Virus record (IMG/VR): IMGVR_UViG_3300008120_000321 | Coordinates: 1 to 35,707 of that record | Source of the DNA: a virus | Strand: one strand, 5' to 3' | Length of the DNA: 35,707 bases | In this document: positions 1 through 35,707 of the stretch, in pieces | Position numbering within the stretch: position 1 is the first letter of the stretch | Layout: each line of letters opens with the position of its first letter | Made by a program: the position numbers and the translations under genes | The notes under the pieces: model-generated | Told to the model about the DNA's origin: nothing | Database searches by the model: none | Seen by the model: only the letters and a program-made list of their open reading frames with translations

Positions 1-1
1 A

Positions 2-121
2 TCTGCTATCGGAGGATTTGCCATCTACAAAGGCCATATTGATGCTCAAGATGCTGAACAGCTAATTGGGTTAATCATAACATTATTTGCTGCCGTGTGG
101 AGCATTTGGGAAAAGCGATAA
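2..121 (+). CDS. C-terminal part of a small membrane protein, holin-like (5' truncated)
   Basis: An open frame runs from the window edge to a TAA at 119-121. The visible 39 residues end in a hydrophobic stretch (LIGLIITLFAAVWSIW) followed by the charged tail EKR, as in the last membrane segment of a small phage holin. A metallophosphoesterase and an endolysin follow on the same strand, which fits a lysis cassette. The N-terminus is outside the window, so the number of membrane segments is unknown. Holin is an inference from the hydrophobic tail and context; it could be another small membrane protein. Confidence 0.6.
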   Translation, partial: SAIGGFAIYKGHIDAQDAEQLIGLIITLFAAVWSIWEKR

Positions 122-990
122 CCAGACATTCGGCCAACGTACATACCGTTGATTTAGAGGGAAGAGAAGCGGATTTCCTTCTCATATCTGACCTTCACTG
201 GGACAATCCACACTGTGATAGAAACTTACTCAAAAGACATTTAGATGAGGCTGTAGATTGTGGTGCAGGGATTATCGTAAATGGAGACTTCTTTTGTTTA
301 ATGCAGGGGCGTGGGGACCCTCGTAGGAACAAGAACGAAATAAGGCCCGAGCATAATGTAGGCAACTACCTCCAAGCGGTTGTCAATAGTGCTGTTGAAT
401 GGTTCAAGCCATATGCTCATCATATCATCCTTATAGGGTACGGCAATCACGAAACAAGCGTGATCCGCAATGTCGAGTTTGACGCATTGCAAATGTTTGT
501 GACCCTCCTTAACCACGAATGTAAGACTAACGTTCAGGTTGGCGGCTACGGCGGCGCGATTCTGTTTGGCTTCACGCACAGTGCTAAAGTCAACCACCGC
601 ACACGCTTTGCGATGCACTACTACCACGGTTCAGGCGGAGGCGGCCCAGTAACCAAGGGCGTCATCCAAGACCAGCGGATCATGGCGATGGTGGAAGGCT
701 ACGACTGCACTTGGCAAGGTCACGTGCATGAGTTGTACCACCATGTCAACGTCATCACCTACCTCAACCGCAGCGACTATATGATCAAACAACGGCCTCT
801 GCATCAGATCAGGACTGCGACATACAAGGAGGAATACGATGGCGGCGTTGGAGGCTTCCACGTTGAGAGAGGCAGACCGCCGAAGCCATTGGGTGGCTAC
901 TGGATGAAGTTGAAGCTGATTCACCTTCACACCAAGAAAATAGACACTCGCGTCATTGATGCGACGTTCACGACCACGAGTACCCGATAG
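97..990 (+). CDS. Calcineurin-like metallophosphoesterase
   Basis: The 297-residue product carries the metallophosphoesterase signatures in order: SDLHWD (D32, H34), NGDFF (D64), GNHE (N117, H118), a histidine in HYYHG (about 174-177) and GHVHE (H209, H211). These are the usual ligands for a two-metal centre that hydrolyses phosphomono- or diesters. A glycine-rich HGSGGGGP segment follows the fourth motif. Substrate cannot be predicted; phage members are suggested to act on nucleic acids or nucleotides. The GTG start at 97 overlaps the holin-like gene by 25 nt; the only nearby in-frame alternative is a TTG at 106, so the exact start is uncertain. It sits between the membrane protein and the endolysin gene. 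Confidence 0.88.
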   Translation: MEHLGKAITRHSANVHTVDLEGREADFLLISDLHWDNPHCDRNLLKRHLDEAVDCGAGIIVNGDFFCLMQGRGDPRRNKNEIRPEHNVGNYLQAVVNSAVEWFKPYAHHIILIGYGNHETSVIRNVEFDALQMFVTLLNHECKTNVQVGGYGGAILFGFTHSAKVNHRTRFAMHYYHGSGGGGPVTKGVIQDQRIMAMVEGYDCTWQGHVHELYHHVNVITYLNRSDYMIKQRPLHQIRTATYKEEYDGGVGGFHVERGRPPKPLGGYWMKLKLIHLHTKKIDTRVIDATFTTTSTR

Positions 991-1041
991 GGTGTAAATA
1001 AGGGGTAGACACAGCGATTCATACCTTATCGGGTGTAATGT
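981..1041 (+). promoter_or_regulatory. Operator-like repeated near-palindrome
   Basis: The pattern TACCnnATnGGGTGTAA occurs twice, at 981 and 1022, a spacing of 41 bp (about four helical turns). The first copy contains the palindrome ACCC-GATA-GGGT. The arms at 983-992 and 1024-1033 are also inverted repeats of each other (9 of 10). The first copy overlaps the metallophosphoesterase stop codon. This looks like a two-site binding element or an RNA hairpin upstream of the endolysin gene; no binding protein is identified. Confidence 0.4.
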
Positions 1042-1075
1042 CAAGCAATGCCTTGGCGATACAAAACATAGTATG

Positions 1076-1119
1076 ACACAAATATTGTGTAAAACTGAAA
1101 TGGAAAATAATTACTTTTG
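1076..1119 (+). promoter_or_regulatory. Putative Bacteroidota-type promoter with palindrome for the endolysin gene
   Basis: TACTTTTG at 1112-1119 matches the Bacteroidota -7 consensus TAnnTTTG. Upstream at 1076-1090 is a perfect interrupted palindrome, ACACAA-ATA-TTGTGT, whose TTG (1085-1087) lies 24 nt before the -7 element, a little farther than the usual -33 spacing. The palindrome is placed where a repressor or activator could control the promoter. Transcription would begin only a few bases before the ATG at 1129. Confidence 0.5.
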
Positions 1120-1128
1120 TATCAGAGT

Positions 1129-1578
1129 ATGAGAAACATCAAATACATAGTCGTTCACTGCACGGCAACGCCTCAAGCGACTTCCGTTGATGCTATTGTT
1201 AAGTATTGGAAAGAGCAATTAAAATGGAAATCACCTGGCTATCATAAAATTGTAAAGCCAAATGGGGAGGTTATCACATTGGCTTCGGATGAAACGGTAT
1301 GTAACGGGGTCGCTGGGCATAATTCTGTTTCACTTCATGTTAGTTATATCGGAGGTGTCGATTCGAGGCTCAACCCATTTGACAACAGAACAGGCGGCCA
1401 GAAGGAAGCTCTCCTACAGGTGCTGCATAGTTGGAAGAAGAAGTACCCCACCGCAATAATCCAAGGGCATAAGGACTTTCCCGGGGTGAAGAAAGCCTGC
1501 CCATCGTTTGACGCTAAAAAAGAATATAATGGAATTAATAGTCAAGATAGTATCAGAGAGGACGGGAGTCCCGTATGA
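1129..1578 (+). CDS. N-acetylmuramoyl-L-alanine amidase (T7-lysozyme-like endolysin)
   Basis: The 149-residue protein is a single amidase_2/PGRP-type domain. Expected zinc ligands are H10 (VVHCTAT), H114 (QGHKDFPG) and C124 (KKACPSF); Y38 (GYHK) and K122 correspond by spacing to the catalytic Tyr and Lys of T7 lysozyme. It should cut the amide bond between N-acetylmuramic acid and L-alanine in the host cell wall at lysis. Length is about that of T7 lysozyme, with no separate wall-binding domain or signal peptide, so it needs a holin to reach the periplasm. The ATG at 1129 is preferred over an in-frame TTG at 1117, which lies inside the -7 promoter motif. The 3' end overlaps the next gene by 50 nt. 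Confidence 0.93.
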   Translation: MRNIKYIVVHCTATPQATSVDAIVKYWKEQLKWKSPGYHKIVKPNGEVITLASDETVCNGVAGHNSVSLHVSYIGGVDSRLNPFDNRTGGQKEALLQVLHSWKKKYPTAIIQGHKDFPGVKKACPSFDAKKEYNGINSQDSIREDGSPV

Positions 1579-1936
1579 ACAAATAACCTCTACGCACAGG
1601 TCTAAAGATGCAGTGATGGCAAGGAGGCTGTGTTCGGCGATAATGCGTAAGCACACGCTGTTGACTCTTCAGGAGATTGCTAATGAACTGAATCTCAATA
1701 ATCACACGACGGTTATGTACTACATAACCACTCATGATGGCTACATGTCGTATGACAGTAAGTATAAGCGGCTGTACGACAGCATTGAATCTACATATAA
1801 GTCTAGGCGCGTGATAGGCTACACGCTTAGTGAAGAGGGAAATATGTATGGTTTCTTCGCCCACTATGATAGTGCCTACGCTAATGCGCATGGCAGAGTT
1901 ATTGTCCCTATTTTAAGTTTAAATTCAAATATATGA
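1529..1936 (+). CDS. Stand-alone DnaA domain-IV-like DNA-binding protein
   Basis: The 135-residue product resembles only the C-terminal duplex-binding domain of DnaA. The first 20 residues match the helix before domain IV, then SKDAVMARRLCSAIMRKHT and LTLQEIANELNLNNHTTVMYYI (residues 57-66 for the signature) follow the DnaA_C pattern, in which the host protein has a DHSTV-type signature. No AAA+ ATPase domain is present. Such proteins could bind DnaA-box-like sites on phage or host DNA, either recruiting or blocking initiation; this role is an inference. The C-terminal 45 residues are not recognised. The ATG at 1529 lies inside the endolysin gene in another frame, and the stop overlaps the next start as ATGA. 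Confidence 0.75.
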   Translation: MELIVKIVSERTGVPYEQITSTHRSKDAVMARRLCSAIMRKHTLLTLQEIANELNLNNHTTVMYYITTHDGYMSYDSKYKRLYDSIESTYKSRRVIGYTLSEEGNMYGFFAHYDSAYANAHGRVIVPILSLNSNI

Positions 1937-2139
1937 AAACACTTTATCAAAGGCTTCGGCCAGAAATGCACCACAAGTTGGCTGTATTAAACCAAGAGAT
2001 TAGGAGTAAAATCATCCCAATCTTAGAGTCGGAAACCAGTTTCGGTAATCTGACAATCACTAATGCCAGCTTCATTGCCTATAACTTAGGCGCGAGTATG
2101 GACATGGCCCTTATGCAATCTCAACTACTAGAACAATGA
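1933..2139 (+). CDS. Small hypothetical protein
   Basis: A 68-residue protein with no recognised family. It is mostly helical by composition, with charged residues in the first half (RLRPEMHHKL, EIRSKIIPILESE) and a methionine-rich C-terminus (SMDMALMQSQLLEQ). It has no membrane segment or signal peptide. It is tied to both neighbours by 4-nt ATGA overlaps, which suggests translational coupling with the DnaA-like gene and the MazG-like gene and supports it being real. Confidence 0.65.
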   Translation: MKTLYQRLRPEMHHKLAVLNQEIRSKIIPILESETSFGNLTITNASFIAYNLGASMDMALMQSQLLEQ

Positions 2140-2588
2140 TGAAAGTAACTATAGTAAAGGACGGAGTTCACTCTTCCGTAGAAACAGACGCAGCGAATGT
2201 TAGCGTTGAAAAGCTATGCGATATGCTTATAGATGTGTCGCAGAGAGCTGGATATAGCAGGGTTGATTTGTTCACTCACATGTCTAAGTACAAGGCCATG
2301 GAGCGCAATGTGGAGAAATGGGCGATGGACAAGGGCATACTCGAAAAAGCCACTCCATTTGCCCAGGCCATGAAGACTGTTGAGGAGGTATCGGAATTAG
2401 TTGTTGCTATTTACGAGAACAAGGCAGATGATATTAAAGATGCTATTGGCGATATATTGGTGACTATTATCATACAGGCTAAGATGCAGGGGATGTCTGT
2501 TGAGGACTGCCTTGAGTCTGCGTACAATGTGATTAAGAGCAGGACAGGGAAGATGGTCAATGGTCAATTTGTGAAAGATGTCAGATAG
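2136..2588 (+). CDS. MazG-like nucleoside triphosphate pyrophosphohydrolase
   Basis: The 150-residue protein has an N-terminal domain of about 60 residues that is not recognised, then an all-alpha NTP-PPase domain. Metal-binding signatures are EEVSEL (E84, E87) and KDAIGDIL (D102, D106), followed by the typical tail helix and CLESAYNVIKSRTGKM. Enzymes of this family cleave (d)NTPs to (d)NMP and pyrophosphate; phage versions are proposed to tune nucleotide pools or (p)ppGpp-related signalling. Substrate is not predictable here. It starts in an ATGATGA overlap with the upstream gene (ATG 2136 or 2139) and overlaps the next gene by 11 nt. Confidence 0.85.
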   Translation: MMKVTIVKDGVHSSVETDAANVSVEKLCDMLIDVSQRAGYSRVDLFTHMSKYKAMERNVEKWAMDKGILEKATPFAQAMKTVEEVSELVVAIYENKADDIKDAIGDILVTIIIQAKMQGMSVEDCLESAYNVIKSRTGKMVNGQFVKDVR

Positions 2589-2829
2589 CATATATCCAAT
2601 GACTGACGCAATCACGGAAGCCGTTGTTGCCCAACTTCGCACAAGAGCAATCACCGAGGCCGTTGTTGCCCAACTTAGGACAAGAGCGGAAAAGGGCAAA
2701 GAGAAGTACGGAACTACGATGGAGCGCGATGACCTGACGCTGATGCAGTGGTTGCAGCACTTGCAGGAGGAGTTGATGGATGCGGCTGTCTATGTTGAGA
2801 AGTTGAAGGGGGAGATTGAGAAGAAATAA
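2578..2829 (+). CDS. Small phage protein, possibly NTP-PPase-related, with internal tandem duplication
   Basis: The 83-residue product ends in a conserved small-phage-protein motif, EKYGTTMERDDLTLMQWLQHLQEELMDAAVYVEKL, split here as KYGTTMERDDLTLMQW (about 44-59) and LQEELMDAAVYVEKL (about 62-76). The EELMDAAVY helix has the ExxxD-type look of all-alpha NTP-PPase helices. The N-terminal part is a 13-residue unit, AITEAVVAQLRTR, present twice in tandem. Start at ATG 2578 overlaps the MazG-like gene; an in-frame ATG at 2599 is an alternative. Function is unknown; its place beside the MazG-like gene suggests a nucleotide-related role. Confidence 0.7.
   Translation: MSDSIYPMTDAITEAVVAQLRTRAITEAVVAQLRTRAEKGKEKYGTTMERDDLTLMQWLQHLQEELMDAAVYVEKLKGEIEKK
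2608..2685 (+). repeat. 39-bp tandem duplication inside a coding region
   Basis: Two adjacent 39-bp copies, 2608-2646 and 2647-2685, encode the same 13 residues. They differ only at synonymous positions (for example ACG/ACC, GAA/GAG, CGC/AGG), so the duplication is old enough to have diverged at silent sites while the peptide was kept. Confidence 0.95.
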
Positions 2830-2831
2830 TG

Positions 2832-2839
2832 TATATTTG
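2832..2839 (+). promoter_or_regulatory. Putative -7 promoter element
   Basis: TATATTTG matches TAnnTTTG and lies 21 nt before the ATG at 2861. No convincing -33 TTTG is seen at the right distance, so this is a tentative promoter for the last plus-strand gene. Confidence 0.35.
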
Positions 2840-2860
2840 ATTAACCTAAACCAAAATAAA

Positions 2861-3211
2861 ATGGCCTTTGTTTATCATAAAATCAATCCTCTTTCTTTAT
2901 CCGAAGTAAAAGAACTAATTCGTGAGGTGGATGTGGAGAAGAAGGCAGAAAAGTTTATTGGATGTGAATATGATGATATAGAGGATAGCATAGACCAAAT
3001 TAGTTATGATTCTTTTATTAGAGGTTACAACCAAGCCCTTGAAGATAACAAGGATAGGAAGTATACAGAGGAGGATATTGATAAAGCATATTGGGCAGGT
3101 ATGCAATTTGTGGGAGAAGATAAAGGAAGTTTTGGTGAGTTTATCCAATCCATCCACCCCCAAACAGAAAACGCAGAAGTGCGGGAGTTTACAGGTTTGA
3201 GTCCTGACTAA
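2861..3211 (+). CDS. Small acidic hypothetical protein
   Basis: The 116-residue protein is rich in Asp and Glu. Its second half, YTEEDIDKAYWAGMQF around residues 71-86, resembles a repeated small motif seen in many Bacteroidota phage hypothetical proteins (Y-[ST]-E-E-[DE]-hydrophobic); this is recalled, not searched. There is no signal peptide or membrane segment. The ATG at 2861 is preferred over an upstream TTG at 2816 because it follows an A-rich leader (CCAAAATAAA) typical of Bacteroidota starts and a -7-like element, and because the upstream choice would overlap the previous gene. It is the last gene of the plus-strand block. Confidence 0.7.
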   Translation: MAFVYHKINPLSLSEVKELIREVDVEKKAEKFIGCEYDDIEDSIDQISYDSFIRGYNQALEDNKDRKYTEEDIDKAYWAGMQFVGEDKGSFGEFIQSIHPQTENAEVREFTGLSPD

Positions 3212-3213
3212 AA

Positions 3214-3243
3214 TGTCCAGTTTATTTACTAAAAAACTGGACA
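3214..3243. terminator. Strong hairpin at the convergent junction
   Basis: TGTCCAGTTT (3214-3223) pairs perfectly with AAACTGGACA (3234-3243) around a 10-nt loop. On the minus strand it is followed by TTTTAG, so it may end leftward transcripts leaving the virion operon. It lies directly after the last plus-strand gene, so it may also protect or end rightward mRNAs, although no U-tract follows on that strand. Confidence 0.65.
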
Positions 3244-3248
3244 AAAAC

Positions 3249-3346
3249 AACCGAGTAGCTTAAGTGGTAAAGCGACAATTAGGGAGTGCGCAACCCGACC
3301 GTAAACAGAAGTTGTAGATGTGGGTTCGACTCCCACCTCGGTATCA
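3249..3346 (+). tRNA. tRNA-like element with an oversized (31-nt) anticodon loop
   Basis: Nearly all parts of a cloverleaf are present. The acceptor stem is 3249-3255 with 3337-3343 (six pairs; the first is an A-A mismatch). U8-A9 lie at 3256-3257. The D stem GCTT/AAGC (3258-3261, 3270-3273) has an 8-nt loop containing GG. The anticodon stem ACAAT/GTTGT is at 3275-3279 and 3311-3315. The variable loop is AGAT, and the T arm GTGGG-TTCGACT-CCCAC is at 3320-3336. The anticodon loop is 31 nt instead of 7 (3280-3310). There is no genomic CCA end. It could be a tRNA with a 24-nt insertion, a degraded tRNA, or a tRNA mimic. The anticodon cannot be assigned; reading the first loop bases as canonical gives GGG but without U33. 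Confidence 0.6.
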
Positions 3347-3352
3347 AATGAA

Positions 3353-3373
3353 TAGTGTAATGACATTACACTA
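3353..3373 (-). terminator. Perfect hairpin starting at the stop codon of the giant gene
   Basis: TAGTGTAAT (3353-3361) and ATTACACTA (3365-3373) are perfect 9-bp arms around a 3-nt loop. On the minus strand the hairpin begins with the TAG stop of the giant polyvalent protein gene. The following bases (TTCATTTG) are only moderately U-rich, so it may be a weak terminator or an mRNA 3' end stabiliser. Confidence 0.5.
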
Positions 3374-6300
3374 CATAGGAGGAGGCGGCGGGCCTTCCTT
3401 GACCTCTTCTTCCACGTTGAATAAATCGTATATTTTCTTGCCAAATTTACTTTTGCCGTCAATCATCTCTTCTATTATCTTGTAGTATTTGAGCGTAGTA
3501 CCCGCCGGAATGCCGGACAAGTCGGTAATATTTGCCGCGATTTTTATCATAGCCGACTGCCTTTTAGAATCTGATTTGGCACGGTTATAATCTTGAAGTG
3601 ACTTCACGATGTCTTTGGCCGCCATCAGGAATGGAGTATTCCTCATGTCAGATGCCCATGGCTTACCGGTGTACCAGTCCTTAAACGACTCTATGACATC
3701 GCCAATAAGTATCAATGCGGTAATATTGCCTAAAATGCCGGTTAGTATCATGTCTTTCTCGTCATCATCATCCCATTTATTGAGAATACCGGGCATGCCA
3801 AGCAAGAACACATAGTTATAGAATAGCGGCATCACAAAGTGAAAAGCTATAAACGATCTCAAATTTTTTGCAAACTCATCTGACTTAACTCCTTTTGGCC
3901 CTGTGCTTAAGAGTATTCTATACATATTCCTAATGGACATGATTTCTATACGAAGATATTGCAACGGCTGAGATGCAAACAGCGTAAATGACTTTAATAT
4001 AGAGTCTCCAATCCCGCCACTTGCCGTTTGAGTCAGCCCTTTGTTCTGAGGGTTGTTGCTCTGAGCGACATTTGAAGTTATAGTCATAAACTTCTCGGCA
4101 GCTAATTTCTTTGCAGACTCCTCATTCACGCCTTGCTTTAAGTACTTGTCCTTGTAGTATGCATATAACGGGAGGCCAGTCAAGATACCATACTTGTCAC
4201 CCAGTCTAGCCAAAATCATCATGTGCTGAACCCACTTTTGAGGGATCCAGAAATTGTCATCAGTTTTGCCCAATGCCCCTAACAGGACGTTGAGATCAAT
4301 ACCATCAAGCCTTGACTTTAGGGTGGCATTATACTCCTTCATTTCATCGACCATGCTCTTTATCTTGAATGGATCGCCGAGAATCTTTCCTGCATATACG
4401 CCAAATTTTACAGCCCCTATATCAGCGACATACCCCATTCCAGTAGTCATCTGAGACAGGAACACCCTAAAGTTCCCCGCCAACTTGGCTATTGCAAATT
4501 GTTTAGTACCTGTGATAATGAAAGACGCAGGATCTTCCACATACCCCGTTCCTTGTATTCGTTCTATCATCGTAACAAGGCTGTTGTAAACTTTTTTGCC
4601 AGAAGTGGCTTCTATGGCTTTCTTGACAAGCTGATTGTTAAATATGCCTGCAACATCACGGATAGCCTCTTCAAAGGACGCAAAGAAATTCATCTCTCTG
4701 GTGTATTTCTTTAGTATGCTATCCCCATCCATGAACTTAATGGAAGACTTTGATTTAACCCTAGACTTTGTAGACGCCCCCGCTACAGTTGGGCTTATCA
4801 ATCTAAACTCACTAAAGAGAGTTGAAATTTCAGGAGTTGACGACACCCCTTCTCTTACTAACATTCCTGCATAATGCCTCTCCCATGGGAGTGGACTGCC
4901 AAACACACGCTCATACACAGGGCTATACAGTTCGTATACAGCAGGGAAGTACTCATCAACCTGCCAGTCAGCCCACTCAATAACATCAGGGTGGTTTCTC
5001 GCAAGGAAGTCTAACATATATTCAAAAAACTCCAACTCCGACATCCCATATTTAGAGGCAGCATCTTTGAATGAACTTAATACGGACTCTTGATTTGCCG
5101 GATTTTTATACTGATTGTATATGTAGTACAGTTGATTGACGCTAAATTTTTGGTCAAACCCAGGGAAGGAAATGTTTTGTTTAGCGTTGTTGGCAAGCAC
5201 CCTTTCCCACTTAGGACCAAATATCCTCTTGGCTGCATCTTGAAGCATATCCTGTGTGAGTATATTAAGTCTATCGTATTCCTTTTGAGCATCGGATATC
5301 CTCCTTACAGTCATATCGTATGCGAGACCTTCAAATAACGATACTGCCGAAATAGACACCTTGTTTATGATGCCGGTGAAGTCTTCCGTCGTCCCAGACA
5401 AGAAGCCAACTATCGTATCTATAAACCTTTGGACGAATCTCTGTTCTCTTTTCGCAGTTCTATCGGAAAGTCTTTGCTTTAATTTATCAAGCTCTTCCTT
5501 GTCGTCAATTAATGCCATCAGCTCACCTGCATCAACTTGCAGGATGTCTGATGCCATAATTGCAGCTAACTCATTTCTACGCTTAGCCTTTGAAATCTTA
5601 TCCTCTAAGAACTTTGCTCTCTCTCCTCGGAGTATTCTTTTCAACTCGTCGTCAACTTCTTTTAGCACGTCCGTCTTGCCATCATTGCTGTCATCCATAA
5701 GCAAGGATGCATTGTATTTAACCGCTATCGTAAGAGCCTCTATGTTCCTTTGTATCTCTTCTTGGACTTCATACGGCTGAGCACTAATCTCATTAAGTAG
5801 AGTGTCGAGGGCAACAGACTGCTCTGCTATTTTGGCCTCAATGTTTGCCGCCGGGCTATCTTCACTCATGAGCATACCCCCATTTAGGGCGTTCAGCAAA
5901 ACTTGAGCATCGACAGTCGTCCTGCCTAAGATTACGCCCTTTTTCTTACTCGTTATCTTTGTTTCCAGCATTTTGGATATGCTAGACTTAAGATCTCTGT
6001 TCTTTATGGTCGCAATTGTATCCCGCACCTCGTCTATAATCTGCGCCATATTTGTGGTTGTAGCCTTTTTGACTTTTTCAAGCAAAGACTTAACCTCTTT
6101 AGTGGTGTACTTTGATTTGGGCAGACTAGCAATAATGTAAGACACCAATTGAGCCTTAGCAGTGTTCGCTATCTTCCCGCCCCGGACTATGCTCTTAGCT
6201 TCTATTGCCAACCTGCGCAGAGACGCCCTCATATTCCGGCTCATTCTGATGTCGCTCGAGTTAAGCAACCCTACCATCATCTGTTTCTTGACGTCAATCG

Positions 6301-9300
6301 TTGCATTTATGTATGCGGGCTCCGCCTTAAGCGCCTCCATCATAGCATCTACAATAGTATCCCCAAGTCCCTTTTGCCCCTTTATGGCCTTGCGCTTCTT
6401 CCTGTTTCTGTACAAGTCTATACCTACCGTTCTCACTCTATTCCACACCGCCAGCCCTTCGTGGTATCCTCCTGGTACATTGGCAAACGCAGGAGGAAAT
6501 GGCATTAGTTCAGGGGATTTTATGTTGGTAATAACATTCCCGAGGCCACTCATAAACAGGTTTATGTCGTCCTGTTCATACTTATTGATTTGCAGATACC
6601 TTTTAATCGCGTCATCTGTATACCCTCTATCTCTAGCGTCCCTCACGATGTCTATGATATCCCTGTCCTCTCTAAACTGAGGATTAGGGATGAGAGTAGC
6701 CTCAAACGCTTCTGATGACTGTGGTATTGGCTTGCCACTCAACAGGTCGCTAAGAGCCGTGTTGATGAAGTCATCGAGCGTCATGGTTTCAATAGGGCCC
6801 AGATACTTAGTGATATACCTCCACAAAGACTTAAGCCAGTTTTTCATCTTCGGGTTTACGACATCCGCACCACGGTTTCCGATGATGATGGCGAGTGCTT
6901 CATCCGCTGCCTGACCAGGTGACTTGCCCTTAGCTAATTCTGCCTTGTACTCTTTGGTTGACTTGACCAGCTCTATACCACGCGCATAGAGTTCGCTGTT
7001 GTGGACCTTAATGTAGTTCAGCCATATGTGCCCAAACTCATGGATTAAGGTATTAAACAGCTCTGACTCCGAGTTGTGAACATCTGGGTTGATATAAATC
7101 TTCCCATCTTTTGTCATGCCATACACTTCGCCAACCATATCGAGTTCTCCGTTCTCACGCATCCTATTGAACTCATCAGCACTCATAAACACCTCCACTC
7201 CCGGGAAGGCATGATTGAGAAACTTAGCGAGCTCCACTACATTGCTCGGCGCACTATTAACAGCCCACTCCACGTTGCTAGATGAGGGCCGTTGGTCCTG
7301 AACCACATCTCTTAATACCTTGGTCTTGAATACTTCAGGTATTGGAATTGAACGCTCATAATCATCACCTATTTTAATAAGACTATACTCTCCAAATAGT
7401 CTTATTGCATACAAATTGTAGATATTCAGCCTATTGTTCACATTTCTGCCCTGAGAATCTTGTTTTATTTTTTGATTAACGCCATCATTGTTTATGGGCG
7501 TGAAATTTATATAGTCATACTCAACGTCAGCGAACATCTCTATGATCTTCTTGACGACAAGCGGCATTACGGTCGTCCCTGCTTTATTGTCTGTATACCC
7601 GCTATAAGTCGGCCCATTGTTAGTAAAGCTAACCCCTATTGATTTGCTGTATTCGTTATAAGTTCCACTAACCTCTATGCCCTCCATCCTATTCGTTTCT
7701 TTATGGAAATATTCGAATGTACCACTCCTGCTATTTGAAGACTGATTTGCCGCACTTGCATCGTATACCTCCTTTTCTCTAGACATAAGAGCCATTCTTA
7801 CAGCCTCTATGACTGAGTCATCAGATGGGAGAACTTTCTCCGCATCACCGGCAATCAAATTAACAGCCACATAGTCAGCAGAAAATCCATAAATATTATC
7901 TAATATTAAATCATCAAACTCTTCCGACATCGATACACGACGTGGATCCCGGTATATCGCATCTGACAGATTGAAATCGCCGCTTAAGTTCGTGGCCACA
8001 TAATAGGTGGTGCCAATAGGATTCATGGGGTCGACAGATCCAACCCTAATATGAGTTTCTTGAGCATAACGAGTCATGGAAATGCCCCTTATAGCAGTTA
8101 AAGCTGCAAATCCTTCAGCTATATAATTCACTAAATCCTGATTAGCCGAATCTTCGTCAGTAAACTCGGTAATTCCATTAAGTTCAATGCTACTGATTAT
8201 ATCAGCAAAAACATCTTCGGCCCTAGATGGCATTAAAAATGTGCGTACTTCTTTGTCTTGGGTAGAAACAACATCATCGAAATTCGTTCCAGATATAAGA
8301 CTCCGTAAATTCATTACCCCTAATTTATCAAGCGTATATTTAACACCTGAATTGCGGATTTTTTTTAACAAATTTCCATGATGAATTAAAAGTAAATCAC
8401 CCAGAAAAGACGTGGCATCTGAATACCCATAACTATGAACGCTTAGCCGATTTAGCTCACTCAAAGCTCTTGATAATTCTCCGTCATTGAGAGGATCTGT
8501 ATTTTGATTGTTATTATCAGCAAGTATTTGGCGGACATTACTAAGCACATCAATAAGAAGATCCCTATCGGATTTATTTTTAAGAGATTCTACAAGTTTA
8601 TTATTCTTTTCCCTAAATCTCTTGTTTACTACATGATTCTTAAATCTATTTAAACTCTTGATGCTAAATATAAACTTAGAGTCTTTATTATAAGAATCCG
8701 GTGAAACAACAGTTGTTTCAAACCTATTTGAAATATATTGTAGCATATCGTTTGCCTCGGAAGAAAGCTGAAACGGTGCCTTAGCCATACTAACCCCCCC
8801 ACCGGTAATATTAAAATCAGGGTCAGTCAACAACAACGAAAGCATTTGCAATGTACTAGCAGCGTTGATACTTGCAGGTACTTGAGCCACATTTAACTTG
8901 TAGTTGATGCCCGATGCTTTCAAGAAATCATTTATAACCTGCTTTACAGCAATCCATATTTTTTCTGCCAGTCTATACTCACCTGTCTTCGGGTCTAGTT
9001 GTTCAGCGCCATATTTACCGAGCAGAGATGCTGCGGCTTCCATGAAAGCCCCCGATTCATCTAACTCAGGATATTCTCGCTTTACTCTTTCAAGCTCTTG
9101 CTTGCCATCACCATATTTCAGCTCTTTTAATATCTGAGACCATGCATTCTTATTCCCATTCTTAATCATATGAATGAAAACGTGTCCATATTCGTGAATA
9201 GGGGTGTCAAACCCCACTTTCTGTGCCATGTTGACGTACACCGTTGGGTTGCCCATGGAGTCCCAGCTAGTCCACCCAAGCCTGCTGTCTGATGGCTCGT

Positions 9301-12190
9301 TTACTATCTGATACGGCACATTGAACTTATCCATCATCGTCGACAGCACTTTCTCAACATACTCCTGAGATGCCCCTTCCATTTCAGATGTCTTTTGAAA
9401 TTGAGTGCGATCATCTATGGTAATGGCATTTTCGTCAAACACAACATAGTTGAAGCCTCTAGCGGTATCGCTTGTTACGCCTCGTGCTATACTCTCTGCG
9501 GGGTATTTTACGCCGTCAATTCCAGCGCGAAGTAAAAATAAAGAGGCTTCTTTTTGTGGATTTTTTATACCACTTTCATAAAAGTATTTCGTTAAATCAT
9601 TATAGAAATCTTTTCCACTGCCTGATATTGGTCGTGGCCTATATATTTTATAGTCTGTCTTTTTGCCCAAAAGACGCATAGTTTCATTTGCACCCGAATC
9701 ACTTACTTCTTTAGGTAAATTTTCTTTTTCAAATTGCGAGTTAATTTTATTTCTATTTAAATCGCTAATCGGCTTATCCCACTCCAGCCAATCGTATTGG
9801 TCAGGGGTCTTCCCCTTGTGGAGTGTTACCTTGTAGAGCATCTTGTTCTTTTCTAACTTAATTTCCTTGCTAGATATTATGTTCTCAAGTTCTTTAATAA
9901 TACCCTTTAGTTTTTTTATTTCATTAGGCATCTCACTTCTCTGTTTTTCAGAGCGAGACGTTTTGGCAATTTCCTTTAAGTCAGGTATGTATTCTTTTTT
10001 TATCTTGTTTATTGCTACTTTAGCAATATCCCTTATCGTGTTTTCGTTAAAATTATCTCCATAACTGTCATCCGCAAGAAATAAGTAACTGTAGGCATCT
10101 TTGCTTATTAATTTTCCATCATAAGAATACTCGTCCCCCGATAGCTTTTTTGCATACATCTCCGCAATACTCTTCAAGTCCGTAAAGTACAGCCCCCAGC
10201 CAAATGCCTGCGCTCCTTCTCCCGTGCCTATCTTTTCAGTTGTAAACTTATCAAATTCGTAAGGAGACCCGTGCCACCCCTCTACTTGGTACATTTCCCT
10301 TCCGTCGCGCATGCCTATCTCTTCGCTTGTAGGCTGAGTCAAATAAGCAGAAACATCTACAGATTGCCTTGGCTTGGATGTAGGGATTCTGACATGAGCC
10401 TCATCGCCAAAAGTATCGTCAAGTTGTAGCTTCTCAATAGGAATCCTTAATTGTATCACAGCATCTCCATAGCCTTCCGCCTGTCCACTTTCTTTCGTAG
10501 AAAAGAAAAGGCCATCCTCTAATCCAAGCATTATGCCGGATTGTTCTATTTGCGCTTTTTTATCATCTGTCGTTCTATGATAAACCGTCACTAAGCCATC
10601 CGCGTCTATTTTGGCACCATTATCAAGCAGCTCATTAGATAAATCCTGGGCATTTAAGAGCGCATCCCCACTAAGCCTTTTGGATAGTCCTTCGCTTGGC
10701 AGTACTATTTTCGACTCCGACGCGCCTATTATAGTAGCAATATCTTTAATGGTGGCGTTTGACGGAATGTCGCTCAAAAGTATAAAGTCATTTTTTACCA
10801 GAGACTGAACAAAACTTGCCATTTTTTTCAGCATCTCCTTAAGCATTCCCAATAACTTAGTGTTTTGCTTTTCCTTAAACACCTTGTCAGTCATTATGCC
10901 AAGCAATGTGACTATCGCCTCGTCAATGTAATCATCCGGATCTTCAAACTTATACTTATTTTTTACATTGCTCAATACCTCTTGCCCCAATTCAGTCGTC
11001 TCTATTTCATTCTTCAAATTTTCATACAACTCGCTATACTCAGGGTCATTGCGCATAGCTTCAATGATCGGGTGCCCGAGTATCTCATGAAAAACGGTCT
11101 CAGCATTGGCGTAGGCCAAGTTAATGACAGCCCTTTTTTTAGAGGGTATGTACTTTCCTTTGAATAAAGCCCTTTCATCGTTTATAAACTCAACGCTAAT
11201 GCCAATCCTAGAGGCCACTGACGCAGCAAACTTCTTGAACTCATCAACCCCCTCTGGGCTTAACACCTCTTGTCCGCCAACTATTAGCATGAACTTCTCG
11301 TCACCTCGTTCTGCTGCTTTTTGTCCATATGCTATTTGGGTTGTAAATTCTCCTGAAACTTTCCGCACTGGCTTTTCTGCGGTTATCCTTGCCCCTGAGT
11401 TATACGCTAAGTCTAATGCGTTTTTCGTTTTGACCTCATAAACCCTGCCAGTGATTTTATTTTTAGCATACACCACTCCACCCATCTGCACCTTCCTAAG
11501 AGCGCCAAAGTAATTTGAAGACGGGTCAACAACAGTATACTCAGCGCCAACTTTAGCATTAACCGCATCTTTATTGGCATTGTATATCTCAAGTTGTCGA
11601 GCAGTGGGGCGTCTTCCCTCGCTAATATCATCAGCAATAGATGCCAAGACATCATCGTTAACTTGACCCTGCTTAAACGCTTCGTAGTCAGCATCCGACA
11701 CATCCTTGCTTGGCTTAGCCAATTCCGACTTGTCGACCTCAACCTCGTACTTACGCGTTGAATTATTGTAATTAGCCTTATCTCTAAACCTTGGAGGCAG
11801 TCCATCGAGGTCGTTAGCCACGAACGTAATCTTGTCATCGCCATAGTCTGCCGCATTAAACGACACATCATCTTCAATCTTCTCCGCCACTGCCCTGCTC
11901 ATAGCGTCGTCATTCTCAATCTCAATATTCATGCGAGACAAAACCGATGGCGGCATACGTTTCACTATCATATCAAGATACCTCTTGCCTACATACTCGC
12001 CATCAACCCTGTATACCGGTCCAGTACCAATAATTGGCGATAGATTTAGGACCTCTTTAGGCACCTTCTTGTTCAGCACAATACTGTCTATTTCATTCTG
12101 TATCGACTGCTGCAATGGCTTGTTGAGCGCTGGCGTCCTTGGTATTCGTGCCCTTCTCGATGGTCTTAGTCCGCTGCGCATCAGTGTCAT
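3371..12190 (-). CDS. Giant polyvalent protein: three metallopeptidase motifs, two ADP-ribosyltransferase-like domains, C-terminal membrane region
   Basis: About 2,939 residues (numbered here from an in-frame TTG at 12193; ATG at 12190 is the preferred start, ATG 12181 possible). In order: HEILGH at 369-374, a metallopeptidase-type HExxGH motif; an ART-like domain at about 530-610 (YHRTT at 538, GLFFST at 561, GDEAHVRI at 596); an ART-PolyVal-like domain at about 638-928 (HGSPYEF at 641, GWGLYF at 665, NYVVFDENA near 915); canonical HEYGH at 1000-1004 with E1052 as candidate third ligand; an unrecognised region 1160-1640; HEFGH at 1718-1722 with E1765; long helical/coiled region 1930-2300; PLPWERHYAGM near 2435; and hydrophobic segments near 2785-2835 resembling the C-terminal domain of large polyvalent proteins. 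It ends in PPPPPM. Such proteins are thought to be ejected with the DNA and to disarm host factors. It is the last gene of the virion operon and overlaps the upstream gene by 98 nt. Confidence 0.88.
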   Translation of the reverse strand: MTLMRSGLRPSRRARIPRTPALNKPLQQSIQNEIDSIVLNKKVPKEVLNLSPIIGTGPVYRVDGEYVGKRYLDMIVKRMPPSVLSRMNIEIENDDAMSRAVAEKIEDDVSFNAADYGDDKITFVANDLDGLPPRFRDKANYNNSTRKYEVEVDKSELAKPSKDVSDADYEAFKQGQVNDDVLASIADDISEGRRPTARQLEIYNANKDAVNAKVGAEYTVVDPSSNYFGALRKVQMGGVVYAKNKITGRVYEVKTKNALDLAYNSGARITAEKPVRKVSGEFTTQIAYGQKAAERGDEKFMLIVGGQEVLSPEGVDEFKKFAASVASRIGISVEFINDERALFKGKYIPSKKRAVINLAYANAETVFHEILGHPIIEAMRNDPEYSELYENLKNEIETTELGQEVLSNVKNKYKFEDPDDYIDEAIVTLLGIMTDKVFKEKQNTKLLGMLKEMLKKMASFVQSLVKNDFILLSDIPSNATIKDIATIIGASESKIVLPSEGLSKRLSGDALLNAQDLSNELLDNGAKIDADGLVTVYHRTTDDKKAQIEQSGIMLGLEDGLFFSTKESGQAEGYGDAVIQLRIPIEKLQLDDTFGDEAHVRIPTSKPRQSVDVSAYLTQPTSEEIGMRDGREMYQVEGWHGSPYEFDKFTTEKIGTGEGAQAFGWGLYFTDLKSIAEMYAKKLSGDEYSYDGKLISKDAYSYLFLADDSYGDNFNENTIRDIAKVAINKIKKEYIPDLKEIAKTSRSEKQRSEMPNEIKKLKGIIKELENIISSKEIKLEKNKMLYKVTLHKGKTPDQYDWLEWDKPISDLNRNKINSQFEKENLPKEVSDSGANETMRLLGKKTDYKIYRPRPISGSGKDFYNDLTKYFYESGIKNPQKEASLFLLRAGIDGVKYPAESIARGVTSDTARGFNYVVFDENAITIDDRTQFQKTSEMEGASQEYVEKVLSTMMDKFNVPYQIVNEPSDSRLGWTSWDSMGNPTVYVNMAQKVGFDTPIHEYGHVFIHMIKNGNKNAWSQILKELKYGDGKQELERVKREYPELDESGAFMEAAASLLGKYGAEQLDPKTGEYRLAEKIWIAVKQVINDFLKASGINYKLNVAQVPASINAASTLQMLSLLLTDPDFNITGGGVSMAKAPFQLSSEANDMLQYISNRFETTVVSPDSYNKDSKFIFSIKSLNRFKNHVVNKRFREKNNKLVESLKNKSDRDLLIDVLSNVRQILADNNNQNTDPLNDGELSRALSELNRLSVHSYGYSDATSFLGDLLLIHHGNLLKKIRNSGVKYTLDKLGVMNLRSLISGTNFDDVVSTQDKEVRTFLMPSRAEDVFADIISSIELNGITEFTDEDSANQDLVNYIAEGFAALTAIRGISMTRYAQETHIRVGSVDPMNPIGTTYYVATNLSGDFNLSDAIYRDPRRVSMSEEFDDLILDNIYGFSADYVAVNLIAGDAEKVLPSDDSVIEAVRMALMSREKEVYDASAANQSSNSRSGTFEYFHKETNRMEGIEVSGTYNEYSKSIGVSFTNNGPTYSGYTDNKAGTTVMPLVVKKIIEMFADVEYDYINFTPINNDGVNQKIKQDSQGRNVNNRLNIYNLYAIRLFGEYSLIKIGDDYERSIPIPEVFKTKVLRDVVQDQRPSSSNVEWAVNSAPSNVVELAKFLNHAFPGVEVFMSADEFNRMRENGELDMVGEVYGMTKDGKIYINPDVHNSESELFNTLIHEFGHIWLNYIKVHNSELYARGIELVKSTKEYKAELAKGKSPGQAADEALAIIIGNRGADVVNPKMKNWLKSLWRYITKYLGPIETMTLDDFINTALSDLLSGKPIPQSSEAFEATLIPNPQFREDRDIIDIVRDARDRGYTDDAIKRYLQINKYEQDDINLFMSGLGNVITNIKSPELMPFPPAFANVPGGYHEGLAVWNRVRTVGIDLYRNRKKRKAIKGQKGLGDTIVDAMMEALKAEPAYINATIDVKKQMMVGLLNSSDIRMSRNMRASLRRLAIEAKSIVRGGKIANTAKAQLVSYIIASLPKSKYTTKEVKSLLEKVKKATTTNMAQIIDEVRDTIATIKNRDLKSSISKMLETKITSKKKGVILGRTTVDAQVLLNALNGGMLMSEDSPAANIEAKIAEQSVALDTLLNEISAQPYEVQEEIQRNIEALTIAVKYNASLLMDDSNDGKTDVLKEVDDELKRILRGERAKFLEDKISKAKRRNELAAIMASDILQVDAGELMALIDDKEELDKLKQRLSDRTAKREQRFVQRFIDTIVGFLSGTTEDFTGIINKVSISAVSLFEGLAYDMTVRRISDAQKEYDRLNILTQDMLQDAAKRIFGPKWERVLANNAKQNISFPGFDQKFSVNQLYYIYNQYKNPANQESVLSSFKDAASKYGMSELEFFEYMLDFLARNHPDVIEWADWQVDEYFPAVYELYSPVYERVFGSPLPWERHYAGMLVREGVSSTPEISTLFSEFRLISPTVAGASTKSRVKSKSSIKFMDGDSILKKYTREMNFFASFEEAIRDVAGIFNNQLVKKAIEATSGKKVYNSLVTMIERIQGTGYVEDPASFIITGTKQFAIAKLAGNFRVFLSQMTTGMGYVADIGAVKFGVYAGKILGDPFKIKSMVDEMKEYNATLKSRLDGIDLNVLLGALGKTDDNFWIPQKWVQHMMILARLGDKYGILTGLPLYAYYKDKYLKQGVNEESAKKLAAEKFMTITSNVAQSNNPQNKGLTQTASGGIGDSILKSFTLFASQPLQYLRIEIMSIRNMYRILLSTGPKGVKSDEFAKNLRSFIAFHFVMPLFYNYVFLLGMPGILNKWDDDDEKDMILTGILGNITALILIGDVIESFKDWYTGKPWASDMRNTPFLMAAKDIVKSLQDYNRAKSDSKRQSAMIKIAANITDLSGIPAGTTLKYYKIIEEMIDGKSKFGKKIYDLFNVEEEVKEGPPPPPM

Positions 12191-14456
12191 CAAGGCTGCT
12201 TAGCGCAATGCGAGCCTGACGGATGTCAGCAATGTTCTCGACAATCTTGCGCTCCGTTTCCTCGGTAATCTTGCCCAGCTTCCTCATGTTTCCGGTCCAC
12301 TCTTGAACCTTATTGATATCATCTCCAGTGTTGTTGATGAATGCCCTACTTTTAGACATATTATCAGCAAGGTCCTCGTAGTAATTGTTGCGAAGCTGCA
12401 TGTATACCTCTCTATAAAACCCAAATGGGTTTGATGCCACCATCCCCCCGGCACCAAGCATCTCGGCCACTACTTCATTTCCATTCAATTCACCATATGC
12501 AGCAAGCTGCCCTATGGCCTCTCCACCCCCCTCCTGTATAGTTTCAAACGCTGCGTTCTTGACCACTGTTCTAGACACCCTGTTGGCGGCAGATGCAATG
12601 GATGATATCCTGAATTTATCAAGCATAGCCAGTAGTATAATCTCAGTGCCGGCTATAGCACCGCCCTTAATCAACCCCTTCATTGCCTTTTCTTCAATTT
12701 CGGGATCGTTGACCCACTCGCCTCTGCGTATTTGTTCTGGGGTGTATTTCTCTTTCATTGCCTGAAAGACATTCAAGCCAACCTCTAATGCCACATTAGA
12801 AACGACATTGCCAACATATGCGTTGAATGTACCCGCAGCAGACATCCCCGTTCTAAAGCCAGCAGCCGCACCAGCGGGAGTCTTGGTGACGAGAAGCCCT
12901 ACGCCAGCACCAATGACACCACCCGCAGCCTGAATACTCAACATCTCCCCTCCCGTCATCGTTATCATCTGAGTGAGAGCATCGGCAGCTAAGGTGGTAG
13001 CAGCAGGCAACAATACCGTAGGATCTGAAAGGTATCCGAGAAAATCAAACGTGCCCTCTTCTTCCATTCTCTGCATCAACATCAACTGAGTCTTGCTCAA
13101 CGGCAACTGCGGCTTTGAGCTATAGTACGCCATCCTTTTATTGGCTTCCTCTTGGGTTATCAGTCCTGATGCATACTTGACATACTCCTTAGCACCTTTA
13201 GTACTATAATAGGCATTCTTAATGCTATTAGAAACCCCCTCTATAAACCCAACGGTTTCCTCTTGGATTTGCTTGTTCGTCTTTTGATTAAAGTACATTT
13301 TGGCATCCTCATATTTATTAAATGCCTGCTTCTGAACGTCGATGCCTTTAGCGTAATCATTCAATATCTCTGCCACCGAATCGTACTGATCTTTGTTAGC
13401 AAACTTTAAGTTCTTAACATTATCTGGTGTTAGGTCAACTCCAGTTACTGCCTTAAACCTGTCTGCACTACTCTTTGTCAATGACTCCCCGATATTTCTC
13501 AGCTTAATCGCCTGGGCTGTGGACTCCTTGACCTGAGCTTCAAGTCTTTTATCCACTTCTAAAATATAATCTCTTTCGTATGCATCAGCAGTTGGCGATA
13601 TATCCTCTGCCTCTTTTTTCAAATCCTGCAAAAGTTCAAACCTGCCCTTTTTGTATTTCTTCTCGAGAGAAGCCATTGCGCTTTCATTCTGCTCATTCTC
13701 CTCGATATATTTAATCAAGTTTCTGACTGACTTGCGCCTATTGTAAACATCATAGGCTTCCCGCTGATTGACACCCAGCTCTTGTGCGAGCTCATTCTTT
13801 ATCCGGTTTTCGTTACTGATTGATACCCCAACTTCAGGGGTAACAGCCTCCTTGACAACGAAATCTTTGAGTCTCTTTATTTCCGACCTCTGTCCTTCCG
13901 AAGACTTTAAGAACCCGCTACTCAAATCAACTTTTATGCTTTTGTCGCCAGCCCTAGCCTCTATATTATTCAACTCATCTACATCGAAGACAATGCCATA
14001 CTTCCCTAAGTTTAGGTTTAAGTATCGGGTGATGTCTTTTGCCGATGGCTTTTTTTTCACAGGAGAGCTGACCCCCATCGCTAAGTCTTCAACAAATGGC
14101 TCAGGAGCCGTCATCTTCAAAAAAGCATCATCCAACACCTCATCTAAAAGCCCTTCCTCTTCAACATCCATTTGATAAGCGCGATCTATAGGCTCTGCGG
14201 AGTAGTCTATTTCCGCTATTTCTTTGTCGGCCTCTTCGGATAACCTCTCCTCAATACGCTGCTGAACGTCTGGGGCGAATGGCTTAACTATAGGTCTGCC
14301 AAGAGGCGTTGTTACCGGCTCCTTTTTAGGTTGCAATCTTTCTTTAGACAGCTCGTCAATAGGGACACTGACAACAGGCGGTGACAATGCCCTTCCGGCC
14401 TCGGATAGCTGACTGAGATTAGGAATAGATGGTAGTTTAGTGGGCTGCTTTGCCAT
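12093..14456 (-). CDS. Large internal virion / ejection protein with hydrophobic segments
   Basis: The 787-residue protein has a charged N-terminal half with long predicted helices, then an Ala/Gly-rich hydrophobic region (about 480-560, including AAGGVIGAGVGLLV) and a second one (about 610-640, GGAIAGTEIILLAML). A segment ETIQEGGGEAIGQLAAYGEL follows, a pattern seen in the membrane part of large phage ejection or polyvalent proteins. It probably leaves the capsid with the genome and helps form the channel across the host envelope; this is inferred from composition and position. The start codon overlaps the upstream stop by 1 nt. Its 3' end overlaps the giant gene in another frame, which raises the possibility that the two form one functional unit. 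Confidence 0.75.
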   Translation of the reverse strand: MAKQPTKLPSIPNLSQLSEAGRALSPPVVSVPIDELSKERLQPKKEPVTTPLGRPIVKPFAPDVQQRIEERLSEEADKEIAEIDYSAEPIDRAYQMDVEEEGLLDEVLDDAFLKMTAPEPFVEDLAMGVSSPVKKKPSAKDITRYLNLNLGKYGIVFDVDELNNIEARAGDKSIKVDLSSGFLKSSEGQRSEIKRLKDFVVKEAVTPEVGVSISNENRIKNELAQELGVNQREAYDVYNRRKSVRNLIKYIEENEQNESAMASLEKKYKKGRFELLQDLKKEAEDISPTADAYERDYILEVDKRLEAQVKESTAQAIKLRNIGESLTKSSADRFKAVTGVDLTPDNVKNLKFANKDQYDSVAEILNDYAKGIDVQKQAFNKYEDAKMYFNQKTNKQIQEETVGFIEGVSNSIKNAYYSTKGAKEYVKYASGLITQEEANKRMAYYSSKPQLPLSKTQLMLMQRMEEEGTFDFLGYLSDPTVLLPAATTLAADALTQMITMTGGEMLSIQAAGGVIGAGVGLLVTKTPAGAAAGFRTGMSAAGTFNAYVGNVVSNVALEVGLNVFQAMKEKYTPEQIRRGEWVNDPEIEEKAMKGLIKGGAIAGTEIILLAMLDKFRISSIASAANRVSRTVVKNAAFETIQEGGGEAIGQLAAYGELNGNEVVAEMLGAGGMVASNPFGFYREVYMQLRNNYYEDLADNMSKSRAFINNTGDDINKVQEWTGNMRKLGKITEETERKIVENIADIRQARIALSSLDDTDAQRTKTIEKGTNTKDASAQQAIAAVDTE

Positions 14457-15913
14457 TATCTCGTTAGTCTGTTGTATTTCGTTATGTACTCATTTATTTC
14501 TTCCAAGTCATCGCTTTCGCCATAAGTGCCGTCGGGGTATTTTACGACAATGGTCTTATTTTTAGAATAATATATTTTACCCTTAGTATTTGGATCCTTT
14601 TCGTTTAGTTTATATGCCCAATTCTCCAAATCATCACTTTCCTTTACTAAATCAACAACCTTTGGCTTTGGAGTTTCCTGCTTGGCTGAAAAATCCCAAG
14701 AAAATCCACCCAAAGAATTGGCGTTCCCAAGCCCTCTCTTTACATATGTCGGATCATATCCTGATTTTCTAATAAGATAATCCATGGCCTCCACTCCGCT
14801 GTTAAACCGAGTGACATATTTCTTCCCATCTTTATCATACGTAGTAAGCACTTTGTTCGTTCCATCATACGTCCCCTTCGGCATGCCTATCGTTTCGGAA
14901 AGCGTAGTTTTATCGGCAGGGTTATTAAGCGTTCTTAAAGCCTGTCCATATCTTATCGCCTTTTCATCAGCTTCCGTCGGCTTATCCGGCTTATCCCCGC
15001 TAGATCCGCTAGATGCTATCGATTCCCTAGGGGCAGGAGTCACTTGCATACCGAAAGTACCATATGCCGCATCAATCAACACCTGCTTTGCATCTTGACG
15101 ATCTTTGTCGGTTATCACGACATTCCCATCCTTAATTTCAAATCCCTCTCTTTTGCCAGCATCAAATAATATGTCCGCGACATCGTTTGGATTGATAAGA
15201 AACTGAGCCGCATAAGAATCTATGGCTCTTTTGGCATCTTCATTAAGCGAAGGGGATGACTTGTAGCTGCCATCCGGTTGCCGAACCTCATGAGCCTTCA
15301 TTGATTGAGCATACTTCGTGATGTTTAAAACTGCATTTTTATTATCCTGCTTTATAGAAGAGTTTTTTACTATCTGCCTATAACTCATTGAGCTGCCATC
15401 GGGCTTTTTATACATCAAAGTGCCAGTTTCATCTATAAATGGCGTCAAATCACTTAAACTATTGCCTATGAAATTCTCTGTATCTTCAGCAGTTTTCCTT
15501 TCTACATACCCCGCCTTACCATCAGATACGCGCTGAAGTTTAGCGGCATATCCCTGATCGTAGGCTTTTGCAAATGCATACACGCCAGTGACATCAGACA
15601 TTATGTTCGACCTCAATAAATTGTAATTACGAGGGGTAATCTGATTACTCTTCAGCTTTCTATTCAATTCAGCCAATCTTTCGGAAGCCGTGGTTGCTGT
15701 GTCGAGAATCCACGTCTGAATCGGCTCACTTTTAGTTTCCGGAATTTCAGATATTGCCTTCTGCGTTTCTCTGGTTTCCTTATCCAGCTTCTCCCTAAGG
15801 TCTTCCCTGCCCTTCTCCCAGTCCTGCACAGACTTGACTATCCCTTGGGATATCTCTCCCCAGTTTACCTGCACATCTTCAGGCTTCCTCTCTACATATC
15901 CATAGTATGACAT
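14456..15913 (-). CDS. Putative internal virion protein
   Basis: A 485-residue soluble, mostly helical protein. The N-terminal 120 residues are highly charged (GREDLREKLDKETRETQK), followed by a mixed region with repeated PDGS/PDGT turns (KKPDGSSM, RQPDGSYK, KYPDGTYG). A flexible linker rich in Ser, Pro and Asp lies around residue 300-320. I do not recognise a specific family. Its position between a T7 gp14-like small protein and a large hydrophobic ejection protein makes a virion-internal role likely, as for gp15-type proteins. The 22-nt gap before it is the largest inside this part of the operon. Confidence 0.6.
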   Translation of the reverse strand: MSYYGYVERKPEDVQVNWGEISQGIVKSVQDWEKGREDLREKLDKETRETQKAISEIPETKSEPIQTWILDTATTASERLAELNRKLKSNQITPRNYNLLRSNIMSDVTGVYAFAKAYDQGYAAKLQRVSDGKAGYVERKTAEDTENFIGNSLSDLTPFIDETGTLMYKKPDGSSMSYRQIVKNSSIKQDNKNAVLNITKYAQSMKAHEVRQPDGSYKSSPSLNEDAKRAIDSYAAQFLINPNDVADILFDAGKREGFEIKDGNVVITDKDRQDAKQVLIDAAYGTFGMQVTPAPRESIASSGSSGDKPDKPTEADEKAIRYGQALRTLNNPADKTTLSETIGMPKGTYDGTNKVLTTYDKDGKKYVTRFNSGVEAMDYLIRKSGYDPTYVKRGLGNANSLGGFSWDFSAKQETPKPKVVDLVKESDDLENWAYKLNEKDPNTKGKIYYSKNKTIVVKYPDGTYGESDDLEEINEYITKYNRLTR

Positions 15914-15935
15914 AAATCAACGCGTTATTTATTTG

Positions 15936-16727
15936 TTAAAATCCAAAAGAGCCCCACATTTCACTTCCGTATATTTCACTTCCGACTTCTTCACCAGGAG
16001 CAAGAACACCGCTTAAACGCGTAGAAAGATTGTCATTCATCATATTTGCCCTAGCTTGCCGTCTATAGTCTCTTCGATCCATGCGTCCGCCAGGAGTATA
16101 CCCGGGTCTAAATGTTTGTAGTCCCCCAGCCCCTTCGGCAACCTTGCCACCTATTGGCCCTTTCTTCCCCTGATCTGAATATAGCGGACTCGAAGCCTCT
16201 AAGCCAATCATAGCCATACTAGACAAGCCTTCAATTCCAGATTGAATAGCAGCAGTCCTGGCTCTTTCCGCGTCACGAGCTGCCATCTGCGCCCCAGTTG
16301 CCTCACCTAACGATATGCCCGCCAACGACTGGGCGATACGAGCGTCTTCCTGCCTCTTGGTCATCTCAAGGGCTTGGATGTCGGCAGCCATCTGCGCTCT
16401 CTGCTGCTCCTGCGCCTGTGTCTGCGCAGCCATAATGCGACTAGCAGCAGCACCCACGCCACGGGTTTCACCCTCGGCAGCTTGTTGCATAATGTCAGCA
16501 CCCTGCTGTTGCAACGCTCTCTGTTGTATATCATAAGGCTCCTTGGCTAATGCCAACTCATCCATGTAGTTAATACTAGCCTGACGCTTGGCCTCTTCGA
16601 CATATTTCTGAGCATCAGCCTTCGCTTGTTTGGCCAATTTAGATTGCTTCGATGCTTGTGCGAATGAGCCTGCTGTTCCCGCTGCGGCTATACCTAATGA
16701 TATTGCTGTTGCCGTTGCTATTGCCAT
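15936..16727 (-). CDS. Small ejection protein, gp14-like (N-terminal membrane helix, Ala/Gln-rich coiled coil)
   Basis: The 263-residue protein starts with an Ala-rich hydrophobic helix (TATAISLGIAAAGTAG, about 5-20), then a long Ala/Gln/Glu-rich coiled coil to about residue 155 (QAKADAQKYVEEAKRQAS, AAQTQAQEQQRAQMAAD), and ends in a Gly/Arg-rich tail with YRRQARANMM. This layout is typical of small internal virion proteins of podoviruses, which enter the host envelope during DNA ejection. It overlaps the GNAT gene by 10 nt. No homolog is claimed beyond the architecture. Confidence 0.72.
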   Translation of the reverse strand: MAIATATAISLGIAAAGTAGSFAQASKQSKLAKQAKADAQKYVEEAKRQASINYMDELALAKEPYDIQQRALQQQGADIMQQAAEGETRGVGAAASRIMAAQTQAQEQQRAQMAADIQALEMTKRQEDARIAQSLAGISLGEATGAQMAARDAERARTAAIQSGIEGLSSMAMIGLEASSPLYSDQGKKGPIGGKVAEGAGGLQTFRPGYTPGGRMDRRDYRRQARANMMNDNLSTRLSGVLAPGEEVGSEIYGSEMWGSFGF

Positions 16728-17113
16728 AATATAAGTGTTTGTGACTTCCCTTTATCTGAAATGAATCCTAGTGTTTCGTATATGTTTATGGCATGCTGAT
16801 TCTCTGCGATAGCGGTGATGTAAGTGTATCCAGACTGCTTAGCGACCTCAATCATATAACTTAGCAAAAATAATATACCTTCGCGTCTCCCTGGTTTTTT
16901 TCTGTAACTCTTGTTAGACACAAGCCATTCAATCCATGCCACCTTCGAGTTAGTCATATACAGGAATGCAGCACATACCGGCGTGTCTTCGTCATAAAGG
17001 ATAAACCCGGTATTTGGCAAATAGTCCTTAGCCGGTGGCACCCAACCCCAGTCCTTCCACCATGGCGTCAGCAAAGACTCATAGTCCCCATCTCGCATAG
17101 GCACTACTATCAC
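16718..17113 (-). CDS. GNAT-family N-acetyltransferase
   Basis: The 131-residue protein has the GNAT layout: an acyl-CoA binding loop region (SYRKKPGRREGILFLLSYMIEVAK, the R/Q-x-x-G-x-G/A region in altered form, here GRREGI near residues 75-80) and the C-terminal NQHAINIYETLGF motif (about 105-117) that closes the CoA pocket. It transfers an acetyl group to an amine; the acceptor is unknown. It sits inside the tail operon, overlapping its upstream gene by 4 nt and its downstream gene by 10 nt, so it is made together with virion proteins. It could modify a virion protein or a host target. Confidence 0.85.
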   Translation of the reverse strand: MIVVPMRDGDYESLLTPWWKDWGWVPPAKDYLPNTGFILYDEDTPVCAAFLYMTNSKVAWIEWLVSNKSYRKKPGRREGILFLLSYMIEVAKQSGYTYITAIAENQHAINIYETLGFISDKGKSQTLILWQ

Positions 17114-17859
17114 GGGAATGACTTCATTACATCAAGTTCAACAGAAAACACCTCAGATGCAGAAGTGGTACTACTTGTTAGCGTCACCTTTGCATAAGAG
17201 CCTAATAATCCATAAGACTCCGCTACAGCGGATTTTATTGCCACTATATGGAAACTTGATCCTATAGCAACTGTGGCGCCAGTGGTACTTATCTGTGTTC
17301 TGTCAGATGATATAGACTGTACAGTTCCTCCATTAATTAATAAAGATCCTCCAGATAAAACCGCTATTCTATCTCCTATATTTACCGAATTAGACACAGG
17401 TGCTTGAAATGTAAATGTCCTGTCTACGCCAGTTCCAGTTATAGGGATTAATACATTCCCTATACCAACAACTGACCTGCTGTTAACGGATGGATTTGGA
17501 TCAGTGAATACTATATTGGAAAAGTACATATTTTCCTTTAACTCATATTGAGTCGTGCCCACGGATCCAATTTGATTTGCTACATCAGTTTCAATGCTGG
17601 CCGACCACGGCTGATTACTATCTAGGCTTATGGCTTTGAATAATTTATTCACAGTTGGCTCTTTATTTACACTAAACTCAACAACCGCATTATTTTGAGT
17701 CGAATAAAAATTACACACAGGAACAGCAATTGAATTATGCTTCCATAGGTTTCCTCGCTTGAAAGAGTAGAAGAAATTATTTAGACCAAGAAGCCACTCT
17801 GGGTCGTAAGAATAAAATGAAGACCACCCTTGTGTGGACTCGCTAAATGATATCGTCAT
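17110..17859 (-). CDS. Tail-associated protein related to stabilisation-protein modules
   Basis: The 249-residue protein opens with SFSESTQGWSSFYSYDPEW and FYSFKRGNLWKHN (about 4-45). This pattern (GWxSF..Y.PE.......YS.k.GnLW.HN) is found in tail stabilisation or tail-tip proteins of podoviruses and of other phages, often as part of a larger protein. The remainder is beta-rich, with a central segment of Gly/Ser/Thr-rich strands around 130-200. It probably forms part of the tail nozzle. The start is 1 nt after the upstream stop. The family assignment is from memory of the motif. Confidence 0.6.
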   Translation of the reverse strand: MTISFSESTQGWSSFYSYDPEWLLGLNNFFYSFKRGNLWKHNSIAVPVCNFYSTQNNAVVEFSVNKEPTVNKLFKAISLDSNQPWSASIETDVANQIGSVGTTQYELKENMYFSNIVFTDPNPSVNSRSVVGIGNVLIPITGTGVDRTFTFQAPVSNSVNIGDRIAVLSGGSLLINGGTVQSISSDRTQISTTGATVAIGSSFHIVAIKSAVAESYGLLGSYAKVTLTSSTTSASEVFSVELDVMKSFP

Positions 17860-17860
17860 A

Positions 17861-18874
17861 TTAAGTGCATATTTGAGAACTTCTGATTATTCCATTGACA
17901 ACTTCTATTTGATGAGGGTTATTCCCAGAAACATTTTGTGTCGGAACTTTATAAAATCCATCCGGTAAAAAATTCACGGAATTTTCATCTGCAAAAGCGA
18001 AATCATCAACTTGAGGGGCATTAGGCCATGTTGGGTCTGGGTTTCTCACCCTGCCTAAATACCACAAATTATTAGTGACAATAGTCGCGCAACTCCCAGC
18101 ACTAATTGGTGTTGAGAAGGCGACGCTTCTCTTATAAAACTGTAGCTTAACAGGACAATAGGTCCTTATAGTCCAATTAGACGAAGCCGTAGCGCAAAAC
18201 TGAATAAGATTTACATTTAATATATTGTAATATGAATCAGCCTTAGGAATATATTGAACTATAGGATTAGTAGTCAATACTGGACTATTTGACATCAATG
18301 GTCCCCTGTATCTTTGTGTCAACCCCCCGGAAGCAAATACACCAGTGGCATTTCTTTTATACACATTGATGTTTGTACCCGCCAATGGGGCGCAACTTCC
18401 ACCCCCTGTTGTAATAAGAATGTTCGTAAAGTTAACCGCACCAATGCCGTTGTATGACCTTTGAACAGAGCGCAAAAAGTCAGGTTGATATCCCGATGGC
18501 AATATATCTGGATATACTTTATCCCCCAACTCATATATCATTCCAAATTCAGTGCCGTTCGCGCCGCTACGAACCATATCAATCCTAACGGCTCCTGTTG
18601 CAGTCCCTAAATCAATATCATATTTATACCATCTCGGGCCCGCAGCCGCATTAAAGACAACGGAAACTCCACCCGTAACAGCGCATTGCAATACGCATGA
18701 TGCATCTTCACAAGAAAGCCCTGGTGTTACAAATCTGCCGCCAGATTGCTGTCTAGACACGCCGCAGTTTGAATACCACCCATCAGGCGCAGGCGTTGTC
18801 ATGTTTATATCCGCATACGCTGCGTATGCAGTTTTAATGGAACTTGAATCTATAAAAAAATTACTATAAGGCAT
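17861..18874 (-). CDS. Cysteine-rich tail protein, candidate tail tip or fibre
   Basis: A 337-residue beta-rich protein with about ten cysteines, unusual for a virion protein (for example SCEDASCVLQC at about 53-63, SCAPLAG, FCATASS, TYCPVK, SCATIV, final ICT). The C-terminus, DGFYKVP...IEVVNGIIRSSQIC, resembles a short beta module that also appears, in altered form, at the end of the upstream stabilisation protein (EGFYRTTSTAGVQVNSSGFVVA). It overlaps that gene by 11 nt. A role in adsorption or as an addition to the tail nozzle is likely by context; no family is recognised. Confidence 0.55.
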   Translation of the reverse strand: MPYSNFFIDSSSIKTAYAAYADINMTTPAPDGWYSNCGVSRQQSGGRFVTPGLSCEDASCVLQCAVTGGVSVVFNAAAGPRWYKYDIDLGTATGAVRIDMVRSGANGTEFGMIYELGDKVYPDILPSGYQPDFLRSVQRSYNGIGAVNFTNILITTGGGSCAPLAGTNINVYKRNATGVFASGGLTQRYRGPLMSNSPVLTTNPIVQYIPKADSYYNILNVNLIQFCATASSNWTIRTYCPVKLQFYKRSVAFSTPISAGSCATIVTNNLWYLGRVRNPDPTWPNAPQVDDFAFADENSVNFLPDGFYKVPTQNVSGNNPHQIEVVNGIIRSSQICT

Positions 18875-21800
18875 ATGGAATAGTTGCTACAACAAAACCT
18901 GATGAATTAACCTGAACACCCGCCGTTGACGTTGTTCTATAAAATCCTTCGTAAGCGGGAAACGAACATCCAGCATCATAAAAAAATCTAGACCCTACAT
19001 TTGTCCCATTACTTGAATACAAGGTCATAATTATCTGTGCACTCATCGCTGCCTGAACAGTAAGAAATACGCCAGATGCCTCCACTTCACTACATGAGCT
19101 ACATAGCTGCTGAGCAGTTGTATAGCAGTTGCAGCAAGATGCATCAAAGGTAGATTCACTGCATAGTCCCGCGACATTATTTCTAATTCTATAATCCCAT
19201 ATTAAATACAGATGAGCCAAATTAGAAACGCCTATATTATTCGTTCCAACTATGCCGTTTAATGGGGCGTATGGACTATTCGCCGTTAGCAATGACCCGG
19301 TAACTATGGTAGACGACGTGATTATTGTCGCTATGTTAGATTGCGTGTAAGCAGTATTTGTGTATAACACCCTTAAAATAGGCCTATTGACATTTATGTC
19401 GACATTGCCCTTTTGGACTGCATACATCCTTACCTGTTGATCTATAAACGCCCCAAGCCCCTTTTCAACAGGTATAGAAACCCATTGATTACTTGCGTTG
19501 TTAATCGTTGGGAAGTATTCAGTGAATGTAACAGGGATTTCATTGCCTTCATTCACATAATGAGAAGAGCTATATATATCCGGTGTATTTACAGCAGATT
19601 GATTAAATGCAAATGACCTACCCCTATTAAGGAAATCAGGAGATGCGATGCTAATACATGTCATCGTCACAATAGGATTTGTAGGGCAGAAAGGAGAGAT
19701 GTCTATCATCGGCTCTCCAGTAACAGATGTAAGTTCTATTGTATATGTCGGGATAGTAGTAGTTCTGGAGAAGTTAAAAGCCGTATTTGTGTTAAAATCC
19801 ATCGCAACTGAAAAGACTTCAACCCCATTATAATATCCTTTCGCCTGAACAAACCCAGTGGTTATACCCAGTGAAGCGTTCCACCTAATTCCAGTAGAAA
19901 TCGAAGACCCCCTACCTCCAATATTTACAGTAATTACATACTTGGTTGCATTAGATAATCGGTATGTATTGTTAGTGCCACAGTCAATGGTTTTATATAT
20001 AGTAGAGGGAGGATCTTCCACATGCAAAACATACTCCTTAGAATAAGGATCATATTGCCCAATGACAAACCTCTGATCCATCTTTCTAAACAAATCTCTA
20101 AAATAACTCCTCATTCCTATGTCTGAAATGGGATTCATTTGACCGTTTTGCATCTTAATTACAACCCCTCTTTTTACATCTGTAAAATACATATCACCCC
20201 CATTGGATGCAAAACTGGATGGGTGTGTAGATATGCCATACTCCTGCTCAAAGACAATTTGATTGCCCAAAACCTCGGGTACAGTAGATAGAACCCCACC
20301 ACCAGTGGAGTCTGAAATTATATTCTTGCCTACAAGTAATTTAGAAATACGATCTTCTTGAAATACCATAAAATCAGTACCACTGATATGCATCTTTTGT
20401 ATGCTGCCATAAGATCGTTCCAATGGCTTAAAGTTAAACAGCCCTAAATTAAATTCATTTAGCTTGTTTATATTGGTTTCTATATTGTAAACGCCGCTAT
20501 ATGTAATATCAGAAATCCTAGCCTCTTCTTTATATGGCGTTTCTGAATAGGCACGAACTCTTTGTCCAATCGTCAATGAGCGTCCTTTAATGCTGTCTTT
20601 TATTTTATAACTTTCTACACCATTGCCAAATCCCCAGCAATCGTAAAAATTCAAATTAATTATTGCAGGCAGAGATGCGCTTTGATTTTGAACATTACCA
20701 GTGTGGAATCCGTTTGTTATATTGAATGTCTGTTCGTTCTCATAAAATATATTAGGAACGGTTTTCTTGGCCCTAGTTTCAAATACTAAATAATTGAAAT
20801 TATTTTGTATTGTTATAAAGGTTTCTATCCTGGAGTCTTTTGGGTTAAACCCTTCGCATTTTTGTATTCCACTTCTAATGCTAAGCCACATCGGCTTTGA
20901 ATCATTGTTAGTGTCATTAATGTCTTCAAATGCAAACTGATATTTATTAATACCAGATGTAACCGGAAGAAATGGCAATGAAGTCGTAGTGATGAATGGC
21001 AATGAATTATACAAGTCATCCGGATGACCAGAAACAGATGGACATCCCCCATCGTCGTGAATTGCATTTGCGACTTGAATGCTCTCTCCCTCCCAAAATT
21101 TTTTGAAATTACTATAATATTTAGACGACACGATTCTCAGTTGCAGCAGAGAGCTTTGCTGGCCGCAAGGAGATGGGTTGCCTCCTGAGCACCCCCTTCC
21201 AAATCTAAATACCCATATATATATGTCCACTACTGCGCCAGCGGAAACTTCCCACCTCTTATAGCCTCCGCCAGATATAGTATCATATAACGGAATGTTT
21301 ATTGCTGCGTATTGGTTTGGAGTATTGCCAACAAATTGAGCTTGAGCTGATGCCGATAATTTACCCGTATTTTTAAACTGAGAAGGGCTGTAATTTGCAT
21401 TCCATCCCGTTGGGACCGTTTTTATATAAACCCCAGGTAACTCTACTATTTGCTGCCCCGCAACGGTTGTGGACAGGAAATTCTCGGGCTTAGACTCTTT
21501 ATGCAAAACCCTTGCAATGACAAGTGAATTTAAAGACCCAAGAGAATCCCTCTTCACTATAAGCTCATCGCCAACCTCAACTTTGTTTGCAGATTCTCCA
21601 TCCAATCTTATCCATACACTCTGATCCGACGGCTCTTGATAATATTGGGTGGCATATATTGTATCATACGAAGTGTGTGATGGCCTTAAAACAAACCTGT
21701 ACCTAGTAGCCCAATAAGGAGGCTTTTGAAGTACAGGTATTGTGGCTTGTATGTAATTCGAGTTATCAGAAAGATCGGGGCCAACCGAAACATTATTGAT

Positions 21801-23633
21801 ACCACTACTTATTTGAACCGTACTTGATCTATTGAAGTTATCCATGTATACCATACCTACCTCGTAGTCCCTATTACTATGAAGGGTTTTATATGATGTA
21901 GGGTAATATATATTGAATATCATTGAGTTTTCTACAAAAAAGAAATACTCATATGCATAAGTAGAAGCTCCTGTCACGTATCTCATTACAGGAACGATAA
22001 ATCTAAGCGTCCTTTGAGTATTGTCGGCGACTACAGAAAACCCATCATGAGCAAATTGGATTCCGCCTATCATGTTTCTTGTATAGGAATTTCTGTCCTG
22101 TATTGCGCACACAAACCTATCCGTTAGAGAGGATCCATTGCAATTATTCGTTGGTATCGGGAACTGATAATAAAGCTGCTTAGTGCCAATAGTAGCCTTG
22201 AACTCTTGAGAAGATACAAGATCCTGAAGTGAGTTATAGTTTCTCTGACAGTTAAATGAAAAGTACAGTGTAATGGGCGCAACAGATGGAGTCAAAGCCC
22301 CGACGGTTCCATTTAACTGTCCAGATTGAAGAGCAAAGGCAAAGTCTATCGTTACTCCTTTAAATAAATTAAATCCTAATGGAAATGATGCTGTTGTGGC
22401 TTGTGCGCTATTTTGAGTTGTTGCCGGGGCCGATGCACCATCCCAATTGGAGGGATATGAATAAGACGACCTAGTCAAAGAAAGCGAAGTGTTGATTGCC
22501 GGATTAGTCACCAAGTTGGCGTTGTAGCATATGTTAACTGGCGTTCCAGCAGCATCAACCATATTATATCCCTCCGTGTAATTGCCATAAAACAACCTAC
22601 CCCCTAATATGCACTGAGCCAGTGATTTCAAGGGCACATTGTCATACAACCTAACAATTTCAGTCGAAGGCAATAAAGAAAAAGATTTATCCCCATCAAA
22701 TAAATGAGATATTTGAGCATTGTTCCCAATTTGTAAATCTTGCTTATTAAAACTTTTTACAATTGATATTTCATTAGAATCCGAATCCTTGACACAGAGA
22801 TCCACTTGAGTTACCCATCGCCCTCCAGAATTAATGTTTATATTATAATTTTGGTAATTATTTACCATGCCATCATTAAGATATTCTCCGGTATTTAACG
22901 AAAAGTATTTTGGCGAAAACGCCAAGTCGCTAAAAGAAGAAAGAGCACTATAATTACCTTCCTCGTACTTATACCTATACGCAAAAGAAAGAAATCTCTC
23001 GCTAACAAATTGAGAAGAGTTAAATGAAATTATATTGGCAGGAGATATGACGGGGGCATTGCCAGGCGGAGCAACAATCACATCCAATCTATTTTCCGAC
23101 AAATCAAAAGTAGAAGCCGATGGTTTATTTCTATAAAGCTTGTTTATATTTAGCTTCTTGGGAGGGTTGTAATTATCTGTCCAAAACAACAGATTGTCAA
23201 TCATATCTACGCCATAAATAGGGTATTCCGGATTAAAGTTAAGAACAGTCGCAAATGGAGCTGAACTATCAATATCTATAACATGATATTTAATATCACC
23301 AGTCATTTCGCTATAAGACACTACAAGGTCAGTCTTATAAGTAAGAGTGATGTCCGTTATAAACCAAAATATCAAGTTCCTAAATTCATCTTTATACGCG
23401 CCAATACATACTGCCGATTGACTCAAGAATAGCCCCGAGGATGGTTCATCTCTATATAAATTTGTCAATTGAGTATTGCCAAAAGTTTTTTCCAGAGACC
23501 CCATTTTGCCGGAAGACTCCGTTGAGCCCACGCGGACATTCATCGCATCAATGTAATCTCCCTCGGGAATAAGCCTCTCATCGAGGTCTTGATTCATCTT
23601 GCCGCCAGTAAACGTAGATATTATCTTGCTCAT
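18864..23633 (-). CDS. Tail stabilisation / muzzle-like protein
   Basis: The 1,589-residue protein starts with FTGGKMNQDLDERLIPEGDYIDAMNVRV, a pattern (F.GGkm..DlderlvP.GeYrdA.NvrV) characteristic of podovirus tail stabilisation proteins and of the crAss-like muzzle protein at the end of the tail. LIFWFITD and VDMIDNLLFWTDNYNPPKKLNI follow, which are typical beta-propeller blades of this family. It should close the tail tube and hold fibre-binding sites. The C-terminal region (about 1491-1514) has a cysteine cluster, C-x8-CC-x-C-x7-C-x2-C. It overlaps its neighbours by 4 and 11 nt. The size is much larger than P22 gp10, as in crAss-like phages. Confidence 0.8.
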   Translation of the reverse strand: MSKIISTFTGGKMNQDLDERLIPEGDYIDAMNVRVGSTESSGKMGSLEKTFGNTQLTNLYRDEPSSGLFLSQSAVCIGAYKDEFRNLIFWFITDITLTYKTDLVVSYSEMTGDIKYHVIDIDSSAPFATVLNFNPEYPIYGVDMIDNLLFWTDNYNPPKKLNINKLYRNKPSASTFDLSENRLDVIVAPPGNAPVISPANIISFNSSQFVSERFLSFAYRYKYEEGNYSALSSFSDLAFSPKYFSLNTGEYLNDGMVNNYQNYNININSGGRWVTQVDLCVKDSDSNEISIVKSFNKQDLQIGNNAQISHLFDGDKSFSLLPSTEIVRLYDNVPLKSLAQCILGGRLFYGNYTEGYNMVDAAGTPVNICYNANLVTNPAINTSLSLTRSSYSYPSNWDGASAPATTQNSAQATTASFPLGFNLFKGVTIDFAFALQSGQLNGTVGALTPSVAPITLYFSFNCQRNYNSLQDLVSSQEFKATIGTKQLYYQFPIPTNNCNGSSLTDRFVCAIQDRNSYTRNMIGGIQFAHDGFSVVADNTQRTLRFIVPVMRYVTGASTYAYEYFFFVENSMIFNIYYPTSYKTLHSNRDYEVGMVYMDNFNRSSTVQISSGINNVSVGPDLSDNSNYIQATIPVLQKPPYWATRYRFVLRPSHTSYDTIYATQYYQEPSDQSVWIRLDGESANKVEVGDELIVKRDSLGSLNSLVIARVLHKESKPENFLSTTVAGQQIVELPGVYIKTVPTGWNANYSPSQFKNTGKLSASAQAQFVGNTPNQYAAINIPLYDTISGGGYKRWEVSAGAVVDIYIWVFRFGRGCSGGNPSPCGQQSSLLQLRIVSSKYYSNFKKFWEGESIQVANAIHDDGGCPSVSGHPDDLYNSLPFITTTSLPFLPVTSGINKYQFAFEDINDTNNDSKPMWLSIRSGIQKCEGFNPKDSRIETFITIQNNFNYLVFETRAKKTVPNIFYENEQTFNITNGFHTGNVQNQSASLPAIINLNFYDCWGFGNGVESYKIKDSIKGRSLTIGQRVRAYSETPYKEEARISDITYSGVYNIETNINKLNEFNLGLFNFKPLERSYGSIQKMHISGTDFMVFQEDRISKLLVGKNIISDSTGGGVLSTVPEVLGNQIVFEQEYGISTHPSSFASNGGDMYFTDVKRGVVIKMQNGQMNPISDIGMRSYFRDLFRKMDQRFVIGQYDPYSKEYVLHVEDPPSTIYKTIDCGTNNTYRLSNATKYVITVNIGGRGSSISTGIRWNASLGITTGFVQAKGYYNGVEVFSVAMDFNTNTAFNFSRTTTIPTYTIELTSVTGEPMIDISPFCPTNPIVTMTCISIASPDFLNRGRSFAFNQSAVNTPDIYSSSHYVNEGNEIPVTFTEYFPTINNASNQWVSIPVEKGLGAFIDQQVRMYAVQKGNVDINVNRPILRVLYTNTAYTQSNIATIITSSTIVTGSLLTANSPYAPLNGIVGTNNIGVSNLAHLYLIWDYRIRNNVAGLCSESTFDASCCNCYTTAQQLCSSCSEVEASGVFLTVQAAMSAQIIMTLYSSNGTNVGSRFFYDAGCSFPAYEGFYRTTSTAGVQVNSSGFVVATIPYAL

Positions 23634-24550
23634 TTAATCCATTTATCGCGTCCACGCATATTCATAAGCAGACGACCCGGGTGAATATTACTCAATCTAA
23701 TCTTGGCATTCCTATAAGCAGCTCGCATTTCATTCTGCGCCCTCCTCACTAAGTACTCTTGAGTCCCTGCCTTGTTGGATAGTATCATGTACTTGATGTA
23801 GGCATAAATATACGCCTCAAACATCTTATTTATGCTAATCGCAGTGTCATCACCAGACTCAAGGCCATCAGACACATACTCGATGACACACAACAGCCCA
23901 CTCATGTCTGAGCTGAAGTTAATGACACCACCGCGTTTGTCAACAACGAACGTAGGGTTGGCATTTGCCGTTTCTGTGTTCAAGCCATACCGCCCACCAA
24001 TGCCATACCGGAAATACCACACATCGTCAATGCACCACCCCTGATACCCGTTATAAGGGCTATTTGGGTTTAGGTAGATACTAGGCGCAGTGTTGTTGAT
24101 ACGGCCAAGTTCAAGTTCTGAGAACTGAGGAGATAACACATTGCCGTTTTGATCAAAGAGTAGATTACCGGCATTGTCTTGTAGATAAGCCCTAGCGTAG
24201 TTAGTCTGTATGTTCTCACTGAGTGGGAATAAGACGCCATTGATTTCAGCAGATATCCGCGTCCAGTTGACGTAGTCAGATGGCAGGACAATCTTCAAAT
24301 CACTACCAACAGACAGCTCTAAGATTTTGTCCTCCTTCATAGCATCGTAATTAAGCTCTTGTATGCCACGCTTGGCATGGAAGATAACTTGATACCTATT
24401 GATGTTGTTGATGGCCTCATTGTTGCCCTGGTACATCAACATGAAGTTATTGACTATGTCCTTGAGGCTGACATACTGATAACTGCCCCAGTTGGCATCC
24501 TGTGGCGAGTTGCCATTATTCTCGTAATACTCATATTGCGTTATACTCAT
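23630..24550 (-). CDS. Connector / tail ring-like structural protein
   Basis: The 306-residue protein has the conserved signature YQVIFHAKRGIQELNYDAMKE (about 53-73, here read in pieces), followed by the beta segments ILELSVGSDLKIVLPSDYVNW and a C-terminal helical part, FEAYIYAYIKYMILSNKAGTQEY, ending in basic residues. This architecture is shared by conserved structural proteins of crAss-like phages that form part of the tail below the portal. It overlaps both neighbours by 4 nt (ATGA). The exact ring position cannot be assigned from sequence alone. Confidence 0.7.
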   Translation of the reverse strand: MSITQYEYYENNGNSPQDANWGSYQYVSLKDIVNNFMLMYQGNNEAINNINRYQVIFHAKRGIQELNYDAMKEDKILELSVGSDLKIVLPSDYVNWTRISAEINGVLFPLSENIQTNYARAYLQDNAGNLLFDQNGNVLSPQFSELELGRINNTAPSIYLNPNSPYNGYQGWCIDDVWYFRYGIGGRYGLNTETANANPTFVVDKRGGVINFSSDMSGLLCVIEYVSDGLESGDDTAISINKMFEAYIYAYIKYMILSNKAGTQEYLVRRAQNEMRAAYRNAKIRLSNIHPGRLLMNMRGRDKWIK

Positions 24551-25260
24551 TGCGGTTGAACTCCTTTCTGTTCTAGTTTAGCACCAAATGCATATACGTT
24601 CTCCTCGCGGATAGATACGCCAGCGTATTGTAATATCTTGCTCACTAAGTTCGGCATATCAGAATCGGGCAACTCAAAGTCCTGATAATCGTTAGCCGCT
24701 GCATTGAATATAGGAGCAGTTCCTACCAAGGTATAAGTCCATTGAGGCGTTTTTGGGTATCTCACATAACTAATAGTCACGCCAGAAGCTATAGTCGCTG
24801 GATAGACCTTGATTTTAGAGTCTAGGGTATCACTGGCTGTAATCACATTCCCTGTCATCGTATATGCCGGAAACGTAACGGATGGCGCAGTAATGTTAGA
24901 TGTATTGAGCATATTCAACTTTGATTGAGATACACGCTCTACATCTCTACTCCCGTAGTACACATTGGTCAGGTAGTAGCAGTTGGCAGGAATCAAGAAG
25001 AACCCACCACTAAACGTAGGAGTAGACTCAACCCTAAAGCTATCAATAACTTCTTCTGCAATCTGCTTAAGCCCTGCGTATTCAGTGCCAACTCTACGGA
25101 TATTCTCAGCAGCCACAAGCGTATTGTAGTTATCGAAATACTCAGTGAATAAATCCATCTGCGCCTGGTAAGCGTACAGATTAAAATCCCCCGGAGTTAT
25201 ATACCCGTAGTTGTTCTTGTTAACAACAGCCAAAACAGATGTATATACGTCTTGTATCAT
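24547..25260 (-). CDS. Head-tail connector / ring-like structural protein
   Basis: The 237-residue protein begins VYTSVLAVVNKNNYGYITPGDFNLYAYQAQMDLFTEYFD, the helical start seen in conserved crAss-like structural proteins next to the preceding ring protein. It then has a beta-rich centre and ends in a helix that includes NLVSKILQYAGVSIRE (about 206-221). Its role is probably to extend the portal into the tail tube. Start and stop overlap neighbours by 4 nt. The assignment rests on order and the N-terminal motif. Confidence 0.68.
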   Translation of the reverse strand: MIQDVYTSVLAVVNKNNYGYITPGDFNLYAYQAQMDLFTEYFDNYNTLVAAENIRRVGTEYAGLKQIAEEVIDSFRVESTPTFSGGFFLIPANCYYLTNVYYGSRDVERVSQSKLNMLNTSNITAPSVTFPAYTMTGNVITASDTLDSKIKVYPATIASGVTISYVRYPKTPQWTYTLVGTAPIFNAAANDYQDFELPDSDMPNLVSKILQYAGVSIREENVYAFGAKLEQKGVQPQ

Positions 25261-25565
25261 ACCAATGTTATATTAGAAAAAAACACCTGAGTTGAAGATA
25301 CATCAGGAGGAGATGGGACTACATATATTTCAGACAAAGAGTAGTCAATAGCATAAGAAATCTGACCAATAAACCAAGCATGTAGAGAATATGTAGTATC
25401 AGCCTGGCTAAATGTAATCCTTAAATTTTGATTTGTCGGAGATCCGTAGAAAATATTTACTTCAGAAGTACTATTTCTATATAAAAGCCTTATGTCCGCT
25501 ACCGATATTAATACAGATGTATTATTTAATCCGGTTACATTAGTGAGTTGAATGTAGTTTGCCAC
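25257..25565 (-). CDS. Small head-associated paralog (sixth in tandem array)
   Basis: The 103-residue protein, started at GTG 25565 (read as MANYIQLTNVTG), matches the N-terminal strand of its upstream paralogs (MAKFLRILP). The centre has LRITFSQADTTYSLHAWFIGQ, aligned with the ITFS.SDS...HR.FI.A pattern of the others. It is the most divergent member. The GTG is supported by a promoter-like TATTTTTG (25577-25570) exactly 4 nt upstream. The earlier in-frame TTG at 25583 would lie in the terminator U-tract. It overlaps the ring-protein gene by 4 nt and is probably the first gene of the tail operon. Confidence 0.65.
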   Translation of the reverse strand: MANYIQLTNVTGLNNTSVLISVADIRLLYRNSTSEVNIFYGSPTNQNLRITFSQADTTYSLHAWFIGQISYAIDYSLSEIYVVPSPPDVSSTQVFFSNITLV

Positions 25566-25569
25566 GACA

Positions 25570-25599
25570 CAAAAATAAAACAAAAAGCCACCCCCCGAA
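25570..25599 (-). promoter_or_regulatory. Putative leaderless promoter of the tail operon
   Basis: TTCG (25599-25596), an 18-nt spacer, TATTTTTG (25577-25570, matching TAnnTTTG), then 4 nt and the GTG start codon at 25565. Transcription is expected to begin at or within a few bases of the start codon. The upstream box lies in the loop of the preceding terminator hairpin. Confidence 0.55.
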
Positions 25600-25614
25600 A
25601 AATCAGAGGGTGGC
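25582..25614 (-). terminator. Intrinsic terminator inside the paralog array
   Basis: On the minus strand GCCACCC (25614-25608) pairs with GGGTGGC (25593-25587), followed by TTTTTG from 25586. Seven GC-rich pairs plus a U-tract are typical of a factor-independent terminator. It separates the head-gene transcripts from the tail operon. Confidence 0.88.
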
Positions 25615-25634
25615 CATATAGAGCTTTATCAAAA

Positions 25635-25943
25635 TTAAGCTATAGCAAAAGAAATCGTATAGGTAGTGGCCCCAATAGTCACCGATGATGGAATGGCTAG
25701 CAAACTAGAAGCGCCAGCCGATGGCTTGACGCTAGACTGAGCAGCACCAATCAAAATGTCGGCTATATAATTGTGTATGATATAGTTTGCGTCAGATGTC
25801 ACCGTTATTGTCACAACTCTCGATGGGGCATAAGTTACAGTTACAGCAGTTGCACTTGTAAAAGCAATGGATATAATTGCATTAGCATCAATATATCCAT
25901 GACCTGCGGCGTTCAATGCGCCAAATCTAACTAGTGGTTTCAT
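25635..25943 (-). CDS. Small head-associated paralog (fifth in tandem array)
   Basis: A 102-residue beta-rich protein that starts MKPLVRFGALNAAGHGYIDANAIISIAF and has VVTITVTSDANYIIHNYIADILIGAA in the middle, lining up with the MAKFLRI...INPD..L and ITFS.SDS...H..FI.AI..A pattern of its neighbours. It is the last gene before the intrinsic terminator. No catalytic residues are present. Copy number in the virion and location are unknown; a role in head decoration or at the head vertices is likely by position after the capsid gene. Confidence 0.7.
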   Translation of the reverse strand: MKPLVRFGALNAAGHGYIDANAIISIAFTSATAVTVTYAPSRVVTITVTSDANYIIHNYIADILIGAAQSSVKPSAGASSLLAIPSSVTIGATTYTISFAIA

Positions 25944-25945
25944 GA

Positions 25946-26269
25946 TTACGAGTATACTATTGAGTTTATGGTTAAAGCGGTGCCAGCGCCACTAATGAGG
26001 GCGGGTAAATCATAATAAGTACCTGCCTTAGAATCAGATGCAGCACCGCAAATGGCATCTATAAAAGTGCGATGGACCCTTCTAGAACTATCAGATGCAC
26101 TAAAAGTTATAACTATTGCATCAGCACTAGTATCAAGATTATTGATCTGAATAGTCAATGTATTGTCTGCCAATGCACTAACATGAAGAATAGTGTTTGG
26201 GTTTATTAACGCAGATCCATTCGTAGTAGTCGCCTGGGATGCTGGTAATATTCTTAAAAACTTAGCCAT
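25946..26269 (-). CDS. Small head-associated paralog (fourth in tandem array)
   Basis: The 107-residue protein (MAKFLRILPASQATTTNGSALINPNTILHV...) is very similar to the next upstream gene product. The two share the N-terminal strand, the NGSALINP turn, ITFS.SDS.R..HR.F..A.C.A, and the YYDLPALISG tail ending in S. DNA at their 3' ends is also nearly identical, so they come from a recent duplication. The gap to the neighbours is only 2 nt on each side. No enzyme motif is visible. It is probably a small beta-sandwich virion protein. Confidence 0.78.
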   Translation of the reverse strand: MAKFLRILPASQATTTNGSALINPNTILHVSALADNTLTIQINNLDTSADAIVITFSASDSSRRVHRTFIDAICGAASDSKAGTYYDLPALISGAGTALTINSIVYS

Positions 26270-26271
26270 AG

Positions 26272-26598
26272 TTACGAGTATGTTATTGAGTTTACGGTTA
26301 AAGCAGCGCCAGTGGCGCCACTAATGAGGGCGGGTAAATCATAATATGTTCCACTATTTTGATTTGAAGAAGCCGCGCACAATGCATTTAGAAAAATCCT
26401 GTGAGCATTTCTAGTCGAGTCACTTCCAGAAAATGTAATTGACAATAAATCAGAACCAGCGTCCATGTTGTTAATTTGAATATGTATTATACCGTTTGAC
26501 ACTGCGCTCGCATATAAAACAATATCAGGATTTATTAACGCAGAGCCATTCGAAGGAGTCAATAGGGATTCTGGCAATATTCTTAAAAACTTAGCCAT
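26272..26598 (-). CDS. Small head-associated paralog (third in tandem array)
   Basis: The 108-residue protein (MAKFLRILPESLLTPSNGSALINPDIVLYA...) is the closest relative of the downstream 107-residue product, with the same ITFSGSDSTR.AHRIFLNALCAA and GTYYDLPALISGA motifs. It is separated from both neighbours by 2 nt, so translation is likely coupled. It probably has the same fold and location as the other array members. Small sequence differences may give hetero-oligomers or alternate decoration. Confidence 0.78.
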   Translation of the reverse strand: MAKFLRILPESLLTPSNGSALINPDIVLYASAVSNGIIHIQINNMDAGSDLLSITFSGSDSTRNAHRIFLNALCAASSNQNSGTYYDLPALISGATGAALTVNSITYS

Positions 26599-26600
26599 AT

Positions 26601-27839
26601 TTAAGATATGATCGTTGCGTTAAAATCAATAAATCTGCCATCAGGAAGAGCCGGAACGTCAATATACCCCATTGGAGATGTAGGAGATCCAGACGCCTTA
26701 ACAATAGCATCCATAATGATCTCGTGAGTCATACCATATGCATCAGCACCAAAAGTCAAAGTCGCAGTGTCAACCCCTGCGTTAGATGAGTTCATCTGAA
26801 TCTGAATAGTATCCTGTGCAGTAGGACGCATAGTGATGAAATTTTCAATATTCAATAAAATAGGAGCATTTGTTTCCGTTGTAAACGAATAAGACATATT
26901 TCTTGATGTCCAAGCGGTGAGCGAAGTAGATGTCAACGCCCTATTATTAGGCCCAGATCGAGATACGATAACAAAATTGTTTGTTGCCACAGAAGCCCCA
27001 CCAATCCATAAATTACCCCCATCATCAGGGGTAGTTCGATTAGTGAAGGTACTGCCGTCTGCCGTAGTGATAATTCTAGAAGAAGGAACTGCATACTGAT
27101 TAAATACTACAGCAGTGGTTCCATCAGAACAGGCTGCTTGATACAGCCCCGCCGTTAGGTTGCTATTAGTAGTATATGTAACTCCATTTTGACTTATGAC
27201 TACAGCCCCATTAGTGCCGCCACTAGAAGTTATACCCAACATAGATGATCCAATCCTAACAACTTCTATCCATGCTCCCGCAGGACTGCTTGCGGCATTT
27301 GTCCATGTAGTCACATCCCCTGCATTACCAGTAATGAAACTCGTTCCAGCGGCTCCTCCATCAGTACACGCAACCCATGTAGTGCCGCTCCAAACAATAC
27401 TCCGATATGTTAATCCGCCAGCAGGATACGCTACAGAAGTCCAGGTAATCCCGTCGGTACTCTTATAGGAATTAGTTCCACTGCCAACTGCAACGAATCT
27501 AGTGCCATCAGAAGCAACGCAAAAAAGCGCGTCGGTTATAACTGTCGTAGCAAGAGTCCACGACGCCCCGCTATTGGCGCTATACATAATATGGTTCGTT
27601 CCGCCAGAACTCGCTACGGCCACATAGGTACTTCCCTGTACCGCAACATGGCTCCAAGCCTTATTGTCCATACCAGCCCCAGGGGCGATAAATGTCCATG
27701 TCGCACCAGAATCCGTGCTTCTAGCAACTCTAAACTGACCACTGCTCGCAACAGCAACAACATTACTTCCATTAGCAGCCACACTGCTCCAAGTGCTATT
27801 AGTAGATGGTCCTACAGGTATTTTTAAGAATCTAGCCAT
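26601..27839 (-). CDS. Array paralog with an inserted seven-bladed beta-propeller
   Basis: The 412-residue protein begins MARFLKIPVG, as its small neighbours do, and ends (about 326-412) with a segment matching the rest of the small domain: ILLNIENFITMRP, IQIQMNSSNAGVD, TLTFGADAYGMTHEIIMDAI and GYIDVPALPDG. Between them, residues 16-315 form seven repeats of about 42 residues, each ending in an Asp-box-like motif (STDSGATWT, SANSGASWT, STDGITWT, NAGDVTTWT, SQNGVTYT, TADGSTFT, STSLTAWT). This is a BNR/sialidase-type propeller placed inside a head-paralog domain. It probably projects from the virion and binds glycans or host surface material. Sialidase catalytic residues were not identified, so enzymatic activity is not claimed. 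Confidence 0.85.
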   Translation of the reverse strand: MARFLKIPVGPSTNSTWSSVAANGSNVVAVASSGQFRVARSTDSGATWTFIAPGAGMDNKAWSHVAVQGSTYVAVASSGGTNHIMYSANSGASWTLATTVITDALFCVASDGTRFVAVGSGTNSYKSTDGITWTSVAYPAGGLTYRSIVWSGTTWVACTDGGAAGTSFITGNAGDVTTWTNAASSPAGAWIEVVRIGSSMLGITSSGGTNGAVVISQNGVTYTTNSNLTAGLYQAACSDGTTAVVFNQYAVPSSRIITTADGSTFTNRTTPDDGGNLWIGGASVATNNFVIVSRSGPNNRALTSTSLTAWTSRNMSYSFTTETNAPILLNIENFITMRPTAQDTIQIQMNSSNAGVDTATLTFGADAYGMTHEIIMDAIVKASGSPTSPMGYIDVPALPDGRFIDFNATIIS

Positions 27840-27843
27840 TTTT

Positions 27844-28188
27844 TTACCCTAAGTTTATAGTATCTATTGTTTGAGCGCCAGGTCTAACATACTCTAATGA
27901 AGACGATGTATTGCTAGCCTTGGCAATAGAAGTCAAGGCAGCGGCATCAATTAAAGAGTTTATAGTATCTGCGTCTGCGGCGCTAATAGTGATAGTAATT
28001 AAATCTCTTGCTGCCAAAGGAGCCATAATTCCCCTAAGTTCAACTGTTGTGGTGCTGCCTCTAATGACAGACCCGACTACATCCATATTGATATAATTAG
28101 ATGCCAATGACGTAGTATATGCATAGTGCGTACCAGCTACATTCGTTTGCGTCATAGCCGCTTTAGGAAATTTCAAGAACTTTTGCAT
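27844..28188 (-). CDS. Small head-associated paralog (first in tandem array)
   Basis: The 114-residue protein starts MQKFLKFPKAAMTQTN and has LITITISAADADTINSLIDAAALTSIAKA, matching the common pattern of the array (MxKFLxhP ... IxITxSxxD ... hIDA). It is more divergent than the central pair. A -7-like element, TATATTTG, sits 4 nt before the ATG, so this gene probably starts a transcript of its own. The gap to the next gene is 4 nt. No catalytic residues are seen; it is probably a structural beta-rich protein. Confidence 0.72.
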   Translation of the reverse strand: MQKFLKFPKAAMTQTNVAGTHYAYTTSLASNYINMDVVGSVIRGSTTTVELRGIMAPLAARDLITITISAADADTINSLIDAAALTSIAKASNTSSSLEYVRPGAQTIDTINLG

Positions 28189-28192
28189 GCCG

Positions 28193-28222
28193 CAAATATA
28201 ATATGATTTAGACCGAGACGAA
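28193..28222 (-). promoter_or_regulatory. Putative leaderless promoter of the paralog array
   Basis: TTCG (28222-28219), an 18-nt spacer, TATATTTG (28200-28193), then 4 nt and the ATG at 28188. The spacing is identical to that before the sixth paralog at 25565. It overlaps the 3' end of the upstream head gene. Confidence 0.55.
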
Positions 28223-28927
28223 TTTTTCCAGCACCTTCATAGCATCAGCACCCTCTTCAGTCAAAAAGAACGAACTGACAGCACTATGATGCGTCTGGTC
28301 CAATGGAACAGTCAACATCTTGGACTTATTGGTTGGGAGGTTGTAATGCACAGCATTCTTACGAGCAGACAACACCCCCTCATCAAACAACTTAGCAACA
28401 AAGCCCTCGTGAGCAATGTGCGGGTCGTTAGCCATAGACAAGAGGTCTTGAGGATTGTTTCTGGCAAATCGGTACATATCACGCTTCAGTTCTGATGTAG
28501 TCATCTTCGACGGATCAATCTCCAATGCCACACGCGCAATACTCTCCAATGTAGAGATGTCCATACTGCGTACACGGGCGGTAGCCTCATGCTCAAGCTC
28601 GTAGTAGTCAATCTCTTCCTGTGCGTCTTTCTGATTATTCACCTCCTCAAACAACTTACCATTGTCAGGATGTACACTGAGGAAGTGCCGCAACACCGGG
28701 TTGTCCTCATAAACAGTTAAAAACCCGTTCTCAAAGACAATGGGCTCTAAGATAAAATTTCCGTCTTGCTCATCCTCGAAGGGGCTCTTTTGGTTCCTCG
28801 CATATCGGAGCGCCCTGTTTGTTTTGCCATCGAAATGATATAGCCTTCTAGCCGTTGTGTTTCTGCTTGCGAGGTAGAAACTGTCTGGGGCGGCTCCCCC
28901 AATGAGTTTGTATACTGTGGTTTTCAT
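28208..28927 (-). CDS. Conserved head-associated protein of unknown function
   Basis: The 239-residue protein has an N-terminal beta-rich part with LRYARNQKSPFEDEQDGN and ILEPIVFENGFLTVYEDNPVLRHFLSVHPDNGKLFEE (about 40-92, read in pieces), a conserved combination found in proteins of several marine and gut phage groups near the capsid gene. The second half is helical and charged. A DNA- or capsid-binding role is possible but unproven. It follows the capsid terminator and has no visible promoter, so it may depend on readthrough. Confidence 0.65.
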   Translation of the reverse strand: MKTTVYKLIGGAAPDSFYLASRNTTARRLYHFDGKTNRALRYARNQKSPFEDEQDGNFILEPIVFENGFLTVYEDNPVLRHFLSVHPDNGKLFEEVNNQKDAQEEIDYYELEHEATARVRSMDISTLESIARVALEIDPSKMTTSELKRDMYRFARNNPQDLLSMANDPHIAHEGFVAKLFDEGVLSARKNAVHYNLPTNKSKMLTVPLDQTHHSAVSSFFLTEEGADAMKVLEKFVSV

Positions 28928-28942
28928 TTAATTGGTTTTAAG

Positions 28943-28980
28943 AAAAAAAATGAGAGGGAGTCGTAATGACCCCCTCTCTG
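28943..28980 (-). terminator. Intrinsic terminator after the major capsid gene
   Basis: On the minus strand GAGAGGG (28978-28972) pairs with CCCTCTC (28958-28952), with an inner GTC/GAC stem and a 5-nt loop, followed by A and eight T from 28950. It starts 11 nt after the capsid stop codon. It is a textbook factor-independent terminator. Confidence 0.93.
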
Positions 28981-28988
28981 ACTAATTA

Positions 28989-30446
28989 CTAAGATTGAAA
29001 GATGAAGAAGTTGTTTGCGCCAAGGGTACACACACAACGCTCAGACAAGTAGTGAACAGACATTGTGTCGGAGTCACTATTTGAAGCACCCCCAGCAGAG
29101 CCAACTACCCAAGTCTTGAACTTACGGTCTTCGGACTCTGTCTGGCGATAGCGAACGTGCAAGAATGGACGCTTAGCATTCTGCCCCATAACCTCGTCAT
29201 AGACGCTAGTTGTTCCGGCAGGTACAAGCATACCATTGATTGCACCACCTACAGTTCCTGATGCAGTGCCCTGACCACGCATAGTGGGGTCATTCAGGTA
29301 CTTCCAGTCAGTTTTGTAGAAGTCATAACCACGACGGAATCCACGGAATCCGAGGTTCAGTGCCATCTGCTCGTTATTGTCAAACAGACCGTAAGATGTT
29401 CCACCGGTACCGTAAGAGTTCTGAGCGGCCAAGAAGTCATCCATAGCAAAAGAGGCAGCGCGGTTCACGAACAACGCGTTCTCCTCAATAGCACCCTGCT
29501 TGTCAAGACGCTGCACGATGGCATCGAAATCAACAAGGCTAGTTGGGAATCCACCACTGAAAATGTTACCACGATTTTGAACAGCAAAGAACACACCTTC
29601 AGTTCCTTTGTAGTTACTCACGGCAGCTCCATTTGCCAACGATCCCGCAGCAGGTATCGCCTCAAGCATAGAAGCCTCCAAGTAGTCCTCAAAACGAAGT
29701 CGAGAATCGTGCTCAGCCTTCATGTACCAAAGGTATCCTGATACGCCATTCTCACCAGTAACTTCAACCCAGCCAACCTGAGTCATATCAGAACCAGTTA
29801 CAGTGTAACGGTCTTTTAGGATGATAGGATTATTAGTGAAAAATTGGTCGAATGGCTGCAAAGATTCTGGCATTCCACTCGTTCCTTTTTTAAACTCAGA
29901 TCCATACACCCACACAGTGTAATTTCCGTTAGTAAGCCCACTAGACTCATAAGCAGCCGCAGTAAAAGTGGTTGTGGCATTTGCAGCGGCATATGTCATT
30001 GTACTATTAATAACAGCATGGAAAACAGCAGCGCCATTTTCTTGCTGACACATAATTGTCTGACCTTCTCTAAGACCAATGTTCACCGCAGCAGCAAGCG
30101 GTTGAGCATTAGTAGCGGTAGGATATCCAGTTATTGTATTTTGGGCAGGCACTATCAATGATGCCTGACCACCGGTAAATGTAACGGCTACATTCGTGTA
30201 TTTAACATGCAATCTACCTTGCTCTGCCCAACGGATAAGGTCAGAAGCGCAGGGCATTTCTGCACCGACCATACGCATGAAGCCAGAGATACTACGATTA
30301 CCGTAGCGTTCAAACTCTTTCTCATAAATGTCTGGCAGATATTGGTTAGTCCAATCGAAAGCAGCACTTCCGATATAATTTGTTTGAGCAATCTGACGAT
30401 TCGCAGATGGCTGGAGTTGAAATGAAGGGGATGCGTTAACTGGCAT
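28989..30446 (-). CDS. Major capsid protein
   Basis: A 485-residue protein placed between a scaffold-like gene and a strong terminator, the normal position for a highly expressed capsid gene. It has an N-terminal helix region (YLPDIYEKEFERYGNRSISGFMRMVGAEMPCASDLIRWAEQGRL), a beta-rich middle, and C-terminal blocks FLHVRYRQTESEDRKFKTWVVGSAGGA and SVHYLSERCVCTLGANNFF that fit the pattern of crAss-like capsid proteins with the HK97 fold. There is no obvious cleavage site or separate head protease in the window. The leader is A-rich (AAAAAAAACTAAACT) without a Shine-Dalgarno site. Confidence 0.82.
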   Translation of the reverse strand: MPVNASPSFQLQPSANRQIAQTNYIGSAAFDWTNQYLPDIYEKEFERYGNRSISGFMRMVGAEMPCASDLIRWAEQGRLHVKYTNVAVTFTGGQASLIVPAQNTITGYPTATNAQPLAAAVNIGLREGQTIMCQQENGAAVFHAVINSTMTYAAANATTTFTAAAYESSGLTNGNYTVWVYGSEFKKGTSGMPESLQPFDQFFTNNPIILKDRYTVTGSDMTQVGWVEVTGENGVSGYLWYMKAEHDSRLRFEDYLEASMLEAIPAAGSLANGAAVSNYKGTEGVFFAVQNRGNIFSGGFPTSLVDFDAIVQRLDKQGAIEENALFVNRAASFAMDDFLAAQNSYGTGGTSYGLFDNNEQMALNLGFRGFRRGYDFYKTDWKYLNDPTMRGQGTASGTVGGAINGMLVPAGTTSVYDEVMGQNAKRPFLHVRYRQTESEDRKFKTWVVGSAGGASNSDSDTMSVHYLSERCVCTLGANNFFIFQS

Positions 30447-30459
30447 AGTTTAGTTTTTT

Positions 30460-31518
30460 TTAAGGTTTAAAAGATTTTATGGTAAGTCCCCCCGTTCTAG
30501 ACGATGACGGAGATGCAGCAGCAACCTTGAATCCACCAGTACTAACAGGCTGCCCAAAAGTCCGAATGTCCATATTTATATTCTTACTCTTTTGAGCCAA
30601 ATCCTGCGTCGCGTCAGCAGCGCCTTGTTCATAAAAGAACTTAGCGAACTTCTCTGGGTTCATCGCAATTGATAGAGACCTGTGATAACCAGCCGGATCT
30701 TTTATCAAACCCTGCTCATCCAAAAACTTCGATATGAAATTCATTGGAGAAGAGTTTTGAGTCTTGACCTCAGACGCATCAGCCGGAATGAAGGTGAGCT
30801 TTTTCTCTCCAATACTGAAATCAAAACCTTTGAAATCAGGCGAAAAAAGCTCCTCTGTCTTTTTCTTGAACCACTCACTCTTACGCTGAGCCTCCTGCTG
30901 TTCACCGGATGCTCTGTCTAGGTACTCTTTGTACTGTTTATAATCTTCAGTCTCAATCGGCGAGTTCGCAGTTGACTCAACAGGAACTCTATACTGCTCC
31001 TTAAGACCATTGAAGTATTTCTTAGCCTTCGCAACCTCACGCTTCTTGGCGGACTTCCTCTTCTTGATTGTGTCTGCGTCATCCGCATCCTCATCATATC
31101 CAAACTTCTCCGCCAACACGTCGGCTACATCTTCACGCTCGATGAACTCATCAGTAGCTAATGTGTACTCAGCAAGTAGCTGGTCCGCATCAACTTCATC
31201 ATAGTTCCTGTTCAGCTTAACATAGTCCTCAATGCCACGCCCTGTCTCCTTCTTGTAACGGAAGAATGCAGCGACATCCTCTGGCATCTGCTCCTGCTGT
31301 CTAGCCTCAAACAGCTCATCGAGAGTTTCGATAGGCTTTTTGTACCTTTCTTTGATAAATGAAAGAACGTCATGCTCCCCAATCTGTTTTTGTTCTGGCT
31401 GCGGATCGGGAGCGGGATCCGGCGCCATATTTTTTTCTAGCTCCTTCTGAGCTTCGACTTCTCTTTCCTGGACAGAAGGGGTTTTCACCTCTTCATCAGT
31501 CAATATCCTTACTTTCAT
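30460..31518 (-). CDS. Capsid scaffolding-like protein
   Basis: A 352-residue acidic, helical protein between portal and capsid genes. The N-terminus is disordered and Pro/Glu-rich (MAPDPAPDPQPEQKQ); the middle is a charged coiled-coil region (DEDADDADTIKKRKSAKKREVAKAKKYF), and the C-terminal 60 residues contain a short conserved-looking helix (GYHRSLSIAMNPEKFAKFFYEQG) before a Ser/Gly-rich basic tail. This composition and position are typical of phage scaffolds, whose basic C-terminus binds the capsid protein. Sequence alone does not prove this. Confidence 0.65.
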   Translation of the reverse strand: MKVRILTDEEVKTPSVQEREVEAQKELEKNMAPDPAPDPQPEQKQIGEHDVLSFIKERYKKPIETLDELFEARQQEQMPEDVAAFFRYKKETGRGIEDYVKLNRNYDEVDADQLLAEYTLATDEFIEREDVADVLAEKFGYDEDADDADTIKKRKSAKKREVAKAKKYFNGLKEQYRVPVESTANSPIETEDYKQYKEYLDRASGEQQEAQRKSEWFKKKTEELFSPDFKGFDFSIGEKKLTFIPADASEVKTQNSSPMNFISKFLDEQGLIKDPAGYHRSLSIAMNPEKFAKFFYEQGAADATQDLAQKSKNINMDIRTFGQPVSTGGFKVAAASPSSSRTGGLTIKSFKP

Positions 31519-31536
31519 AGTATATTAAATTTCGTG

Positions 31537-31544
31537 CAAATATA
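31537..31544 (-). promoter_or_regulatory. Putative -7 promoter element before the scaffold gene
   Basis: TATATTTG (31544-31537) matches TAnnTTTG and lies 18 nt before the ATG at 31518, in the 35-nt gap after the portal gene. No good -33 box is seen. It could give extra scaffold and capsid mRNA. Confidence 0.4.
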
Positions 31545-31553
31545 TAACAATTT

Positions 31554-33983
31554 CTAACGAGGGCTAAATTCTGCTAAATCAAACCCATCTAGGCTGTCCT
31601 CATTACTCTCAAAAGACAATGGTGGAAGATTGTTCTTGCGCTGGTCTATCAGTTTAGACTGCTGGCTATTCTGTATACCAATACGCTTTGTCTTCTCATC
31701 TTCTTTGTATGTTTCACGCTGTTGCAACATATCACTCTGCATCTTGCCTAACTGTAAGTTATACTGAAACTCCCTCTCCATCAGCATAGCCTTCTGCTGC
31801 GCCTCAGCATTCATCTTCTCAATAGCAAACGCAACCTTCGCTTGCTCAATGCGTATTTCAGCCTGAGCCTCAAGTTCTATCTTTTGCATAGCCGACTGCG
31901 CAGCCATGCGCTGAGTTTCCATCTGCCCCTGAACCTGCATCTGCTGCTCCTGCATCTTGAAGGCGCGGTCCGACTCCAGCTTCTGCTTTCGCTTAATCTT
32001 CAGCAACTGATTCGCCAGCTTCGTATTTCTGATTTCACGGATGTCAATGGCATCCTCCAAGTTAATATCGCCCTTCTGCAATGCCATCTGTATACTGGCC
32101 TCCATACGCTCTCGCTCCTCGGCATCAGGAGAAACCTCAATGAAGATGCCGAAGTCATATATATACAAGTCCTTCAGAATATCGAGAATGGTAACATTGT
32201 ACCTGCCTACCTGGCCTATGAACTCTTCGCGGAATGGAGCGTACTCAAGGATGTCAGCAACGCGGCATGCTAGTCCTTCTGACACCGTCTTTGTGATGTA
32301 CAGCGATGCATCAAGAATATGTCGCGTAGCAGTATTGGAATTAAGTGCAGCGAGTTTCTGAACACCAACCAATGTCCTAGAATCAGGGACACTCGCATCA
32401 CGAGCCTCATTAAGACCAGTGACAGCCCTAATCATGTCCATGTAGTGATTGTAGTTCGCAATCAGAGCTTGTAGTTTCTGACCGCCAGAACTTGTCGTCA
32501 GCTCCTGGATAGGAATACGAGCATGGTTGAACTCACCATCTTGCGTGAAACTACGACCAACAACACTACCCGTTTGGAAGTACAGCCTCAACGCATCCTC
32601 CGGAGTGTACTTGCCGCCTGTGCCCAGGTCAACTTCATTGATGCCATCAGCGTCGATAAAGACACCATCAGGGACAACACGAGCAATGACCTGCTGCATC
32701 TTCAGGTGAGTGAGCTGTATCAAGTCAACGAAAGGTATCATCCTTCGTACCAATGACTCAATATTGCCCTTATACATTCGGGGAGCACACGCCACATAGT
32801 TGGGCATAGCATTTTGAGATGCGGACTTAGGACGAACCATATTCTCCATCATCTGCCAACGCAACATAATATTAGTGCCCATCACCATAACGCCCTCATA
32901 CCACACCTCGATTGTCTTGGTGATGCGCTCAAAGCCCTGCTCCTCCATCATATCGGCAGGAGGATTGAAGTTCTCGTCCTTCTCAATAATACGAGAACCA
33001 CCCATCTCGGTAGTCTTCTTCTTGTACACAAAAGTGTGCGTAGTCTTGTAATTGAAGAACAAGAGCGTTGCAGTGTCGTTCCTAAATAAACTATTGTTGT
33101 AGAACTGCGCTACATTGTAGTAGTCATACCAATTCTGGCTGTACTTACTAATCTCCTGCATTTGCTCAACAGTTAGATTGGGGTCTAACTTAGTCAGCTC
33201 AGAGATAGGGATAGTCTTGACTTCTCCCCAGTAGAAGCAGTCACGGAAGTATGGGTCTTCAGTATAACTGTACACCACATTAGCAGGGTCTACATACTGA
33301 ACCCTAACCCCATCGCCAGGGTTAAACTCATGCTTCGATATGCCGATACCGAGCACCATGAGGTCATACTCAACCCTCCTGCGTACATCTTGGTATCTGC
33401 TGTCCTCAAGTATGGTATTCAATGCCTCCTCTTGAGCAATCTCAACAGAAGGCTTGTAGTTCATCTCCATGAACAACTGCAACTCATCATCATTCTCCGG
33501 AAGATCAGCAGGATTGACGGTCCATGGGTTGACACCAAAATTCTCCTGAGCGGCCATGAAAATGTCCTTACCAGCCATCTGCACCTCAACCGACTCTTGG
33601 AAGTCCCGGCGCTTCTGAATAGACGCAGAGTCTTGCGCCCTCGCCTTAACCTTGAACAGCCTGTCCCCCATCCCATTCACCACGATATCAACAAACTTAG
33701 GTAGCACTGGCACTGGGGTCCAGTCAAGATTCATATATGACAAATCGCCGTTAACAGCGAGTTCATCCTTGTATTTCTGTACAGACTGCTCTCCACGTGC
33801 GTATAAACGCAGTCGGTGCATGTCCCTCCACTGAGAGTAGTACCTTGCCGAAGAAGAGTCTTTCCTGAACCATTCATACTGAATAGCCTGACCTATCCTT
33901 AATCCAAACTCCTTCGTGCCCTTCTCAATGTCGGACACATATTGGTTTGGAAACGACGTAGGATTGATTATTGGTTTATCCAT
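31554..33983 (-). CDS. Portal protein
   Basis: The 809-residue protein lies directly after TerL (8-nt overlap) and has portal features of crAss-like and related podoviruses. These are an N-terminal helix region, a beta-rich wing (about 225-300, YVDPANVVYSYTEDPYFRDCFYWGEV), a long stem-helix region around MIPFVDLIQLTHLKMQQVIARVVPDGVFID, and AVTGLNEARDASVPDSRTLVGVQKLA (about 540-565), typical of portals. The last 180 residues are a Gln/Met/Glu-rich coiled coil (EQQMQVQGQMETQRMAAQ) that may form the barrel inside the capsid. It forms the dodecameric DNA channel at one capsid vertex and is the docking site for terminase. Confidence 0.88.
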   Translation of the reverse strand: MDKPIINPTSFPNQYVSDIEKGTKEFGLRIGQAIQYEWFRKDSSSARYYSQWRDMHRLRLYARGEQSVQKYKDELAVNGDLSYMNLDWTPVPVLPKFVDIVVNGMGDRLFKVKARAQDSASIQKRRDFQESVEVQMAGKDIFMAAQENFGVNPWTVNPADLPENDDELQLFMEMNYKPSVEIAQEEALNTILEDSRYQDVRRRVEYDLMVLGIGISKHEFNPGDGVRVQYVDPANVVYSYTEDPYFRDCFYWGEVKTIPISELTKLDPNLTVEQMQEISKYSQNWYDYYNVAQFYNNSLFRNDTATLLFFNYKTTHTFVYKKKTTEMGGSRIIEKDENFNPPADMMEEQGFERITKTIEVWYEGVMVMGTNIMLRWQMMENMVRPKSASQNAMPNYVACAPRMYKGNIESLVRRMIPFVDLIQLTHLKMQQVIARVVPDGVFIDADGINEVDLGTGGKYTPEDALRLYFQTGSVVGRSFTQDGEFNHARIPIQELTTSSGGQKLQALIANYNHYMDMIRAVTGLNEARDASVPDSRTLVGVQKLAALNSNTATRHILDASLYITKTVSEGLACRVADILEYAPFREEFIGQVGRYNVTILDILKDLYIYDFGIFIEVSPDAEERERMEASIQMALQKGDINLEDAIDIREIRNTKLANQLLKIKRKQKLESDRAFKMQEQQMQVQGQMETQRMAAQSAMQKIELEAQAEIRIEQAKVAFAIEKMNAEAQQKAMLMEREFQYNLQLGKMQSDMLQQRETYKEDEKTKRIGIQNSQQSKLIDQRKNNLPPLSFESNEDSLDGFDLAEFSPR

Positions 33984-35707
33984 TCTTCTCTATGCGGCTG
34001 AAGGAACTCTCATTATTATATCTGGCAAAGTTAATACTTATTTTAGAGGACTTAATTTCTGACACATACAAGTGCTTCTGGTTCGCCATAATCGCCAGCC
34101 CAGAGCTTATAGACGCATCGTGCCTCGTTCTATTGGTGATATCAAACGCAGCCCAGTCCATAAGCGTTTTGTTGAAATACATAGACCCACAGTCGTCAGG
34201 ATCTCTATACGTACCCTCGGCATCAAAGCCAACATGCTTCTCGATGTAAGACTCAATAGCAGCAGCATGAGCCTGCTTGACATCTTCCGATGTGTTCGGA
34301 ATGCCACCGAGCTCAACCTCTGTCTTGGATAGTTTCGATATGTGCTTGTCAGGTCTATTCAGCGAGAACGCCCTATATCCCCTATTCTTAAAGTGGTATA
34401 ACAGCCTCGGCTTGTTGTTCTCGGCAAGAACAGGCATCCCGTAGAACACACAAGCCATCAGCACATCTTCGAAGAATATCTCAGCAGTCTGAGGTCGAGC
34501 GATGTACTCTAAGAAGAACATGCCGCTGGGCGCGTCATCAACATTGAACTTAGTCAAGCCATGTAATGCACCATTGGACCCTCCTCCACCCACAACACCC
34601 GATATGTCGTATGAGTCACAGCCAAAAGACCCTATGTGCTCATTGCCAGGATACTTCCTGCCATTGCGGTCAATAACCCTATTTTGAAGCCCAGCGGGCG
34701 GTATCCAGCTAACTAAGAATCGCCCAGTCTTATTAGGAGTCCATATCACATGGCTATCCTGAATGCCGTTCGCCCAATGAAATGACCCACGAGTTAGCGT
34801 TGTGTTAATCATAATGCCGTCATTGAAGTCAATCTGCTGATATATCTTAGTCAGATTGAATAGCGACATTCGGCTTTCATCACGAAACGCATGCGCCTCC
34901 GTGCGCGGGAACTGCCTGTAAAACTCATTCAGTGCATCCTGGTCCGACTTGAGCGACTGAACTTCATTCTCCCAATAGTTGACAGCACCGGTATAAATCT
35001 CCATATCATCAACGCCAACAATAGGGGATGCCGGCGAGTTAATGACGGGCCATCCATGCTTATCAATATACCCCTCGAAGTTCCACTCCATAGGGATGAA
35101 CAGCTTGTACATACCACTCTTGGTCTGACCATTGGCATTGCGCTTGGTCACATCAGAGTCATCATACAGCTCCTTGAAGTTCCCTCCTCCCTTTGCCTTG
35201 GCATTGCAGGTAGAGCCCATCATGCACTTACCGACAATCTTACTGCCTATACGAAGAGTCGTTTTAGTAACCCGCCAGTTATTGAGGATATTCTCTGGTG
35301 GCAGCCACTTTCCACTTTCATCATGTATCAGCAGCAATAACTTCTCACCGTCATAGCTGTTGTCAGCGGTATTGCGCCAGTCAATAGTCGTATTCAGCCC
35401 ATCCGGCGATGAGTCAGACATGACCTCGTGAATATTCTTGCGGGTTATCTTCGATGCCGGTAGTCGATAGGCGAGTTCCATCTTCGGCTTGTCCATACCA
35501 TCCTGTATAGGCTTGAAGAAGAACGGATAGTTCGTTGATATAGGCACGACCTTATCGGTAAACATCTTCTTGGCATCAGCACCAGTCTTGGACAGTATGC
35601 CAATACGAGCATTGCGCGACAATGTGCCAAGGTTAACGGCCATTGACGAACTCATAAACGAGAACCCGGAACGCCTAATCTTTAAGTAGCACATACCGAA
35701 TGACCTA
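33976..35707 (-). CDS. terL: Terminase large subunit (5' truncated by the window edge)
   Basis: The frame is open to the window edge, so the N-terminus with the Walker A motif is missing; an ATG at 35694 is internal. Visible parts, numbered from that ATG: Walker B hhhhDE at 119-126 (LLLLIHDESG), a coupling motif near 160-172 (GSTCNAKAKGGG), and an RNase H-like nuclease domain with D360 (GSFGCDSYD) and candidate further acidic residues near 409 and D513/D518 (MDWAAFD). It powers DNA packaging and cuts concatemers. Its small subunit is not seen here. The 3' end overlaps the portal start by 8 nt. Confidence 0.88.
   Translation of the reverse strand, partial: RSFGMCYLKIRRSGFSFMSSSMAVNLGTLSRNARIGILSKTGADAKKMFTDKVVPISTNYPFFFKPIQDGMDKPKMELAYRLPASKITRKNIHEVMSDSSPDGLNTTIDWRNTADNSYDGEKLLLLIHDESGKWLPPENILNNWRVTKTTLRIGSKIVGKCMMGSTCNAKAKGGGNFKELYDDSDVTKRNANGQTKSGMYKLFIPMEWNFEGYIDKHGWPVINSPASPIVGVDDMEIYTGAVNYWENEVQSLKSDQDALNEFYRQFPRTEAHAFRDESRMSLFNLTKIYQQIDFNDGIMINTTLTRGSFHWANGIQDSHVIWTPNKTGRFLVSWIPPAGLQNRVIDRNGRKYPGNEHIGSFGCDSYDISGVVGGGGSNGALHGLTKFNVDDAPSGMFFLEYIARPQTAEIFFEDVLMACVFYGMPVLAENNKPRLLYHFKNRGYRAFSLNRPDKHISKLSKTEVELGGIPNTSEDVKQAHAAAIESYIEKHVGFDAEGTYRDPDDCGSMYFNKTLMDWAAFDITNRTRHDASISSGLAIMANQKHLYVSEIKSSKISINFARYNNESSFSRIEKNG

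Follow-up and report, generated by a model that had tools for sequence, protein, structure and literature searches.

Gene order and the carrier family

The late genes of the window analysed here, the whole 35.7-kb stretch of a virus record, lie on the minus strand. They comprise, in this order, terminase, portal, a probable scaffold, the major capsid protein (MCP, phrog_13704), a gene for a 239-aa protein, the array of small genes and the tail genes. The small genes are tandem paralogs, hereafter called carriers and numbered by slot from the capsid side, and the slot 2 protein contains a large insert (Table 1). For slot 5, the open reading frame called by the program (25257-25583) begins with a TTG that is probably not the true start; we favour the GTG at 25565, since the resulting MANYIQL... 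fits the M-x-x-[FY] pattern with which the other paralogs begin. The host of this short-tailed, cassette-bearing phage is probably a member of the Bacteroidota. The annotated relatives with named hosts, namely the Flavobacterium elemo phages, Cellulophaga phi38:1 (Pervagoviridae) and Maribacter phage Panino, all infect Bacteroidota. Elsewhere in the window, near the end of the late genes, positions 3371-12193 encode a polyvalent-type protein of 2940 aa, whose single chain contains HEILGH, HEYGH and HEFGH, all three of them HExxH-like motifs, and the protein of a short open reading frame at 2578-2829 holds a perfect tandem repeat, two copies of AITEAVVAQLRTR.

Table 1. Coordinates, within the window, of the genes and signals in and around the carrier array
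Feature	Position	Strand	Remark
Major capsid / virion structural protein (MCP, phrog_13704)	28989..30446	-	
239-aa conserved gene (phrog_34748, no assigned function) between MCP and array	28208..28927	-	
TATATTTG, Bacteroidota-type -7 box immediately 5' of slot 1; left boundary of the cassette	28193..28200	-	consensus in PMC7366714
Slot 1: small carrier paralog, 114 aa	27844..28188	-	
Slot 2: 412-aa carrier protein with inserted seven-bladed propeller	26601..27839	-	ATG start
Slot 2, N-terminal carrier strand MARFLKIP, residues 1-8	27816..27839	-	start motif as in small members
Slot 2, inserted seven-bladed Asp-box-type propeller, residues 12-316	26892..27806	-	
Slot 2, C-terminal carrier domain, residues 319-412, homologous to small neighbours	26604..26885	-	
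Slot 3a: small carrier paralog, 108 aa, closest to slot 3b	26272..26598	-	
Slot 3b: small carrier paralog, 107 aa	25946..26269	-	structure predicted
Slot 4: small carrier paralog, 102 aa; final gene of the cassette	25635..25943	-	
Predicted intrinsic terminator (hairpin and T run) 3' of slot 4; right boundary of the cassette	25582..25615	-	conserved in relatives
TATTTTTG, -7 box between terminator and slot 5	25570..25577	-	
Slot 5: carrier paralog beyond the cassette, at the head of the tail unit	25257..25565	-	MANYIQL...; GTG start at 25565 probable

Carriers are widespread, a single scan with the single-copy type having confirmed 354 stretches that encode relatives, and neither Pfam nor PHROGs assigns them a named function. 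When 54 small members were compared with both databases, only scattered weak matches appeared, with no named family for any carrier scanned, and a tblastn search of small members against cultured phages gave no match. Among the best 80 of the 354 stretches, the MCP is visible in 70 loci, and in about 68 of these it is followed by the ~250-aa gene, a carrier and a tail gene, a count that includes near-duplicates. This fixed synteny of MCP, ~250-aa gene, carrier(s) and tail genes suggests that the small paralogs may be associated with the phage head. The carrier fold found no convincing solved counterpart in the PDB: the model of the 107-aa paralog had no Foldseek match at E values up to 0.001, and its best PDB matches, of FERM F3/PH-like type, were weak (Z at most 5.2 over 72 residues).

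The propeller-bearing carrier and its relatives

Several comparisons relate the 412-aa protein to its small tandem neighbours. In a search restricted to one genome, its C-terminal ~85 residues were 32-33% identical to the neighbours of 107 aa (E 5e-8) and 108 aa (E 8e-8). A profile HMM built exclusively from family members shorter than 135 aa matched residues 319-401 at E 3.7e-19, and profile-profile comparison (hhalign) of the C-terminal domain with the small members gave a probability of 97.8% (E 7.7e-13). The likeness of this C-terminal part to the neighbours, which the initial annotation had proposed, is thereby borne out. The sharing of the N-terminal strand, also proposed there, holds at the level of the start motif, M[AS][KR]F[LI]xxP being present in all aligned propeller members as in the small ones, but MARFLKIP alone is too short to reach significance (independent E 1.4). 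Structure prediction for the 107-aa paralog (pLDDT 86.6) yielded the order E, E, E, E, E, H, E, E, and the model of the 412-aa protein has the same order, with the propeller between strands 1 and 2 and the final strands shorter or weaker; the pLDDT of its C-terminal domain is only about 50-72, lowest at the last residues. The equal order of secondary-structure elements in both models agrees with the proposal that the propeller sits in the first loop of a small paralog whose remaining part is intact.

The insert itself is predicted with much higher confidence. AlphaFold2 builds residues 16-313 as 28 strands forming seven four-strand blades, with pLDDT mostly above 90, and the closest solved folds are seven-bladed, among them virginiamycin B lyase (Z 28.5 over 270 residues, 2.6 A). 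The repeats, with a periodicity of about 45 residues (BLOSUM autocorrelation at lags 45 and 88 above the maximum of 300 shuffles), are thus predicted to close into a complete propeller, as expected from the initial reading of the sequence. That reading had also counted seven Asp-box repeats; the number of blades stands, but only about three boxes are canonical, as the motif is near-canonical in three blades (residues 41, 87 and 127), relaxed in two (216 and 259) and degenerate in the other two. In the Asp-box / BNR propeller superfamily, the motif has the form S-x-D-x-G-x-x-W and is placed between the third and fourth strands of a blade. Because the propeller starts at blade 1 and finishes at blade 7, its two ends should lie close together, as insertion into a loop requires.

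Profile searches with the propeller found weak matches to sialidases and Ycf48 (E 0.001-0.03) and, below the Pfam cut-offs, to BNR (10.9 bits, cut-off 27) and Sortilin-Vps10 (18, cut-off 33); no family match named a ligand. A sialidase of the GH33 type, with six blades, an Arg triad, a Tyr/Glu pair and an Asp acid/base, is unlikely because the domain has seven blades and there are only one to three glutamates per propeller, none of them in invariant columns across nine relatives. Other enzymatic readings were rejected on the same two grounds of blade count and missing conserved Glu. Binding therefore appears, from the sequence and the predicted fold, the likeliest function. The G+C content is 47.6% in the propeller, 38-40% in the carriers and 46.7% in the MCP gene; base composition may thus weakly indicate a foreign origin of the propeller.

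Relatives of the phage show that the array member acts as a carrier in more than one genome. A search with the MCP retrieved 38 contigs, ten of which encode a member of 416-442 aa in the same slot. After the set was widened by three subgroup scans, a propeller was found in this slot in at least 13 related contigs, and 13 distinct propeller proteins entered the tree. Their carrier parts form one clade (support 98/94), which makes a single insertion of the propeller probable. On the MCP tree, its presence requires at least three changes, so that loss or transfer must have occurred. Other relatives have different domains in the first loop. These are one or two beta modules of ~60-75 aa each in L207 (173 aa) and in L208, L211, L213 and L221 (257-260 aa), and a single ~75-aa module in L009 (199 aa) and L021 (208 aa). 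The ~75-aa module occurs again near the last strand, in the last loop, of a 226-aa carrier of L021, and the copies in the two loops share 35-38% identity (E 1e-10 to 1e-14). Within L021, the copies of the last-loop carrier (L021:10306-10986) and the first-loop carrier (L021:11283-11909) are 35.5% identical, as if the module had moved between the paralogs. The insert of the 208-aa protein of L021 also gave a weak match, under the cut-off, to an endosialidase beta-barrel (E 0.008). With the propeller in the same slot of 13 diverged contigs and other inserts in the same loop of relatives, we consider the insertion and the carrier role of the paralog, likewise suggested in the initial annotation, to be firm.

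Phage propellers of the Asp-box / DUF6242 type (e.g. BFVD A0A6J7WX40 and A0A6J5SXG5) share the fold with the domain described here, at 23-30% sequence identity, and the same motif family occurs in many IMG/VR phages. However, those propellers are parts of long tail proteins or standalone proteins, whereas this one is nested within a capsid-adjacent carrier; our literature search found no paper on a propeller borne by a phage capsid.

Exchange and loss of the array

The box 5' of slot 1 fits the Bacteroidota -7 consensus TAnnTTTG (PMC7366714) and precedes slot 1 in nearly all relatives with several members. On the other side of the array, a strong terminator hairpin comes after the end of slot 4, and then a second TAnnTTTG box ahead of slot 5; each of the 21 genomes inspected has a similar hairpin at the corresponding position. 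This succession of a terminator and a -7 box before the tail unit suggests that the array and the tail genes are separate transcription units.

The same two signals delimit what is exchanged between closely related genomes. Contigs L015 and L016 are 86-99% identical in nucleotide sequence up to the first box, 30-55% between the signals and 90-99% from the terminator on, with breakpoints at the conserved -7 box and the conserved terminator. Accordingly, their flanking proteins are nearly the same (scaffold 100% identical, MCP 96%, 239-aa gene 99%, tail A 97%, tail B 100%), in contrast to those of the array (slot 1 32%, propeller 36%, slot 3 41%). The pairs L058/L049 and L008/L006 display the same pattern, and L015/L058 the reverse one, with an array shared at 82-92% on backbones at 59-73%. 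The array is therefore inherited and exchanged as one unit; the joint exchange of slots 1-4 suggests a matched set, for instance one that occupies different sites or forms a mixed oligomer.

Contig L018 represents a natural empty site. It lacks ~2.3 kb (at L018:3000-3200), its sequence passing from a truncated -7 box directly into the terminator, and its flanks are 94-95% identical to L015 at the nucleotide level. Unless this contig contains an assembly error, the array is dispensable in at least one relative. Dispensability, a characteristic of decoration proteins, is thus seen in L018, with this reservation about its assembly, and agrees with the cultured elemo and phi38:1 genomes, which have no carrier at the corresponding position. 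Since the row is swapped or lost as a whole, we suggest that it represents a plug-in set of binding proteins on the virion surface. Phage tail-fibre and receptor-binding exchange cassettes likewise involve the swapping of a surface-recognition region between near-identical genomes; here, unlike in those cassettes, the exchanged genes are flanked by those for the capsid and the tail adaptor, with a promoter-like box and a terminator as their limits.

Proposed function and comparison with known systems

Our leading interpretation of the function is display on the head surface, to which we give an even chance. The locus as a whole would be an exchangeable cassette for virion-surface display, whose carriers attach to the head and expose a propeller for binding, a proposal that we judge to be evenly balanced between right and wrong. 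It entails that the carriers are present in the virion and located on the head, that their loop faces outward, that the propeller binds a ligand and that the -7 box is an active promoter, all of which we infer. Four to five paralogous carriers of ~100 aa would be made late in infection from their own putative promoter beside the capsid gene, and each would dock on the particle through the shared fold, most likely on the head shell or a vertex. The loop between beta1 and beta2 would face outward and be able to take whole domains; since it is found with a 300-residue propeller, with one or two beta modules or without any insert, this first loop probably points away from the particle on which the carriers dock. 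In the present phage, one carrier would bear a non-enzymatic propeller whose ligand, perhaps a glycan, would most likely belong to the host surface or the environment, and its binding would make adsorption more probable. The initial annotation had likewise proposed presentation from the capsid or its vertices and binding of glycan or mucus, both of which we regard as putative. Carriers encoded in the same cassette would be adapted to each other and, for this reason, swapped or lost as one piece.

As the paralog in slot 5 is part of the tail transcription unit, a few carriers may be located on the tail or neck. All carriers could even build an assembly of the neck, the collar or the tail side, attached close to the portal or the tail adaptor, with the propeller as a whisker- or fibre-like receptor-binding part. 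Such an assembly would be in keeping with an array that directly precedes the tail genes, with a fifth paralog heading the tail transcription unit and with the related Asp-box propellers known in phage tail and fibre proteins. We nevertheless find it rather unlikely, because the conserved terminator separates slots 1-4 from the tail unit, these slots adjoin the capsid gene in all relatives seen, and fibre-type trimerisation regions were not seen.

A position next to the MCP and a small size would also suit cement proteins, and many phages have the array without large inserts. The array might then mainly reinforce the capsid, and the propeller would bind no ligand but be a stabiliser or simply bulk that the particle tolerates. 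However, an essential set would not be expected to be missing from the near-identical L018, nor would exchange down to ~35% identity be expected while the MCP stays at 96%, which makes capsid reinforcement as the main role quite improbable. The unit-wise swapping and loss, together with a putative promoter of its own, are typical of accessory cassettes as well, and the late region could in principle encode intracellular proteins (e.g. for anti-defence or superinfection exclusion) that never enter the virion. To this we assign a very low probability, as the paralogs are fixed between capsid and tail genes across a wide range of phages, the carriers are beta-rich and have adhesin-like inserts, and no match to defence or counter-defence proteins appeared in PHROG or Pfam.

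Capsid-surface adhesins are known singly (Hoc, pb10, gp36 and head fibres), and a modular, traded locus, whose small carrier repeatedly acquires different binding domains, would explain how environmental phages diversify their head surface independently of the tail. More tentatively, and with a likelihood that we place somewhat short of even, the locus described here might represent a general plug-in display locus of Bacteroidota phages, defined by paralogous carriers, domains in outward loops and promoter-to-terminator exchange; it would then be a head-borne counterpart of tail-fibre swapping, by which phages change what their capsids stick to. The contigs L015, L016 and L018, which combine the same backbone with two different cassettes and with none, constitute a natural experiment.

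Attachment by way of decoration proteins is well established, with Hoc, pb10, gp12 and gp8.5 as members of this class (PMC7602432). The locus described here shares with T4 Hoc, T5 pb10, N4 gp17 and phi29 gp8.5 the idea of dispensable capsid-surface proteins that display binding domains. However, those proteins have Ig-like or fibre domains rather than a loop insert in a small carrier and form no paralog array, and they are not known to undergo promoter-to-terminator exchange (PMC7602432).

The best working analogue is the auxiliary capsid protein gp36 of crAss001 (PDB 7QOI/8CKB), which lies on the capsid surface and has a PH-like beta/alpha domain that a large insert divides into residues 1-74 and 238-333 (PMC10172136). 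As here, its gene is located between the MCP and tail genes of a Bacteroidota phage, its domain is interrupted by an insert, and the weak PDB matches of the carrier are also PH-like (Z up to 5.2). By contrast, gp36 is a single gene and its insert, the flagellin-like FD domain, comes later in the fold, instead of an array and a propeller. Homology of the carrier to gp36 was not supported in comparisons with one sequence, with a profile of 10 members and with a profile of the PH part only, the order of motifs being suggestive but not significant: hhalign gave a probability below 1% with gp36 alone or together with 10 gp36 homologues, and 6 of 300 column shuffles scored equally high in the control. 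The gp36 PDB entries were absent among the carrier fold matches listed. As the PH-like matches are weak and the sequence homology is not significant, we do not claim membership of the gp36 family. The gp36 family appears to gain inserts too, as its homologue in the crAss-like phage cr128_1 (L146:589-1860) has 423 aa compared with 333, with an extra stretch of ~70 aa.
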